Source of the DNA: Actinomycetes bacterium
GTDB lineage: Bacteria; Planctomycetota; Phycisphaerae; JAACET01
Length of the DNA stretch: 64,000 bases
Direction: 5' to 3'
Assembly: GCA_030614915.1 (NCBI GenBank)
Contig: JAUXAG010000010.1
Span: forward strand, 1-64,000
Positions 1 through 64,000 of the stretch are shown one piece after another. Below the pieces are notes generated by a model, which was given only the letters and a program-made list of their open reading frames with translations, had not been told where the DNA came from and did not search any database. Numbering within the stretch: position 1 is the stretch's first letter; each line of letters starts with the position of its first letter. The position numbers were made by a program, and so were the translations under genes.

Positions 1-251
1 AATTGACTCTCAAAGCGTCCTTGCATGGCTCACCCATAGGGATCTCCAAATCAGAAGTCCAAAAGTGGCTTGAATTGCCTCCATAAGCTCTATACTATCA
101 AATCAGCCTCAAATGCGCCAGTCGAATATGGGAAATCCGGGATTATGGTGTTTTTGCTGTTTTTTGTCAACATTGTTTTACCCCCTCGCCGTCTCCTTCC
201 AATTCTACTACAATAAGCCCATTCAAAGCACTTTGATTGGTTCCTCCGCGA
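1..251. other. Non-coding window edge
   Basis: I see no convincing gene, RNA or repeat in the first 251 bases. The stretch is moderately AT-rich just before the first gene, so it may hold that gene's promoter, but I cannot point to a clear -35/-10 pair. Confidence 0.4.
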
Positions 252-1271
252 ATGCCTAAGTTCACTCTACTATCGAGACCTCTAGCCGAATACCCTCCCG
301 AGCGACTGTTGTTGATTCAGCCCGGGGCCCTCGGCGATTCGCTCCTTACCTTGCCCGTTGCTGACCAACTCTCCAAAGCCTTCCCGCACCTATCCATCGA
401 AATCCTCGGCCACCTCGACTACATCAGCTTATTCACCCGCCATCTCGCCATCACTGCCACCGCGGACATCGACACCGCCCCACTGCACTTGCTCTTTGCC
501 GACCCGCCCGCTGAATTGCCCCCCGCTTTTGCCGACTATCTTACCCGTTTCGACTCCGCCGTTACCTGGCTCGGCCAATCCGACAGCCCCTTTTCCCGCA
601 ACTTCTCAGCCGCCATACCAGGCCCCGTCATCTTCATCGACCGTGCCCCCCCGCCCGATTATCCCCACCATGTCGTTCACTATTGGCTCAGCCAGTTCTT
701 CGAAAATCCACCGCCGCCAGACCAATGCGATTCTCAGCTCCGTTTATCCAATGCCGACATCTCCGCCGCCGTCCAGCAGCTCACTCCCCGCCTCGGTTGG
801 CCCATTGACCGGACCGAATATCTCGTCTTTCATCCCGGGGCTGGCTCACCGCAAAAAACCTGGCCAGCCCCCTGCTTCGCCCAGCTCGCCGACCGCATCA
901 GCAAAAACTCAAACTATCGCATCGTATATTTACTAGGCCCCGCTGAAACCGAACGCTTCTCTCCAGAAACCATCAACCTGCTCAGGACCACCGGCCAAGT
1001 CCTCCCCGACCTTGACATCCCCCAGGCCTCAGCCCTGATAAGTCATGCTCGGGCCTTTCTTGGCCACGATTCAGGCCCAGCCCATCTCGCCGCCGCCTTA
1101 TCCATCCCCACTCTGGCAATCTTCGGCCCCTCCAACCCCACCCATTGGCAACCCCTGGGCCCCACCACCCGCACCATCTGCTCGCCCGACCAATCCCCAC
1201 TCTCCGCCGAATCAATCCCCGTAGATAGTGCCTACAACGTCTTGCAAAATACGTTGAAGTTCTATGCCTGA
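252..1271 (+). CDS. Glycosyltransferase family 9 (heptosyltransferase-like)
   Basis: Probably transfers a sugar from a nucleotide donor (ADP-heptose in the best-known members) to lipopolysaccharide core or another surface glycan at the cytoplasmic face of the inner membrane. The N-terminal motif LLLIQPGALGDSLL is the GT9 acceptor-side glycine loop. Near the C-terminus GHDSGPAHLAAAL, followed by IFGPSNPTHW, is the conserved GT9 donor-binding segment. About 339 residues is normal for the family. I chose ATG 252; an in-frame TTG lies at 237, and neither has a clear ribosome-binding site. The gene stands alone, convergent with clpB across a repeat-rich gap. The exact sugar cannot be told from sequence. 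Confidence 0.85.
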   Translation: MPKFTLLSRPLAEYPPERLLLIQPGALGDSLLTLPVADQLSKAFPHLSIEILGHLDYISLFTRHLAITATADIDTAPLHLLFADPPAELPPAFADYLTRFDSAVTWLGQSDSPFSRNFSAAIPGPVIFIDRAPPPDYPHHVVHYWLSQFFENPPPPDQCDSQLRLSNADISAAVQQLTPRLGWPIDRTEYLVFHPGAGSPQKTWPAPCFAQLADRISKNSNYRIVYLLGPAETERFSPETINLLRTTGQVLPDLDIPQASALISHARAFLGHDSGPAHLAAALSIPTLAIFGPSNPTHWQPLGPTTRTICSPDQSPLSAESIPVDSAYNVLQNTLKFYA

Positions 1272-1351
1272 TTTGTCCTCATCTGCGTAATCAGCGCAAT
1301 TCATTCTCCGTAGCAGGCTTACTGCGAAGGATGAATCTGTGGCTAATTATC

Positions 1352-1410
1352 TTACTTCGTGTTCTTCGTGTCTTTGTGGTGAGCTCTTTCCGTTTCTTCC
1401 TCAAGCCTTA
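1352..1410 (+). repeat. Dispersed TTACTTCGTG repeat, copy 1
   Basis: The stretch starts TTACTTCGTG, continues with TTCTTCGTG and GGTGAGCTCTTTC, and ends TTCTTCCTCAAGCCTTA. Closely related copies lie at 6480..6538 (nearly full length) and 4080..4111 (first half). All are in the same orientation in the gaps around clpB, dnaK and the Trm112-like gene. In translation such DNA gives low-complexity Val/Phe/Arg peptides, so the short ORF here is not a real gene. Direct visual comparison supports the repeat; its origin is unknown. Confidence 0.7.
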
Positions 1411-1448
1411 CTACTCTGCGAAGCGGCGCTTCGCTGCGAAGCACGAGC
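1408..1448 (+). repeat. 41-bp palindromic element, intergenic copy
   Basis: These 41 bases are identical to 8698..8738, which lies inside the mnmE coding sequence. The core GCGAAGCGGCGCTTCGC has 7-bp arms around a 3-base loop and overlaps a second hairpin, CTTCGCTGCGAAG. This copy follows directly on the TTACTTCGTG repeat in the gap between the glycosyltransferase and clpB. The tail of clpB at about 1464 also contains TTCGCTGCGAAG, where it encodes Phe-Ala-Ala-Lys. Confidence 0.8.
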
Positions 1449-1458
1449 AAGCCTTTCT

Positions 1459-4056
1459 TCACTTCTTCGCTGCGAAGGTGAACTTATGCCCATCCCCATC
1501 GACCATCACCGTATCACCTTCGCCGAACTCACCCGCCAATATCTTCTGAGCCAACGGATTTTCGATCCTCTGCTGAATCGTCCGCTTCAAAGGCCGGGCC
1601 CCATAGGTCGGATCATACCCCTCCAAAGCCAATTGCTCCTTAGCCTCATCCGTAACCTCCAGTTTTATATTCCGTCCCGCCACTCTACCAGTCAGATACC
1701 CCACCTGGATATCAACGATAGCCCGCAGATCTTCCCTGCTCAACCCCCTGAACACAATCACCTCATCCACCCGGTTCAAAAACTCCGGACGAAAGCGGTC
1801 CTTCAGAATCGTCTTCACCTGGGCCTCAATCTCCCAGTCCGCCCCCTCATGGCTGGTCAGCTCCTGGATAGCCACCGACCCGATATTACTGGTCATGATA
1901 ATCACCGTATTCTTGAAATCCACCGTTCGCCCATGACCATCCGTTAGCCGCCCGTCGTCCAGCACTTGCAGCAGCACATTGAACACATCCTGATGAGCCT
2001 TCTCGATCTCATCCAGCAGGATCACGCAATAAGGCCGCCGATGCACCGCCTCGGTCAACCTGCCCCCCTCCTCATAGCCCACGTACCCCGGCGGGGCCCC
2101 GATCAGCCGGGCCACCGAGTGCTGTTCCATGAATTCGCTCATATCGATCCGCACGCAGGCCCGCTCATCGTCGAACAGAAACTCCGCCAACGCCCTACTC
2201 AGCTCCGTCTTACCCACGCCCGTCGGCCCAAGGAACATGAACGAGCCGATCGGCCGATTCGCCTCCCCCAACCCCGCACGTGCCCGCCGCACCGCATCAG
2301 AGATCGCCCCTACCGCCTCGTCCTGCCCCACCACGCGCATCTTCAGCTGTTCTTCCATGTTCAATAGTTTGTCCCGCTCACCTTCCAGCATCTTGGCCAC
2401 CGGGATTCCCGTCCACTTGCTCACCACCTGGGCTATCTGCTCGCTGGTCACTTCCTCGTGAATCAATCCGCCTCCGTCCTTTTGCAGTCCCGCCAGTTTT
2501 TCCTCGCACTGTTTGCGTTTCTTTTCCAGCTCCCCGATCGTGCCGTACCTCAGCCGAGCTGCCTTTTCCAGCTCTCCCGCCCGTTGAGCTTGTTCCAGTT
2601 CTATTTTGGTCGTATCTATCTGTTCCGCTATTTTCTTAATCTCCGCTAGCGCCCCCCGCTCGTTTTCCCACCGGGCCGTCAACTGACTGTTCTTTTCCTT
2701 AAGCTCGGCCAGTTGCTTCTCCAGCCGTTCCAGCCGTTGCTTGCTGGCCTTGTCTTTTTCCTTTTTCAGTGCCTCTCGTTCGATTTCCAACTGCACCGCT
2801 CGCCGGCGGATTTCATCCAGCTCTGCCGGCATCGAATCGTTTTCTATCCGCACTCGGCTGGCTGCCTCATCCATCAGGTCGATAGCCTTATCCGGCAAAA
2901 ACCTGTCCGAAATATACCTGTCTGCCAGCGTCGCCGCCGTCACCAGCGCCGAATCCTGAATCCGCACCCCGTGGTGCGTGTCGTAGCGTTCCTTCAAGCC
3001 CCGCAGAATGGCAATAGTCTCCTCCACGCTAGGCTCACCCACCGTAATCGGCTGAAACCGCCGCTCCAATGCCGCATCCTTCTCTACCTGCTTGCGATAC
3101 TCGTCCAGCGTCGTCGCCCCAATGCACCGCAGTTCTCCTCGGGCCAGCGCTGGCTTGAGCAGATTACCCGCATCAACCGCTCCCTCCGCTTGGCCCGCCC
3201 CCACCACAGTATGCAGCTCATCGATAAACAAAATCACCTGTCCGTCGGAGCCCAACACCTCCTTGAGCACCGCCTTGAGTCTGTCCTCGAATTCTCCCCG
3301 GTACTTAGCCCCCGCGATAAGTGACCCCATATCCAGAGCCACCAGCCGCTTGTTTGACAACCCACTCGGCACATCACCGTTGACAATCCGCTGGGCCAGC
3401 CCTTCTACGATTGCCGTCTTGCCCACTCCCGCCTCTCCGATCAGCACCGGATTATTCTTTCTCCGTCGGCTCAGAACCTGCATACACCGGCGAATTTCTT
3501 CATCCCGCCCGATCACCGGGTCCAGCTTGCCCGCCCGCGCCAATTCCACTAAATCCGTCCCATAGCGCTCCAGGGCCCGATATTTTTCTTCCGGATTCTG
3601 GTCCGTCACCCGCGCCGAGCCCCGAGTCTGCTTCAGGGCTTGCAGAATCCCCTCCGGCGTTGCCCCGCACACGCTCAGCACCTCTTTGGCCTCACCTTTA
3701 ACCTTCGCCAGCGCTAGCAGCAAATGCTCCGTCGAAATGTATTCATCCTTCAGCTGACTCGCCTCTTTCTCCGCTGCCAGCAGAATATTCACTACTGCCG
3801 TCCCTGCCACCGGAACTCCTGCTCCCGATACCTTTGGCAGCCGGGCCAACTCGCTCTCCACGATCTGCTCCAAACGCTGCACATGCGCACCGACCTTTTC
3901 CAGCACCGGCACGATCACTCCCCCCTGGTCTTCGTCCAGCAGTCCCGCCAATAAGTGCAAAGGCCCCACCTCTGCGTGTTGGCCTTCGTTTGCTCGCCGC
4001 TGCGCTCGTGACAAAGCCTCTTGAGCCCGAACTGTCAATTTCTCTGGCCTAATCAT
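1459..4056 (-). CDS. clpB: ATP-dependent disaggregase ClpB
   Basis: A hexameric AAA+ chaperone that threads aggregated proteins through its pore together with DnaK, in the cytoplasm. The 865-residue length is typical. The Clp_N repeat domain covers about residues 1-145. The first AAA+ module has Walker A GEAGVGKT near residue 207 and Walker [10 protein letters not shown] charged coiled-coil middle domain lies at about 400-530. The second AAA+ module has GPTGVGKTE and [11 protein letters not shown], followed by the ClpB_D2 small domain. The gene is divergent from dnaK across 432 bp, which makes functional sense. The stop lies next to a repeat-rich gap. No CIRCE operator is visible upstream. 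Confidence 0.97.
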
Positions 4057-4079
4057 TTCTTTCCTCTTTCTTTCTTCCT

Positions 4080-4111
4080 TTACTTCGTGCCTTCGTGGTG
4101 AGCTCTGTATT
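4080..4111 (+). repeat. Dispersed TTACTTCGTG repeat, copy 2 (partial)
   Basis: Shares TTACTTCGTGCCTTCGTGG and GTGAGCTCT with the copies at 1352 and 6480, then diverges. It lies within 55 bp of the clpB start on the upstream side, so it may sit in the clpB leader or promoter. Confidence 0.6.
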
Positions 4112-4325
4112 TCTTCTTTCTGTTCTGTGCCTTCTTATTACTTCGCAAATCCCGTGCCAGATACCCCGCTTACGTAACTGCTGTCCTGACAAGCTCTAGC
4201 GTTAACCACTCTCCCGACTCTACCCTGCCCTTACGACACCTTAGTCCCTCCAAACTGTCATTTTGGCACCTCCTCAGATTCCCACCCCAATTATTTGATT
4301 GCTGTAAAAGTCTATAAATAATGCA

Positions 4326-4351
4326 CTTGAATCACCTTCTCTCTGCCCCGC
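4326..4351 (+). promoter_or_regulatory. Possible sigma-32-type promoter of dnaK
   Basis: CTTGAA at 4326..4331 and CCCCGC at 4346..4351 are separated by 14 bases. This resembles the heat-shock consensus CTTGAA-N13-15-CCCCAT. It lies about 140 bases before the dnaK start. The second half deviates at two positions and the match could be chance. Confidence 0.3.
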
Positions 4352-4488
4352 GCCTATGGCACGCCCTTTGCAACAAGACCCCGTGGTACGATTATGCCTT
4401 CCCCGGGCTTTATCCCGCAAGGCCAACTGAATAATCAGGAGCTCGCAAAAACTGCGGACCAAACGTCCCGCTAACAAGGAGCACAACC

Positions 4489-6426
4489 ATGGCCAAGATT
4501 ATCGGCATAGATTTAGGCACTACCAACTCCGTAGTAGCCGTCATGGAAGGTTCTCAGCCCAAGGTCTTGATAAACTCTTCCGGTTCCCGCCTGACCCCTT
4601 CGGTTGTAGGTTTCACCGATAAGGGCGAGCGCCTCGTCGGCCAAATCGCTAGCCACCAGCAAGTAACCAACCCTGAAAACACCATCTTCTCTATCAAGCG
4701 ATTCATGGGACGCCGCCACAGCGAGGTCTCCTCTGAGGAAAAAATTGTCCCTTACAAAATCACCGGAGGCCCGGAAGAGCTGGTCAAGGTTACGGCCCGC
4801 GGCAAGGAATACACTCCGCCCGAAATATCTGCCATGATCCTCCAGGACCTCAAGAAAACCGCTGAAGATTACCTGAGCGAGAAGGTCGAATCTGCCGTCA
4901 TCACCGTCCCTGCTTATTTCAACGACTCCCAGCGGCAGGCCACCAAAGAAGCCGGGCAAATCGCCGGTCTAAAGGTCGAGCGGATCATCAACGAGCCCAC
5001 CGCTGCTGCCCTGGCTTATCATCTCGAAAAGAAAAAGAATGCTCAGATTGCCGTTTTTGACTTCGGCGGCGGCACCTTTGATATCTCCATCCTCGATGTT
5101 CTTGAGGACACCATTGAGGTCATTGCCACCAACGGCGACGGCCACCTCGGCGGAGACGACCTCGACGAAGAACTAATCAATTACTTGGCCGACGAGTTCC
5201 GCAAGACCGAAGGTATAGACCTTCGCAAAGACCCCATGGCCCTGCAACGCCTGAAGGAAGCCGCCGAAAAAGCCAAGTGTGAGCTCTCCACTCAGATGGA
5301 AGCTACCGTCAACCTCCCCTTTATCACCGCCGATTCTTCCGGCACTCCCAAACATTTGGCCACCACCATCAACCGGGCCAAGTTGGAGCAGCTCAGTGCC
5401 GAACTCTTCGACCGTCTGCGCACTCCTTGCCAGGCCGCCCTTGTCGACGCCACCGAAAAGCTTACCAAACGTGGCGAATCCCTCAACATCGCCGAAGTCG
5501 TCCTCGTCGGAGGCTCCACCCGAATCCCCAAGGTCCAGGAAATCGCCAAGGAAATCTTCAAACGTGACGTCAATAAGAGCATCAATCCCGACGAGGTAGT
5601 CGCCGTCGGCGCTGCCATCCAAGCCGGTATCCTTGGTGGCGACGTTAGCGGAATGGTCCTGCTCGATGTAACGCCACTTTCGCTCGGCGTGGAAACCCTC
5701 GGCGGCGTAATGACCAGGCTCGTCGAACGCAACACCACGATTCCGCACTCCAAGAAGGAGATCTTCTCCACCGCTGCCGACAGTCAACCCGAGGTAACTA
5801 TTCACGTCTTGCAGGGCGAACGCGAGTTTGCCCAGGACAATCGCACTCTCGGCCGATTCAACCTCACCGGCATTCCCCCCGCTCCCCGTGGTGTGCCCCA
5901 GATCGAGGTCTCCTTCGACATCGACGCCAACGGCATCCTCAACGTCTCTGCCAAGGACATGGCCACTTCCAAGCAGCAGTCCATCGAGATCAAAGGCTCC
6001 TCCGGCCTGAGCAAGGAGGACGTTGAGCGCATGACCAACGAAGCCGAGTCCCACGCCGACGAGGACAAAAAGCGTCGCGAGCTGGTTGACCTCAAGAACC
6101 AGGCCGAGCACGTCGCCTACCAGACTGACAAGCAGCTCGAAGAGTTTGGCGAAAAGGTCCCCCCGGACGTCCGCGGCAAAATCGAATCAGCCGTTTCCCA
6201 ACTGCGCGAAACCGCCAAGGGCGACGACCCCGCTGCCATCCGGGCCGCCCTGGACAATCTCAGCAAACTCGCTCAGGAGATGGGCAAAGCCGCCTACGCC
6301 CAGGCCACCCAGGCCCAGCCCGGCGCCGAGGAGGCCCAGCCAGGCCCAGAAGCCCCCGCACCCGGAGCCGACAAGAAAGGCCCAGACGAAGACGTCATCG
6401 ACGCCGATTTTGAGGTCAAGGAATAG
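4489..6426 (+). CDS. dnaK: Chaperone protein DnaK (Hsp70)
   Basis: An ATP-driven Hsp70 chaperone that folds and protects cytoplasmic proteins with DnaJ and GrpE (neither is in this window). It opens with [10 protein letters not shown] (phosphate-1 loop). It also carries [10 protein letters not shown], the [14 protein letters not shown] adenosine-binding segment, the [14 protein letters not shown] linker/substrate-domain start, and an acidic tail ending DADFEVKE. The 645 residues are full length. An AAGGAG site lies upstream and a hairpin terminator follows. The long antisense ORFs over this gene are shadows. Confidence 0.98.
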
Positions 6427-6440
6427 CCCCGCGCCGTTTA

Positions 6441-6475
6441 TTTAGCCCCCGGATTTATCCGGGGGTTTCTTTTCT
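6441..6475 (+). terminator. Rho-independent terminator after dnaK
   Basis: CCCCCGGATTTATCCGGGGG forms a perfect stem (8 bp, 4-base loop) followed by TTTCTTTTCTGTTTTT, 15 bp after the dnaK stop. The leading TTTAGCCCCC recurs at 25856 and, inverted, at the end of mobA (55261..55288), so this terminator belongs to a dispersed family. Confidence 0.85.
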
Positions 6476-6479
6476 GTTT

Positions 6480-6538
6480 TTACTTCGTGCCCTTCGTGCC
6501 TTCGTGGTGAGGTCTTTCTGTTTCTTCCTCAGGCCTTA
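6480..6538 (+). repeat. Dispersed TTACTTCGTG repeat, copy 3
   Basis: A near full-length copy of the 1352 repeat: TTACTTCGTGCCCTTCGTG and GGTGAGGTCTTTC, ending TTCTTCCTCAGGCCTTA. Its last three bases, read on the minus strand, are the TAA stop of the Trm112-like gene. The repeat therefore touches the coding end. Confidence 0.7.
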
Positions 6539-6748
6539 AGCCTTTTCTTCTTCTTTCTGGCAGGGCAGTTCCTTCACGTCTTTTACCCCCGCTGGCAGCG
6601 TAGCCTCGTGAATCAGCATTACCGGAATACCTTCGCGTATCGGATACCGCACCCCGCATTTCTCACAAACCAGCCAATTCCCCTCTTCCCGTAGTTTAGC
6701 CTTACCCAGCGGACACCGCAGAATCTTCAGCAATCGCTCTTCTACCAT
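6536..6748 (-). CDS. Trm112-like zinc-ribbon protein
   Basis: A small protein of the Trm112/UPF0434 family. Eukaryotic Trm112 activates methyltransferases; the bacterial role is poorly known. It has ILRCPLGKAKL near the start and VCEKCGVRYPIREGIPVML after it, the usual hydrophobic and CxxC pattern. One Cys of the first pair appears to be missing, because the segment reads CPLGKAKL. I chose ATG 6748 because AAAGGAG lies 8 bases upstream; an in-frame earlier start at 6772 would place that site inside the gene. The stop falls in the dispersed repeat at 6480..6538. Confidence 0.8.
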   Translation of the reverse strand: MVEERLLKILRCPLGKAKLREEGNWLVCEKCGVRYPIREGIPVMLIHEATLPAGVKDVKELPCQKEEEKA

Positions 6749-6878
6749 CGAGATATCTCCTTTAACAACCAACGCCTTGGCTGCTCAAGCATCCTAACGC
6801 CGAGGCCGTGATTATGCAACATTTCAAAGAAACTTGTGCAAGATATTCTCTAAGCCGCCTTGCTGGCCTTGAAATATC

Positions 6879-8240
6879 TCATGGCTTTCGAAGAAAACTA
6901 AGCCCAGCTTCAAGAACACGATCTCTAATCGTCAATTCCTCTTCTGTCGTTTTGGCCAGAATGTCGGGACTAATGCCTTTACCCTCGAAGACGCTGCCAT
7001 CTGCTCGCATTGCCTTCCAAGAAGGCAAAAACACTCTTACTCCATTACCCAAATCTACGGCTTTAGGATTGCCGGAACTACCAAAAGACCGTTCGCCGAT
7101 CAGCTTGCAGCCTGGCACTTGTTTCATCATCAGAAGAAACGCCTCGCAACTGCTCATGTTCGCCGGACCCATCAGAACAACTACTTTGCCACGATATCGT
7201 GGACGTCCTTTCTTTCTTTGCAGCACACGTTTGTGTGGCTTGTCGAAACCACCAGGGTAGTCAGTAGAGCGGTATACATGCTTGGCATAAAGCACGGGTT
7301 TTTCTACAAAGCAACCCGCGAAGTGTTGGGCCAAGGTCTCAGAACCGCCGGCATTGGGACGCACATCGATGATCAGCCCTTTGACGTCAAGAAAGTCATC
7401 GAGGACTTCAAAAGCCGCCTCAAGGGCGTCTCTATCTGACCAACTCGTTATCATTATATAACCGATCCCGTCTTCGTATTGCCCGTGGTAAACGCACGAG
7501 CTCGCTTTTCGCCAATGCGGTATCATCCGTGCGAGAGTATCCATGTTGTAATTGCGTGCAATGCTGCGTCTAAAGGTTCCGATTCTTTGCCCCCCAACCT
7601 TTAGCCATATATGCATGTCCTTGGCGTGGGCCAAAAGTTTTGCAGCCACTTTTCCAAAGCTCGCAGGCGATTTTGCCCCCGCCATCTCCGGACCGTATTT
7701 TTGAAATAGCCCAGGCCAGTCTAAGCCCAGGCGATCATAGTAGGAATACCTTTCCTTTAGAGCCCTTTGAAGTTCATTCATGGCTTGGCGCTTATCTTCC
7801 CCGCTCAGTTTCTTGGCACCACCTGATGTCCCTACCCCGGTCGTGAACGAAATTGGATATGGCTTGGCAGATACTCCTCGCCTACTCCGAAATTTCTTGA
7901 ATTTGTTGTTATTAATACTCAGCCAATAATTATGATTTGGCTCTAGTGTTACTGGCAGAACGCACGTCCGCGGGTTTACCCAACGCGGTTTGCCTCGAGT
8001 CTTGGGATAAGATGGTCCACCTCCGACCCATGAGAACCCACCTCTGGACATATCCTGATCAAAGGTAACGCGAATCTCACGCAAGTTCGGATCAACATCG
8101 ATCTGCCCGTTGTCTGGTACTGCTCTAATGACTTTAGGTGGCCCCGCTACTGCCGTCGATGCACACACCGCGCTCAATGCGAGTATTATCCAGAGATTCT
8201 TTTCAGCCCTAATAAATTGGCGATTCATTGTTTTCTCCAT
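6879..8240 (-). CDS. Exported S41-family peptidase with Ig-like domain
   Basis: Probably a periplasmic or secreted C-terminal-processing-type serine protease. A signal peptide (WIILALSAVCASTAVAG) is followed by a bacterial Ig-like domain at about residues 35-140 (PPKVIRAVPDNGQIDV, VTFDQDM). An S41 catalytic domain covers about 240-445. IIDVRPNAGGS is the S41 core strand, and NMSSCEAF holds the predicted nucleophile Ser. GKGISPDI near the end is the usual closing motif. No PDZ domain is obvious. The start could also be the ATG at 8228. The gene is 7 bp downstream of mnmE's stop on the same strand but probably independent. Confidence 0.8.
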   Translation of the reverse strand: MEKTMNRQFIRAEKNLWIILALSAVCASTAVAGPPKVIRAVPDNGQIDVDPNLREIRVTFDQDMSRGGFSWVGGGPSYPKTRGKPRWVNPRTCVLPVTLEPNHNYWLSINNNKFKKFRSRRGVSAKPYPISFTTGVGTSGGAKKLSGEDKRQAMNELQRALKERYSYYDRLGLDWPGLFQKYGPEMAGAKSPASFGKVAAKLLAHAKDMHIWLKVGGQRIGTFRRSIARNYNMDTLARMIPHWRKASSCVYHGQYEDGIGYIMITSWSDRDALEAAFEVLDDFLDVKGLIIDVRPNAGGSETLAQHFAGCFVEKPVLYAKHVYRSTDYPGGFDKPHKRVLQRKKGRPRYRGKVVVLMGPANMSSCEAFLLMMKQVPGCKLIGERSFGSSGNPKAVDLGNGVRVFLPSWKAMRADGSVFEGKGISPDILAKTTEEELTIRDRVLEAGLSFLRKP

Positions 8241-8246
8241 ATTTGG

Positions 8247-9692
8247 TTATTTCCCCACACAAAACCGGCTAAAGATATCTTCCAGCACGTCTTCGCTGCT
8301 GATCTGACCTGTAATCGCTCCCAACGCAGCATTGGCTTCATATAATTCCATCACCACCAGCTCAGGTTCTTCTATCGCCTCATTTTCTCCCAGTAGCTTC
8401 TTTGCTCTGTCCAGGGCCTCGTTGGCCTGCTTTAGTCCTTCCTCACCCCTACCCGTCAGCACCACTTGTGCGCCAGAGACGCTCAGCTCCGCACCCCTCA
8501 AATGTTCTCTGATTTGCTTTCGCAGCTCATCCAATCCCTTACCCGTCTTAGCCGATACCGCAACAAGCCTTTCCTTGCGTTTTTGACGGACTTCTTGGAG
8601 TATCTTTTTCAGATCATCCTTGCTGACCAGATCAATCTTATTGACTACAATCACCGTTCGCGCCGGGCCCAGCATTTCCAGCGTCTGCCATTGCCCTTTA
8701 CTACTCTGCGAAGCGGCGCTTCGCTGCGAAGCACGAGCGCTTATCCCTGCCGCCGCATCTACCACGTACAGTACCAGGTCCGCTCTGCCCACCGCTGCTA
8801 CCGCTGCTTCTCGCGCCGCCCGCCCTACTTCATCAAGGCTTGTATCACACAACCCCGCCGCGTCCATCAGCAGCACAGTTGTATCTTCCATTTTCATCGG
8901 AGCCATCAGCACATCCCGCGTCGTGCCCGCCACTCCTGAGACGATAGCTCGACTCCTGCCCGACAGGGCATTCAGCAGTGTACTCTTGCCCACATTCGCC
9001 CACCCGGCTAGCACCACTCGCGGCTCGGACTCCAGCTCTCTCCAGCGAACCGCATCGCCCAGCAGCCCATCCAACTGGGCCTTTACTGTCGCGATTGCCC
9101 CCCGCGCCTGTTCCGAGCCGATAAACTCGATATCCTGATCCACGAAATCGATATTCGCCTCCAGCTCACCTATCAGTTCTGCCAATGTTTTTTGAATTTT
9201 CTCCACCGCCCTGGACAGTACCCCTTCAGCCAGGCTGTTGGCCGCTCGCAGTTGGGCATCGGTTTGGCTGGAGATAATTACCGCCACCGCCTCTGCCTGG
9301 GCCAGATCCAACTTCCCTGCCAGAAACGCCCGAAGCGTAAATTCTCCCGCTTGAGCCGGCCGCGCCCCTGCTGTGCTCAGCGCCGCCATCGCCATTTGCA
9401 CTATCCCTGGCCCGCCCGGCAGATGGTATTCAACCAAGTCTTCTCCCGTATAGCTGCCCGGACCTATAAACACATAAAGCCTGCACGGGCACTTCACACC
9501 CTCCTCCAGCCTCAACCATCCGCCCACCTCTGTATGGCCGGGCACTTGCCGGATCGACTGCCCGGCTGGCTCGAATACCTTCTCCGCAATCTCCAGCGCC
9601 GCCGCCCCGCTCACCCGCACTACTGACCGTGCCGACTGACCCCAGCGGCTCGATAACGCTGCTATTGTGTCGCCGCTGACATATCCTGCCAT
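8247..9692 (-). CDS. mnmE: tRNA modification GTPase MnmE with inserted palindrome
   Basis: With MnmG it makes the 5-carboxymethylaminomethyl group on U34 of several tRNAs. The N-terminal TrmE domain begins AGYVSGDTIAALSS. The G domain has GWANVGKST (G1), GTTRD (G2), DAAG (G3) and VVNKIDLV (G4). The C-terminal catalytic Cys is in FCVGK. I chose ATG 9692 because the longer frame would overlap the GH3 gene by about 130 bp and has no family-like sequence. At 481 residues it is longer than the usual about 450. Part of the excess, around residues 317-332, is encoded by the 41-bp palindrome at 8698..8738, in the loop between G3 and G4. The reading frame is intact, so function may survive. Confidence 0.93.
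   Translation of the reverse strand: MAGYVSGDTIAALSSRWGQSARSVVRVSGAAALEIAEKVFEPAGQSIRQVPGHTEVGGWLRLEEGVKCPCRLYVFIGPGSYTGEDLVEYHLPGGPGIVQMAMAALSTAGARPAQAGEFTLRAFLAGKLDLAQAEAVAVIISSQTDAQLRAANSLAEGVLSRAVEKIQKTLAELIGELEANIDFVDQDIEFIGSEQARGAIATVKAQLDGLLGDAVRWRELESEPRVVLAGWANVGKSTLLNALSGRSRAIVSGVAGTTRDVLMAPMKMEDTTVLLMDAAGLCDTSLDEVGRAAREAAVAAVGRADLVLYVVDAAAGISARASQRSAASQSSKGQWQTLEMLGPARTVIVVNKIDLVSKDDLKKILQEVRQKRKERLVAVSAKTGKGLDELRKQIREHLRGAELSVSGAQVVLTGRGEEGLKQANEALDRAKKLLGENEAIEEPELVVMELYEANAALGAITGQISSEDVLEDIFSRFCVGK
8698..8738 (-). repeat. 41-bp palindromic element inside mnmE
   Basis: Identical over 41 bases to 1408..1448. Read with mnmE it encodes Ala-Arg-Ala-Ser-Gln-Arg-Ser-Ala-Ala-Ser-Gln-Ser-Ser, unlike anything expected in MnmE. 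It sits where the family has a variable surface loop between the DAAG and NKID motifs. Two perfect copies 7 kb apart, one coding and one not, imply recent movement or copying of a palindromic element. This resembles what is known for Rickettsia palindromic elements. Confidence 0.8.
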
Positions 9693-9712
9693 GCTCTGGG
9701 CCGAGCTCACGA

Positions 9713-11419
9713 TCAGGCTCTCGATTGTTCGGAAGATTCTAAAACAGGAAAATCCTTGTCCGCCCCCAGCTCCGTATGCAGGTAACGGTGTTTGAACTGA
9801 CTCCGGGCCGTTACGCTCCGAGCCATTTTCCGCCGGTCGCATTCGGCTAGATAGCCCGCCGCCAACGCCCGAACCTGCACCGTCCCAAGCCTGTCTGATT
9901 TCCGCTTCGATTTGTATTCCATGTTCACCGCCATCAGGGCCCGGTCTAGTCCTTCAGCTAGCCGGTCTCTGGCTTTGTCGTTAGCTAGGCCGTTAAACGC
10001 CCCGCCGTCAATATTAAGCCGGTAAAATGGCGGATCTCCCCATTGCGGACAAAGCACCACGTCGAAGCACTCATCGTTCTGTCCGTCTGCCCCGTAAACT
10101 CGGCCAATGGCCTGGACTACATTATGTTCGCTGAGTTTTTCACCCACTATCGAGCTTATACGTGTTCCCTTGTTCAAAAATCGGATCATCGGCGCCCCGC
10201 CGACATAGCCGCTCACCTCTACCACATCGGAAATGTTGTAGCGAAAGAAACCGCTTGGCGTAGTCAGCAGGATAAAATACTTTTTTCCTACTTCCAGCTC
10301 GTGTCCCAGCAGCGCCGGTCCCGTCCATCCGTCCATTTGATCGACTGGTATGAACTCGTAAAAGTTGCTGTCTATGTCCAGCATCCCGTCCGGCGTCTCA
10401 TCGCTCAGTGGAATGCTCATCCGTCCCTCGCTGGCCAACAGACCGATATCCCGCAGAACTACATCACCGTACAGCTCCCGCAGTTGGGGTATATATAATC
10501 CCATGGTGCCCCCGAGCCAGCAGCTCACCAGCGAAATGCGCCAGTAATCTCGGGGTAAAAGGCCCTCATCTGCCCCGCGCCTCTCCAGCTTCCGGGCCAG
10601 CTCTGCCTTGGGCCTTAGTCCCGCCGACAGTTCACCACGCAATTCGCTCGGCATCTCGCACTTGGCCGACAAAGTGCCGTCTCGCACGTCACGAATCAGC
10701 TCCTCGCTGCGCCCCTGTACCTTGCGAGCTATACTCACCAGCGTTGCCGGGCTGGCCGTGACTATCAAAGCCACGTCTTTATCAATGGCCATTCGTACCG
10801 CCGTGTAGTATCGATCATCCGTATCGCCGATATTGCAGACACCCGGAGGAACCGCGTAGTGACTACGGACGAGCCGGTTCTGCATCTGGGCCGTCAAGCC
10901 GGATATGGCCCCGCACGGTATCCCGCCAGACGTTCTATAGTCGTCCGCTGGGCTGGCCAGCTGGAAAATCTGACGGTACCACACCTCTGGGTGATCTTTG
11001 TAAACACGCGATGCTATCTTTTTCCAACCCCGACGGTAGTTGCGCAAAAAAGTCCCGCCGACTGGAATTTGCTTCGGCTGACCCGTTGTCCCGCTGGTCA
11101 GGGCGAACATTTGGAGTTTTTCTTCTCTGCCTAGCAAAGCGCTGCTGTTGCCCTCGGCCATCCGCTCCACGTAGGGACGGTAGCTCTCATAATCGGTGAT
11201 CGGTATCCGCTCGGCGAAGTCTTTGTACCCCTCCACCCCTTTCAGACCGTGAGCTTGGCCGAACTCGCTGCTGCTGTTTCGTTCGATCAGCGATTTCAGC
11301 CGGTCAAGTTGAATCTCTTCTGCCCGTAGGCCCCGTTTTTCCAGACCATCTGCCGCCCGCACCAGGTACCGCAGGTACGGCAAAGAAAGTGCTTTTCTTA
11401 AGCAGCCTAGGATACTCAT
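9713..11419 (-). CDS. GH3-family acyl-adenylating enzyme
   Basis: GH3 proteins are acyl-adenylate/amide synthetases of the ANL superfamily. Plant members couple amino acids to hormones; bacterial roles are little known. The ATP loop ALTSGTTGQPK lies near residues 107-117 (consensus SSGTTxGxxK). The domain continues through KYFILLTTPSGFFRYNISDVVEVSGY, the GH3 middle motif, and FLNKGTRISSIVGEKLSE. The length of 568 residues is typical. It lies between mnmE (20 bp) and the hydrolase (12 bp), in the same direction as the fatty-acid-type cluster. A role in activating or amidating that cluster's acyl product is my inference. Confidence 0.85.
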   Translation of the reverse strand: MSILGCLRKALSLPYLRYLVRAADGLEKRGLRAEEIQLDRLKSLIERNSSSEFGQAHGLKGVEGYKDFAERIPITDYESYRPYVERMAEGNSSALLGREEKLQMFALTSGTTGQPKQIPVGGTFLRNYRRGWKKIASRVYKDHPEVWYRQIFQLASPADDYRTSGGIPCGAISGLTAQMQNRLVRSHYAVPPGVCNIGDTDDRYYTAVRMAIDKDVALIVTASPATLVSIARKVQGRSEELIRDVRDGTLSAKCEMPSELRGELSAGLRPKAELARKLERRGADEGLLPRDYWRISLVSCWLGGTMGLYIPQLRELYGDVVLRDIGLLASEGRMSIPLSDETPDGMLDIDSNFYEFIPVDQMDGWTGPALLGHELEVGKKYFILLTTPSGFFRYNISDVVEVSGYVGGAPMIRFLNKGTRISSIVGEKLSEHNVVQAIGRVYGADGQNDECFDVVLCPQWGDPPFYRLNIDGGAFNGLANDKARDRLAEGLDRALMAVNMEYKSKRKSDRLGTVQVRALAAGYLAECDRRKMARSVTARSQFKHRYLHTELGADKDFPVLESSEQSRA

Positions 11420-11431
11420 AAATAGTGGTAC

Positions 11432-12511
11432 TCAAGCTGCGCCGATTGGTTTGAGCTCGGCGATATCTTCGAACGACGGTTTCTCTTGAGAACTTTCAGC
11501 ATTTAGCAGATATTGACTGAAAAAGGCCGCGGTACGCCGAGAGTATAGCTCTGGGGCCACCTCCACCGCCAGGTTGTGCTTGGCTTTCGGAACTATCCAC
11601 AGAAATTTCGGCTCCTGGGCTTGCTCGTAGATTCTCGTGGCCTGTTCCGGCCGGACATAGCTGTCCTTTCTCCCGTGGATGAAGAATACTGGCCGGGCAG
11701 ACATCCTGTTCACCGCCTTCCGCACCGACGGAAATCGGCATTTGAGTTTCAATTCCGCTACGCACACCACCATCCAGCGGAAAAAACGCCCGAACTGCGG
11801 CAGATACCGGTAAACCATATGCAAGCGGGCGAAAATCTCCGCCCAACGCTCCACGCTTGTTTCCACAACCCAGTCGGTCGAAAAAACCCCGTCGGCGATA
11901 ATGGCCCGCACTACGTCTGTTTGAGCCGCGGCCATAATCGCCGCCCCGCCCCCCCTACTGATCCCGAAAAGACCTATCGGGTGGCCGTCCGAATAAAGCG
12001 AACTGACAAACGCACAGGCCCCCAGCACGTCAGCTACCTCCTTGTCGGTCGGCCATTGCCGTGGTGCGTAATTCAGTTCCCGACTGGAATTGCCGTGGTT
12101 GCGGAAGTCAAAGGTGAAAATATTGAACCCCGCCTCCAGCAAACTGCTGCAGTACCGCAGGCAGCTGTTTTTATTAGCCCCGAACTCGTGACAGAAAATT
12201 ATCGTGGCTTGCCCGGATTGCGACGCTTTACCCCGTAGCAGCACGCCTCGAAGACTCATGCCGTCCAACGCAAAAAATTCAAGCTCTGTCCCAGGCAGCT
12301 TATCCGAAGCGTTGCTGACCATGCTCAGTGGTATCATGGTGTCCCGCATGACGTTGAACCCGATCTTGACGTAACGGCCTAGCAACACCACCAGCCCTAC
12401 CAGACAAGTTGAAACCACTACAATTAGTATGGCCAACCAGTGAGCCTGTACAAAGTGCCACCAACCCACCACCGCTCCAAAGTAGGCCTCGTGCCAGATA
12501 AGAGAAATCAT
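11432..12511 (-). CDS. Membrane-anchored alpha/beta hydrolase
   Basis: A serine hydrolase anchored by one N-terminal membrane segment (HWLAILIVVVSTCLVGLVVL). The nucleophile elbow GISRGGGAA, the acid in HGRKDSYV and the His in KAKHNLAV form the expected triad. FCHEFGANKNS supplies the oxyanion-side HE/HG motif. The substrate is unknown. It sits between the ketosynthase (51 bp) and GH3 (12 bp), so hydrolysis or transfer of an acyl chain made by the cluster is plausible. Confidence 0.8.
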   Translation of the reverse strand: MISLIWHEAYFGAVVGWWHFVQAHWLAILIVVVSTCLVGLVVLLGRYVKIGFNVMRDTMIPLSMVSNASDKLPGTELEFFALDGMSLRGVLLRGKASQSGQATIIFCHEFGANKNSCLRYCSSLLEAGFNIFTFDFRNHGNSSRELNYAPRQWPTDKEVADVLGACAFVSSLYSDGHPIGLFGISRGGGAAIMAAAQTDVVRAIIADGVFSTDWVVETSVERWAEIFARLHMVYRYLPQFGRFFRWMVVCVAELKLKCRFPSVRKAVNRMSARPVFFIHGRKDSYVRPEQATRIYEQAQEPKFLWIVPKAKHNLAVEVAPELYSRRTAAFFSQYLLNAESSQEKPSFEDIAELKPIGAA

Positions 12512-12562
12512 TTTTCCGACTCTCTTTTACATGAGTTGTCTGCCCAGTCGGCCCTTCGTCAG

Positions 12563-13855
12563 CTATTCTATAGCTCGTACGATAAGTGAATCATTCTGCC
12601 CCCCGAAACCGAAGCTATTACTCAACGCCAGCCGGACTTTTTCCTGCCGCCTTTTATTGGGAACATAATCCAGATCACACTCCGGATCCGGATTATGCAG
12701 ATTCATGGTAGGTGGTATCATACCATCGCGGATGGCCAGCACACAACTGATTAGTTCGACTGCCCCCGCCGCCCCGATAAGGTGTCCGGTCATACTCTTT
12801 ATGGAGCTCATGGGCACCTTATACGCCGCCTCTTTAAAAACCGCTTTGACCGCCAATGTTTCCGTGCCGTCATTTTCCTGCGTCCCTGTCCCGTGGGCGC
12901 TAATGTAGTCGATTTCTTCCGGTTTTACCCCGGCGTCCGCAAAGGCCGTCTCCATGCAAATTGCCGCTCCTCGGCCTTCCGGATGGGTATCGGTGATCCG
13001 GAAGGCGTCCGCCGAGCTGCCGTAGCCGACTACTTCAGCCAGAATTGTTGCCCCTCGTCTCCGGGCCGACTCCAGTTCTTCCAATACCACTATACCAGCC
13101 CCTTCGCCCACCACAAAACCGTCTCGTTCCAGGTCAAAAGGACGCGAGGCCCTCGCAGGTTCATCGTTGCGAGTCGACAGAGCCGTCAGACGGACAAAGC
13201 CTGTTATCCCGAACAGGTGAATCATCGAATGGGCCCCCCCCGCTACCATAATTTCAGCTTCACCGTAACGAACCATCTCTGTGGCTTGTCCGATTGCCTG
13301 CGTCGATGCCGCACAAGCTGTCAGACAGTTGAATACCGCCCCGCACGCGCCTAACACGCAGGCCACATGGCTGCCTACCGAGTTCGGTTCTTGCTCCTGT
13401 TCGCGCAGCCCATGCAAACCCTGCGAGGCCCTACGGTACCACATACTGGTATCCAGTTTTCGCTGGTCCTCTTGATAGGACCCGCCGATCGCGTTCATGA
13501 GTACGTCGAAGTCTAGGGGCCCCTCACCGGCCCCGAGGTATACACCTACACGGTTCCGATCCAATTCGCTCCAGTTATCTAACCCCGATTGCTTCCAGGC
13601 CTGCAGCCCTGCCGCAACCGCGAATTGGCAGTTAGCCGGGGCGTACGCCAAGTCACTTCGATCCTCCAAATACTCACCCAGATCAAAGTTCTTCACCTCC
13701 GCTGCAAAGTTTGTGGCGAACGTCTGGGCATCGAAGCTGGTTATCGGAGCCATCCCTGATTTGCCTGCTAGCACATTTGCCCAGAATGTCTCCACGTCGT
13801 TGCCCAATGGAGTCACGCAACCCATACCTGTTATTACCACCCGTCGTCTGGACAT
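12563..13855 (-). CDS. Beta-ketoacyl-ACP synthase II-like (active KS)
   Basis: A FabF-like condensing enzyme that extends an acyl chain on ACP with malonyl-ACP. Cys181 in LTACAASTQ, His321 in SAHGTGTQENDG and His358 in KSMTGHLIGAAG form the complete Cys-His-His triad. It is 430 residues long. It lies 18 bp downstream of a second ketosynthase lacking the Cys. A KS followed by a Cys-less partner is the arrangement of KS/chain-length-factor heterodimers in type II polyketide, aryl-polyene-like and related systems. I therefore prefer a dedicated secondary acyl pathway over housekeeping fatty acid synthesis. Confidence 0.88.
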   Translation of the reverse strand: MSRRRVVITGMGCVTPLGNDVETFWANVLAGKSGMAPITSFDAQTFATNFAAEVKNFDLGEYLEDRSDLAYAPANCQFAVAAGLQAWKQSGLDNWSELDRNRVGVYLGAGEGPLDFDVLMNAIGGSYQEDQRKLDTSMWYRRASQGLHGLREQEQEPNSVGSHVACVLGACGAVFNCLTACAASTQAIGQATEMVRYGEAEIMVAGGAHSMIHLFGITGFVRLTALSTRNDEPARASRPFDLERDGFVVGEGAGIVVLEELESARRRGATILAEVVGYGSSADAFRITDTHPEGRGAAICMETAFADAGVKPEEIDYISAHGTGTQENDGTETLAVKAVFKEAAYKVPMSSIKSMTGHLIGAAGAVELISCVLAIRDGMIPPTMNLHNPDPECDLDYVPNKRRQEKVRLALSNSFGFGGQNDSLIVRAIE

Positions 13856-13873
13856 TGATTCCTTACCGAAGAG

Positions 13874-15196
13874 CTACTCTGCAAAGCGTCTAATCACCAG
13901 CCCTGCGCTCTGTCCGCCTATGCTGTGTCCCGTCACCAGGACAACCTTGGGATCCTCTGCGTTTCTGTTGTTTTGCACGATATTTAACCCACATTCGGGG
14001 CACGGATGCCTACAGTTCACAGCCGCCGGGATCGTGCCCTCAGATATCGCCAACGCTGCCGCTGCTAGATCCAAGGCCCCTGAGGCCGCGGTGCTGTTAC
14101 CCACTGCTCCCTGAATCGGCAGTACTGGCACGCTCCTAGCTTTTACCTCACCTAGTCCCATCCTAATGCCTTGGGCTTCTGCCAGATCTTCTTCCAACCC
14201 GCCCACGCCGTGGGGAATCACTAGCCCAATATCCTCCGCCCGGCACTTGGCCTTATCCAGGGCGCCGCCTATAGCCCGGGCGATTCCTTCCGCCGACGGC
14301 GGTATTCGATGGGCGCTACTACCCTGCCGCGTAGAGGCGCTACCGGCTAGTTCGGCATAAATCTTTGCCCCTCGGCCCTGAGCATGTTCTAAATCCTCAA
14401 TGATGAAGACCCCTGCGCTCTCGCCCGGTGCGCAACCCGCCCGGTCTTTGTCAAACGGACGAACAGCCTCTTCTGGCTTATCATTATTGCTGGTATTGAG
14501 TCTGTTCAGAAGCTCCATTCTCAAAACCCCCAGGGGACTTACTCTGCTCTTGGCCCCCCCGGTGATACAAATATCAACCCTGCCGCTGGCCACGCTCTGA
14601 TAAGCCTCTGACACTGCCTGGTGAGTCGAAATCTCACCGCAGAGTATTGTGTTGGATGGGCCCTGAGCGTCGTGAATGATGCCGATATGGCAGGCCAGCA
14701 TATTAGGCAGGAATTTTAACAGCCAAAGAGGCGTTAACTGTGCCATGCCTCGTTTGCCCCACAACTGATAGCTGAACCGGCTATTCTCGTCTAGAGATTC
14801 CTGCACCGCCACCCCCAGCTCGTTCAGATCAATGTCGATAAGCCCCGCCCCCAGGTTGACTCCCAGTCGGATCGGGTTCACCTGGGGATTTTCCGGGTCG
14901 ATTCCCTTGGTTATCAAACCCGCGTCTCGAATAGCCAAATCGGCACCGGCCACGGCCATGGCAATATCCGGAGCCATTAGTTTTGCCGCCTTCCGATAGC
15001 TCCGGGGAATGTATTGATTGATCTTGAACTTGTTGACTTGCCCAGCTATCTGGCATCTAAATTCGCTCGTATCGAAAGCTTCTATCCTCCGCACCCCTTG
15101 CCGCTGGGTGCACAGGCCTTCCCAGAAGTCCTGCCAGCTCATCCCTATAGGGCTTATCACTCCCAAGCCGGTTATCACTACTCGCCGTTGAAACAT
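13874..15196 (-). CDS. Ketosynthase-like chain-length-factor protein (Cys to Glu)
   Basis: Full thiolase fold of the FabF family, beginning RRVVITGLGVISPIG. Gap-free alignment around the active site with its neighbour places Glu188 (LCGEISTHQAV) where the neighbour has Cys181. The second catalytic His is also lost: the region reads QGAVGNSTAASGAL instead of TGHLIGAAG. The first His may remain in IPHGVGG. Loss of Cys is typical of chain-length factors, which dimerise with an active KS; many of those carry Gln, and the Gln type can decarboxylate malonyl-ACP. Glu here is unusual. It is 440 residues long and lies 2 bp downstream of a hotdog gene. Confidence 0.82.
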   Translation of the reverse strand: MFQRRVVITGLGVISPIGMSWQDFWEGLCTQRQGVRRIEAFDTSEFRCQIAGQVNKFKINQYIPRSYRKAAKLMAPDIAMAVAGADLAIRDAGLITKGIDPENPQVNPIRLGVNLGAGLIDIDLNELGVAVQESLDENSRFSYQLWGKRGMAQLTPLWLLKFLPNMLACHIGIIHDAQGPSNTILCGEISTHQAVSEAYQSVASGRVDICITGGAKSRVSPLGVLRMELLNRLNTSNNDKPEEAVRPFDKDRAGCAPGESAGVFIIEDLEHAQGRGAKIYAELAGSASTRQGSSAHRIPPSAEGIARAIGGALDKAKCRAEDIGLVIPHGVGGLEEDLAEAQGIRMGLGEVKARSVPVLPIQGAVGNSTAASGALDLAAAALAISEGTIPAAVNCRHPCPECGLNIVQNNRNAEDPKVVLVTGHSIGGQSAGLVIRRFAE

Positions 15197-15198
15197 AC

Positions 15199-15729
15199 TT
15201 ACTCGTTAGTTTTATCCCCGATTCTCTTCCCGCCTGTCGGCAATACGTCGCGCAGTAAAATCTGGAAGATATCTGTTAGAACGAATTGCCTCTCCGGAAA
15301 TTTCTTGCCCGCCATGTTCTGGTCCAGATGGCTGAATATCAGCTCTATCGTCGCTAGGTGTCTGCTCTGGCTTTTCTCCCCCTCACTCCTGGGACTGCTG
15401 ACCGAAACCTCTCCCGATGCCACCGCGAACTGCTCATTGATCTGCTCTATGTTAGCCGTGAATAGCAGCGTGTCCCCAGGAACGGCCAAGCCGTCAAAAA
15501 CAGCCTTGGTAATCTTGGCCAGAATCACCTTTTCTTTGAAGTCGTTGGCTTCGCAGACCAGGATCCCCGCTGTCTGGGCCATCCCCTCTATTATTAGAGC
15601 CGCCGGCATCACCGGATAGCCTGGGAAGTGGTCGTGAAGGTGTTCCTCAGATAAGGAAATATTTTTGACTGCTTGAGCTGTCTTACCGGGCTCAAATTTG
15701 ACGAAACGGTCTATCCAGATCCAGCGCAT
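15199..15729 (-). CDS. FabZ-like hotdog dehydratase
   Basis: A 176-residue hotdog-fold protein close to (3R)-hydroxyacyl-ACP dehydratase. HLHDHFPGYPVMPAALIIEG holds the FabZ active-site His and the central helix. The later EDLL-type Glu is represented in the EGMAQTAG segment. About 30 residues are added after the fold ends, including a polar stretch. It lies between the ACP gene (97 bp) and the chain-length-factor-like gene (2 bp), so it is clearly part of the same operon. Confidence 0.82.
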   Translation of the reverse strand: MRWIWIDRFVKFEPGKTAQAVKNISLSEEHLHDHFPGYPVMPAALIIEGMAQTAGILVCEANDFKEKVILAKITKAVFDGLAVPGDTLLFTANIEQINEQFAVASGEVSVSSPRSEGEKSQSRHLATIELIFSHLDQNMAGKKFPERQFVLTDIFQILLRDVLPTGGKRIGDKTNE

Positions 15730-15826
15730 TGATTGTTTCTGTCCGAACTATTTTTTCCTGATATGTCTTGACAGATACTGCCCGAAGTTTCTCGTTTTGC
15801 CTGCTTCTGTAGCGGACCGACCGCTA

Positions 15827-16219
15827 TTATCCCACTCCCACTTTGCTTTCCACGTAGCGCACGATTGAGTCAACGGTGAATAGCTCCGCGATGCGGTCCA
15901 CTTGCGGATTGTCTTTAAAACCGGTTAAGTCCGCATGCGACATTCGCTTGCGAAGCTCGGCCAGCCCGGCAGCCGTAAGTTTCTTGCCGTTGACGAACTT
16001 CGGATTAGTCAGAATGTTTTCCGGGAAAAGCTCGCCTCGAGGAACCTTAATGTTGAAAGCCTTTTCCAGACGGAATACCACATCTAAAAAGTCGATCGAC
16101 TCTGCTCCCAGATCACCGGTCAGGGTAGCTTCGCCGACCACTTCGTCTTCATCTACTCCCAGGGCTTCTATAAGCGTTTCTTTGACCCTGGCAAATATTT
16201 CCTCACGACTCATAGGCAT
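15827..16219 (-). CDS. Acyl carrier protein with extended loop
   Basis: An ACP whose Ser41 in GDLGAESIDFLD should carry 4'-phosphopantetheine. At 130 residues it is much longer than the usual about 80. The extra sequence falls between helix II (VFRLEKAFNIKVP) and the final helix (FTVDSIVRYVESK). It includes FVNGKKLTAAGLAELRKRM and more. GGAGGG lies 7 bases before ATG 16219, which decides the start over the ATG at 16213. It is flanked on both sides by hotdog proteins. The insert suggests a pathway-specific partner surface. Confidence 0.88.
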   Translation of the reverse strand: MPMSREEIFARVKETLIEALGVDEDEVVGEATLTGDLGAESIDFLDVVFRLEKAFNIKVPRGELFPENILTNPKFVNGKKLTAAGLAELRKRMSHADLTGFKDNPQVDRIAELFTVDSIVRYVESKVGVG

Positions 16220-16289
16220 GGTTAGACCCTCCGTCTCTTTGCATCCTAATTCTCAAATGTCTTCGTGTCTGTCTTGCTTTAGGTCCCTA

Positions 16290-16769
16290 TTACTTACTTA
16301 TCTGCCCGCATATTAGCCGGTACTGCTGCCGTAAGTGGGCTACAATATGCCGGTCGACATCAGCCGCCCGGGCATCCTTATCCGCCAGATTAAAATGGCT
16401 TAGCTCCAGATTAGCCTGCAGAGCCCGCACTTCTTCGCAGATGCCAACTGCCTGGAAGGCACTGCTCGTCGGCGCGATTCGTTTAGCTGTAACCTTTATT
16501 TTCAAGCATTCTCCTGGAGACACGAAACTCCCGTAGCGAACTTGCCGAGCCTCTTTGAGTACCACCATGCTGTGGGCAAAATCGTTTGTCACCCGCACCA
16601 GCCAACTGGCCGCCTCGATCGCTACCTGCAATACTAGAACCCCAGGCAGAACCGGAAACGATGGAAAATGGTCTGCTAGATATTCTTCAGCCAGACTCAG
16701 GTTCTTGATCACCGTGATCTCTTTGTCCGGCTCCAACTGCTCTATCTTGTCCACCAGCATGAATTTCAT
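16290..16769 (-). CDS. Second FabZ/FabA-like hotdog protein
   Basis: A 159-residue hotdog protein with YLADHFPSFPVLPGVLVLQV, the FabZ-type active site with His, followed by EAASWLVRVTNDFAHS. It is probably another 3-hydroxyacyl-ACP dehydratase, or a dehydratase-like partner of the protein at 15199. It is the first gene of the minus-strand cluster, 70 bp before the ACP gene. The 166 bp upstream separate it from the aminotransferase and may hold the cluster's own promoter, though I see no clear motif. Confidence 0.8.
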   Translation of the reverse strand: MKFMLVDKIEQLEPDKEITVIKNLSLAEEYLADHFPSFPVLPGVLVLQVAIEAASWLVRVTNDFAHSMVVLKEARQVRYGSFVSPGECLKIKVTAKRIAPTSSAFQAVGICEEVRALQANLELSHFNLADKDARAADVDRHIVAHLRQQYRLICGQISK

Positions 16770-16935
16770 GTTGGCTTTAGCCTCCAGCCAACCTGTCTTT
16801 GAAATTCATATCCTTCCTTTGCCCCCCCATCGCTCCGCCGGCCCAACTATAGGACCGAAATGATGCTTGTACATAGTCGGTTGCCTCAATGCAAGCAATA
16901 AATTCGCCCTTCCTAAAGATACTATTCCCGCCGAC

Positions 16936-18030
16936 TTAGCCAGCCAGCCGGCAGAGAATCTCCACCCCCCGCCTCAGAAGCTCCTCGCTCGCCGCGTAGG
17001 AAACACGAAAGTGACTGTTTCGGCTGGAAAAAACGTTCCCTGGGATTATTAACACATTTTGTTCTATGGCTTTACGCACAAATTCCTCACCGTCGTCCTT
17101 CGGAGCCCGGGGGAAAATGTAGAACGCCCCGCCGGGTTTACGCACCTCGAAGGCCTTTGACAGCCCCTCATAAACCAGGTCGCGTTTTCGCCGATATGGC
17201 TCCACCTGCTCCGATATGTCCGTTTCCAGGGCCGTGATTCCCGCCCACTGCACCATATTCGGGGCGCAGACGAAGGTGTATTGCTGCACCATGGCCATTT
17301 TTTCAATTAGCTGAGCTGGACCACTCGCATAACCCAGCCGCCAGCCGGTCATCCCGTAGGTCTTGGAAAAGCCCCGCAGCAGCAGGGTCCGCTCATACAT
17401 CCCTGCCATGGACACGTACGGCTCGTCGTAGCAAAATTTGTTGTAAATTTCGTCAGATATCACGACCAGCTCTTTTTGTCGGGCCAACTCAGCCAGCCCC
17501 TCGAGCTCCGCACGCCCGTACACCGCCCCCGTCGGATTGCTGGGGCTGTTGACCACTATAGCTCGCGTTCGCTGCCTTATCGCTTTGGATATTTTTTCCA
17601 CGTGCAGTCTGAAGTCGGGGTAGGTATCAACCAGGACCGCTCGGGCCCCCACCAGTTCGATCAGCGACTTGTACATTACGAAGTAAGGATCCGGGATTAT
17701 CACCTCGTCGCCCGGGTCCAGCAGACACAAAAAGGCCAGTACCAAACCTCCGGACACTCCGCTGGTCACCAGAACATTTCTCTCGGCCACGCCGAACTCC
17801 TCGTCCAGACGCTGTCCGATGGCTTGGCGCAATTGCCAGATGCCCTGGGTCACAGTGTATCGGTTTTGGCCTTCTTTGATAGCCTCGATAGCCCGTTTTT
17901 GAATAGCTTGCGGTACCTCAAAATCTGGCTGGCCGATGGAAAGATTGACCGGATTCGTCAGTTTCCCTGCCAAATCGAATACTTTCCGGATCCCCGAAGC
18001 ATCCAGTCTTGATACACGTTTGGATAGCAT
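16936..18030 (-). CDS. Class I/II PLP-dependent aminotransferase
   Basis: A fold-type I aminotransferase of the aspartate/alanine type, about 364 residues. The N-terminus has NLSIGQPDFEVP, the NSPSNPTGAVY substrate/PLP motif follows, and GFSKTYGMTGWRLGY contains the PLP Lys (in SKTYG). The C-terminal Arg that binds the substrate carboxylate is probably in FRVSYA. It lies upstream of, and in the same direction as, the acyl cluster but 166 bp away, so co-transcription is possible, not certain. It could supply the amino acid partner for GH3, or be a housekeeping enzyme. Confidence 0.88.
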   Translation of the reverse strand: MLSKRVSRLDASGIRKVFDLAGKLTNPVNLSIGQPDFEVPQAIQKRAIEAIKEGQNRYTVTQGIWQLRQAIGQRLDEEFGVAERNVLVTSGVSGGLVLAFLCLLDPGDEVIIPDPYFVMYKSLIELVGARAVLVDTYPDFRLHVEKISKAIRQRTRAIVVNSPSNPTGAVYGRAELEGLAELARQKELVVISDEIYNKFCYDEPYVSMAGMYERTLLLRGFSKTYGMTGWRLGYASGPAQLIEKMAMVQQYTFVCAPNMVQWAGITALETDISEQVEPYRRKRDLVYEGLSKAFEVRKPGGAFYIFPRAPKDDGEEFVRKAIEQNVLIIPGNVFSSRNSHFRVSYAASEELLRRGVEILCRLAG

Positions 18031-18058
18031 AAGCCCTGGTTTCTTATGACCTTTTCAT

Positions 18059-18229
18059 GCTCTGTTGAAAGCCTCTTTCTGTCATTGCGAGGCCCCAGAG
18101 GGGCCGTGGCCTCTTATCACTGCTTTAGCAGTAATCTCGACTTCTGAGCTTTGAGATTGCTTCGCGGAGTTTATGCTGAGCGAAGCGAAGTGCTCGCAAT
18201 GACCCGGCCCGACATCTTTTCAACAGAGC
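18059..18229. repeat. Nested palindromic intergenic repeat
   Basis: Outer arms are GCTCTGTTGAAAG (18059..18071) and CTTTTCAACAGAGC (18216..18229). Inner arms are GTCATTGCGAG (18081..18091) and CTCGCAATGAC (18193..18203), an 11-bp perfect inverted repeat. The interior has GAGATTGCTTCGCGG and GAGCGAAGCGAAG. The GTCATTGCGAG...CTCGCAATGAC type is a widespread bacterial intergenic repeat. The outer arms could mark the target site or a larger cruciform. No ORF inside looks real. Confidence 0.75.
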
Positions 18230-18324
18230 AACCTTTTCACAAAAGGGTCGTTGGCTTTGGTACCAACGACCCGACGATTTGCTCTCGATTGATTCAAATC
18301 TCCGCCTATTTGGGCTCAAACCCG

Positions 18325-18606
18325 CTATTGGCTGACTTCACCCGGTTTGGGTTTACCACTCTGCTCAGTCTGCTCGGACGTTTCTGCTGCTGCCTCAGCG
18401 GCAGTTTCGGCCGCTTCTTCTACTTTTGCCTTGTCTTTCTTAGCCAACGCCGCCTTGCGGTGTACCACCTTGGCCAGACCCAGGACGGATGCTCCCTCAC
18501 TCCAGCGATCCTCCTCTTCTAACTTTTCCAGTCGTTCCGCCCGGCTCAGCACATTGCGGTGACGCACCAGCGAGTTTTGACTTTTCAAAGACTTATCTAG
18601 CGACAT
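18325..18606 (-). CDS. PVC-superphylum signature small basic protein
   Basis: The N-terminus MSLDKSLKSQNSLVRHRN followed by VLSRAERLEKLEEEDRW and GLAKV matches the small basic protein restricted to Planctomycetes, Verrucomicrobia and Chlamydiae, which is thought to be ribosome-associated. The usual protein ends near residue 60. This one adds about 33 residues of Ala/Glu/Thr-rich acidic sequence, giving 93 residues. I chose ATG 18606 because GGAG lies 8 bases upstream; the longer frame to 18804 overlaps the next gene. This is the best taxonomic marker in the window. Confidence 0.85.
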   Translation of the reverse strand: MSLDKSLKSQNSLVRHRNVLSRAERLEKLEEEDRWSEGASVLGLAKVVHRKAALAKKDKAKVEEAAETAAEAAAETSEQTEQSGKPKPGEVSQ

Positions 18607-18632
18607 TACGACTTCTCCACCGATAATTGTTT

Positions 18633-19091
18633 TCACCGATCCAAACTGTCGGCCGGATCTTCCAGTTCCATTCCTGGTATCTTCCGTTCGATTTTCTCCT
18701 GCCGGCCCGAAAGCAACTCCCGATACCTTTTTTCTGTCCGGTCTCGCCCAAATTTCCAGCCGACCAGCACTGCACAGATTACAGCGACCACCACCATGAA
18801 GCACACCATCACCGCCAGCGGGTAGTTCAGCACCAGACGTATCTTGCCCTCACCTAACGCCAGCAGCGATTCTGTCACATGTTCCTTCTCTGCCTCTTTC
18901 CTCGCCTCTTTTTTCACCGCAGGTTTTTCTGCGGATTTCTTCTCCGTTGTTTTCTTGCCTTTGGGCTGCTCCGCCGGCTTTGGGGCTACCTTACCCATCC
19001 CCACCGGGGCTCGGTAGTCTCCCTCGGAGTTCATCAACTCGAAAAGCGACCTGCTTCGTTTCTTGCCCCTGGCCAATACCGAATACTCCAT
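18633..19091 (-). CDS. Single-pass membrane protein with charged arms
   Basis: I do not recognise a family. The 152-residue protein starts with a basic region (ARGKKRSRS). It continues through a Lys/Ala/Pro/Glu-rich low-complexity segment at about residues 37-70, one membrane helix (LAVMVCFMVVVAVICAVLVGW) at about 93-115, and a charged C-terminus. It ends 26 bp before the PVC signature gene in the same direction, so the two may be co-transcribed. Topology and function are unknown. Confidence 0.7.
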   Translation of the reverse strand: MEYSVLARGKKRSRSLFELMNSEGDYRAPVGMGKVAPKPAEQPKGKKTTEKKSAEKPAVKKEARKEAEKEHVTESLLALGEGKIRLVLNYPLAVMVCFMVVVAVICAVLVGWKFGRDRTEKRYRELLSGRQEKIERKIPGMELEDPADSLDR

Positions 19092-19417
19092 CTGAGAAGA
19101 TTCCGGTGCCTCTGCTGACCCTTATAAGCTCTGCTAAGCTCCATGTCAATCAAAAACCCCTCCCCAGCCGCTCTGTCACCGATCTGTCCTCTAAGTCCAG
19201 TTGTTACATCAGTTGGGAACTTTTTCCTTTGACCGCAAGAACCTCAGACGTTAGTGTTTCGTACTCTTTAGTGGATTCATCCTAGGCGGACGTCCTGCGC
19301 CAAGGTAGGTTACGGAGACAACTCCTTGTTTAATAAGTATTTACATACGCAACTCTCGCCGCTCGCTCGGCTCAGTCGTTTTGGGGCAGTCTACTTAATC
19401 TTTTTAATCTTTGGGGC
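19092..19417. other. Divergent intergenic region
   Basis: These 326 bp separate the minus-strand membrane protein from the plus-strand CDF-SPFH gene. The region becomes AT-rich toward the right end (TACTTAATCTTTTTAATCTTT), probably promoter DNA for the SPFH cluster. I see no gene, RNA or repeat. Confidence 0.4.
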
Positions 19418-21313
19418 TTGGACTTGAATAAATCCCAAACTGTCTCCCTTGGCGCCAGTCTCATCGACTCGGCCGTAACCATCGTCAAGGCCATTTTTGC
19501 CGTAACTACCGGCTCAACTGCCCTTTTGGCCGAAACCTTCCACTCTGGGGCCGATTCCTTGGCCAGCTTTGGTATCTGGTGGTCGCTTCGCTATGAGCGG
19601 GCACGCAAGGCCATGCTCATGGAGAAGGAAGAGGTTGACCAGCTCTCCTCCAGCCGTTGGGGCCTGGAGGCCGAGCAGGTTGAGCGGGCTTGGTCCGCCG
19701 ACCGCTTCCGTTTCTACAAAGAGCACATAGAGAAAAAGTTATCGGTCTCTATCGGTTTGTTGTTTGTTAGTTTAGCTTTTGTAGGCTTTTTCCGAGCCCT
19801 GAGGGCTCCCCAGCCGTTCGCTTTTCAGATTACCTCGGGAATCCCAATTATCGTTATGGGCGGCTTGGCAGGGCTAAGTTACCTTCTCGGCCGATTCGTT
19901 TATCAGGTTTCCACTATAGAGGGCGTTCGAGACCTGGCCACCGGTTCTGCCCGAGCCAAGGCCGATGCCGTGGGTTCTTTGCTCGTAGCCGGGGTCTTTT
20001 TCTGCCGTTATTTTGATATTGCCGGAGACGGCTTAGACCGAACCGTCGGCCTTATCATCTCCGTTATCATTTTCTTGCAGGGCTTGGAGATAATCGTCTC
20101 CACCGTCCGGGCTGGCTTTGAGGATCGACGTTTAGCCGACTTAGAGGCTGACCCACACGCCGTGGGCCGTGAGATGATCTTATCCCGTCTGCTCAGCGGA
20201 AGCGGATGGATATCGCTGGTCGGTTTCGTTTCGGCCGGCTTTGCCATGCAGACCGGACCTCGCCGTCCTTTGCGATTTATTCAGCAACATCTGCCCCTGG
20301 TAGCCGTCTTGACCTTGGCTCTGTTGTGGTTTCAGTCTGCCTTCGTTGTGGTTGGGCCCTCAGACGTCGTTATTCTCGAGCGTTTCGGCCAAGCGGTCAA
20401 TTTGCCCCAGCCTTTGGGCCCCGGATGGCATCTCAAATTCCCTTGGCCCATCGACTGCCAGGTCGTCGTCCCCGTAGCCGAAGTCCAGGAGATCACCGTC
20501 GGATACACCAAGGAGTTCGACGACCCTTACATCCTCTGGCGAATTCCTCATCACGAGACCGAGTACCAGTTGGTTACCGGTGATGGTTCTTTGGTCTCCG
20601 TAAATATGTTCATCCGCTACAGAATTGACAACCCCCGGGACTGGTATCTTACTGCCCGATCTCCCCGCGCCGTTCTGGAAGCCGAGGCCTATCGCTTGCT
20701 CGGCCAAAACATCCGCACCAGGAGCATCTTTTGGGTCATCGGGCCAAACCGACAGGAGCTCGCCCAGATGATCAAGGACCAAATCCAACAGGTCCTTAAC
20801 CAGCAGCGACTAGGTCTGCAGGTCCTTCAGGTCAATTTGCTCAATGCTCACCCCCCCACTTCACTCAATCCTGATGAGAACATAGCCATATCCTACTTGG
20901 AAGTCTTCGATAGTCTCCAGACACGCCAGAAACTCCTCAACGAAGCCGACCTCGTGGCCATTCAGGAAACCAACCTAAAAACTGCTCAGGCCGCCGGAAT
21001 TATTTACGACGCTCAAGCCCAATTCTCGCAAACCATCTCCAAGGCCCAGGGACGAACCGACCGCTTTGGATTGATGATTGAATTGCTCCAGAAGAATCCC
21101 GACTATCTCCCTCTCATCCGGAGCAAATTGAAGCTCAACTATCTGCGAGAAGCATTGGGCAAAGAGACCGGAAAAATCGTCATCGACCCTCAGGCCGTCG
21201 ATAAAAACGTCGAAATCTGGCTCCAGTATCCCCGCAAACCTATTCCCTTCATCGAGGAACCTCCCCTCTTGACCCCCTCGAATATTGGAGCAAAGAGTAC
21301 CCGGGAAAAGTAA
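19418..21313 (+). CDS. CDF-like transporter domain fused to HflK-like SPFH protein
   Basis: A two-part membrane protein of 631 residues. Residues about 1-235 look like the six-helix cation diffusion facilitator domain. Helix 2 has ETFHSGADSLAS with His42 and Asp46, helix 5 has ARAKADAVGSLL, and helix 6 has IISVIIFLQGLEIIVST. The expected helix-5 His of the metal site is Arg179, with Asp183 kept. A seventh helix (about 288-310) leads into an SPFH/Band-7 domain of HflK type from about 312 (GPSDVVILERFG, PGWHLKFPWPID) and a helical tail. Start TTG 19418 has no clear ribosome-binding site. Two more SPFH genes and a metal ATPase follow within 62 bp gaps, suggesting metal homeostasis or membrane quality control. 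Confidence 0.8.
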   Translation: MDLNKSQTVSLGASLIDSAVTIVKAIFAVTTGSTALLAETFHSGADSLASFGIWWSLRYERARKAMLMEKEEVDQLSSSRWGLEAEQVERAWSADRFRFYKEHIEKKLSVSIGLLFVSLAFVGFFRALRAPQPFAFQITSGIPIIVMGGLAGLSYLLGRFVYQVSTIEGVRDLATGSARAKADAVGSLLVAGVFFCRYFDIAGDGLDRTVGLIISVIIFLQGLEIIVSTVRAGFEDRRLADLEADPHAVGREMILSRLLSGSGWISLVGFVSAGFAMQTGPRRPLRFIQQHLPLVAVLTLALLWFQSAFVVVGPSDVVILERFGQAVNLPQPLGPGWHLKFPWPIDCQVVVPVAEVQEITVGYTKEFDDPYILWRIPHHETEYQLVTGDGSLVSVNMFIRYRIDNPRDWYLTARSPRAVLEAEAYRLLGQNIRTRSIFWVIGPNRQELAQMIKDQIQQVLNQQRLGLQVLQVNLLNAHPPTSLNPDENIAISYLEVFDSLQTRQKLLNEADLVAIQETNLKTAQAAGIIYDAQAQFSQTISKAQGRTDRFGLMIELLQKNPDYLPLIRSKLKLNYLREALGKETGKIVIDPQAVDKNVEIWLQYPRKPIPFIEEPPLLTPSNIGAKSTREK

Positions 21314-21331
21314 TCGCAGGAGTGTATTTCC

Positions 21332-22672
21332 ATGAATAAGCTCAGATTGCTCATCGTAGCGGTGATAGTGGTGGCGATCATCTTTGCCGCTCAGTGTCTT
21401 TATGCCGTCAAACCATATCAGGACGTCGTGCAACTGCGCTTCGGCCGAATGGTCCAACCCTACCAAGTATTCAGCCAATACAATCTTTTCCTAAAATGGC
21501 CCAGTTTCATAGACCGCTATGTCGCTATTGACACCCGGCTTCAGATAACCGATGCCGTTCTGGAAACCATCAATACCTCCGGCAAACAGGACCAGAACTT
21601 CCAGGTGGCCGCCGCCTGTTCGGGCTTCTGGCGAGTCAAGGATGCAAAGAAATTCTATACTTCCCTCCTTGCCACCGCCAAGGACGCCGTTCCTGAGCCC
21701 GGCAGCAGCTTTCCTCAACAAGTCAACGACAAAATCCGAGACACCATCCGCTCAAGCGTCAACAGCGTATTCGGTGAGACCCAGCTTTCGGAATTCTTCG
21801 GCTTACCGGAGTTCACTGGAGTAATTAATCAGGATTGTCTGGCCATTGACGGCGATACCTTCCTGCCAAAGGGCCTGAAAATTCGCGGCGGAGAGATCAA
21901 ACGCAGCCCACAGGTCGAACTCAGGATGATCGGCCCCAACGGAAAAGTTATACGCCTAGACGGTCCCCAACGTCGCCAGGTACTCTGTCTGGAAATTGTC
22001 CTTTATGGTTATGGACGTGAGTCCGCTCGGGCTATGACCACCACCCCCTCCCCGGAGGATGCCTCCTACAATTGGCTCGTCAAGCCCGATCCAGGAAGAT
22101 CTGAGGGACTTGCCAGAAAACAAATCACCCTGAGCATCCCCCTAAAGTATATTTCCGACCAAAAGACCACCGCCACGGTGCAAATCGAACACATACAGAA
22201 AAGCATTACCGAGCGAGTCAATACTCAGACCCTTGCCGATTACGGCGTAGAGGTCGCTCAGGTCGAACTTCGCAGACTCAGCTTCCCCGCCACCAGCCTA
22301 AGCAGCGTCTATGACAAAATGAGATCCGAACGGCAACGCATCTCCGCTGCCTATGTCTCTAGTGGACAGACCGAAGCCGACATCCGACTCAGCAGGGCTC
22401 GATTCGTGGCTAGCATGGCCGTGGCCCAGGCCGAGGGGGACGCCAGAAGAATAAAAGGAACTGCCGACGCTCGTGCCGCTGAAATCGCCGCTAAAATTCA
22501 AAAACTCGACCCCGAATTCTACAATTGGCTCCAGAGCTTGGAAACCGCCGCCGAAATACTCAAGAACAAGGCCTGGGTCGTCCTCTCCACCGATCAACCG
22601 GTTATCGACGCCCTGCTCGGCAAACCCCGTCAGAGTTTGCCAAAACCAACAAGTTCAGAAAAAAGCGAATAG
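21332..22672 (+). CDS. SPFH/Band-7 protein, HflC-like
   Basis: An inner-membrane protein with one N-terminal helix (LLIVAVIVVAIIFAAQCLYAV) and an SPFH domain beginning KPYQDVVQLRFGRM. A long helical tail, about residues 320-420, is rich in Ala/Arg/Glu (VASMAVAQAEGDARRIKGTADARAAE split by ARFVA), as in HflC. HflK and HflC assemble as a large cage around FtsH and modulate membrane-protein turnover. It is 446 residues, longer than HflC's usual about 330, with an extended middle. It starts 18 bp after the fusion gene and ends 9 bp before the next SPFH gene. Confidence 0.82.
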   Translation: MNKLRLLIVAVIVVAIIFAAQCLYAVKPYQDVVQLRFGRMVQPYQVFSQYNLFLKWPSFIDRYVAIDTRLQITDAVLETINTSGKQDQNFQVAAACSGFWRVKDAKKFYTSLLATAKDAVPEPGSSFPQQVNDKIRDTIRSSVNSVFGETQLSEFFGLPEFTGVINQDCLAIDGDTFLPKGLKIRGGEIKRSPQVELRMIGPNGKVIRLDGPQRRQVLCLEIVLYGYGRESARAMTTTPSPEDASYNWLVKPDPGRSEGLARKQITLSIPLKYISDQKTTATVQIEHIQKSITERVNTQTLADYGVEVAQVELRRLSFPATSLSSVYDKMRSERQRISAAYVSSGQTEADIRLSRARFVASMAVAQAEGDARRIKGTADARAAEIAAKIQKLDPEFYNWLQSLETAAEILKNKAWVVLSTDQPVIDALLGKPRQSLPKPTSSEKSE

Positions 22673-22681
22673 GTCAAACTT

Positions 22682-23731
22682 ATGCCCACCGCCATCGAGC
22701 GCGAAGCCCAAGCCATCAAGTCTGAAGCCAAGAAGATCCTGCTTATTGTAGTGATCATCTCCTTGGTGGTCTATGCTTTTACCGGCACAGCTCAGGTGGG
22801 CCAGGAACAGACCGGCCTGGTCATCCGCTTCGGCAGGATCGTCAAAACCCTCCAGCCCGGGCTCTATTGGGGATATCCTTGGCCTATCGACAAAGTGGTC
22901 CGCATACCCACCGGCATCTCGCACAGCCTGGAAATCAGAAACTTCAACCTTGATCCCCAGCTCGTCACAGAGAGAAGACGCGAGCTTGAGCAGAGCAATC
23001 GCTTCAAGCAATTGCTCTCCACATCCCGCTCAGCCTTGGCCAATCCCTACCTCGTAACCGGAGACCTTAACGTCGTCCACCTCGATTTGGTCGTTGTTTA
23101 CAATATCACCGACCCTGAGGCCTATTACTTGGCCGCCGGGGATCTCCCAGACGTTTCCCAAACCAACGTTCAGAACATTGCCCGCAAGATTATTGCCAGT
23201 GCCCTTATCCAGACCGTCGCTCAAATGGAGATCATGGACGTCCTTCGTGAAAGCCAAGCCATCCAGCGCAGCGTACAAGAAATTGCCCAACCACAATTTG
23301 ACCGCTTAGAATTGGGCATAACCATCAGAGAGGCTGATGCAGTTAGAGTAACCAACTCTCTAGTGCCCACCCCAGTGCAAGATGTTTTCAACCGGGTTAC
23401 TACCGCTATGCAGGCTAGGGAGAACCTGGTCTATATAGCCAAGACCGCCGCTAAACGTATTGAAGATGGAGCCACCGCCCAAGTGGCTGCAATTCTCGCC
23501 GAGGCTAATACTTACGCCGAGGCCACCGTCAAACAGGCCTACGGTGATGCCCAACGTTATACCGAACTGATTAATGAATATCACAAAGGAGGCGAAGTCG
23601 TCCGCGATCGCCTCCGCTACGAAAAACTAGCCGAGGTCGCTCCCTATTTCAAGGCCCCGACCATCTACGCTATGCCAGATACTGATGGCAAACAAAAATT
23701 GGTCATTACTATCCCGGGCAAGCCCGAATAA
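22682..23731 (+). CDS. SPFH/Band-7 protein, HflK-like
   Basis: A 349-residue protein with an N-terminal amphipathic stretch and one membrane helix (ILLIVVIISLVVYAFTG). Its SPFH domain starts VGQEQTGLVIRFGR and continues PGLYWGYPWPIDKV, very like HflK. The C-terminal helical segment has AAILAEANTYAEATV. It is the third SPFH protein in a row. A three-member set, one fused to a CDF-like domain, departs from the usual HflK-HflC pair. FtsH is not in the window. Confidence 0.82.
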   Translation: MPTAIEREAQAIKSEAKKILLIVVIISLVVYAFTGTAQVGQEQTGLVIRFGRIVKTLQPGLYWGYPWPIDKVVRIPTGISHSLEIRNFNLDPQLVTERRRELEQSNRFKQLLSTSRSALANPYLVTGDLNVVHLDLVVVYNITDPEAYYLAAGDLPDVSQTNVQNIARKIIASALIQTVAQMEIMDVLRESQAIQRSVQEIAQPQFDRLELGITIREADAVRVTNSLVPTPVQDVFNRVTTAMQARENLVYIAKTAAKRIEDGATAQVAAILAEANTYAEATVKQAYGDAQRYTELINEYHKGGEVVRDRLRYEKLAEVAPYFKAPTIYAMPDTDGKQKLVITIPGKPE

Positions 23732-23774
23732 ACCGCTCCCTTCGTTGCCCCGCAGTTGTTGAGCAAAGCAAACC

Positions 23775-25835
23775 ATGAGTAACTCACAAGATTACAGCCC
23801 CACCAATAGCCATACCCCCGGTCCAGCCGCCGGCAGCCCCCACGTACATACTCTCGCTTGCGGCTGCCCCGACGCCCAGCAGGACCAGACTCATCTCTAC
23901 GCTCACGGTCATTTGCACCTGACCAGCAGGACCAAGGCCGTGGTCATGCCCCTCTCTTTGGCCCTGCTCATTGCCGGCTGGATCATCTATTGGCTTTTCC
24001 CCTCTCAGAGGTTCATGGCTGATATCTATGCCCTTATCTTGGCCGCCCTCTGTGGCCTGCCCATCATCATCGGCGCCTTGAAGGAGTTAGCCGCCGGCCG
24101 CGCAGGCCTAAGCCTCTTGGTCGCTTTAGCCGTCATCGGAGCCGTCTCTATCGGAGATTACCTTGAGGCCGGCACCGTAGCCTTCATCTTGCAGTTGGCT
24201 ATTCTTGTCGAGGAGTTGGCCGAACGAGGGGCCACCAGTGCCGTAACTGCTCTGGCCCGCCTGGCTCCACCCACTGCCCTGGTCCGCAGGGAAGGCACTG
24301 AGCAGACCATCCCCGCCGAGCAACTGCGCCCCGCTGACAGGATGATTCTCCGTCCTGGCGACCGCATCCCCGCCGACGGACAGCTCCTCGTCGGCTCGAC
24401 CAGTATTGACCAGTCCATGATTTCCGGTGAAGCTCTCCCCGTCGATCGTACTGTCGGCGACGAGGTCTTAGCTGGCACCATCAACCTCACCGGTGCTGTC
24501 GAGGTCGATGTCACCCGCGTCGGCGACGACTCCGCTTTGGGCAACATCATCCAGTTGGTCCGCCGGGCCCAGACATATCAGCCCGAGATCATCCGTCTGG
24601 CCGACCGATTCTTTGCCTATTACACCCCGGTGATGGTCGTCCTCGCCGTAGTTGTCTACTGGTTCACCCAGGACCCCACCCGCACCATCAGCATGTTCCT
24701 GGTCGGCTGTGCCTGTCCTATTCTGCTCAGTTCTCCGATCGCTATATGCATGGCCCTCTTCCGCGCCGGCCAAGCTGGCGTGCTGGTAAAGGCAGGCCCC
24801 TTCATTGAGGCCTCAGCCAATGTCCGCACCGTCGTCTTCGACAAGACCGGCACCTTGACCACCGGAAAGTTCCATTTGCAGGCCGTTCTTCCCCGTCCCG
24901 ACCAAGACCAAGATACCGTCCTTACCTGGGCCGCCTCTGCCGAGCAGCGCTCCAACCACCCCTTGGCTCAAACCATCGTCAACGAAGCTCTCGACCGCCA
25001 GCTTACCCTCACCGAACCCGAGAATTTTGAAGTCCTTGAGGGCATGGGCGTCCGGGCCACCATTGATGGCAAGCGTGTGGCCATTGGTTCCCGGCGGGTC
25101 TTGCTCGACGAGCTTCACCTGGAGGAATTGCCCGACGAGCTGGCCGAATGGCAGGGTTTGGAAAGCCCCACCGAGAGTATTCCTGTATTCGTCATGGTTG
25201 ACGGCCAGGTCCTCGGCACCCTTCTCTTGGCTGACCAGATTCGCCCCGAGGCCTCGGCGGTCTGTGCTCAGTTGCGGGCTCAGGGCATCCGCCGCATCTG
25301 TTTGCTTACCGGCGACCGCAAGGCTGCCGTTCAGCACGTCGCCCAGGCCATCGGCGCCAACGATGCCCAGGGCGAACTCCTACCCGCCGAAAAGGTCGAA
25401 TACCTTCGCAATCTCCAGCAGGCTGGCCACACCGTTGCCATGCTCGGCGACGGCATCAACGATGCTCCTTCGCTCACCGTGGCGGATATCGGCGTTGCCA
25501 TGGGCATTCACGGCACCGACGTAGCCACCGAGGCCTCCGACGCCGTCCTCCTTCAGGACGACCTCAAGCGTTTACCTTTCCTCATCGCCTTATCCAAAGC
25601 TACTCACCGAGCCATCGTCCAGAACCTCTTGATGGCCGTGCTCATCAACACCGTAGCCATCTTTTTTGCCGCCGCCGGCTATTTACCCCCCTGGGCCGCA
25701 GCCATCATTCACAACCTTGGCGGAGTCCTCGTCTTCCTCAACAGCTTCCGCTTAGCCAACTTCAAATGGCAGTTCGCCACCCGACGCCTCCCCGCCGCTT
25801 CCGCCTCTGCTCCACCCCCGCTCCCTACTATCTGA
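23775..25835 (+). CDS. Heavy-metal P-type (P1B) ATPase with CACP motif
   Basis: An ATP-driven metal exporter in the inner membrane. It has Asp356 in VFDKTGTLTTG (phosphorylation site), SGEALP (actuator), the HP motif in RSNHPLAQT and GDGINDAPSL. Six to eight membrane helices are visible. The His/Cys-rich N-terminus (HVHTLACGCPD, HLYAHGHLHL) probably binds metal and replaces an HMA domain. The membrane motif reads VGCACPILLSSP where ZntA-like enzymes have GCPCALVISTP, so the expected CPC is CAC followed by Pro315. The 43-bp gap and same strand tie it to the SPFH genes. The substrate is probably Zn, Cd, Co or a similar divalent ion. Confidence 0.88.
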   Translation: MSNSQDYSPTNSHTPGPAAGSPHVHTLACGCPDAQQDQTHLYAHGHLHLTSRTKAVVMPLSLALLIAGWIIYWLFPSQRFMADIYALILAALCGLPIIIGALKELAAGRAGLSLLVALAVIGAVSIGDYLEAGTVAFILQLAILVEELAERGATSAVTALARLAPPTALVRREGTEQTIPAEQLRPADRMILRPGDRIPADGQLLVGSTSIDQSMISGEALPVDRTVGDEVLAGTINLTGAVEVDVTRVGDDSALGNIIQLVRRAQTYQPEIIRLADRFFAYYTPVMVVLAVVVYWFTQDPTRTISMFLVGCACPILLSSPIAICMALFRAGQAGVLVKAGPFIEASANVRTVVFDKTGTLTTGKFHLQAVLPRPDQDQDTVLTWAASAEQRSNHPLAQTIVNEALDRQLTLTEPENFEVLEGMGVRATIDGKRVAIGSRRVLLDELHLEELPDELAEWQGLESPTESIPVFVMVDGQVLGTLLLADQIRPEASAVCAQLRAQGIRRICLLTGDRKAAVQHVAQAIGANDAQGELLPAEKVEYLRNLQQAGHTVAMLGDGINDAPSLTVADIGVAMGIHGTDVATEASDAVLLQDDLKRLPFLIALSKATHRAIVQNLLMAVLINTVAIFFAAAGYLPPWAAAIIHNLGGVLVFLNSFRLANFKWQFATRRLPAASASAPPPLPTI

Positions 25836-26007
25836 CCTCTGGCTTTGCCTTTATATTTAGCCCCCGGCTTGCCGACCAGCACAGCGTATCTCTGCGCATG
25901 GCTTCTAACATCCTGGCCGTTGACGAAGTGATCAAGGCCATGCAGGCCAGCGGATGGATCTAGTCTGTTCTAATTGCGGATTGAAAGACCAGCCACGCCC
26001 CTCGACT
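25836..26007. other. Convergent gap with partial TTTAGCCCCC element
   Basis: TATTTAGCCCCCGGCTTGCCG at about 25854..25874 repeats the start of the dnaK terminator element. Its second arm is imperfect (CCGGCTTGCCG). It may terminate the ATPase transcript weakly. The rest looks non-coding. Confidence 0.35.
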
Positions 26008-27426
26008 TCAGAGCTTGACGAACCCGTGAACTTTCCCGGACGTCGGATCCGGCGGTATCCTTTCCACCAGCTCCAGCGGGGCCGTGTCCTCCCCAACCTC
26101 TATCTTCCTACTGGCCAGATAGTCCCCGACCGTCTTGGAAATCCGCTCCTTTGCTCCCGCCGCATAGGCCCCCGCTGCTAATGTCGCTAGAATCCGGATT
26201 TGACCTACTTCTTTTTGTTGCACCTGCACCGCACGCACATCCGGATCCTCAGCCAACAAGTCTATCAACATCGCCGGCGGAACCAAAACCTCCTGGCCTT
26301 GTCGGTCCTCCATGCGGATCATCACCGGTCGTCTGCCCCCCACGCTGTCCATGATCCTGAATATTGAGTCCTGTCCAATCTCACCATCCAGAAATCTGAT
26401 CTGATCATTCATCTCGTAACGGATGATTGGCATTACCGTGCTGTGCAGATTGGTCAGCAGACAGCCATGGCTTGTCTGACCCGCCGGCACCGCCTTTAGC
26501 TCCTTATCCACCGGTTCGAGAATCACAGAATCCTCGATTACTCTCAGATAACTTTGGCCTTCAATGTGGGTTATGCCCATCGGATTGGCTTCAGCACAAG
26601 CATACAGGTTATAAACCGTGCAACCGAATGTCTTCTCGGTCAGCTTGCGGACCCTCTCGCTCAGACTTTCCCCTGTACAAACGATTCTGCCAGGATTGAT
26701 ATTCAAGTGCCCGTGGGCCGCCTCGTTGCAAAGGGCCTCCATCAGCGACGGAAAGCCCGTCAAAACATCCGGCTGGGCCTCGTTCAGACCCTCGTTGATA
26801 TCTCTAATATCTGACAAAGCCGATATGAATACCGCTTTGATACCCAGAGGAGTAAGACGTGGAAACGACGTCGTCGCCAGATGAAACTCATCCGGGCTGA
26901 ACAAGGCTGCCAAGCTTATATTCAGCATCCCCCGCGGCATAAATGTCTTAGTCCGATGGGCTACCATCGCAGCGAACATCCGCCGGAAGTACGCCTTATC
27001 GAAAACAAACAAGCCCTTTTCCCCCGTCGACCCCGAAGATTTTATGGGCAGGTATCGGCCCTTAAAATGTCCGTAGGGAATCTCGTTGCGCCGACGCCTT
27101 TCGCAAAACTCTTCCACTTCTTGCAGGGTAACTTCCGGCGTGGTCATCACCCGGTCGAAGTTGCTCATCAGCATCGTTTTGTCGACTGTTGGCAAGTCTT
27201 CCAACATGAAGTTGCTAATATCAACCCCCGCCTGATCGTAAAGTTCACGGTAAAAAGCCGACTTCTTATAAGCCAGCCTTACCAACTGCCGCAATTGCCT
27301 GTCTTGCCACCGCAGTAAATCTTCTCTGTTCCAGCGCTTCAGCCGTCTTCTCAGATAGAACGATTTCAGAATAGCCCCCGCAAAGTTCAAGGACCCTTCA
27401 AGTGTGGGCCCGAATGCATCCGCCAT
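26008..27426 (-). CDS. Phenylacetate-CoA ligase-like adenylate-forming enzyme
   Basis: An ANL-superfamily enzyme of the PaaK/CapK type, 472 residues. The N-terminal LVRLAYKKSAFYRELYDQAG is the usual opening helix of this group. The ATP loop is IKSSGSTGEKG. YACAEANPMGITHIEG replaces the AMP-binding YGxTE region, and the C-terminus has RKIEVGEDTAPLELVERI and a closing Lys-rich turn (GKVHGFVKL). It probably activates a carboxylic acid as acyl-AMP or acyl-CoA. It is a single gene. It is an ANL-type adenylate-forming enzyme like the GH3 protein at 9713 but from a different branch. The substrate is unknown. Confidence 0.78.
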   Translation of the reverse strand: MADAFGPTLEGSLNFAGAILKSFYLRRRLKRWNREDLLRWQDRQLRQLVRLAYKKSAFYRELYDQAGVDISNFMLEDLPTVDKTMLMSNFDRVMTTPEVTLQEVEEFCERRRRNEIPYGHFKGRYLPIKSSGSTGEKGLFVFDKAYFRRMFAAMVAHRTKTFMPRGMLNISLAALFSPDEFHLATTSFPRLTPLGIKAVFISALSDIRDINEGLNEAQPDVLTGFPSLMEALCNEAAHGHLNINPGRIVCTGESLSERVRKLTEKTFGCTVYNLYACAEANPMGITHIEGQSYLRVIEDSVILEPVDKELKAVPAGQTSHGCLLTNLHSTVMPIIRYEMNDQIRFLDGEIGQDSIFRIMDSVGGRRPVMIRMEDRQGQEVLVPPAMLIDLLAEDPDVRAVQVQQKEVGQIRILATLAAGAYAAGAKERISKTVGDYLASRKIEVGEDTAPLELVERIPPDPTSGKVHGFVKL

Positions 27427-27823
27427 TTTCCACTCTCCGTCAGCAGACCCGTCCTATTCTAACAAAGCCCGAATTGCCAATGCACATTTTCGAACTGTAT
27501 AAAATAGCACCGTCAACCCTCTCCCACAAGCCCCAAGTCATTTTTGCCCCGTGTTTGAGCCCCACCGTTCGACCAAATTCAAATCTGGACCTCTCTTCCG
27601 CTCGTATTCTGATAACAGCTGCCCTCGGCCGCTCGTAACCCCAATCTACACAACTGCTTGCACATAATAACTGTCCTCCGCACCTTTCCTCCCCTAAGGC
27701 TAATGCAAGAGTCTCCTCAAACCGTCCGATACACGAATATGGGGACTGGGAAGAACTATCTCATCTCTGGCGCACCCCGCTTTGTGTGGTTGGTCTAAGG
27801 CCTAGACTTCCGGACCAGGAACA
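27427..27823. other. Divergent intergenic region
   Basis: About 400 bp lie between the minus-strand ligase and the kinase locus. CTGTATAAAATAG at about 27495 could belong to the ligase promoter on either strand, but I cannot pair it with a -35 box. No gene or repeat is evident. Confidence 0.35.
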
Positions 27824-27949
27824 ATGAAGGTAAAAACAAGACTGGCTGTCGGATTCCTGATTGTCGTTTCCCTGTTAGTCACAGCCACCATTATCTCCGC
27901 GGCAAAACCTTACAGTAGGCAGGCAACCTTGGCAGACCAATGGAGATAA
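27824..27949 (+). pseudogene. Orphaned N-terminus of a sensor kinase
   Basis: An open frame of 41 codons, MKVKTRLAVGF, then a membrane helix (LIVVSLLVTATIISAAK), then a premature TAA. It looks exactly like the start of a transmembrane sensor protein (basic start, first helix). It lies about 100 bp before a hybrid kinase whose own N-terminal half has different base composition. I infer that it is the original kinase N-terminus, cut off when a new sensor domain was spliced in. It is too short for a function to be assigned. Confidence 0.5.
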
Positions 27950-28047
27950 TGGAGATAGATGTTTTCGATGCCTGATTGTTGAGGATTATCGCTTTAGCCA
28001 TTTGTTGAAAGGGCAGGGCAAGCGGAATTGTACGGAGGTAGAGCACC

Positions 28048-30780
28048 ATGAAGATAGCCAACAAAATAAGCATTTCGTGTCTGCTTACAGCTGTATTGCT
28101 TGGGGCCATTGCCGGAGCGCTTTTCTATTCCATAGCCAAAACAAATCTGGAACAGGCGATATTCGCCCATCTAGACACCACTGCCAAGTCAAGGGCCCAC
28201 CATATAGAGAACCTCTTGGAAGAGCGTAAACGTGAAGTAGAGCTAATGGCTGAATCATTTCACATAGAAACTACGCTTGAAACAATAATTAACAATCATC
28301 CAGATTCTACAAAACTTATAGAAGAAACAAAATCAGAATTAGAAGAACTCCTTTGCCCGGAAATAGGCCTCTACGAGACATTCATCCTGAACCCAGATGG
28401 GAAAATCATTGCTTCTACTGACCAGAGCAGGATCGGCTTGGACAAATCTACAGATGCCTATTTTCTGGCAGCTAAGAACAAAACCTATATTAAAGACGCT
28501 TATTATTCTCAAACGACAAAACGGAATTCAATCTGCATATCTACTCCGGTACGAGCTGACCTATCAGGAAAACTTTTGGGTGTACTCGTTGCCAGATACA
28601 ATCTGAAATCTTTACGCGACATAACCGCCGAGAGAACGGGTCTGGGCGAGACGGGGGAGGTTTACCTGGTCAACAAAGATAAACTTATGATAACTCCTTC
28701 GAGATTCGTAAAAGATACAGTCCTGAGGCAAAAGGTTGACACGGAAAAGGTAAGGGAGCTTTTTGAAGATGTGGAAGAATTCGGTGCTGAACATCATCCT
28801 CACGTTCCTCTCATATACGAAGATTACCGAGGGACTCGAGTTTTGGGGATACATGATCATATACCCGAGATGCAGTGGTATCTCTTGGCGGAGATTAACC
28901 AGAAAGAGGCCTTGGCACCTTTAGCCAAAATAAAACGCTTAGGCATTATAATAATGTTACTGATCCCAGTCGTAGCATGGCTGATTGGTACTGTTCTGGC
29001 AAGATTCATTTCCAAGCCGATCCATGAGTTACATAGGGGGACGGAGATAATCGGTGCCGGCAATTTGGATTATAAGGTAGGCACGGATGCAAAGGACGAG
29101 ATCGGCCAGCTCGCACGTGCCTTTGACAAAATGACCGGGGATTTGGCCAAAACCACTACATCTATAGACAAACTCAATGACCAAATTACTCAACAGAAAC
29201 AGCTCGAGGAATCACTTAGACAGGCTCACCAAGCAGCCCAAAACGCCAACGAAGCCAAAAGCGACTCCCTGGCCAACATGAGCCACGAAATCCGCACCCC
29301 CATGACCGCTATCCTCGGCTACACCGACCTCCTTATGGACCCCGACCTTACCCCCAGTGACCGCGACAACCACCTCGCCGTCATTCGACGCAACGGCGAG
29401 CACCTCTTAAGCTTGATTAATGATATCCTCGACCTCTCCAAAATCGAGGCCGGAAAGTTGTCGATGGAAGCCCAGCCTTGCAACCTCTTGTCCATCGTCG
29501 CCGACGTTGCCAGCATGATGCGCGTCCGTGCCGACCAGCGAGCTACCTCCCTCTCTACTCACTACACCAACCAGTTGCCTGAGATCATCCTCACAGACGG
29601 TCCCCGCCTCCGACAGATGTTGGTGAACCTGGTGGGCAATGCCATCAAATTCACCGAGAACGGCAGCGTCCGCATCGTCGTAACCTTCCTGCCCGACTGG
29701 CGCGACCAGAAACCAGCCGTCCAAATCCAGGTCATCGACACCGGCATCGGTATCAGTGAGGAAAAACTCGCCAAGCTCTTCGACCCCTTCGTCCAGGCCG
29801 ACAGCTCCACTTCACGCAAGTATGGCGGCACCGGCCTGGGCCTGGCCATCACCAAGCACATCACCGAGCTCCTCGCCGGAGAGCTCACCGCCCAGAGCAC
29901 CCCCGGCGTCGGGAGTACCTTTACACTTGTTGTCCCCACCGGATCCTTGGAAGGAGTTAAAATGCTCGATTCACCAGCTGAGGTCGTTCGCCAACTTTCC
30001 GCTCAGGGACACGGACCTCAGGAAAAGAACTTGACCGGACTGTGCATATTGCTGGCCGAGGACGGCATCGACAATCAGAACCTCATCAGCTACCTCATCC
30101 GCAAGGCTGGTGCCCATGTTGAAGTCGCCGACAATGGAAAAATCGCCGTCCAAAAAGCCTCCGATCAGCCCTTCGATGTTATTCTAATGGATATACAAAT
30201 GCCCGAAATGGACGGCTACGAGGCCACACGAGTCCTCCGAAAACGAGGCTTTACCCACCCTATTTTGGCCCTGACCGCCCACGCCATGAGCAACGACCGC
30301 GAAAAGTGTTTGCAAGTCGGCTTCGACGACTACATGGCCAAGCCTATCAATCCCGCCAAACTTATCCAGATGGTCGCCCGCTACGGCGGTAAAAAAATGC
30401 CCACCGACCAGACCACGACCGACCCTACCCACAAACCCTCAACCGCTGTGACCCAGCCAATCGAGTCTGAATTTGCCGACGACCCTGACTTCACCCAAAT
30501 CATCGATCAGTTCGTCGCTGGCCTGACTGACAAAGTCGAGTCCATGCAAGAGGCTTTGAATAACGCCGATTTTGAAACGCTTCAGCGGCTGGCCCACCAG
30601 CTCAAAGGTGCCGGCGGAAGTTACGGCTATCCCGCACTGACCGATTCGGCCAAAGCCTTGGAAGAAGCCGCCAAAGCCCGGGACCACGAAGCCGCCGGCT
30701 TGGCCTTTACTCCCTTGGCCAAACTCTGCCAGGCCATCATCGCCGCCCGCAAGGCCGAAACTCCTTCTGATGGGGCATAA
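28048..30780 (+). CDS. Hybrid sensor histidine kinase (Cache-HAMP-HK-REC-HPt)
   Basis: A membrane kinase of 910 residues. Helix 1 covers about residues 8-28, and an extracytoplasmic double-Cache-like sensor about 35-290. Helix 2 covers about 303-325 (IIIMLLIPVVAWLIGTVLA), then HAMP. HisKA has His413 in NMSHEIRTPM. The ATPase domain has NLVGNAIKFT, DTGIGI and GGTGLGLAI. A receiver follows with Asp715 (LMDIQMPEMDG), then an HPt domain with His850 (LAHQLKGAGGSYG). The DNA before about 29215 is clearly AT-richer than the part after it, so the sensor half and kinase half seem to have different origins. The response regulator gene starts 4 bp after the stop. Confidence 0.92.
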   Translation: MKIANKISISCLLTAVLLGAIAGALFYSIAKTNLEQAIFAHLDTTAKSRAHHIENLLEERKREVELMAESFHIETTLETIINNHPDSTKLIEETKSELEELLCPEIGLYETFILNPDGKIIASTDQSRIGLDKSTDAYFLAAKNKTYIKDAYYSQTTKRNSICISTPVRADLSGKLLGVLVARYNLKSLRDITAERTGLGETGEVYLVNKDKLMITPSRFVKDTVLRQKVDTEKVRELFEDVEEFGAEHHPHVPLIYEDYRGTRVLGIHDHIPEMQWYLLAEINQKEALAPLAKIKRLGIIIMLLIPVVAWLIGTVLARFISKPIHELHRGTEIIGAGNLDYKVGTDAKDEIGQLARAFDKMTGDLAKTTTSIDKLNDQITQQKQLEESLRQAHQAAQNANEAKSDSLANMSHEIRTPMTAILGYTDLLMDPDLTPSDRDNHLAVIRRNGEHLLSLINDILDLSKIEAGKLSMEAQPCNLLSIVADVASMMRVRADQRATSLSTHYTNQLPEIILTDGPRLRQMLVNLVGNAIKFTENGSVRIVVTFLPDWRDQKPAVQIQVIDTGIGISEEKLAKLFDPFVQADSSTSRKYGGTGLGLAITKHITELLAGELTAQSTPGVGSTFTLVVPTGSLEGVKMLDSPAEVVRQLSAQGHGPQEKNLTGLCILLAEDGIDNQNLISYLIRKAGAHVEVADNGKIAVQKASDQPFDVILMDIQMPEMDGYEATRVLRKRGFTHPILALTAHAMSNDREKCLQVGFDDYMAKPINPAKLIQMVARYGGKKMPTDQTTTDPTHKPSTAVTQPIESEFADDPDFTQIIDQFVAGLTDKVESMQEALNNADFETLQRLAHQLKGAGGSYGYPALTDSAKALEEAAKARDHEAAGLAFTPLAKLCQAIIAARKAETPSDGA

Positions 30781-30784
30781 GACC

Positions 30785-31699
30785 ATGAAGGTCTTGATTA
30801 TCGATGACAGTCCTGACGCCTTGGCCGTTGCCAAGGCCCACCTGATCAAGGAGAATCTTGAGGTCCTTTGCGCCGATGGCGGAGAGGCTGGCCTCCAGGC
30901 CGCTACGCAACACAAACCCGACCTCATACTGCTCGACGTCAACATGCCCGACATCTCCGGCTTTGATCTCTGCCGCCAGCTCAAGGCCGATCCCGAGTTG
31001 CACATGATCCCGGTCATCTTTCTGACCGGTTTCGACACCACCGAGGACCGCATCAAGGGCTTGGATATCGGTGCTGTCGATTATGTCACCAAGCCCTTCG
31101 ATGCCCTTGAGTTGCGTGCCCACGTCCGGGCCGCCCTGTGCACCAAGCACCTCCAGGACCTTCTGGTCGAATGTGCCAACATTGACCCCCTCACCGAGCT
31201 GCCCAACCGCCGGGCCTTGGCCGAACGCCTTCAAGTAGAATGGGCCCGCCTCCAGCGCCACGGCGGCCCCCTTTCCTTCATCATGGCCGACATCGACCAT
31301 TTCAAACTGGTCAACGATACTCATGGCCACAGCATCGGCGACCAACTTCTTCAGCAAGTTGCTAATGCCATCACCCGGCAGTCCCGCCAGACTGATTTTC
31401 CCGCCCGCTATGGCGGCGAAGAGTTTGCCGTCATCGTCCCCCACGAAGATGCTTCTGCTGCTGCCCGCCTGGCCGAACGCTGCCGCCAGGCCATCGAGAC
31501 TATCAGTATCCCAGTGGGCCAAGACACCCTACAGACAACCGCCAGTTTCGGTGTTGCCGATGCTGGGGATTTAAGCTCCCAGGACGAGCTGATCAGCCGC
31601 GCCGACCAGGCCTTATACCATGCCAAGAACACCGGCCGAAACCGCGTCGAGATTGCAAGTCATATCCCGGACACTGCTAAAACTTCTACTGTTACCTAG
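30785..31699 (+). CDS. PleD-type response regulator diguanylate cyclase
   Basis: An N-terminal receiver (MKVLIIDDSPDAL, phospho-acceptor Asp51 in LLDVNMPD, Lys in VTKPFDALEL) is joined to a GGDEF domain. The active site is YGGEEF. RQTD lies five residues before it, an intact inhibitory I-site, so cyclic di-GMP product inhibition is expected. It is probably phosphorylated through the HPt domain of the adjacent kinase, making a two-gene signalling unit. ATG 30785 fits the receiver start; an earlier ATG at 30770 overlaps the kinase stop by 11 bp. Confidence 0.93.
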   Translation: MKVLIIDDSPDALAVAKAHLIKENLEVLCADGGEAGLQAATQHKPDLILLDVNMPDISGFDLCRQLKADPELHMIPVIFLTGFDTTEDRIKGLDIGAVDYVTKPFDALELRAHVRAALCTKHLQDLLVECANIDPLTELPNRRALAERLQVEWARLQRHGGPLSFIMADIDHFKLVNDTHGHSIGDQLLQQVANAITRQSRQTDFPARYGGEEFAVIVPHEDASAAARLAERCRQAIETISIPVGQDTLQTTASFGVADAGDLSSQDELISRADQALYHAKNTGRNRVEIASHIPDTAKTSTVT

Positions 31700-31850
31700 C
31701 TAGCCCTTTGTCCAGTTGTATCGCTGGCCAAAAGACGCTATACTGCCCAGCCGCAAGGGCTGCACGTTTGGCGACGGTGGCACTGACCGTATGATCGTCA
31801 TAATATGCGCCCTGCCTCTGAATTGTGCATCTCTCTTGCCGGCAGAGTCC

Positions 31851-31934
31851 GGGCGAGTGGCGGAACGGCAGACGCTGGGGACTTAAAATCCCCTGAGGTA
31901 ATACCTCATGCGGGTTCGAATCCCGCCTCGCCCA
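31851..31934 (+). tRNA. tRNA-Leu (anticodon UAA)
   Basis: Acceptor arms GGGCGAG and CTCGCCC pair perfectly. The D-loop has GGCGGAACGGCAGAC, the anticodon arm GGGGA-CTTAAAA-TCCCC gives anticodon TAA, and a long variable arm (TGAGGTAATACCTCAT) marks class II. The T-arm GCGGGTTCGAATCCCGC is canonical. Discriminator A at 31934; CCA is not encoded. Confidence 0.96.
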
Positions 31935-32128
31935 TCCATCCACCATTAACTCGGGCCGAAGTCTTTCCTGAGCTATCCCAATGCTGATTCCCCCCTCGCA
32001 ACGGGCGGGGCTGGCCGGGCCTACCCAAAATCCTCGGATGTTCCTCTAGCACTGTGGCTCGACAATACCTACCTGAAAAGTAGCGGTTTATACTACAACG
32101 AAGCGCACCATAAGTGTACAATACCACC

Positions 32129-32947
32129 ATGGCTGTGAAGATATATCCCGTTGATGCCGGTTCTTTTCGTGTGGACGGAGGGGCAATGTTCGGGGTTGTG
32201 CCCCGCGTATTGTGGCAGCGCCAGCACCCCCCCGACGATCTGAACAGGATTAATCAAGCACTAAGACCTATTCTTATAATTGACGGCCACAGAAATATTC
32301 TCGTCGACACCGGCAACGGCAACTGGCATACCGATAAATTCATAAAGAATTATGCTCTCCGCACTCCAGACTTCAATTCCTCCCTGGCTCCTTACAATCT
32401 GACCGCCGAGGATATAACCGATGTAATTTTGACACACTTGCATTTCGACCACGCGGGAGGATTCGTTAGCAGGAAACAATCGCAAATATTCCCCACCTTC
32501 CCGAAGGCCCGTGCCTGGCTCCAAAAAGAACATCTCCTCTGGGCCCAGAACCCCTCGCCCAAGGACGCAGCCAGCTTCATGGACATTTACCTCAAACCCT
32601 TGCTTGAATGTCCTAGCCTGGAATTAGTCGAGGGCAAAGCCCAGATTACCAACAATGTCTCCGTAATTCCCTTTTATGGTCATACGCCGGCCATGCAAGC
32701 GGTTATGATCCACTCTGAAGCCGGAAAACACTTTTTCGCAACTGATCTTCTGCCCGACGTTTCGCATCTGCACATACCTTATATCGCAGCCTATGATAAT
32801 AACTCCGTTGTTACTGCCCAGGAAAAGCAGAACGTCCTCTCCGATGCCTGTCGCGAAAAATGGACCATTTACTTTTACCACGATCCCCACGTAAGCAAGG
32901 GGCAAGTTATTTCAGAGGATGGAAAATTTGGATTAAAGCCGCTATAA
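32129..32947 (+). CDS. Metallo-beta-lactamase-fold hydrolase
   Basis: A binuclear-metal hydrolase of the lactonase/glyoxalase type. LTHLHFDHAGG is the HxHxDH metal motif, preceded by LVDTGNG. Later ligands are VIPFYGHTPAM and FATDLLPD. About 272 residues. The sequence resembles N-acyl-homoserine-lactonase-like MBL proteins, but the substrate cannot be read. I prefer ATG 32129 over a GTG at 32114; neither has a good ribosome-binding site. It ends 59 bp before the LsrF-like gene and may be part of that transcript. Confidence 0.82.
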   Translation: MAVKIYPVDAGSFRVDGGAMFGVVPRVLWQRQHPPDDLNRINQALRPILIIDGHRNILVDTGNGNWHTDKFIKNYALRTPDFNSSLAPYNLTAEDITDVILTHLHFDHAGGFVSRKQSQIFPTFPKARAWLQKEHLLWAQNPSPKDAASFMDIYLKPLLECPSLELVEGKAQITNNVSVIPFYGHTPAMQAVMIHSEAGKHFFATDLLPDVSHLHIPYIAAYDNNSVVTAQEKQNVLSDACREKWTIYFYHDPHVSKGQVISEDGKFGLKPL

Positions 32948-33006
32948 CCCCCGGTCATTGATGTTTGCATTTAACCAACCTGCTTCGCCAAGGAAAGGAA
33001 TAAGTC

Positions 33007-33900
33007 ATGCCCGAAGCTGATACCACCAAAAAAGAAAAACAATATTATGAAGACGTCCCCATGGCCACCCAGGGGTTCTTCCTCAAAGGAGCCAGCTCTT
33101 TGGATTGGGGCATGAAAAACCGTTTGGCCCGGATATTCAACCCTCAGACCGCTCGAACTGTCATGTTGGCGGTTGACCATGGCTACTTTCAAGGTCCAAC
33201 CACCGGCTTGGAGAGGATCGACCTGACCATTGTCCCCCTCATGCCTTACGCCGACGCCCTTATGCTCACCCGCGGCATCTTGCGGACCACCGTGCCCCCC
33301 AGCCTGACCAAACCCATCGTTATGCGCTGCAGTGGCGGCCCGAGCATCCTCAAGGAGCTCTCGAATGAGGAATTAGCGGTTGACATTGAAGATGCTATTC
33401 GTATGAACGTCGCGGCTATTACCTTACAGGTCTTCATCGGAGGCGAGTATGAAACGCGTTCAGTGCACAATATGACAAAGCTGGTGGACATGGGCCTGCG
33501 CTATGGCATACCCACCATGGCCGTCACCGCCGTCGGAAAAAAAATGGTCCGCGACGCGAAATACTTTCGCCTGGCCTGTCGAATCTGTGCTGAACTTGGT
33601 GCCAATATTGTCAAGACCTATTATGTACCCGAAGATTTTGCAACCGTAACTGCATCCTGCCCCGTTCCCATTGTCATGGCCGGTGGAAAGAAGATGCCCG
33701 AATTGGATGCCCTGACCATGGCTTACAATGCCGTTCAGCAAGGAGCCGCTGGTGTCGACATGGGACGCAACATCTTTCAAAGCGACGCCCCTGAGTCTAT
33801 GATTCAGGCCGTGGGCAAACTGGTCCATGAGAACCTCAAGCCCCAGGAGGCCTACGACCTCTATCAAACCCTGAAAAAGGATGAGCTGAAGAATAAATAG
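33007..33900 (+). CDS. lsrF: LsrF-like thiolase/aldolase
   Basis: Class I aldolase-fold enzyme extremely close to LsrF, which in enterobacteria cleaves 3-hydroxy-5-phosphonooxypentane-2,4-dione with CoA to DHAP and acetyl-CoA in AI-2 catabolism. Shared blocks include [56 protein letters not shown] and [12 protein letters not shown]. The Schiff-base Lys is probably in IVKTYYV. An AAGGAATAAG site precedes ATG 33007. The neighbour resembles LsrE, but no LsrACDB transporter, LsrK or LsrR is present here, so AI-2 may not be the real substrate. Confidence 0.88.
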
Positions 33901-33909
33901 GAAACACTT

Positions 33910-34647
33910 ATGGCGGATAATCCGTTGTTCGATCGGCTCCGCAAGCAAGCGCCCCTGATCAGCGTAGGGGTTCTTACCGCAGACTTGATGTGCCTTGGCG
34001 ATCAACTGAAGCTGCTGGAAGATGCCGGCATAAAATTGGTCCATTTTGACGTCATGGATGGTTGCTTTTGCCCGATGACCACGGTAGGCCCTCCATTTAT
34101 CAAAGCGGTAAAAACACCGCTCTTAAAAGATGTCCATCTTATGATTGATGATCCTCTGCCAAAGCTCGAAGGTTACATCGCTGCCGGCGCCGACCTCTTG
34201 ACCGTAAATGTCGAATCCTGCACCCATTTGCACCGGGCTCTGCAAATTATTGGCCAAGCCCGAAATGTCAACAAACCCGACCGGGGTATTCTGCGAGGAG
34301 TCTCCCTTAATCCCGCCACCCCTATAGAAGTCATCAGGCCGATCTTGGATGAAATTGAGCTCGTGCTTCTCCTGGCAGTTAACCCTGGCTGGGGCGGTCA
34401 GAAGTTTATTGATAACGTTCACCAAAAGTTTATCGCTCTTCAACAGATGTTACGCCAAGCTGGCAAGGATGTCTTGGTCTGCATTGACGGTGGCGTCAAG
34501 AAAACCAATGTTGGAGACATTGCTGCTATCGGAGCGGACATCATTGTCAGCGGCAGCGCGGTTTTTGATGGTAAAACCCCCTTCGAAAACGCCAAATTCA
34601 TGTTAGAGGCCATGAATGAAGTAAGAAGGCATAAAGCCGGGAATTAG
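33910..34647 (+). CDS. Ribulose-phosphate 3-epimerase-family protein (LsrE-like)
   Basis: A TIM-barrel epimerase of the Rpe family, 245 residues. VHFDVMDGCFCP holds a metal-binding His/Asp pair, and VHLMIDDP is the second His site. LLLAVNPGWGGQKFI is the flexible loop and CIDGGVKKTN has the second Asp. The end is VSGSAVFDG. DVMDGCFCPMTTVGP and the position after LsrF fit LsrE of Salmonella better than housekeeping Rpe, but both are possible. It starts 9 bp after the LsrF-like stop. Confidence 0.85.
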   Translation: MADNPLFDRLRKQAPLISVGVLTADLMCLGDQLKLLEDAGIKLVHFDVMDGCFCPMTTVGPPFIKAVKTPLLKDVHLMIDDPLPKLEGYIAAGADLLTVNVESCTHLHRALQIIGQARNVNKPDRGILRGVSLNPATPIEVIRPILDEIELVLLLAVNPGWGGQKFIDNVHQKFIALQQMLRQAGKDVLVCIDGGVKKTNVGDIAAIGADIIVSGSAVFDGKTPFENAKFMLEAMNEVRRHKAGN

Positions 34648-34652
34648 AATCA

Positions 34653-35753
34653 ATGACTAATCCGCTCACCGATGTTGCTCTGATCATCCGTGGGGTCCTT
34701 TCTGAGCCCACTGCCCAGGAGGATAGGCCCTATAGGCCCATGATCTTGAGCTGTGTCCAACAAGCCTATGAACGGGATGCTTTACAGATCGACTCTATTG
34801 GTCCGCAAGAAGAACCCCAGGACTTCAGAAAACGTTTGCAATCTGCCCTGGATGTATATCTGGCGGATACGGGTTCAAAACCAAAATCCGTATGCATAAA
34901 AGATGTCGGCACACTTGCTCTAAAACAGGATTTACCACGGTCGAATTTACCTCTGCAGAACAAAGTAGCTTTGGTAACCGGAGCTGCCGGAGCTATAGGT
35001 TACGGCGTGTGTCAAGTCCTGTTGGAAAATGGTTGTTTCCTCGCCGCCGGGGATCTCCCCGGCCAAAAACTGGATGACTTTATTACCCATCTGAAAGAAA
35101 CCGCACCAACTCGAGTCATTGGTTTAGCTATGGATGTTACCCAGGAAAGTTCTGTAGAAGAAGGCTTTCAACAGATTATTCGCACTTGGGGCGGCATAGA
35201 TATCGTTGTCGTTAATGCCGGCATCGCTCATGTCTGCCACCTCAAAGACATGGATCTCGAAGCCTTTCGCAGGCTCGAAAGAGTTAATGTTGAGGGAACG
35301 CTCTTGACGCTCAAGGCCGCCGCCCACAGTTTTCTACTCCAGGGAATCGGCGGCGATATTGTAATCATGTCAACCAAGAATGTTCCCAACCCCGGGGCTG
35401 CTTTTGGCGCCTACAGTGCCACTAAGGCTGCTGCCCACCAGTTGGGACGGATAGCTTCTTTGGAGTTGGCCCAATATGGTGTCCGCGTTAATATGGTTGC
35501 CCCCGATGCGGTCTTTGCCGAGGGAGAGTACAAATCTGGTTTATGGCAAGAAGTTGGGCCCGACCGAATGAAGGCCCGGGGCCTTGACGAACAAGGCCTG
35601 CACGAATACTATCGCCACCGTAATCTACTCAAGGCTCGTGTAACCGGCCGGCACGTCGGCAATGCCGTGCTCTTTTTTGTTACCCACCAGACTCCTACCA
35701 CCGGAGCCACCATACCCGTCGATGGCGGTCTGCCCGAAGCGACACCACGATAG
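34653..35753 (+). CDS. SDR dehydrogenase, split form of aldolase-dehydrogenase
   Basis: An NAD(P)-dependent short-chain dehydrogenase. An atypical N-terminal region of about 105 residues precedes the Rossmann motif ALVTGAAGAIGYG. VVNAGIAH, the Tyr-Lys pair in AYSATKAAAH and VDGGLPEA follow. The last part (YYRHRNLLKARVTGRHVGNAV) is like the C-terminal half of bifunctional rhamnulose-phosphate-aldolase/lactaldehyde-dehydrogenase-type proteins. The partner aldolase half is the next gene but one gap away (68 bp). So a protein that is fused in other bacteria is two genes here. It starts 5 bp after the epimerase. Confidence 0.83.
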   Translation: MTNPLTDVALIIRGVLSEPTAQEDRPYRPMILSCVQQAYERDALQIDSIGPQEEPQDFRKRLQSALDVYLADTGSKPKSVCIKDVGTLALKQDLPRSNLPLQNKVALVTGAAGAIGYGVCQVLLENGCFLAAGDLPGQKLDDFITHLKETAPTRVIGLAMDVTQESSVEEGFQQIIRTWGGIDIVVVNAGIAHVCHLKDMDLEAFRRLERVNVEGTLLTLKAAAHSFLLQGIGGDIVIMSTKNVPNPGAAFGAYSATKAAAHQLGRIASLELAQYGVRVNMVAPDAVFAEGEYKSGLWQEVGPDRMKARGLDEQGLHEYYRHRNLLKARVTGRHVGNAVLFFVTHQTPTTGATIPVDGGLPEATPR

Positions 35754-35821
35754 ATTTGTTTTATCCATCACAGTATCTGCAAATGTCTTCTTTACCAAAC
35801 TGCTAACTTCAAAGAAATCTC

Positions 35822-36985
35822 ATGAACAAACGCCTATTAGAACTTATCAGAATATCGAATACCGTTGGCCAAGACACCTCACTGGTTCAAGGTGGAGGCG
35901 GAAATACATCCGTCAAAACTGACGATGCCAAGTACATGTATATCAAAGCCAGCGGTACCGCCCTGAAGAACATGAACTCTAAGCGCGGATGGCGTAGGCT
36001 AAAGACTGCTGCCGTCCAGGATATTTTTGCTGACAAATCCTTACCCAAAATGGACGTAAGTTCGCGCGAACTGGAAGTGGTGAATCGGCTGTTGCGGACT
36101 TGCGAAGATGATGTTAGCGGCAAGGTTCGCCCTTCAGTCGAATCCCCTATGCACGTTGTTCTGGACAAATGCGTCATACATTTGCACGCCATAGCAGCAC
36201 AGGCCTATACCAGTGCAAAAAACGGCAAGAGCGAAGTTCTAAAGCTCTTCAAAGACGAGCAGTTTCCGCCATTGTGGGTTCCTTACGCCAATCCTGGTTT
36301 TGAGTTGGGACACAAGGTGTTTCGGCTGGTTGACGGCTATGTCAAAAAGCATGGTAGAAAACCAAGCGTCCTCTTCATGCAAAAGCACGGGGTTTTGGTC
36401 GCCTCCCAAAGCGCTGATGGAGCATTGGAACTAGTCCGCAAAGTCATCAGTCGCTGCCTGGCCGGGCTTGGCCAATCTGAACCTGCCTCCAGACTCTCAG
36501 CAACTAAGGAGCAGATTGAAAACTGTAAACATAATATCACCAAAGCCCTGTTTGAAAAAACGGGCCGCAAAACCAATGTCGGCTTTTGTCTTAACCGCAC
36601 TGTTAAGCAATTCCTAGCCGCCGGCCATCCCTGGCAGATGCTTAGAGCTGGGGCGCTTACCCCCGACGAAATGGGCTTCGTTGATAGCCCAATCTTGTGG
36701 CTGAAGAATTGTAAATACCAGACTGTGGCAGAGAAAGTCCGAACAGCTCTGAGTAAAAATCAAGCTCTCCCAAATTCTTTTTTAGTCAAGGATATCGGTC
36801 TATTTGTGGCTGCTGAACCTGCTCTGGCATCGGCTGTCAGAGACATTGTTGTTGCTTCATTGTTTATCCGCCGGAACGCTCACAATATGGGTGGTATTAA
36901 TGCCCTGAGCAGCGGGCAGAGGGATTTCATTAAGAACTGGGAAGCGGAAAAGTTCCGTGTCCAATTGGCGGCTAATGGTGGTTAA
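35822..36985 (+). CDS. Class II aldolase/adducin-family protein
   Basis: Zinc-dependent aldolase fold of the fuculose/rhamnulose-phosphate family, 387 residues. The N-terminus has QGGGGNTSVK. The metal site HLHA lies near residue 121 and a later MQKHGVLVA supplies another His. The sequence ends EAEKFRVQLA, which is where the SDR half starts in bifunctional homologues. It may cleave a ketose or ketose-phosphate to DHAP and lactaldehyde or glycolaldehyde. It is the last gene of the four-gene set beginning at 33007. Confidence 0.84.
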   Translation: MNKRLLELIRISNTVGQDTSLVQGGGGNTSVKTDDAKYMYIKASGTALKNMNSKRGWRRLKTAAVQDIFADKSLPKMDVSSRELEVVNRLLRTCEDDVSGKVRPSVESPMHVVLDKCVIHLHAIAAQAYTSAKNGKSEVLKLFKDEQFPPLWVPYANPGFELGHKVFRLVDGYVKKHGRKPSVLFMQKHGVLVASQSADGALELVRKVISRCLAGLGQSEPASRLSATKEQIENCKHNITKALFEKTGRKTNVGFCLNRTVKQFLAAGHPWQMLRAGALTPDEMGFVDSPILWLKNCKYQTVAEKVRTALSKNQALPNSFLVKDIGLFVAAEPALASAVRDIVVASLFIRRNAHNMGGINALSSGQRDFIKNWEAEKFRVQLAANGG

Positions 36986-37105
36986 TAGCTGTAGCGAGCA
37001 CGAGCCTGTCTGGCAATGTATTGAGGACGAAGATACAATTGTCCCTCTGTGCAAGAGGTCGCCAAGTGGCAACGGCCATGGATTACCACCCGACGGAAGG
37101 CAAAA

Positions 37106-37690
37106 TTGAGCAACGTCCTGAATATTTTCGAGCAGCCCTGGACTTTGGCCGTCATCGGCTTGCTGGCTGAATTGGCCGTGCTGATCGGAGCTAGGTTCTG
37201 GCCGCTAAAGGTTCGTCGCAAGCATCTGCTCATCGGGCCGATCTTGATAGTCCTGGGCCTCGGCCTTGATTATTTGGTGGCTACAGACAGGGAGAAGATC
37301 GAGGTGGTAATAGCTAAGGTGGTAAAAGCCACCGAAGAGGAAAACGCTGAGCAGATTATAGAGTGCATCGGGCTCACTTATCATGGCAGGCTCGAAGACT
37401 CCCGCCAGCTTTTCGCCCAGTTCTGCCGGCAACTCTTCAGCCAGCCGCAGATCAAAAAAAACTGGCTGCTGGACAAGCAACTGCAATTGGGTAAGACCAA
37501 AGCTACGCTTCGCATTACTGCTCGGAGCCAGATCGACGAACGCAGCCAGTGGAGTCAGTGGCTTCTGGTCGCTGAGACTGTCTGGGAAGTACAGTTCCAC
37601 AAACAGCCGGACAAAAGCTGGTTGATTGTTTGGATCGACCTTGTTGAATTGAACGGCGAACGGATGGATCGGAGACTGCCCGAGTTGTAA
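37106..37690 (+). CDS. Membrane-anchored protein of unknown function
   Basis: I do not recognise the family. Two hydrophobic segments (TLAVIGLLAELAVLIGARF, and LLIGPILIVLGLGLDYLVA) are followed by a soluble region of about 130 residues, probably alpha+beta of NTF2/SnoaL type by look (VVIAKVVKATEEEN, LRITARSQ, VWEVQFHKQ). That fold guess is weak. I chose TTG 37106 because GGAAGG lies 7 bases upstream; a GTG at 37049 is possible. It lies 40 bp before the helicase gene in the same direction. Confidence 0.65.
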   Translation: MSNVLNIFEQPWTLAVIGLLAELAVLIGARFWPLKVRRKHLLIGPILIVLGLGLDYLVATDREKIEVVIAKVVKATEEENAEQIIECIGLTYHGRLEDSRQLFAQFCRQLFSQPQIKKNWLLDKQLQLGKTKATLRITARSQIDERSQWSQWLLVAETVWEVQFHKQPDKSWLIVWIDLVELNGERMDRRLPEL

Positions 37691-37730
37691 CGAACCCTTG
37701 GCGTAAAGGTCAGGTCCTCAAAATAGGCTT

Positions 37731-39734
37731 ATGAACATCGTCGAAACACTGGGGCCGGAGGGACTGATAGCCCGGAAACTCCCCGGCTATGAGCATCGGC
37801 CGCAGCAGTTGGAGATGGCCCGGCTGGTCAGCCAGGCCTTTGACCGCAAGGAGCATCTGATCGTCGAGGCCGGCACCGGCGTGGGAAAAAGCTTTGCCTA
37901 TCTGGTCGCGGCCATCGAACTAATCGCCGGCCAAACCGACAAGCGAGTCCTGGTCTCCACCCACACCATAGCCTTGCAGGAACAATTGATCGAGAAGGAT
38001 ATCCCCTTTCTCAAGAAGGCCTTGCCGGTGGATTTCAAGGCCGTCCTGGTCAAGGGCAGGAATAATTACCTCTGTCTGCGCCGCTTGACCTCGCTGAGCA
38101 GACGTCAGGACAGGGTTTTCGGCTCCGAACGCGAGCTCAAGAGTCTCTGGCGGATCGAAGACTGGGCCATGAAAACTCGCGACGGCAGCAGACGCAGTCT
38201 GGACTTCGCCGTCTTGCCCCGGGTTTGGCAAAGGGTTTGTTCCGACAGACACAGTTGCCGGGGCCGCAGCTGCGAGCAGTTCAGTAAGTGTTTCTATCGG
38301 GCCGGCCGACGAAAGATGCAGGCCGCCCAAATCCTCGTAGTCAATCACGCCCTGTTTTTTGCCGATTTGGTCCTGCGCACAGGCTCGGCAAAGCTCCTGC
38401 CCAGCTATGATGCCGTGGTCCTCGACGAGGCCCACAGGCTGGAGGAAGTGGCCAGTGACCACCTCGGCGGGCGTCTGAGCATGGGACAAGTGGAGTATCT
38501 GCTGAACAGCCTATATAGCCAGCGGACCGGCAGAGGTCTATTAACCAGTTTGGAAGACGCTGGAGAGTCGGTTCGGCAGGCGGTGCTCTCAGCCGGCAGA
38601 GCAAATGAGAAATTCTTCGCAGACCTCGGCCAATGGCAGCGAAACTACGGCCGCAGTAATGGCCGACTCACCGAACCTGGTGTGGTGGCTAATCCGCTTT
38701 CGCCGGCCTTGCAGGACTTGGCTGGCCGACTCCGGGAGCTCAGCCTGAAACTCCAGGAAAACCAGCTGGAGTTGGCCGCCTATGCCAGCCAAGCGGAGGA
38801 GTTGGCCAGTCAACTCCGGGTGCTGCTCGACCAGACAATCGACTCCGCCGTCTATTGGTTGGAGCCCGAGGTCGGCCATCGCGGCCGAAGCGGAAGAATC
38901 CGATGGCGAATCGTCTGTGCCCCGGTTCACGTAGGGCCCGATTTGCAGCGGATGCTTTGGAGCAAGGTCGATTCGGTAGTCCTGACTGGCGCCACCTTGG
39001 CCGGCAGACCACTCAGGGCGTCCGGCAACAGCGGGCAGTCAATGGATGCTGCGGGGGATTTCGAATTCCTCCGCTCACGTCTGGGCCTCAAGCAGACCGA
39101 ACGGGCCAGGCTGGGCTCGCCCTTCGATTTTTCCCGCCAGGTCAAGATCTACATAGAGGCCAGCTTGGGAAATCCCAATAACCAGCAGGAGTTCCTGCCT
39201 CTGGCCTGCCAGGCCATCAAAAAGTACATCCGCATGAGCGGAGGCAGAGCCTTCGTCTTATTCACTAGTTGGCAGCTCTTGGATAAAACCGCCGACGAAT
39301 TGGCGCAATTCTTTGATGATGAAGGAGTTACATTATTAGTCCAGAAGCGGGGCGCCTCGCGAACCAGGCTCTTGAACACCTTTCGCAAGGATACAAAGAG
39401 CGTCTTATTCGGTACCGCCAGCTTCTGGCAGGGGGTGGACGTTAAGGGGCCAGCCCTGTCCAACGTCATTATCACCAAGCTCCCCTTTGCCGTGCCCGAT
39501 GAGCCTCTGATCCAGGCCCGCCTTGACCAGATTCGCAGTGAAGGGGGAAACCCCTTTGTGGGCTACCAGCTTCCCGAGGCAGTTTTGCGGTTCAAGCAGG
39601 GTTTTGGACGCCTGATCCGCAGCAGGCGGGACCGCGGTATAGTCGTCATTCTGGACGGGCGCGTGCTCAGCCGTTGGTATGGCAAGCACTTCCTCCAGGC
39701 CCTGCCGGAGTGTGAGATCATTGTCGAGGAATGA
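37731..39734 (+). CDS. dinG: DinG-type ATP-dependent DNA helicase
   Basis: A superfamily 2, XPD/DinG-like 5'-3' helicase, 667 residues. Walker A is EAGTGVGKSFAYL, the DEAH box is VVLDEAHRLEEVA, and motif V/VI includes FWQGVDVKGPALSNV and GFGRLIRSRRDRG. An iron-sulfur cluster is suggested by Cys in VCSDRHSCRGRSCEQFSKC, between motifs I and II. DinG unwinds R-loops and replication/repair intermediates. No exonuclease domain is fused. The 39735-39818 stretch after the stop is short. Confidence 0.92.
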   Translation: MNIVETLGPEGLIARKLPGYEHRPQQLEMARLVSQAFDRKEHLIVEAGTGVGKSFAYLVAAIELIAGQTDKRVLVSTHTIALQEQLIEKDIPFLKKALPVDFKAVLVKGRNNYLCLRRLTSLSRRQDRVFGSERELKSLWRIEDWAMKTRDGSRRSLDFAVLPRVWQRVCSDRHSCRGRSCEQFSKCFYRAGRRKMQAAQILVVNHALFFADLVLRTGSAKLLPSYDAVVLDEAHRLEEVASDHLGGRLSMGQVEYLLNSLYSQRTGRGLLTSLEDAGESVRQAVLSAGRANEKFFADLGQWQRNYGRSNGRLTEPGVVANPLSPALQDLAGRLRELSLKLQENQLELAAYASQAEELASQLRVLLDQTIDSAVYWLEPEVGHRGRSGRIRWRIVCAPVHVGPDLQRMLWSKVDSVVLTGATLAGRPLRASGNSGQSMDAAGDFEFLRSRLGLKQTERARLGSPFDFSRQVKIYIEASLGNPNNQQEFLPLACQAIKKYIRMSGGRAFVLFTSWQLLDKTADELAQFFDDEGVTLLVQKRGASRTRLLNTFRKDTKSVLFGTASFWQGVDVKGPALSNVIITKLPFAVPDEPLIQARLDQIRSEGGNPFVGYQLPEAVLRFKQGFGRLIRSRRDRGIVVILDGRVLSRWYGKHFLQALPECEIIVEE

Positions 39735-39818
39735 TCTCTAAAATAGGCCTAGCTTGGCACCTTTTGAACTCAAGCCCGGCCACAAAAAAAAGAAATCTGC
39801 GTTTTCGATGGAAATTTC

Positions 39819-39847
39819 TTGACTTTTTTCTGTGTTGTCGTTATATT
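39819..39847 (+). promoter_or_regulatory. Sigma-70-type promoter before the exporter operon
   Basis: TTGACT (39819..39824) and TATATT (39842..39847) are separated by exactly 17 bp, one mismatch each from consensus. It would start a transcript near 39855, giving an approximately 265-nt leader before the ABC gene. Confidence 0.7.
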
Positions 39848-39854
39848 CACAACA

Positions 39855-40120
39855 GTAAATACAGTCTTTCAGCCGATGGCTAGCGATATTGTAGGCAGTT
39901 ACCATTGAGATTGCCGCTTTAGTTGTAGGAGTAAGCCGGGCCGGGGTAGCACCGGAAAACCAACGGCCTGACGGCCACAGCAGTCAGCTCCAACCGCTGT
40001 AGCCAAAAACAAGCTGGACCGCCATGAGTTCTGGTCCGCTGATGAACGGAGGGGCAAGCTGGCCCTGCCCAAGCGGGGTTGAGTTTGTTTAGTGGGAGCT
40101 AATCCGGAGACGGCGGCCCG
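39855..40120 (+). ncRNA. Candidate structured leader RNA
   Basis: The 265 bases between a good promoter and the first exporter gene contain no convincing ORF but many potential stems. These include GGACC...GGTCC at 40016..40037, GGCC-TGAC-GGCC near 39965, GGGC...GCCC near 40053..40070 and a CCGG-rich arm near 39936. Conserved-looking purine stretches (GGAAAACC, GATGAACGGAGG) lie between them. I cannot match it to a known riboswitch; the cobalamin, c-di-GMP and RNase P hallmarks are absent. It could also be a long plain UTR. Confidence 0.35.
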
Positions 40121-41908
40121 GTGTGCTGGCCAACCGTGGGTAACTTCCAAAGTACATACTCACTAATCAAACCATATCGTGCTAAGCTCTACGCTGCCCT
40201 CGGTTTGACCGTATGCAACTCCATTTTGCGCCTCTTACCCCCCTTAATCTTGGCCGTGCTGATTGACCGTGTAGCGGGCCAGGGGCTCTGGGGGCTGCTT
40301 GGCCTGATGATCGGGTTGCTCATCGCCCATGCCCTGGTCAGTGGCTTGTCCAACTTGTTGAGTATCTATCTGATCCAATGGGTTTCCCGGCGGATAGCCT
40401 TCGACATGCGCCTGGCAATGTACCGGAAGCTGCAGCGTCTGAGCTTGAATTATTTTCATCACCACAGCACGGGCATGGTTCTCGAACGCCTGATGGGTGA
40501 TGTCACCCAGGTGCAAAACCTCTGTACCTCGCAAATGGTGCAGGCAGTGATGGATGCGGTCGGCTGCGCCTTTGCCCTGACGGTCATGTTCCTGGTCAAC
40601 TGGCAACTGACCATCGGGGCCCTGCTGTTTTTGCCCTTGTATGTCTTGAATTACCGCATTTGTGTCCGGCGCATCCGCCGGGCCAACGAAAACCTCCGCA
40701 GCAAAAGGGATGATATATCCGACTCCCTGCAGCAGAACCTCGCAGGGGCTTTGGTGGTCAAGAGCTTTGGCCAGGAACGCCGGGAAACCAGGCAGTACAC
40801 CGCTCAGTGCCACGACGCCCTGCGGCTGGGGATTCGCACCAATGTCTGGGGCGGCTTGTTCAATAGCGGTTCGGTAATGGTACAGGTCATAGCCCAGGCC
40901 ACCATTCTGTTTTTGGGCTGTTGGCTGGTAATTGACGGCCGCATGAGCTATGGCCAAGTGCTGGCCTTCGTAGCCTACACCCTTTACTTACTAGGCCCGG
41001 CAGTAAACTTCTCGGATCTGTTTAACCAGGTCGAACAATCCATGGTCTCGGTTCGCCGAGTCAACGAAGTTATGCAGGCCCAGCCGGACATACAGGATAG
41101 CCCTGGTGCCCGTAGCATGGAAAGACTCACCGGACAAATTAAGTTCCGCAACTTGTGGTTCAAGTATGGCTGCCGCAGCTCCGAACAGGGCCAACCACTG
41201 TCCCAAACAGGGGAAGGCTCGGAATATGCCTTAGAGGATGTGAGCTTCACGGCCCAGCCTGGGCAAATGGTGGCCTTGGTCGGGCATACCGGAGCTGGCA
41301 AAACCACGGTCGCCAAACTGCTGTTTCGTTTCTACGATCCCACCGACGGACAGGTGTTCATAGATGGTCTCGACATCCGCAACATTCGCCTCGCCGACCT
41401 CCGCAGGAACATAGCCGTTGTCCCCCAGGAGCCCGTACTGTTCAAGGCTAGTATTGCTGAGAATATTGCTTACGGTAAGCCGCGGGCCACTATGGACCAG
41501 ATCGTGGCCGCGGCCAAGGCGGCCGAGCTCGATAGCTTGGTCTGCGATATGCCCGAGGGATACGACACCCAGATTGGCGAAGCCAATCTCAAGCTCAGCA
41601 GCGGCCAGCGGCAGCGCGTGGCCATTGCCCGGGCGGTGCTCAAAGACCCTGCTATTCTTGTTCTCGATGAGGCCACTAGTTCCCTCGACAGCGAATCGGA
41701 ACGGATGATTCAACGGGCTCTGCGCCGAACGATGAAGGGTAGAACCTCTCTGGTCATCGCTCACCGGCTGAGCACCATCGTCCATGCCGACCTGATAGTG
41801 GTCATGGAGCAAGGTAGAGTTGTCGAGCAGGGAACCCACTGGCAGTTGCTCAGTGCTGGTGGAGCTTATCGGGACTTGTACGAAAGACAGTTTACGGCCG
41901 TAGCCTGA
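40121..41908 (+). CDS. ABC exporter half-transporter 1 (membrane + ATPase)
   Basis: A type IV ABC half-exporter of MsbA/LmrA form, 595 residues. Six membrane helices at about residues 20-300 are followed by a nucleotide-binding domain. Walker A is GHTGAGKTT, the Q-loop is in VVPQEPVLF, the signature is LSSGQRQR, Walker B is ILVLDEATSSLD and the switch His is in IAHRLS. The signature's first residues are LSSGQ rather than LSGGQ. The start is uncertain: GTG 40121 has GGAG 11 bases upstream, and GTG 40136 also fits. It is followed after 4 bp by a second half-transporter, so the two probably form a heterodimer. Confidence 0.9.
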   Translation: MCWPTVGNFQSTYSLIKPYRAKLYAALGLTVCNSILRLLPPLILAVLIDRVAGQGLWGLLGLMIGLLIAHALVSGLSNLLSIYLIQWVSRRIAFDMRLAMYRKLQRLSLNYFHHHSTGMVLERLMGDVTQVQNLCTSQMVQAVMDAVGCAFALTVMFLVNWQLTIGALLFLPLYVLNYRICVRRIRRANENLRSKRDDISDSLQQNLAGALVVKSFGQERRETRQYTAQCHDALRLGIRTNVWGGLFNSGSVMVQVIAQATILFLGCWLVIDGRMSYGQVLAFVAYTLYLLGPAVNFSDLFNQVEQSMVSVRRVNEVMQAQPDIQDSPGARSMERLTGQIKFRNLWFKYGCRSSEQGQPLSQTGEGSEYALEDVSFTAQPGQMVALVGHTGAGKTTVAKLLFRFYDPTDGQVFIDGLDIRNIRLADLRRNIAVVPQEPVLFKASIAENIAYGKPRATMDQIVAAAKAAELDSLVCDMPEGYDTQIGEANLKLSSGQRQRVAIARAVLKDPAILVLDEATSSLDSESERMIQRALRRTMKGRTSLVIAHRLSTIVHADLIVVMEQGRVVEQGTHWQLLSAGGAYRDLYERQFTAVA

Positions 41909-41912
41909 AGTT

Positions 41913-43958
41913 TTGGTGCTGGACAGGGGTTTATTAGTGCGTGCAATTTTGCAAATTTACGGACGCTTCTTTGGTGGGCTCAAGCTCGTCCTGCTCCTGG
42001 GACTCGTCCTGGTAGCCGCAGAGTCTTCCGTGCCCTACATCGTGGCCGCTTTGGGGCGCTACACTGTTGATGAGATTCTGGAGGTCCGCCTGTTGGCCCC
42101 GAAGGATCAATTGGCGGAAGTTCCAGCCCGACCGACAGACGCTGCAGTACTCGACAAGGCCCAGCTTGGCAGGACTCGGCCCGTCCAGGTGTTCCAGTCC
42201 AGGGACAAGGTCAGCTCAAACCCGGCCATTCTGGTCCAGGATAATGCTCATTATGTAGCGGTCCCTGCAAAGCTCCGGGAAAAACCAGCTGAGCTCAAAG
42301 AAGCCCTCCTACTTAAGCAGGGAAAAAGCCGGGCTCAAAAGACCAGACTCTTGCTGACCGTCTTTGCCTTTACCATCATCGTCTATGTGCTCCACAGCGT
42401 AGGTAAGGTAATTCATAAGTACTTGTTGGCCAATGTGGGTGAACAGGTGGTCTTCAGGCTTCGCCGGGCCCTGCACCACAAACTCCAGCAGTTGCCCATG
42501 ACATACCACGACCAGCACGAGAAGGGCAGATTGATGGCCCGGGTGATTGATGATGTCGATGTCATCCGCCGAATGTCTGTGCACCTCAGTACCATGCTCA
42601 CTGTAAACGTCTTTACTGTTTTGGTGGGCCTAGTCGTAATTATGATGATTGACGTAAAATTGTCCCTGCTGGCTCTGATCAGCCTGCCTCTCTTCGGTAT
42701 TGTCTATAGCCATTTCAGGGTTCGAATGAGAAAGCTATGGCGATATCTGGCCAAGCAGCGGGCGGGCATTTATGGCCTGGCCGGAGACCGACTCGCCTCG
42801 CCGGAAACGGTCAAAGCTTTCGGGCAGGAACGCCGCGAAACCATACGCCTGTTCAGACGGACCAGGGACCTGCTCAGAGGCGAACTAAAGCAGGTCTGGC
42901 TTGGCGGGTTTCTGGGCCTGTGGCGGACCGTGGTCTGCGGGGTGAGTATGGCTCTGGTGTTGGGATACGGGATGCTCATGGTTCGAGACGGGCGACTCAG
43001 CGTCGGCTACCTCCTGTTCTTCTACGGCTCACTTTCCATGATGTACATGCCCGTAGCCAGCATATCTATGTTGATTCCAATGATGCAGCGCTTCCAGGTC
43101 AGTGCCGACAGGGTCCTGGAGATCCTCGACGAACCGGTAACTATCCGCAGTGCGCCACAAGCCGTAGATTTACCGTCAGTAGCTGGACTGATTCACATGA
43201 AAAATGTTGGCCTTTGCTACGAAGGTAGTGAAGCCCCGGCCCTGAAGAATATCAATCTGACAATTGAACCCGGCCAACAGGTTTGCCTCATGGGCCCCAG
43301 CGGGTCCGGCAAAACTTCCCTGGTCAACCTGCTCTTGCGACTTTACGAACCCTCCGATGGGACAATAGATCTGGATGGGCGAGACCTGCGAAGAATAAAT
43401 TTGTCCAGCCTGCGTCAGCATATGGCCTACGTACCCCAGGACGCCTTCTTATTCAGTGGAAGCCTGCGGGATAACATTCGCTACGGAAATTTCCTGGCCG
43501 ACGATAAACAAGTGGAAGAAGCTGCAAAGGCTGCCGAACTGCATGATTTTATCCTTACCCTACCGGACGCTTATGATACCATTGTGGGCGAGCGAGGCGT
43601 AACTCTTTCCGGCGGACAACGCCAGCGGGTTAGCTTAGCAAGGGCCCTGCTGACCGATCCACGAGTTCTCATTCTGGACGACTGCACCAGCGCGTTAGAT
43701 GCCATCACCGAAGCTCGGATAGTCAAGACCTTGCGAACGGTCATGGCCGGAAGGACCACCATTGTAATCACCCACCGCGTCTCTATGAGTAACCGGGCTG
43801 ATATGGTTGTGGTCCTCAAGGACGGCACGGTGGCTGAAGTAGGTTCACACGGAAAACTCCTGGGCAGAGAAGGTATCTATTACGATCTTGTGGTTGAACA
43901 GTTGGCCGAAAAAGATCTCAAGGTTAAATCACAGCGGGCCCTCTCGGCTGCTGGATAA
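41913..43958 (+). CDS. ABC exporter half-transporter 2 with large loop
   Basis: A second half-exporter of 681 residues. After the first helix (LVLLLGLVLVAAESSVPYIV) an unusual soluble loop of about 90 residues, at about 50-140, precedes the second helix (LTVFAFTIIVYVLHSV). The rest is standard: Walker A GPSGSGKTS, signature LSGGQRQR, Walker B VLILDDCTSALD and switch His ITHRVS. In Walker B the catalytic Glu appears as Asp-Cys (DDCTS), so its ATP site may be weakened, as in asymmetric heterodimers. TTG 41913, GTG 41916 and GTG 41937 are possible starts. Confidence 0.88.
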   Translation: MVLDRGLLVRAILQIYGRFFGGLKLVLLLGLVLVAAESSVPYIVAALGRYTVDEILEVRLLAPKDQLAEVPARPTDAAVLDKAQLGRTRPVQVFQSRDKVSSNPAILVQDNAHYVAVPAKLREKPAELKEALLLKQGKSRAQKTRLLLTVFAFTIIVYVLHSVGKVIHKYLLANVGEQVVFRLRRALHHKLQQLPMTYHDQHEKGRLMARVIDDVDVIRRMSVHLSTMLTVNVFTVLVGLVVIMMIDVKLSLLALISLPLFGIVYSHFRVRMRKLWRYLAKQRAGIYGLAGDRLASPETVKAFGQERRETIRLFRRTRDLLRGELKQVWLGGFLGLWRTVVCGVSMALVLGYGMLMVRDGRLSVGYLLFFYGSLSMMYMPVASISMLIPMMQRFQVSADRVLEILDEPVTIRSAPQAVDLPSVAGLIHMKNVGLCYEGSEAPALKNINLTIEPGQQVCLMGPSGSGKTSLVNLLLRLYEPSDGTIDLDGRDLRRINLSSLRQHMAYVPQDAFLFSGSLRDNIRYGNFLADDKQVEEAAKAAELHDFILTLPDAYDTIVGERGVTLSGGQRQRVSLARALLTDPRVLILDDCTSALDAITEARIVKTLRTVMAGRTTIVITHRVSMSNRADMVVVLKDGTVAEVGSHGKLLGREGIYYDLVVEQLAEKDLKVKSQRALSAAG

Positions 43959-44025
43959 TTACCTGATTGTGCATTCGCCGACAGCGGCGACTCGAACCTG
44001 CCCCGGGTAACCGTCGTTACGGAGG

Positions 44026-45054
44026 TTGTTCTACATCATTACCGAAGACCAAAAGCCAAAGCCCAGACCGCGACGCAAACGAGGACGTCTCATACTGGCC
44101 TTGATCGCCTTGATAATCATTGCTGTGATAGTTCTGGGCCTGGGACTGCAGGTCCAAGGCTATGCCCGCAGCTACGGAAACGTCACCGCCCGAAAGGACC
44201 CTCTCCTACGCGCCAGCCAGAAAGGACCCATAGCCCGGATCCTCGCTCAACAGGACCAACAGGTAAGCAAAGGCCAACTCATCATTCAACTCGATGACAG
44301 CTTGGCAAGAGTCACCCTCACGCGAGCCGAAAAAGCCGCCGTCGAAGCTGCTGGCCGGATAGACGTCTTTCAAGCCAAGTGTAAACTGGCTGCAACCCAG
44401 CGAGAATATCAGCGGGCCCAGGCTCAGCTGCAGATTAAAGGAGCAAAGCATAAGCTCGAGCAGCTCTTGGCCGGTAAAGAAAAAGGAACCGTCTCACCTG
44501 TTGAAGTGCAAGAGGCCCAACTGGCCTATGAAATTGCTGCCCTCCAGCCTGAGCAGACCTACAAGGCCGAGGAAGAACTTGAGAAGCAGGAGTTGGCCTT
44601 GCTCAGGCAACAGCTCCAGGCTGCCCAGACTCAGGTAGAACTGTGCAAGCAGCAGTTGGCCAACCTCCAGGTTCGCAGCCCCATCGACGGGCGAGTGGTT
44701 CTGAACCCTTTGGTCGTTGGCGAGGTTGTCGACGCCAACAAGGTCCTCGGCCGAGTCTTCGACGAAAGCGGCTTCACCATAGAAACGAAGTTTCCCGAGC
44801 GGCTGTTATATTTCCTCAAGGACGGTCAAGAGGCCGACATTTGGCCCACGGGCAGGTCACGCTGGGCCGACCCTTTGAAGGGCAAAATCCTCAAGGTCGG
44901 CCGCCTGGTCCAGCCACAAGACAGCGGCGGCGGATACTTTTGGGTTACCATTGCCGTAGAGCCCCAGGGCCTGCAGCTCTATCCAGGACAGGACGCCCAG
45001 GTTGCAGTGCACGTCAGCAAAGTCAGTTTGTTCAGGAGTATTTTGGGACTTTAG
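44026..45054 (+). CDS. HlyD-family membrane fusion protein
   Basis: A periplasmic adaptor linking the ABC pair to an outer-membrane exit. It has a basic N-terminus (RPRRKRGR), one membrane helix (LILALIALIIIAVIVLGLGL), a biotinyl-lipoyl-like half (GPIARILAQQDQQVSKGQLI) and a long coiled coil at about residues 85-205. The second half is LQVRSPIDGRVVL, then a beta-barrel domain. GGAGG at 44021 abuts the TTG at 44026, too close for normal use. It is 9 bases from ATC 44035 and 12 from ATT 44038, so a rare start codon is possible. The TAG stop overlaps the first base of the 310-bp inverted-repeat element. Confidence 0.83.
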   Translation: MFYIITEDQKPKPRPRRKRGRLILALIALIIIAVIVLGLGLQVQGYARSYGNVTARKDPLLRASQKGPIARILAQQDQQVSKGQLIIQLDDSLARVTLTRAEKAAVEAAGRIDVFQAKCKLAATQREYQRAQAQLQIKGAKHKLEQLLAGKEKGTVSPVEVQEAQLAYEIAALQPEQTYKAEEELEKQELALLRQQLQAAQTQVELCKQQLANLQVRSPIDGRVVLNPLVVGEVVDANKVLGRVFDESGFTIETKFPERLLYFLKDGQEADIWPTGRSRWADPLKGKILKVGRLVQPQDSGGGYFWVTIAVEPQGLQLYPGQDAQVAVHVSKVSLFRSILGL

Positions 45055-45363
45055 GCACTCTAACAAGACCTGACGTGAGCCGCGTTGCAAGACAAATCGG
45101 ATGGATGCAAGGAAGAACGACGGCGGCATACCTGGATGGTATGCTTAGGAGTTCTGACGCAGCAGACGCCGATTTGGCTCGCAACCCGAAGGGATAGGGG
45201 GCCCCAATCGCGACTTACTGCGATTGGGGGTGCCCCGCCGTCCTTTTGCCCGCCGCCTGCGTCGCTCGTCGTCGATGATGCTCCCTGCATCGTATCCTCC
45301 TCGCTCCTGGGCGGCAACCAAAAATCCAGGCGTCGCGGCCGCGTCAAGTTTTGTTAGAGTGCC
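45054..45363. mobile_element. 310-bp MITE-like element with terminal inverted repeats
   Basis: GGCACTCTAACAA (45054..45066) and TTGTTAGAGTGCC (45351..45363) are perfect 13-bp inverted ends. An imperfect match extends to about 31 bp (ACCTGACG / CGTCAAGT, then CCGCG / CGCGG). Both sides are flanked by TTA, consistent with a 3-bp target duplication. No transposase ORF fits inside, so it would depend on one elsewhere. The left flank carries the stop of the HlyD-like gene and the right TTA is the stop codon (TAA) of the minus-strand SDR gene. Confidence 0.65.
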
Positions 45364-46161
45364 TTAGTCCGTCTTGCCGGCACTATCTGGAAAACTCGGA
45401 AGCGGCTGCTTTACTGCATAGCCAAGTTCGGCACCGCCACTGATGACCAGTTCGGCTCCGGTGATGAAAGCAGCTTTCTCGCTTGCCAGGAAAAGGCAGG
45501 CATGGCCCACTTCTTCAGCTGAACCCCATCGATCGGCCCACGACCAGCTTCCAACCAAACGGTACAGTTCCTTTGGAAGAGACACGGCACCCGAATTCTC
45601 TACGCACCCAGGCAATACAACATTTACACGAACACCGTGACGGGCCTCATCAATAGCCAGTGCTTTTGTGAACGAGAGGATTGCACCCTTCGAGGCAACG
45701 TAGGTGGAAGCCCATTCCTGGCCCATCTTGGCAACCAGGCTACCCATGTTGATAATGCTACCACGCGTTCTTCGCAAGTGGGGAAGCGCAAACTTGCAGC
45801 CAGCAAAGTAACTGACTATGTTGAGTTGAAGCAGATCTTTGAACTCTTCAACGGAAAAGTCATCTATAGGCCGATGGTCAGGATGCCACCCCGCATTGTT
45901 GATAAGACAATCCAGGCGACCGTGTGTCTTGACTGTGTTGTCAATTACGCCCCGGAGATCATCCGGTTGCGTAACATCACAGGTCTTAAAATGACAGCTT
46001 CCCGGACCACGGCTGTTCAGCTCGGCGGCGAGGGCTTCGCCTCTTTCCTTGCCTCGGGCGCAAATAATGACAGACGATCCAGCTTCCACAAAAACCTTTG
46101 CGCATCCCGCCCCGATGCCACCGCTGCCCCCAGTTATGATAGTAACCTTATCAAGTGCCAT
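45364..46161 (-). CDS. Short-chain dehydrogenase (sugar oxidation island)
   Basis: A classical SDR of about 265 residues. It has TIITGGSGGIGAG (cofactor), INNAGWHPD, the active Ser in INMGSLVAK, Tyr-Lys in TYVASKGAI, and C-terminal ITGAELVISGG. I chose ATG 46161 because GAGG lies 9 bases upstream and the Rossmann motif starts 6 residues in; ATGs further out add unlike sequence. It is divergent from the aldo-keto reductase operon, which fits L-fucose or 2-keto-3-deoxy-L-fuconate dehydrogenase. The stop is made by the TTA flanking the inverted-repeat element. Confidence 0.85.
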   Translation of the reverse strand: MALDKVTIITGGSGGIGAGCAKVFVEAGSSVIICARGKERGEALAAELNSRGPGSCHFKTCDVTQPDDLRGVIDNTVKTHGRLDCLINNAGWHPDHRPIDDFSVEEFKDLLQLNIVSYFAGCKFALPHLRRTRGSIINMGSLVAKMGQEWASTYVASKGAILSFTKALAIDEARHGVRVNVVLPGCVENSGAVSLPKELYRLVGSWSWADRWGSAEEVGHACLFLASEKAAFITGAELVISGGAELGYAVKQPLPSFPDSAGKTD

Positions 46162-46400
46162 GTTCACCGCCTCTAACGAACAAAAAGACATTCCAACAAA
46201 TTCCGTTGCGTCCACACTTTTATAACTAAGAGCTGTCCACTGTAGCTACATATCCCAAGACGAATAGACTTGACCACAGGGAACAATTATTCCAGATTTA
46301 CGTTTTTTTCCTTTACTGAAGCACTACAGCAAATCTATCATATATTGTATACGGGATGAGGTCCAATGAAAATTTAACGGTTTTTTCAAATGTCGCGTAA
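46162..46400. other. AT-rich divergent control region
   Basis: AT-rich DNA between the SDR gene and the plus-strand sugar operon. TTGTATACGG at 46345..46354 resembles a half-site of GntR/FadR-type operators (TTGTATACAA), but it is a single imperfect site. Promoters for both directions are expected here; I cannot define them. Confidence 0.3.
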
Positions 46401-46616
46401 TCTGTCATCTATAATACTCAGGGAGGCTTGAAAACAGAGGACATACGTCGGCACTGGCGAGGAGTGCGGATGAAAGAGCCGTACGGTGAGGGGACAGTGC
46501 AGGAACGAGCCCAGAACGCCGTAGACGAATATACGGCAAATAATCCGAATGTCAGAATTGCGGTCGTCCCCGACGGTCCGCATACATTACTGCGACGTAC
46601 GAAAATCCGCTCGTGA
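46401..46616 (+). pseudogene. Small ORF, possible gene remnant
   Basis: An open frame of about 70 codons with TTG 46428 as the first usable start and GGGAGG just before it. The end RIAVVPDGPHTLL looks like the C-terminal part of a lactate-racemase-like protein, by eye only. The start (MKEPYGEG) could be chance. It lies 80 bp before the aldo-keto reductase. It may be a remnant or nothing; I give it low weight. Confidence 0.25.
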
Positions 46617-46695
46617 GCCTGGGAATCCCAGACGATAGTAAGTCATGAGAACAGAAGGCGCATTTGAAGATACAGATCCCGGGAGTTAAGGGAAA

Positions 46696-47745
46696 TTGAG
46701 CAAGTTGGATAAAAAAACGGTGTTTGGTAAAACCGGCCTGGCTTTGCCGCCTATCATTTTCGGCACGAGCTGTCTCGGCAATCTGTATCACGCCCTATCT
46801 TACGAAACGAAGCTGGAAATCGTCAGGCAATTCTTTGAGCACGTCAAATCCCCGATAGTGCTGGATTCGGCCGGCAAGTACGGGGCGGGGTTAGCCTTGG
46901 AAGTCATTGGCCGTACTTTGCGTGACCTCGGAAAAGCCACGGATGATGTGATTATCAGCAATAAGCTCGGTTGGACGCGGGTGCCACTCAAGGGTGCGGA
47001 ACCAACCTTCGAACCCGGTGCCTGGATAGGGATTGAGCACGATGCAGAGCTTAGTATAAATCATTCCGGCATTATTGATTGCTGGGAACAAGGCTGCGAG
47101 TTGCTAGGCGATTACCAGCCTCAACTGCTCTCGGTACATGATCCTGATGAATACCTCGCCGCAGTCCAAAACGACAAAAAAGAGCGTGACCGTAGACTTG
47201 AGGACGTAATCGGAGCATATAGTGCCTTGCACGAATTAAAAATAAAGGGTTACACAAAGAGTATCGGAATAGGCGCAAAAGACTGGAAGGTCATAAGGGA
47301 AATCTGTAACTTGGTCGAACTTGACTGGGTCATGCTGGCCTGCTCGCTTACGGTATATACCCATTCGACCGAATTGCTGGAATTTATCGAAGAGCTCAAC
47401 GCCAAGAATATTCCCATTATCAATTCAGCTGTTTTTAACGCTGGTTTTCTGATTGGTGGTGCCTATTTTAATTATCGGATCCCGCAAAAGGATAAAGACT
47501 CTGAACTTTTCGCCTGGCGGGAAAGTTTTATGGCTGTATGTGACGAGTTTGATGTCAAACCCGCAAATGCATGTGTGCAGTTTGGATTCTCAGCTCCAGG
47601 GATCGTTAGCGTAGCCCTAAATACCAGTCGTCCCGAACGTGTGAGAGACAATGTTGAATCTGTTATGATCAAGATTCCCCATGAGTTCTGGGCAGCCCTG
47701 AAAGCCAAAGGAATCATTGCAAAAGACTATCCTTATTTAGGATGA
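46696..47745 (+). CDS. Aldo/keto reductase, L-fucose dehydrogenase-like
   Basis: A 349-residue AKR of the D-threo-aldose/L-galactose-dehydrogenase type. The barrel starts LPPIIFGTSCLGN. The catalytic Asp-Tyr pair is probably in LDSAGKYGAGLALEVIG (usual DTAxxYG), then Lys in IISNKLGW and His in LLSVHDPD. It would oxidise a 6-deoxyhexose such as L-fucose to the lactone with NAD(P)+. The start is TTG 46696 with AAGGGA upstream. It is the first gene of a tight operon with a mutarotase, lactonase and dehydrogenase, which supports the sugar role. Confidence 0.85.
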   Translation: MSKLDKKTVFGKTGLALPPIIFGTSCLGNLYHALSYETKLEIVRQFFEHVKSPIVLDSAGKYGAGLALEVIGRTLRDLGKATDDVIISNKLGWTRVPLKGAEPTFEPGAWIGIEHDAELSINHSGIIDCWEQGCELLGDYQPQLLSVHDPDEYLAAVQNDKKERDRRLEDVIGAYSALHELKIKGYTKSIGIGAKDWKVIREICNLVELDWVMLACSLTVYTHSTELLEFIEELNAKNIPIINSAVFNAGFLIGGAYFNYRIPQKDKDSELFAWRESFMAVCDEFDVKPANACVQFGFSAPGIVSVALNTSRPERVRDNVESVMIKIPHEFWAALKAKGIIAKDYPYLG

Positions 47746-47758
47746 AAGGAGCCTGCAA

Positions 47759-48151
47759 ATGAGTAAAGACGGCATCGTGAATCCTCACCTTCTTTCCCTC
47801 TTAGCTCGAGTCCGTCATACCAATACAGTAGTTATCGCTGACCGGGGCTTTCCATATTGGCCAATGATTGAAACTGTTGACATTTCGCTTTGTGATGATA
47901 TTCCCACAGTGATTAATGTGCTCGAGGTAATTATTCCACGCTACAATTTTGGCCGAGCGTTCATGGCTGAGGAGTTCAAAGCCTGCGATAAACCCGGCAA
48001 ATTGCAAGAACTTAAGAATTTACTTGGCCAAACCCAATTAGTTTTTGAACCACATGAGGACGTTTTTGAAAAGCGTGTTCCAAATGCAATCGGATTTATT
48101 CGGACCGGTGATACGACACAATATGCCAACATCATTCTGGAGTCGGCTTGA
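47759..48151 (+). CDS. RbsD/FucU-family sugar mutarotase
   Basis: A 130-residue decameric-type mutarotase. HLLSLLARVRHTNTVVIADRGFPYWP contains the family's His and Asp (split: ARVRHTN, ADRGFP). FIRTGDTTQYANIIL near the end is the RbsD/FucU tail. It interconverts sugar anomers, feeding the dehydrogenase. FucU is more likely than RbsD from context. Its TGA stop overlaps the next ATG by one base (TGATG). Confidence 0.88.
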   Translation: MSKDGIVNPHLLSLLARVRHTNTVVIADRGFPYWPMIETVDISLCDDIPTVINVLEVIIPRYNFGRAFMAEEFKACDKPGKLQELKNLLGQTQLVFEPHEDVFEKRVPNAIGFIRTGDTTQYANIILESA

Positions 48152-48978
48152 TGCAAATAGATTCTCACCAACATTTTTGGCTCTACAACAAAGAAGACTA
48201 CGGCTGGATAAGCGATGATATGTCCGTTCTTCGTAGAGACTTCAAGCCTGCAGATCTCCGTGACGAGATCATCGCTGCTGGAATTGACAGTGTGATATCA
48301 GTTCAAGCTAGGCAAACGCTCGAAGAAACAGAACAGTTGTTGGAGTATGCCCACAAAAATGATTTTATCAAAGGCGTCGTCGGCTGGGTGCCGCTCTGTG
48401 CGGAAAATGCCGGCGAGCACATCGAATATTTTGCAGCAAATCCCCACCTTAAAGGCCTGCGACATGTTGTGCAGGATGAACCCGACGACAATTTCATTCT
48501 GAGGGAAGATTTTAATCGCGGGATTTCACTACTCAAAGATCATGGCTTGGTATATGATGTTCTGATCTACGAAAAGCATCTGCCACAGACAATTGAATTT
48601 ATAAAGAGGCATCCACAGCAGCGATTTGTATTAGATCACATTGCAAAACCGAATATCAAAAACGGGAAGACCCAGCCTTGGCGAAAAAACGTAGAAGAAA
48701 TCGCCGGCTTTGAAAACGTCTGGTGCAAGATTTCCGGAATGGTTACCGAAGCAGATTTCAAGAACTGGGGCAAGGACCAACTCAAGCCCTATTTTGACAT
48801 TGTCTTAAATGCATTTGGGGCATCACGTCTGATGTTCGGTTCTGATTGGCCGGTATGTCTATGTGCCTGCTCATATGGGCGATGGAAACAAATAGTCGAG
48901 GAATTCATATCGCCACTGTCTCAAAATGAACAGGAAGCAATAATGGGCTTGAATGCAGTAGAAGCCTACAGACTTTAG
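48151..48978 (+). CDS. Amidohydrolase-family sugar lactonase
   Basis: A COG3618-type metal-dependent hydrolase. IDSHQHFWLYN is the HxH metal motif near residue 5. Further ligands are in FVLDHIAKP and the final Asp in MFGSDWPVC. Relatives hydrolyse L-fucono- or L-rhamnono-lactone to the acid. 276 residues, full length. One-base overlap with the mutarotase and 8 bp before the alcohol dehydrogenase show tight co-transcription. Confidence 0.88.
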   Translation: MQIDSHQHFWLYNKEDYGWISDDMSVLRRDFKPADLRDEIIAAGIDSVISVQARQTLEETEQLLEYAHKNDFIKGVVGWVPLCAENAGEHIEYFAANPHLKGLRHVVQDEPDDNFILREDFNRGISLLKDHGLVYDVLIYEKHLPQTIEFIKRHPQQRFVLDHIAKPNIKNGKTQPWRKNVEEIAGFENVWCKISGMVTEADFKNWGKDQLKPYFDIVLNAFGASRLMFGSDWPVCLCACSYGRWKQIVEEFISPLSQNEQEAIMGLNAVEAYRL

Positions 48979-48986
48979 GATTTATA

Positions 48987-50006
48987 ATGAAAGCACTTCA
49001 AATAATCGAACCAGGAAAAGCCGGCATTGTAAATATCGAGCAGCCTATCCCGGCGCAGGGGCAAGTCCTGTTACGGGTTTGTAAGGTTGGCCTTTGCGGT
49101 TCTGATTTAACGACATTTCTTGGCAAAAATACCATGGTAGCTTATCCTCGCATCCCCGGGCACGAGATTTCCGCCGTTGTTGAGGAGATTACTGAGAATG
49201 TTCCGGAACACATAATAGTGGGCCAATCGGTTACCGTAATACCATATACAAATTGTGGAAACTGTTCGTCATGTCGCCGTGGCCGCTTGAATGCTTGCCG
49301 AAACAACCAGACGCTGGGTATTCAGCGTGATGGGGCCCTGTGTGAATTCATAGCAGTTCCTTGGGACAAACTGGTTTCGGCTGAGGGACTGGATGAAACA
49401 CGACTTACACTAGTTGAACCCCTAACGGTTGGTTTTCACGCGGTTGACAGGGCAGCGGTTTCAAATGTGGATACAGTAATGGTCCTTGGTTGCGGTATGA
49501 TAGGCTTGGGGGCGATAATCGGTTCTTCCCTGCGCGGCGCCAAGGTAATAGCCGTAGATATCGATGACGATAAGATCAAGCTGGCACAAAGTTTGGGGGC
49601 ATCCCTGGGTATTAATTCGAATCGCTGCGATCTACATGCCGAGCTTATGAAAATTACCCGTGGCGAAGGTCCAGATGTTGCCATAGAAGCGGTGGGCAAT
49701 CCAGCTACATACCAGGCAGTTGTCAATGAGGTGGCATTTTCCGGCCGGGTGGTCTGTATTGGATATGCCAAGGAGGACGTTTCTTTTGCGACCAAATTGT
49801 TTGTTCAGAAAGAACTTGATCTGAAAGGTTCGCGCAACGCTACACCTGCTGATTTTCAGGCTGTTTCAAACTATCTGGCAAGGGGAGATTTTCCGGTTTC
49901 TAGCGTTGTCACTGAGGAAACTCTTCTCAAAAACGCACCTGAGGCCTTGCAGAAGTGGGCAGAGAATCCGAATTTGGTTACAAAGATACAGGTAAAGATA
50001 AGGTGA
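48987..50006 (+). CDS. Zinc-dependent alcohol/polyol dehydrogenase
   Basis: A medium-chain dehydrogenase, 339 residues. It has the catalytic zinc Cys in VGLCGSDLT, PGHEISAVV with the His-Glu pair, the structural zinc cysteines CGNCSSCRRGRLNAC and the NAD fold VLGCGMIGLGA. It is like L-galactonate-, threonine- or sorbitol-dehydrogenase-type enzymes. In this operon it may oxidise a hydroxyl of a deoxy-aldonate or of 2-keto-3-deoxy-L-fuconate. The dehydratase needed between lactonase and that step is not in the window. Confidence 0.87.
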   Translation: MKALQIIEPGKAGIVNIEQPIPAQGQVLLRVCKVGLCGSDLTTFLGKNTMVAYPRIPGHEISAVVEEITENVPEHIIVGQSVTVIPYTNCGNCSSCRRGRLNACRNNQTLGIQRDGALCEFIAVPWDKLVSAEGLDETRLTLVEPLTVGFHAVDRAAVSNVDTVMVLGCGMIGLGAIIGSSLRGAKVIAVDIDDDKIKLAQSLGASLGINSNRCDLHAELMKITRGEGPDVAIEAVGNPATYQAVVNEVAFSGRVVCIGYAKEDVSFATKLFVQKELDLKGSRNATPADFQAVSNYLARGDFPVSSVVTEETLLKNAPEALQKWAENPNLVTKIQVKIR

Positions 50007-50021
50007 AATTATTAAAAGTAG

Positions 50022-50248
50022 TTTGTTGTTCCGAAGCGTACGATTCACCTTGATTTTCATACAAGTTCGGATATTCCAGATATAGGTAAGGACTGTGATC
50101 CAGTTGAATTTGCCATAATTTTCAGGAATTCTTATGTTGACAGCGCGACAATCATTGCGAGTAACCGTTCAGGCTCTTGCAAGCCTGATGTTTACACTTA
50201 TAAATTAAGTCGGAAAAACTTATTTGCATTACCGAACAGCCAGTCATA
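50022..50248 (+). pseudogene. Fragment of a putative glycoside hydrolase
   Basis: The frame from 50022 reads VPKRTIHLDFHTSSDIPDIG, then KDCDPVEFA and VDSATIIAS. This closely recalls the N-terminus of a family of putative glycoside hydrolases (IHLDFHTS...IP.IG..FD...F...), I think of GHL6 type. It lacks the usual following FAKCHHG block and runs into the end of the minus-strand gene at 50198. It is therefore a truncated remnant. Only about the first 35 residues look family-like. It sits beside fucose genes, where a fucosidase-like enzyme would make sense. Confidence 0.5.
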
Positions 50249-51508
50249 ACCAACCTGTTTAGCTTCATCAAAACTTAAATACTCCATCTCCACCATATCT
50301 GAAAGGGCGATTGCTATATTATCGCGGGCTATTGACGCATGAGCCCAAGCTCGGTCGGCTTGTCCGCTAAAGTCTGAGCCATAACCATGTATCTTACCGT
50401 GCGGCACAGACGAAAGAGCTTGCCTGAATATGTTCTGGCAGTAAATCGGATCGATAATATTTGCCCAGCAAAAATCAATCGTTACATTGGGGTAGTTCTT
50501 ACCCATGAAAAGCAATTCTCCGCTATACGGCCAATTCGCGTGAAACAAATCAAACCGTACGTCAGGATGCAATTCAATGACACTTCTCAAGCCAACAGCA
50601 TTTGTTTTGACAATGTCGTTGCGAATCCCGGCCATATGGCCGGTATGAATTTGTACCGGCAAATCCATATCCCTTGCCATCCGCATGAACTCATGGAACA
50701 AATAATCATCCAAATCTTTGACGCCGTCAGGATAAGAAACACTGCGTCGAGGATCACTCATAAACCAGTTAAATACTTTCTCCGCTTCTGCGCGGGTTGG
50801 ATTGCCGTATTCAAGGCTGCGTGTATATCCACTTTGATCCTTAAACGCTACCGCATCAAATCGTTTATATCCTTCGAAGATTTCTCTACAAACATTAAGA
50901 TATTCGTCCAGAGAGGTTACGGTTTTGTCAACGGAAGAAGCGATATTCTGAACCAATCCGTAATTCAAATTCAGTGCTCCGTGAAAGCATGGCAGAGGGA
51001 TTACCAGTCGTGCCCGTGGAGAAAGCTTGCCCGAACCGTCAAGGATTGCTTTAATACTTGCGCCAAAATCTTCATGATGGTAGATGTTTTCCAGACGCAC
51101 GGCAATATTGGCCTGGTTCAGGATATCCTCAAACGTCTTCTCCTCCTCAAGATTCAGCAAGTTGCTTTCCATTCTCTTTAGGGCGTCGAGTGTAAGTTTG
51201 TCCTCACCGTAGAATTTTTTCAGCACGAGTTTTGTAACTTGCCCATAACCGGTATGGCAGCTTCGCTTCCAGGCCTTTTCTAGTACCGGCCAACGTTCTT
51301 CCACGCTTAGTTTCGAATTCTGAATAATCTTGATTTCAGAATCGCATGATGCACTGTGAAGGTCACTGACAAAGTATCCACTCACAACCACATTTATTGG
51401 ATCTGCATATTTTGGGCCACAACTGATTGTATGGTCATGGCAGTCCACCAAAGGCACTGTTTCAAGATATTCACGCAATTTGTCGTAATGCTTTGCGTTA
51501 CCCTTCAT
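50198..51508 (-). CDS. Amidohydrolase-fold protein (uronate isomerase-like)
   Basis: A 436-residue TIM-barrel metal enzyme of the amidohydrolase superfamily. VDCHDHTISCG is the first HxH site; VQIHTGHMAG and FDLFHANWPYSG supply further His ligands, and YGSDFSGQADRAWAH contains the final Asp. It resembles glucuronate-isomerase-like or decarboxylase/hydrolase members but I cannot name the reaction. It is convergent with the sugar operon. The DNA is AT-rich like the rest of the island. Confidence 0.75.
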   Translation of the reverse strand: MKGNAKHYDKLREYLETVPLVDCHDHTISCGPKYADPINVVVSGYFVSDLHSASCDSEIKIIQNSKLSVEERWPVLEKAWKRSCHTGYGQVTKLVLKKFYGEDKLTLDALKRMESNLLNLEEEKTFEDILNQANIAVRLENIYHHEDFGASIKAILDGSGKLSPRARLVIPLPCFHGALNLNYGLVQNIASSVDKTVTSLDEYLNVCREIFEGYKRFDAVAFKDQSGYTRSLEYGNPTRAEAEKVFNWFMSDPRRSVSYPDGVKDLDDYLFHEFMRMARDMDLPVQIHTGHMAGIRNDIVKTNAVGLRSVIELHPDVRFDLFHANWPYSGELLFMGKNYPNVTIDFCWANIIDPIYCQNIFRQALSSVPHGKIHGYGSDFSGQADRAWAHASIARDNIAIALSDMVEMEYLSFDEAKQVGYDWLFGNANKFFRLNL

Positions 51509-51604
51509 AGTATTTCACCATTATTCTGACGTAACCCTTTACGGGTATTTTGAATATGTTGGACAACACACCCAACATCAAAACCCTCATCTTCAATTCA
51601 TATA

Positions 51605-52180
51605 CTAACATATTCCAAACTGCCATTCAAGTTGTAAAACAACTGTTTTCCCAAGCGGAGGGCCTCGTGCGTCCGCTAAAATCTCTGGCATAGCAAAACG
51701 GAGCCACGGATGGAACCGGCCAGGGAAATCCTGGAGCAGAGTGAGAGAATAAAGTTGCATGGCCTTTTCGATCCCGAAAGGAAATCCATCCAGGCCGCCC
51801 TTGAAAAGCTCGAACGTCCGGGGACCCTTGGTCCCGGAAGGGCTGTTCCTCGTCGCTACCGCGTTCGGTGAGGATTTGCAGTAAAGGATCATCGCGCAGG
51901 CTGTCGTGGTCGTTGAGATCCTCGTAGCCCATAGCCATAGCTAAGATGCGTTGAGCCAGCATGGTTCACAAGTTGTGGGTCATCTTGGTCGGCTGGCGAG
52001 GATCGAGGATACAACCAGCCAGGGCCTCGATCAAGCCGATGCGTCTGTCCATTTCCCGCACAAGGGCTGCCCCGGCGTCGGAGGTGAGTTTGCCGCCGGC
52101 AAAATCAGCCTGAATTATTTTTCGCCCCAGACTTGAAAATGCAAGTGGTAATCCGTTATACTCTGTCGTTGTGATGGCCT
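51605..52180 (-). pseudogene. IS1380-family transposase remnant
   Basis: On the minus strand, from about 52180 downward, translation gives GRKIIQADFAGGKLTSDAGA, IGLIEALAGCILDPRQPTKM, then a TGA stop at 51969..51971. It continues MLAQRILAMAMGYEDLNDHD and LRDDPLLQILTERG. This is the N-terminal quarter of an IS1380 transposase. A C-terminal-like piece (YSLTLLQDF) follows in another frame near 51750. The middle DDE domain is gone, so the copy is internally deleted and dead. Terminal inverted repeats are not clear. It marks the right edge of the AT-rich sugar island. Confidence 0.75.
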
Positions 52181-52396
52181 TCCTTTCCCAGTTAGGAATT
52201 TGTTATAAGTACCTATACTGCAGAAAGTAAGGCCATTGGGCTATCAAAATCAAGTCAAACTCATGCAATATCCCGGCTAGTGCATTGTGGCTTTTGATTT
52301 TAGGATCAGGTTCTTTCGGCCGATCACTCCTTCAGATCAAGGATGATTTCAAGGAGTACGAGGACTCACAAAACTCTTGACAAGTAATCTTGATAG
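52181..52396. other. Non-coding gap before sulfatase gene
   Basis: AT-rich DNA with GTTATAAGTACCTATACTGCAG near 52203 that may carry promoter elements. I see no gene or repeat. The stretch 51509..51604 on the other side of the IS remnant is likewise empty. Confidence 0.3.
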
Positions 52397-54886
52397 ATGG
52401 AAAATCAATCTTTGATGGTATCAGGCAAACATAGCAAATATTTCGCCGTTCTGGCTCTGCTGCTAGTGGTGATCATTGCAGCTGGGGTAGGGTTGCTGCG
52501 GCGATTCGTATGGCCTGCACATGGTATAGATCACATCATCCTGATCAGCATTGACACTTGCCGCGCCGACTATCTGAGCTGCTACGGCTATAGCCAGCAG
52601 ACCACCCCAAACATCGATGCTGTCGCCGAAGAAGGGGTTCTCTTCGAGAATACAATCTCTTCAGCCGCTACGACCTTGCCGGCCCATAGCTCCATGCTGA
52701 CCGGCACGATCCCGCCCTATCACGGTGTCCATAACAACGTTGACTATCAACTGTCGAAGTCCAATCTGACCCTGGCGGAGATTTTGGGGGCCAATGGATT
52801 TAAGACAGCCGCTATTATAAGCTCTTTTGTCCTCGACTCCAAGTTCGGCATCAATCAGGGCTTTGATACCTATAATGACAAGTTTGAAAAAGCTCGTGTG
52901 GTCCTTAATATCAGCGAGCGCCAGGGCGGGGAGGCTACAAGGTTTGCACTCGAATGGTTGGAAAAACAAAAAGGCGAAAAGTCTTTTCTCTTCTTACACT
53001 ATTATGATCCCCACCACGATTATGTCCCTCCTGAACCATTTGCCTCGCGATTTCCGGACAGTCCCTACGCCGGCGAAATCGCCTATACCGACCACTGCAT
53101 CGGCCAGGTCCTGGATAAACTCAAGAAGCTCGGTCTCTATGATTCGAGTCTTATCATAATAACCGGTGACCACGGGGAGATGCTGGGCGAACACGGCGAA
53201 AACACTCACGGCTATTTTATTTATCAGAGCGCCATAAGAGTTCCCTTAATTTTCAAATTGCCCAGAAGCCGTGAATCTCAAAGAATTAGCGAGCTTGTTG
53301 GTTTGGTTGATATCGTACCTACCATTTGCAGTATGCTGGGGATTACAGTGCCGCAGCATGTTCAGGGGCGGGATCTGTCGCCCTATTTTAGTGGGGAATC
53401 TCCAACCGGTGCAGATCGGTATCTGTACTGCGAAACCGCAGAGCCGCTGAAATTCGACGCCAATTCCCTGCGGGGCATCGTAACCGACCGCTTCAAGTAC
53501 ATCCAGACTACTCGGCCGGAACTGTACGATCTTATCGACGACCCGGCTGAATCCAATAACCTTGTTGAAGCTCAGCCACAGCAGGCCAGAATTTTGAAAG
53601 CCACACTGGTGGAGTTATTGGAGCAGTGTGTCCGCGAAGATGCCACAGACAGTAGGATAACATTGGACACGCAGGCCCTCAAACGCCTCGAATCCATCGG
53701 TTATCTCCGCGGTAGGACAACCGAGCCGTTCAAGTTCGATCAAAGCAAGAAAGACCCCAAGGATTTGATCAAGTTTGCCATATGTTTCGAAGGTGGGATG
53801 AGACTTTCTCACCAACGCAAGTACGACCAGGCAATCCTCGCTTATGATAAAGCCATTGAGCTGAATCCGACATTTGCCCTATCCTACAACAGCCGGGCGA
53901 TCGCGTATTGGGAAGAAGGCGATTATGATCGGGCCCTGCGCGATTTCGACAAGGCTATCAAACTGGATCCTGAATATTCCCAAGCCTACCACGATCGGGG
54001 ATTCAGGTATATGATCAGGGGCGATCTTGACCGGGCTATCCGTGACTTCGACCAGGCCATCGAGCTGAATCCTGCAAACGCCGACGTCTACAATAACCGG
54101 GGGCTCGCGTACTTTAGCAAGGGCGACTATGACCGGGCCATCCGGGATTTCGATCAGGCCATCGCACTAAGCCCCGAATATACCGAAGTATACAACAATC
54201 GGGCGCAGTTGTATTTGAGAAAAGGCAAGCATGACCTGGCTATCCGTGATTACGACCAGGCCATCAAACTGAATCCGAAAGGTGCCCAGCTCTACATCAA
54301 CCGTGGACAGGTATACTATGGCATGGGCGAGCAGGATCAGGCCATCCGCGATTTTGACCAGGCCATCGAGTTGAATCCCAGCTTTGCCATAGCCTATCAA
54401 AGCCGGGGGCTCGCCTATCAAAGCAAGGGTGACAATGAGCTGGCTATACGCGATTTCGGCAAGGCCATCGAGCTGAATCCCGCAGATGCCCTGAGCCACA
54501 AGGCCATCGGCCAGGCGTTAATGGGCTTGGGCAGGGCTAAAGAGGCTACCAAGCACTACCGCCGGGCATTAGAGCTGCGTGGCGACTGGCCGGAGGTACT
54601 AAATGACTTGGCTTGGATACTGGCTACGCACGAGGACCCTGAACTTCGTAATGGGGCTGAAGCTCTTCGCCTTGCAGAACGAGCCTGCCAACTGCAAAAC
54701 TACAAAGTTCCTGCAGTTCTGGATACTTTGGCGGCCGCGTACGCGGAAGCAGGCCATTTCGACCAGGCGGTCCAGACTGCCCAAAGGGCCCTTCAACTTG
54801 CCTTGGTTACCGGAAAGGTAGTACTGGCAAAGAATATACAAAACCGCTTGGAGCTCTATCGGGCCAAGCGTCCGTATCGCGAGTAG
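52397..54886 (+). CDS. Membrane-anchored sulfatase-like protein with TPR tail
   Basis: 829 residues: one N-terminal helix (FAVLALLLVVIIAAGVGLL), an alkaline-phosphatase-superfamily sulfatase domain at about 45-430, then about nine tandem TPRs to about 780. Metal-site motifs are ISIDTCRADYLSCYGY, TGDHGEMLGEHGENTHG and LVGLVDIVPT. The sulfatase Cys-x-Pro-x-Arg site reads Thr93-Leu-Pro-Ala-His, so formylglycine cannot form. Thr is a nucleophile in phosphoethanolamine transferases and related enzymes, so phosphoryl transfer or hydrolysis is as likely as sulfate removal. The TPR DNA (about 53800..54500) is a visible 102-bp tandem repeat. Sulfatase-TPR fusions are frequent in planctomycetes. Confidence 0.87.
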   Translation: MENQSLMVSGKHSKYFAVLALLLVVIIAAGVGLLRRFVWPAHGIDHIILISIDTCRADYLSCYGYSQQTTPNIDAVAEEGVLFENTISSAATTLPAHSSMLTGTIPPYHGVHNNVDYQLSKSNLTLAEILGANGFKTAAIISSFVLDSKFGINQGFDTYNDKFEKARVVLNISERQGGEATRFALEWLEKQKGEKSFLFLHYYDPHHDYVPPEPFASRFPDSPYAGEIAYTDHCIGQVLDKLKKLGLYDSSLIIITGDHGEMLGEHGENTHGYFIYQSAIRVPLIFKLPRSRESQRISELVGLVDIVPTICSMLGITVPQHVQGRDLSPYFSGESPTGADRYLYCETAEPLKFDANSLRGIVTDRFKYIQTTRPELYDLIDDPAESNNLVEAQPQQARILKATLVELLEQCVREDATDSRITLDTQALKRLESIGYLRGRTTEPFKFDQSKKDPKDLIKFAICFEGGMRLSHQRKYDQAILAYDKAIELNPTFALSYNSRAIAYWEEGDYDRALRDFDKAIKLDPEYSQAYHDRGFRYMIRGDLDRAIRDFDQAIELNPANADVYNNRGLAYFSKGDYDRAIRDFDQAIALSPEYTEVYNNRAQLYLRKGKHDLAIRDYDQAIKLNPKGAQLYINRGQVYYGMGEQDQAIRDFDQAIELNPSFAIAYQSRGLAYQSKGDNELAIRDFGKAIELNPADALSHKAIGQALMGLGRAKEATKHYRRALELRGDWPEVLNDLAWILATHEDPELRNGAEALRLAERACQLQNYKVPAVLDTLAAAYAEAGHFDQAVQTAQRALQLALVTGKVVLAKNIQNRLELYRAKRPYRE

Positions 54887-54940
54887 TTCAGCCCCAGAGG
54901 ATCTTAGTTGTTCTGCTAGCACCTAGCCGGGCTGGATATT

Positions 54941-55048
54941 GGAGAGGTGTCCGAGCGGCTTAAGCTGCACCCTTGGAAAGGGTGTGTGCGTGAGAGCGCA
55001 CCGGGGGTTTGTCGCCAAAGGCGCAGCAAAGCTAGTCCCCCCTCTACG
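54941..55048 (+). tRNA. tRNA-Ser (GGA) interrupted in the T-loop
   Basis: GGAGAGG acceptor, GTCCGAGCGGCTTAAGCTGC D-arm, CACCC-TTGGAAA-GGGTG anticodon arm (GGA, Ser) and long variable arm GTGCG-TGAGAG-CGCAC are canonical. The T-arm should read GGGGGTTCGAATCCCCC. Instead GGGGGTT is followed by 26 extra or changed bases containing a GTCGCC-AAA-GGCG hairpin before TCCCCC. The acceptor 3' strand CCTCTAC then pairs with one mismatch, and G73 suits tRNA-Ser. Either a palindromic insert has broken the gene, or the RNA tolerates or processes it. CCA is not encoded. Confidence 0.75.
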
Positions 55049-55210
55049 TTTTGAGCGATTTTATCGCTCAAAACAGAGCAGGTGAGCAGTAGAGCAGTAG
55101 AAAAACCAAAGAGCCGCTCACCTGCGGTCTACTTTCTACTGTCTCCTCTCTGCTGGTGAGATTCGATTCGCTCAAATTTCGATTATCGATTTTCAAATCG
55201 CCCCTGGCCT
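55049..55210. repeat. Cluster of perfect inverted repeats downstream of tRNA-Ser
   Basis: GTTTTGAGCGAT-TTT-ATCGCTCAAAAC (55048..55074) is a perfect 12-bp-arm hairpin. CAGGTGAGC (55079..55087) pairs with GCTCACCTG (55116..55124), enclosing the direct repeat AGCAGTAGAGCAGTAGA. TCGCTCAAATTTCGATTATCG and CGATTTTCAAATCG follow. No T-run follows the first hairpin, so it is not a standard terminator. The block looks like a pile-up of palindromic elements. Confidence 0.6.
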
Positions 55211-55260
55211 GGTAACGAAAAAACTGGCCAAAGCGTGTTCGCGGGCGGAGGAAACGACAT

Positions 55261-55288
55261 GCTCCCAGGATAAACCTGGGGGCTAAAC
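55261..55288 (-). terminator. TTTAGCCCCC-type hairpin at the mobA end
   Basis: On the minus strand, TTTAGCCCCCAGGTTTATCC then TGGGAGC: arms CCCAGG and CCTGGG with a 5-base loop. It shares TTTAGCCCCC...TTTATCC with the dnaK terminator. Its TTTAG contributes the TAG stop of mobA. No T-run follows, so termination is uncertain. Confidence 0.5.
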
Positions 55289-55927
55289 AAAGAGGTCTCG
55301 GGGGGTGTTTGCGTTTCGCCAGGCGAGTTGCAGATGTGGGGGTACGGTGAAGGTGCGGACCTTCGGATGAGAGGCGATGTCTCGCAGACGAAAATTGCCC
55401 CGGGCGGCCAACCGCTCGATCAATGGGCGAGAGCGAAAATCATAATGGGCCAAGAGGGGCTCGACGTAGTGCGAGCCGCCGAGGATGGGCAGGCTGGCCC
55501 AGATGCCGGGAGCCCGAGTAGAGAGCAGCCATTCCAGGGCAGCCGGGACCAGCTCCGGCAGGTCACAGGCAGCGACGAGCCAAGAAGCCCGCGGCCCCCA
55601 GCGCATCCCAGCCAATACGCCGGACATCGGGCCCTGGGCGTCGGCCACGTCGGCTAGGCGCTCGAAGCGGGCCAGGCTGTCGGCGATTTGGCCGGGGCCG
55701 CAGATGACCACGTTTGGGCCGACGACCTGCTCGAAACATTCGAGGGTTCGGGCCAACATGGTTTGCCCGTCCTTGGTGAGCAGATGCTTCGCTGTGCCCA
55801 TGCGGGAGCTTTTACCCCCGATGAGGACGCAGCCGAAGACCGGCGTGCTCAGCCATCTTTCCCCCAGGTACTTCTTCAGGATGGGAAGCTTTTCCAGCAT
55901 CAGCCAGCTTGTCCTACGGTTGACCAC
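55283..55927 (-). CDS. mobA: Molybdenum cofactor guanylyltransferase MobA
   Basis: Attaches GMP to molybdopterin to make the guanine-dinucleotide cofactor for DMSO-reductase-type enzymes. The nucleotide-binding signature CVLIGGKSSRMGTAKHLL is the classic LxGGxSxRMGxxK. LVAACDLPEL carries the metal-binding Asp, and GPMSGVLAGMRWG is the family's substrate loop. Normal length; the first 25 residues before the motif may be over-extended, and an internal start is possible. The stop lies in the TTTAGCCCCC element. No other cofactor-biosynthesis gene is nearby. Confidence 0.9.
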   Translation of the reverse strand: MVNRRTSWLMLEKLPILKKYLGERWLSTPVFGCVLIGGKSSRMGTAKHLLTKDGQTMLARTLECFEQVVGPNVVICGPGQIADSLARFERLADVADAQGPMSGVLAGMRWGPRASWLVAACDLPELVPAALEWLLSTRAPGIWASLPILGGSHYVEPLLAHYDFRSRPLIERLAARGNFRLRDIASHPKVRTFTVPPHLQLAWRNANTPRDLFV

Positions 55928-56074
55928 AGCCCTGAACAGTTACTCTTCTGCCGGCAAGCATCATACCCCAATCCGCGGGCAGATGCAGGGGCGGGTTCGA
56001 CCGCAAGAGTGTCCCCTCAAATACGTGGCGAAAACGCGGTTTCCGGCTAGGTAGGGTTTTCAACTCCAGCGATG

Positions 56075-57565
56075 TCACTTGGGCTTTTGCAGTTCTTTCT
56101 TTGGTTCAGCTTTCGGGGTATCTGCTGGCTTTCCTTCGGAACTCGGTTTGACCATCGGCTCTTCTATTGGACCAGCTTTGCAATAATCTAGCTTTAGGAA
56201 AAAGATAAACTCATCACCTTCAAGCCGGAAGGGTATTACCTCTGTGATCCTGCCGGAAAGGAGCATATCTGCACCAATCGTCGCACGCCCAAGAAACTCC
56301 CTGGAAGATTTGTTTACTCGAGCAAAGACTAAAATTCGGAAGTCGTCCACGGCCTGCCCAAAAATGTCAAAGGGATGAGATGTTACTTGTTTTAGCTCTT
56401 TCACATACTGAGCCCGTTCAGACTTCAAACGATTCAACTTCCTCCGGCGTTCAGGGTTCCGCATTACGGTTCCACGCCAATCCCTGGTTTGAAGAGGCTC
56501 CGTCCTGCGTACAGAATCGGCCCTGGACTCTATGCTCGCAATTCTATTGGTGATCCCAGCACGCTTCGCTTTGGCTCTTTCTTCATCAGCTGCAATTAAG
56601 CTTACTTCTAATTCCACATTTAGACCAATAATCCGTCGCCTTTTCAGCCATCTATTCCATTCGGTCAGGGACACTTCCCTTTGTAGTGGAGTCGACAATT
56701 CGCTATTCAGCTTCAGAGCGTTAGCTTTCTGAAGCATACTTTCGTATAGTCCTTCCTGTGCCCCTCTACGCTTAGCTCCGGTACCAATATAGATCTGATT
56801 TGGTTTTATTTCCCTCCAGCCGGACATAGACAGGCTCCTGCCTAGAGCAGGCAAATCCTGAACGACACCCTTGGCCAGACCGCAATCTACGGCCTCGTTT
56901 GCGGTCAGGGTGAGAACCCGCCCCTTTGCTTTGAGAATTTTCCCTTGTCCATCCCTTTCCAGCACTATCCGCCCATCCTCTTTTCGCATGGTCAAGGCGA
57001 AATCCGGGTCACTCATAGCGTCGGCAAGTATGCTAGGGTGCCCCCCGTGTTGCGCAGCTTTGCGGTCGACCGCCCGAGAAACTGATTGGTGCTTCTCCAG
57101 GAAGTACTCAGGGATTGGCTCCGGCATTCCTGTAGGCCCAGAAAAATACAACACTGTTGCTCCTATCGTGGCGGTATCCGTCATATAGATTTCAGGACAA
57201 GTGAGAGTAATACCTGCTCCAGCTGACATAGCTTTTTGCACAAAAGCAACGAAGCGAAGACTCTTGGCCTTAATAATTAGGTCTATTATTTCTTCCGCTG
57301 CGTTGGCTCCCCCTCCAGGCGTATCCAAATCCAAGACTACCACGGTTGGTTCCAATTCGGCGGCCTGTTTTAGAAGGGTCTTTACACGAGCAGTTGTGAA
57401 CCGCCCAATCGACCCCTTGATCGGAATGCGAAAGTATGTGGCTTTCTTGGATTCGCCCGAAGCTGGTTTAGGCTGAGCAGGCAGTTCGCCTGAATCTTTG
57501 CCAATGGCATAAGTGCAGAAAAAAACCACAAATACGTAAAAGAATACGGCGACAGCACGGCGCAT
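56075..57565 (-). CDS. ClpP-class membrane serine protease (NfeD/S49-like)
   Basis: A 496-residue exported or membrane-anchored protein. It has a signal or anchor helix (AVAVFFYVFVVFFCTYAIG), then a ClpP/crotonase-fold domain at about 45-240. VVLDLDTPGGGANAAEEI is the strand and oxyanion loop, and FVQKAMSAGAGI contains the nucleophile Ser. TATIGATVLY is the Lys-helix region. This matches the N-terminal part of NfeD and SppA-type proteases. The remainder, about 300-490, has an Arg/Lys-rich helical stretch and no multi-helix NfeD membrane part. The tail (PSSEGKPADTPKAEPKKE) is low-complexity. Substrate unknown. Confidence 0.75.
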   Translation of the reverse strand: MRRAVAVFFYVFVVFFCTYAIGKDSGELPAQPKPASGESKKATYFRIPIKGSIGRFTTARVKTLLKQAAELEPTVVVLDLDTPGGGANAAEEIIDLIIKAKSLRFVAFVQKAMSAGAGITLTCPEIYMTDTATIGATVLYFSGPTGMPEPIPEYFLEKHQSVSRAVDRKAAQHGGHPSILADAMSDPDFALTMRKEDGRIVLERDGQGKILKAKGRVLTLTANEAVDCGLAKGVVQDLPALGRSLSMSGWREIKPNQIYIGTGAKRRGAQEGLYESMLQKANALKLNSELSTPLQREVSLTEWNRWLKRRRIIGLNVELEVSLIAADEERAKAKRAGITNRIASIESRADSVRRTEPLQTRDWRGTVMRNPERRRKLNRLKSERAQYVKELKQVTSHPFDIFGQAVDDFRILVFARVNKSSREFLGRATIGADMLLSGRITEVIPFRLEGDEFIFFLKLDYCKAGPIEEPMVKPSSEGKPADTPKAEPKKELQKPK

Positions 57566-57728
57566 TAGCCTACCCCCTTTCTTGATCGAGATCGAAGAAC
57601 ACTGGAACTGGTGGTCCTATTATACAACAAGCCGTCGGAATGCTAATAAGAAAAACAGCCAAATAGCGATGGTTCTGCCAGAATCCGCAGGCAGATGTAG
57701 GGCATCGGTGCGAGATCGTTGGGGGCAA

Positions 57729-60158
57729 TCAATCCTGAGGATAGATGATAATCCGGTCGTGGACCACGAGAATAATGTCGTTTTTCCCGTCGGCGGTTAC
57801 ATCACCAAGGCAAACAATTCTGGGTTCGCGGCTTTCGGATCGGCGCTGGCCCGCACGGGGCTCTTCAAAGGCCTTAAACTTACTGGCGGAAGTCAACTCG
57901 CCCGCGCTGTCGAAGGCCAGTATCTCCAGGCGATTGTGGGCCTGGTCGATCACGACAATCTCCGGCAGGTCGTCATCATTGACGTCCCCGACGGCCATGG
58001 CCCCATAGCGGACGTTCTTGATGTCGGACTCGAATGAACCGAGCTTCTGGAGCAGATGGGTTTGGCCGGCGACCGGCAGCAGAATCATCTTATGCGTTCC
58101 GGCCAGCAGGATGCTCAGCGGCGATGGGCCGCCGAAATTTCCGGTGAGCATTTTTTTGGCCGAGACGGAGCCGATCTTGATGTCCCGGTCGGTGCGATAT
58201 GTGCCGTCGGGCTGCTGAGTGAGGATTTCGAGCTTTCCGCGGGCAGCATCATAGACCACAATGGCCAGGGCCTCATCGCCGGGCAGCAGGGCGGCGACGG
58301 CTGCGGTGAGGTTACTCTGCCGGTCGGAAGCTTGATACTGATCCACGACCTGCCAGCCCTTGGCCGGGTCGAAGACGACGGCTCGGGCAAAGTTCTTCTT
58401 GGCCAGCAGCACGGCCGTGCCGCCTTCGGGGCCCAGGGGCCCCAGCGACAGCGAGCTGGGCTGGATGTCGGCGACGAGTCCTGAATAGATATCGGGCTTG
58501 GTGACCTGCGTAAATTCGCCCGGTTGGCTCTGGCTCAGCAGCAGCAGCGGCCCATAAGGTCGAAGGACCATCACGTCCGGCCGAGAGTCGTGGTCGATGT
58601 CCCCGGCACGCAGGTCCTGAGGCTTGTCCTTGAGCTCGGTCAGTTCGAGCTCGGGTCCGGGCTGGGCGTTGTCGCGGCCGACGCTGAGCACGGTCCGCAG
58701 GAAATACTTCTTTTCCTTTTTCTGGCGAGCAACGTAGAGCAGGTCGAGCTGACCGTCGGCGTTGATGTCGGCCAGGTCCATGGCCAAGGGTTCGTCGGAG
58801 ATGGTTACAGACTCAGGAAAGCTCAGTCTGCCGTCGGTCATTCGGCTGATGGCGATAATTTTTTCCTCGATGCTCAGGGCGATGATGGCCTGTTTGCCGG
58901 ACCCGTCCAGATCGCCCCCAACGAGCTTGCGCATGTCGGTCAGGCCGGGGAAACGCCCCGGGCCAGTCAGGCCCGCAACAGCAGCACCGCGGAAGAGTAG
59001 AAACTCAGCCCGTGAGGGGTCAGAGACGACCACGTCCAAAAGTCCGTCGCCGTCAACGTCGGCGGCCACAATGTCGCGATTTTCAGGCGATTCGGTGGCC
59101 GGCAGTGGATAGGTGAAAACGGGAAACTCTTCTCGCCGGGTGTTCGGGGCTAAGCTAGATATCTGGATGCGACCACTGAGGCGGTTGACGCAGAGGAAAT
59201 AGCTGCGGGGCGTCTGTCCCAGCTGGGCCATCTCCAGGACCCGCCAGATGGGCAGGTCGTAGCGGACCTCCGGGCCGAGCTTGCCGCTATTGCTCTGATA
59301 GCGCAGGCGCACGGGGAATTCCTCCTCAGCGGTGATGACGACCAGGTCCAGGCGCTTATCGCCGTTGACGTCGGCGATGTGCAGCTGTTTAAGTTTTTGG
59401 CCGGCGGAGTAGAACTTTTCCGGTTGAGCGAGTGTGCCGTCGGGTTTTTGCATCAGGACAAAGGTTCCTTCGCCGGCCAACAAGGCCAGGTCCGCCCGGC
59501 CATCGGAATTCAGATCACCGGCGGCCAAGGCCCGGCTGGTGGAAAGACCTTCGCGAATGTCGATCTTCTTGGCCGGCATCCAGAGCGGTTCGGCTGGGCC
59601 GCTCGGCCTTTTGTCTTCCGGCTCTGCTCCTTCGGCTTCTTCGGCGGGCGGGGGCTTGGGCTCATCCTGCAAGACGACACGCAGGGCGTCCTTGGCATAA
59701 AAGGCCAGGTCCAGGCGGGTATCAGCGTTGAGGTCGGTCACTACCAGGCTGGTGGCCTCGACGTCGAGGTCGTAGCTGAAACGCTTGAAACGCCAGGTCT
59801 TCTCACGGCCAAGAATGTCGTTCACGTCTTCGTCGAGGATGTCGATGGGAACGTATTCGCCCGGATCGAAATCCTTCTTTTGCAGCAGCAGATCGATCCT
59901 GGCCTTGCGGTTATTAATGAAAACCAGATCGTTGAGTCCGTCGGCGTTAACGTCAGCGATAATCGGCTCGCCGAGTTTCCACTGCAGCTTGAGGATTTCC
60001 ATTGGGCCAAACCCATAATACTGGGCAAAGCGGCTGGGCTTGGCCTCGATTGCTGTTTTGTCCTGCTCCGCCTCGGCCAAAGCGCTCTGCAGACTCAGCA
60101 AGCAGAAAGCAAACGCACAAATCCATCTGATGCCTGAAGTTTTCACCGTGGCGCTCAT
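57729..60158 (-). CDS. Exported FG-GAP/VCBS repeat protein
   Basis: A secreted or periplasmic beta-propeller-like protein of about 809 residues. The signal peptide is WICAFAFCLLSLQSALAEA. Calcium-binding-type loops recur every 50-80 residues: DVNADGLND, DLNSDGRAD, DVNGDKRLD, DVDGDGLLD, DINADGQLD, DVNDDDLPE and DVTADGKND. I chose ATG 60158 because GGAGA lies 7 bases upstream. The promoter and signal-peptide DNA is shared with the gene at 60345. The binding partner is unknown. Confidence 0.85.
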   Translation of the reverse strand: MSATVKTSGIRWICAFAFCLLSLQSALAEAEQDKTAIEAKPSRFAQYYGFGPMEILKLQWKLGEPIIADVNADGLNDLVFINNRKARIDLLLQKKDFDPGEYVPIDILDEDVNDILGREKTWRFKRFSYDLDVEATSLVVTDLNADTRLDLAFYAKDALRVVLQDEPKPPPAEEAEGAEPEDKRPSGPAEPLWMPAKKIDIREGLSTSRALAAGDLNSDGRADLALLAGEGTFVLMQKPDGTLAQPEKFYSAGQKLKQLHIADVNGDKRLDLVVITAEEEFPVRLRYQSNSGKLGPEVRYDLPIWRVLEMAQLGQTPRSYFLCVNRLSGRIQISSLAPNTRREEFPVFTYPLPATESPENRDIVAADVDGDGLLDVVVSDPSRAEFLLFRGAAVAGLTGPGRFPGLTDMRKLVGGDLDGSGKQAIIALSIEEKIIAISRMTDGRLSFPESVTISDEPLAMDLADINADGQLDLLYVARQKKEKKYFLRTVLSVGRDNAQPGPELELTELKDKPQDLRAGDIDHDSRPDVMVLRPYGPLLLLSQSQPGEFTQVTKPDIYSGLVADIQPSSLSLGPLGPEGGTAVLLAKKNFARAVVFDPAKGWQVVDQYQASDRQSNLTAAVAALLPGDEALAIVVYDAARGKLEILTQQPDGTYRTDRDIKIGSVSAKKMLTGNFGGPSPLSILLAGTHKMILLPVAGQTHLLQKLGSFESDIKNVRYGAMAVGDVNDDDLPEIVVIDQAHNRLEILAFDSAGELTSASKFKAFEEPRAGQRRSESREPRIVCLGDVTADGKNDIILVVHDRIIIYPQD

Positions 60159-60250
60159 GCTTATCTCTCCAATAATAGATTGTCCTCGAAGCCTCATCGG
60201 CCAAGCATATAATATTCTCTTGTATGGCTAAACGCAAATATCCATAATTT
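60071..60250 (-). repeat. Duplicated promoter/signal-peptide DNA, copy 1
   Basis: Covers the 5' end and upstream region of the FG-GAP gene. It aligns with 61354..61531: CGCTCTGCAGACTCAGCAAGC (last part of the signal peptide), the upstream GCATATAATATTCTCTTG and TATGGCTAAACGCAAATA are nearly identical in both. On the minus strand CAAGAGAATATTATATGC probably includes the -10 region. Confidence 0.75.
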
Positions 60251-60344
60251 AATACGGAATATCTCAGTGGAGCCCTTTTAGGAAGGTAGGCTGTCACAGC
60301 CTAGGAGCCGGGTGGGGATGCAGTTGGACTTCCTTTATCAGATC

Positions 60345-61439
60345 TTATTCCTTGCTGATCTTGAGGGGCTTAGCTTTTGGCGAAGGAGCGGGATCACGGC
60401 TAACCTCTAAGACCACGCGGCCATTCTTGTCCACAACTTTGCCGTCTTGCCATAAGGGCCTCAAATTGTACTTAACACCTTTGATACCGGAAATATAAAC
60501 TTTCGTCCCATTTACTATGTCATCCGGAAGAAAAGGACCTAACGCTTCTTGATCAGGATTCAAGGTTATTTCAGTTCGCTTGATATGGGATATGGAATCT
60601 ATGTACTTTCCATTTGTCGAGCGCCTTTTAATCTCATATACCCCTTCCACAGGGAGCCATATATCATCTACTAGCTTGAAACGAACGTTCTTTAGGGAAA
60701 CCCGCATAGTTGATCCTTTTGGCTGGGGGCCACGATCAGTAAACAAATCCCCTCCTGTTTTTACAACTTCCATTTTAGCGATATTATATCCGTGCTGTGG
60801 GTCTAACCAAACGGTATATTTACCATGCTTTGTTAGCGCGCCGATAACATAACATTTGGAGCTGTTGACTACTTGCATCCTGTTTCGCACAGATATGCTA
60901 TCAGACCGACGAAGAGTAGCATCCACCCGTTCACTTCCACCTTCGGCTGCGCGAGGACCACCAGTAACAAATCCACCGAGGGCATCTGAGGTGACCGGAT
61001 CTTTGTTTCTGTTAGCGTCTTTCTCCCTGAAAAGGAAAAGTAAACCGGGATCATCTTCTGATTTCGACGAGTACTGGTAAAAAGAATTGCCATCCCACAG
61101 GCGGCTCACATGCTTGGGCCTGTTCTTTGGTACAGAGGACCTCGCGAACTTCCCCCACATTTTGGTTCGCTTTCTGATGCGCTCGCCGTCATAATGTGTT
61201 TCAGAAACTTCATAACGTGTCCTCGTTCCTTTTAGAAATCCGTGGTTAGCCCGTATTACGACTGTACGTTCCTCCTTGATAACGAAAGATTTTTGAAGTT
61301 TATCCTGTGTCTGTGCATATTTGTCCAGCAGTTCTGAAACGCTGGGGCCTTCCTCGGCCAAAGCGCTCTGCAGACTCAGCAAGCATAGAGCAATCGTAGA
61401 AATCCATCTGATAGGTGAAGGTTTTGGCGTGGCGGTCAT
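60345..61439 (-). CDS. Exported LolA/outer-membrane-lipoprotein-sorting-like protein
   Basis: About 364 residues with a signal peptide (WISTIALCLLSLQSALAEE) nearly identical to that of the FG-GAP protein. The mature part looks like the LolA/LolB beta-barrel-like fold in its rhythm of short strands (VSELLDKYAQTQDKLQKSF, RLWDGNSFYQY, KYTVWLDPQHGYNIAKMEV), as in many planctomycete outer-membrane-related proteins. I cannot name a family with confidence. ATG 61439 has GGAGGG 6 bases upstream. It is separated from the FG-GAP gene by about 187 bp and likely has its own copy of the promoter. Confidence 0.65.
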   Translation of the reverse strand: MTATPKPSPIRWISTIALCLLSLQSALAEEGPSVSELLDKYAQTQDKLQKSFVIKEERTVVIRANHGFLKGTRTRYEVSETHYDGERIRKRTKMWGKFARSSVPKNRPKHVSRLWDGNSFYQYSSKSEDDPGLLFLFREKDANRNKDPVTSDALGGFVTGGPRAAEGGSERVDATLRRSDSISVRNRMQVVNSSKCYVIGALTKHGKYTVWLDPQHGYNIAKMEVVKTGGDLFTDRGPQPKGSTMRVSLKNVRFKLVDDIWLPVEGVYEIKRRSTNGKYIDSISHIKRTEITLNPDQEALGPFLPDDIVNGTKVYISGIKGVKYNLRPLWQDGKVVDKNGRVVLEVSRDPAPSPKAKPLKISKE

Positions 61440-61531
61440 GCGTATCCCTCCAGAAAATAACTGCCGTGCAAGCCTCATCGGCCGAGCATATAATATTCTC
61501 TTGTATGGCTAAACGCAAATACCTATAATCT
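61354..61531 (-). repeat. Duplicated promoter/signal-peptide DNA, copy 2
   Basis: The counterpart of 60071..60250. Identity is highest over GCATATAATATTCTCTTG and TATGGCTAAACGCAAATA, and over the signal-peptide end; the ribosome-binding sites and starts differ slightly. It lies in the divergent gap shared with the HtrA-like gene. Confidence 0.75.
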
Positions 61532-61579
61532 GCTCGTGCGGAATATTTCAGTAGGTCTGGCCTGTGAAAGGAGGGGATT

Positions 61580-62605
61580 ATGAGTTCCCGGCGAATATGC
61601 TTCGCGGCGATTGCCCTATTGTTTTTTGTGCTCTCAGCAGCTACGGCCGATACGGTCATCCTCAAAGGCGGACACCAGGTCAGCGGACAAGTGCTCAAGA
61701 GCGATAAAAACGTTGTAATCGTGGACCTGGGCGTTACCGTATTGCGCTTGCCGCGATCGGAGGTCGTGCGCATCGAAAAATCGGAAGGCAAAGTCCCCAA
61801 GACCGAGCCGCAGACAAAGGAGAAGATCGCCTCGGAGCAGAAGGAGTCTGCGAGTTGGCAGATGTTCCGAACGGCCCTGCTGCAGCCGACGACCATCGAG
61901 GATAATGCCCAGCGCTTCGGCGAGGCCGTGATCATGGTAACCAGCCCCAATGGGCAGGGCTCGGGGTTTATGATCACTCCCGACGGCTACTGCATTACCA
62001 ACTATCACGTGATTTCCGGGGAGACGCGCATAAAAGTTACGGTGTTCCGCCGGACCGAAACCGGCTACGAGCAGAAGAACTACAAGAAAGTCAAAATCAT
62101 CGCCTTGAATCCTTTCGTGGATTTGGCCCTACTGAAGGTTGACGGCGAAGGCGACACCTTCAAGTACGCCTACCTTGGTCGAACGGATGAGCTCGAGGCC
62201 GGCCAAGAGGTCTTTGCCATCGGCAACCCCCTGGGGCTCACAAGAACCGTCAGCCAGGGCATCGTCTCGACCAAGAACCGCAACTTCCAGGGCCGACTCT
62301 ACATCCAGACCACCACGGCTATAAACCCGGGGAATTCCGGCGGGCCTCTGTTCAACCTCAAAGGCGAAGTTATCGGAGTAACCTCTATGGGCTATATCTT
62401 CCTGGGGGGGCTGAATTTTGCCATTCCCGTGGACGTGGTCAAGCGTTTTGTGATTAACCGCGATGCCTTTGCCTACGACGAGGATAATCCCAACAGCGGC
62501 TATCGCTATCTTCAGCCGGCCGGCAGAGTCAATAAGAAGAATCCACCGGCGGGCAAAGTACCGGCCGTAGAGGCGATTCAGAAAGAACAAGCGAAAGAAG
62601 AATAA
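61580..62605 (+). CDS. Exported HtrA/trypsin-like serine protease without PDZ
   Basis: A 341-residue S1C protease. The signal peptide is FAAIALLFFVLSAATA. A small SH3-like or DUF-type domain at about 22-70 (DTVILKGGHQVSGQVL, RLPRSEVVRIE) precedes the protease at about 108-300. Catalytic residues are His in ITNYHVIS, Asp in FVDLALLKV and Ser in NPGNSGGPLFN. No PDZ domain follows; the C-terminus is Lys/Pro-rich. AAAGGAGGGG lies just upstream of ATG 61580. The N-terminal domain recurs in planctomycete exoproteins that sense or bind the envelope. It is probably co-transcribed with the next gene (15-bp gap). Confidence 0.86.
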   Translation: MSSRRICFAAIALLFFVLSAATADTVILKGGHQVSGQVLKSDKNVVIVDLGVTVLRLPRSEVVRIEKSEGKVPKTEPQTKEKIASEQKESASWQMFRTALLQPTTIEDNAQRFGEAVIMVTSPNGQGSGFMITPDGYCITNYHVISGETRIKVTVFRRTETGYEQKNYKKVKIIALNPFVDLALLKVDGEGDTFKYAYLGRTDELEAGQEVFAIGNPLGLTRTVSQGIVSTKNRNFQGRLYIQTTTAINPGNSGGPLFNLKGEVIGVTSMGYIFLGGLNFAIPVDVVKRFVINRDAFAYDEDNPNSGYRYLQPAGRVNKKNPPAGKVPAVEAIQKEQAKEE

Positions 62606-62620
62606 CTGAAAGGACTCATT

Positions 62621-64000
62621 ATGATCCCTGCCAGACGATTCAAGAAACTTCTAGTTCCCTGGCTTATGGCTGGGGCTGTTGTTTTGTCGGGCCTCAATAC
62701 CGCTGGGGCCATTGAGGGCGAGTTGGCCGCCCTGTTTCCGCCAGACAGCTTCTTATACGTGGTCATTCCCGAAGGCGTTACTGCCCTGCAGGAGAAGCTC
62801 AAGAAGACCTCCATGTGGGCCCTTTACAAAGACCCGGCTATGCAGCGCTTCATTGAGTCGGCCGAAAAGACCCTCCGCGAGAAGCTCGACGAAAAGCTAA
62901 AGGAGGCTTGGAAAGAACTCGAAATCGACGAGCCCCCCGAAGAGCTTCCCTGGCCGACCGGGCGGCTGCTCTTCGCAATGCGGATGGGGCGGGAGGTGAA
63001 CGAGCTGGCGCCGGAGTTCGTGCTTATTGCGGAAATGGGCGAGAGTATAATCACCCTCAAGGAGATTGCCGACAAAGCCGCGGAAAAGGCCGTGGATGCC
63101 GGTGCTAAACGCCAGCGGGAGAATGTGCGGGGGGTCCAAATGGAAGTCATTATTCCTGCCGTGCCGGAAGCTGACGAAGGCGACAGTAGCAGTGACCCGG
63201 AGCCGTTCTGCTATGCCTTCGCCGAGGAGACGGCCCTGCTGAGCAACGATGCGGATATGCTCAGGGAGACCTTAGCCAGAATGGGCGGGGCTCAGATAGA
63301 GAGTCTAGCGGATAACAGCCAAATGCAAGAGGTAATGCAGGGCCTGGGGCCCGGCGACGTGAGGGCCTACTTCAACATCAGTTCGCTGATCAGCTCCTTG
63401 ATGGACATCGCCCCAGCCGATGAGAGAACCCAGGCCCAGAAGGTCATTAGTGCCCTGGGATTGGACAACGTCGCCGGGCTGGGCATGGTGGCCCAGATTG
63501 TTCCGAGCCAGATGGAGGAACTTCGCGTCAAGGCAATGTTGACGGTGACGGGAGAGAAACGAGGAGTAGTGGCTTTGCTGACGCCGATGTCGGCCAGCAC
63601 CTCGGGGCATCGTCTGCTGACCAAAGACCTGGCGGCTTTTACGGTGGCCAATTATGATCCGGAAAAGGTTTTCAATCAGATCAACGAGATCGTACAGGCG
63701 GCGGGTGGCCCGGATATTAATATCGCCCTGGGGCAGATGATGAGTGTGACAGGGCTGAACGACCCTGCGGGCCGGCCCGCGGTGGATTTCCAGAAAGAGA
63801 TAATCGGCCAATTGAACTCACCGCTGACCATTTTGTACAGGGCGGACAAGCCCTATAGCGATCCCGCCGCGTCCAAGACGCTGGTGGCTCTGGGGGTGCG
63901 TGATGCGGCTGTACTGGAGACGGCCCTGGGCAGAATCCATGAGACCTTCATCGCCCAGGGAAACAAAGAACTCCAGCGAGAGCTTCTGGGGAGCAAGATC
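62621..64000 (+). CDS. Exported protein, C-terminus beyond window (DUF3352-like)
   Basis: Open from ATG 62621 to the window end (460 codons, no stop). AAAGGA precedes the start. The signal peptide is LVPWLMAGAVVLSGLNTAGA. The mature start ALFPPDSFLYVVIPEG is like DUF3352-type proteins (LPPDTLLYV...). A repeated architecture follows: TLREKLDEKLKEAWKELE, CYAFAEETALLSNDADML, then YFNISSLISSLMDIAP. I know no function for this type. It is 15 bp behind the HtrA-like protease, so it may be a partner or substrate. Confidence 0.7.
   Translation, partial: MIPARRFKKLLVPWLMAGAVVLSGLNTAGAIEGELAALFPPDSFLYVVIPEGVTALQEKLKKTSMWALYKDPAMQRFIESAEKTLREKLDEKLKEAWKELEIDEPPEELPWPTGRLLFAMRMGREVNELAPEFVLIAEMGESIITLKEIADKAAEKAVDAGAKRQRENVRGVQMEVIIPAVPEADEGDSSSDPEPFCYAFAEETALLSNDADMLRETLARMGGAQIESLADNSQMQEVMQGLGPGDVRAYFNISSLISSLMDIAPADERTQAQKVISALGLDNVAGLGMVAQIVPSQMEELRVKAMLTVTGEKRGVVALLTPMSASTSGHRLLTKDLAAFTVANYDPEKVFNQINEIVQAAGGPDINIALGQMMSVTGLNDPAGRPAVDFQKEIIGQLNSPLTILYRADKPYSDPAASKTLVALGVRDAAVLETALGRIHETFIAQGNKELQRELLGSKI

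Follow-up and report, generated by a model that had tools for sequence, protein, structure and literature searches.

The closest described counterpart of the locus reported here is the hmtA locus of Pseudomonas aeruginosa, in which an HflK-like, an HflC-like and a further SPFH gene are followed by the gene of a P-type ATPase. The ATPase, PA2435, is HmtA, a reported zinc and copper importer, and PA2437-PA2439 are annotated as members of the HflC/HflK family (PMC4542158); according to a review, import by HmtA still needs confirmation (PMC10393844). Expression of PA2434-PA2439 is raised 5.6-14.4 fold in a zinc-limited znuA mutant (PMC4542158), the PA2439 promoter is bound by Zur (PMC8531726), and the proteins of the locus increase under zinc depletion, as seen by proteomics (PMC11761036).

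The SPFH genes of this locus appear to be the PaFlo5-7 genes of strain PA14. In a 2026 paper on PaFlo5-7 no ATPase is named and the deletion of P. aeruginosa SPFH genes has no strong phenotype; its available part does not mention zinc limitation (PMC13086221). The linkage of HmtA to HflK/HflC is left uninterpreted in the zinc papers and was not found in the SPFH literature searched; papers joining HflK or SPFH proteins with cation diffusion facilitators (CDF), or HmtA with SPFH proteins, were likewise not found. Of the system described here, which is confirmed and widely conserved, the literature already shows a part under the name of the hmtA locus; its CDF relic has gone unrecognised, and transporter fusions recur.

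The window, a stretch of 64,000 nucleotides, belongs to a 2.56 Mb assembly of 36 contigs. The 16S gene of this genome differs from the Pla886 probe site at one position and from the Pla46 site at three, which points weakly to Planctomycetota as the phylum. The locus within the window is probably an early branch of a widespread operon type that has mostly escaped recognition, composed of an SPFH trio (subunits A, B and C) and its own P1B ATPase. The hmtA locus (PA2439-PA2435) is the one studied example of this type; the order PA2439-PA2438-PA2437-PA2435 is that of the close Pseudomonas loci retrieved, and the equivalence of PA2439 to subunit A is taken from the published annotation, synteny and the P. 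nitroreducens sequence. Four open reading frames lie head to tail on one strand (19418-25835, +), where the sequence-only reading had placed them, and the two SPFH genes and the P1B ATPase that it noted downstream of a fused first gene follow at the short gaps it described (18, 9 and 43 nt):

19418..21313, + strand: gene 1 (subunit A), CDF-like domain plus HflK-like SPFH domain, 631 aa, TTG start (PF01545, PF01145; TIGR01933 hflK below cut-off; AlphaFold pLDDT 78.6)
19454..20110, + strand: CDF-like six-helix membrane domain of gene 1, residues 13-231 (Pfam; model), with His42, Asp46 and Asp183 kept and Arg179 replacing His/Asp
20261..20335, + strand: predicted seventh helix of gene 1, residues 282-306, running into the SPFH domain (secondary structure of the model)
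20348..20863, + strand: SPFH/Band_7 domain of gene 1, residues 311-482 (PF01145; HflK 7vhq, E 1.5e-14)
20882..21094, + strand: long C-terminal helix of gene 1, residues 489-559, like the HflK/C coiled coils (model)
21332..22672, + strand: gene 2 (subunit B), HflC-like SPFH protein, 446 aa (TIGR01932 E 1.6e-37, below cut-off; HflC side of the SPFH tree, support 100)
22682..23731, + strand: gene 3 (subunit C), HflK-like SPFH protein, 349 aa (TIGR01933 E 7.4e-39, below cut-off; C clade of ATPase-linked trios, support 96)
23775..25835, + strand: gene 4, P1B-type (heavy-metal) P-type ATPase, 686 aa (TIGR01525; no HMA domain found by Pfam)
24708..24737, + strand: membrane metal motif CACPILLSSP of gene 4, CAC where P1B ATPases have CPC (alignment with cluster ATPases)
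25710..25751, + strand: C-terminal helix motif HNLGGVLVFLNSFR of gene 4, the HN...N(S/A).R signature of SPFH-linked ATPases (alignment with cluster ATPases)

The fusion of a CDF-like to an HflK-like SPFH domain in gene 1, first proposed without database searches, is borne out by Pfam: Cation_efflux matches residues 13-231 with 48.8 bits (cut-off 26.6, E 9.7e-13) and Band_7 matches residues 311-482 (E 8.2e-13), both above cut-off. In the AlphaFold models of gene 1 and of the P. nitroreducens protein (pLDDT 77.1) an N-terminal helical bundle is followed by a further helix and the SPFH domain; the even number of helices with one more crossing would place the SPFH domain in the periplasm (predicted topology). 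The gene 1 model contains a YiiP-like transmembrane fold (8f6e, TMt 0.60, rmsd 4.5, E 6e-4), YiiP being the only non-SPFH transporter among its best PDB matches.

Gene 1 thus resembles the CDFs (YiiP/FieF, TIGR01297) in the six-helix transmembrane fold and in three of the four ligands, but differs from them in its fusion to SPFH and in the absence of the cytoplasmic C-terminal domain. The four-ligand CDF site (H/D-x3-D in TM2 and TM5) is incomplete, with H42, D46 and D183 but R179, all four residues being as read earlier from the sequence. With Arg179 in the site and no cytoplasmic domain, gene 1 is unlikely to act as a normal CDF exporter, while the three ligands that are kept may still permit residual metal binding.

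The SPFH domain (PF01145) is above cut-off in each of the three SPFH proteins, whereas all three miss the NCBIfam equivalog cut-offs (hflK, 119.9 and 133.7 against 159.4; hflC, 129.1 against 134.4). Like E. coli HflK-HflC, the window proteins show the SPFH fold, HflK/HflC pairing and a long C-terminal helix; unlike it, the trio has three subunits, one of them with an extra six-helix N-terminal domain, and is linked to a P-type ATPase. In the SPFH tree the other ATPase-linked A subunits together form the sister group of gene 1 (support 99), and in the ATPase tree the SPFH-linked ATPases form one clade with the window ATPase at its base (support 94), although the window sequences are long branches and their exact position is unsure.

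Gene 4 matches TIGR01525 with 554.2 bits (cut-off 346.25, E 4e-166) and shares DKTGT and other core motifs with P1B ATPases such as HmtA, ZntA and CoaT. It differs from these in that Pfam finds no HMA domain, in the HN...N(S/A).R motif near the C-terminus, which is common to most SPFH-linked ATPases, and in the membrane metal motif, which is CAC and not of the CPC, CPH or SPC type. Several lineages of the same phylum have eroded CPC to CPG, CPS, CPT or TPC. An eroded CPC motif is odd for a soft-metal pump, an observation that counts against a cage around a metal ATPase.

The same fusion and neighbourhood were sought in other genomes, as the sequence-only reading had advised, and were found, with the ATPase syntenic across at least two phyla. 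A contig scan across genomes with the window protein alone retrieved no relative; an alignment query was needed. In the same-phylum survey 118 of 294 genomes matched gene 1, many of them via ordinary HflK. Fused gene, ATPase and B- and C-like genes occur together in 28 of 40 same-phylum loci, which were picked for long first genes, so that this fraction is no estimate of prevalence. At four of the 28 (L044, L047, L052 and L062) the ATPase gene is shifted upstream, still close. ABC ATPase and ABC-2 permease genes are added at many same-phylum loci, hinting at a wider function.

A genome scan gave 432 relatives, of which 80, nearly all from Pseudomonas, Burkholderia and Paraburkholderia, were kept; with six plasmid loci added, the order A-B-C-ATPase is found in 75 of 86 Pseudomonadota loci. 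Plasmid copies with this order occur in Burkholderia ubonensis, Paraburkholderia sprentiae, Klebsiella aerogenes and Rhizobium tumorigenes. Since the four genes recur at the 28 same-phylum and 75 Pseudomonadota loci, a chance neighbourhood is excluded; A, C and the ATPase share common ancestry across the loci. The P. sprentiae plasmid locus adjoins a zinc ABC transporter and a PCu(A)C gene. A zinc ABC permease is rejected as a general neighbour, since almost no other locus has such genes of the P. sprentiae type at its side.

The N-terminal domain of the A subunits is the descendant of a CDF transporter, its metal ligands usually lost. Pfam recognises Cation_efflux in only 2 of the 40 fused same-phylum proteins (window and L050), and nearly all closer relatives of gene 1 have lost the ligand residues. 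In profile comparisons the window domain matches CDFs with an E of 4e-9, and a profile built from 21 relatives, the window sequence excluded, matches canonical CDFs along some 190 columns (E 7e-7, against 0.23 for the reversed control). The proteobacterial N-terminal domains join via a divergent group (7e-12) and not directly to CDF; for the P. nitroreducens model YiiP is the best non-SPFH, non-vault fold, a weak match (E 0.016, prob 0.99). The earlier suspicion that the CDF transport role is changed or lost fits these relatives, most of which lack all four ligands and retain the fold. The window protein, with a more CDF-like N-terminal domain than that of the hmtA locus, is the sequence link that exposes a transporter fold probably turned scaffold, which is of evolutionary interest.

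Linkage of SPFH trios to metal transporters recurs outside this clade, because separate trios carry an intact CDF or the SO_0444 Cu/Zn permease. Intact CDF domains are found in separate trios at two loci, L050 and, in Aquibium, L111; at the latter the intact CDF-HflK fusion is accompanied by genes for HflC, HflK, a heavy-metal ATPase, PCu(A)C and SCO. An AU test neither rejects nor establishes one common origin for the CDF fusions of the window, L050 and L111 (p 0.127). An SO_0444/ArsP_1 permease domain (Pfam) occurs in 5 of the 40 fused same-phylum proteins (e.g., L059 and L064), and as in the window the first subunit of the trio bears a metal transporter; the transporter fold is, however, unrelated and no P1B ATPase lies nearby. 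A ZIP gene stands before the SO_0444-SPFH gene of L059, and gene A of L038 has a gene for an ArsP_1 permease ahead of it. L050, L111 and the SO_0444 fusions fall outside the ATPase-linked clade of the SPFH tree. A search of 299 Pseudomonadota genomes with the Aquibium fusion gave, among the matches listed, HflK-domain matches only, and a plasmid search with an SO_0444-SPFH fusion gave no record covering 80% of it, the rows shown being separate HflK or SO_0444 genes.

The published data on the hmtA locus lean towards zinc limitation as its condition. A palindrome resembling the Zur box, with a score of at least 10 of 14, is present upstream of 55 of 83 loci, many Pseudomonas copies among them, as against 6% of shuffles, and the strongest matches lie mostly 40-95 bp upstream of the start used. 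Upstream of the window genes, in contrast to the Zur-bound promoter of P. aeruginosa, the best score is 8 of 14, the commonest chance score, with a motif of the Pseudomonas type only. The sequence-only reading had suggested an SPFH cage for a metal exporter or for metal sensing. The best reading is still a metal transporter with an SPFH assembly of its own, whereas export or sensing is not supported as stated, because the hmtA locus has a reported zinc and copper importer, induction by zinc depletion and a Zur-bound promoter.

On balance we consider it probable, with modest confidence, that the locus is an early-branching operon of the hmtA type, that its SPFH proteins form a cage reserved for a metal P-type ATPase, and that a CDF relic whose transport is lost or weakened acts as the adaptor. 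On the model of HflKC and its cage around FtsH, subunits A, B and C would build a periplasmic HflKC-like cage or ring that surrounds the ATPase or gathers it into clusters, in place of FtsH or in addition to it; the same analogy makes a ring of three subunits plausible. The CDF relic would serve as the membrane adaptor that docks the ATPase, and the closed membrane patch could control the movement of zinc or copper or protect the ATPase. If true, this would provide a defined client, a metal-pumping ATPase, for SPFH proteins, about whose physiological roles in bacteria little is known, and would explain the HflK/HflC genes beside the reported importer HmtA. More tentatively, SPFH cages for metal transport may have arisen in bacteria repeatedly, each time with a CDF or an SO_0444 permease fused to one of the subunits; in the most frequent lineage this transporter would then have decayed to a docking platform for an HmtA-type P1B ATPase, giving a membrane-enclosed compartment for metal handling. 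The absence of a strong phenotype in the P. aeruginosa SPFH deletions counts against a cage, though zinc limitation is not mentioned in the available part of the 2026 study (PMC13086221).

An extra FtsH-regulating HflKC complex, with the ATPase as a protein client of quality control and the CDF relic as a mere anchor of the ring, is a rather unlikely alternative. All three SPFH proteins resemble HflK or HflC, and E. coli HflKC encloses FtsH (PDB 7wi3, 9cz2); but an ordinary HflKC-like pair is encoded on another contig of the same genome, apart from the cluster, and the constant neighbour of the trio is one ATPase lineage and not an assortment of membrane proteins. Gene 4 is the sole PF00122 match in the window genome, which by this family has no second P-type ATPase.

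It is doubtful that the window's CDF domain actively exports metal into the SPFH chamber while the ATPase works on the same pool. The three site residues kept, the YiiP-like model and the intact CDF of the related trios L050 and L111, the latter accompanied by P-type ATPase, PCu(A)C and SCO genes, speak for such a pump; the replaced ligand and absent C-terminal domain noted above, a TIGR01297 score of 38.2 bits (below the cut-off of 82.35) and the loss of the site in nearly all closer relatives speak against it. A canonical CDF is encoded separately in the window genome.

Similarly doubtful is a drift of the SPFH-linked ATPases away from soft-metal transport, with the complex handling another substrate or sensing the state of the membrane, together with ABC-2 transporters in many relatives. 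The repeated loss of CPC and the conserved ABC-2 ATPase and permease neighbours would fit this; however, CPC is kept in 85 of 85 Pseudomonadota ATPase rows of the alignment, among them all Pseudomonas copies retrieved, the P. aeruginosa locus is zinc-regulated (PMC4542158), and separate trios are tied to Cu/Zn permeases. That the four genes are neighbours only, with no joint function, is highly improbable: nothing besides general operon stacking favours it, and it is contradicted by a synteny in which two phyla share the gene order, on plasmids as well as on chromosomes, and the genes stay close even after rearrangement.

Divergently oriented from the window operon lies a small gene whose product has no match in Pfam, and the P1B ATPase of the operon carries an eroded form of CPC, the usual P1B membrane metal motif.

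18633-19091 (minus strand): product of the small gene, rich in lysine and with a single hydrophobic stretch
24708-24737: eroded CPC motif of the window ATPase

The CPC motif has been eroded repeatedly in the SPFH-linked P1B ATPases, with the variants CAC, CPG, CPS, CPT and TPC; among the related loci from the window's phylum the erosion is found in L037, L038-L040, L047, L048, L062 and L068-L070.

In this phylum ABC ATPase and ABC-2 permease genes are conserved around the SPFH-ATPase cluster (L042, L045, L049, L052, L055, L056, L062, L063, L066 and others), at some loci together with a large protein without assignment. None of these genes directly adjoins the cluster of the window. An ArsP_1-type permease gene is located immediately 5' of the cluster in L038, L039 and L040 (assignment tested with Pfam for L038 only).

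The first SPFH gene of L057, L058, L059, L064 and L071 is a fusion of an SO_0444-family Cu/Zn permease with an HflK-like SPFH domain, and genes resembling hflC and hflK come next on its 3' side. Immediately 5' of the fusion gene in L059 lies a gene for a ZIP transporter.

A CDF-HflK fusion with intact CDF, annotated so far as HflK only, is encoded on a conjugative plasmid of Aquibium oceanicum. Its cluster there (L111:4309-14873) also contains genes for PCu(A)C, SCO and DsbB-type proteins and for a heavy-metal ATPase.
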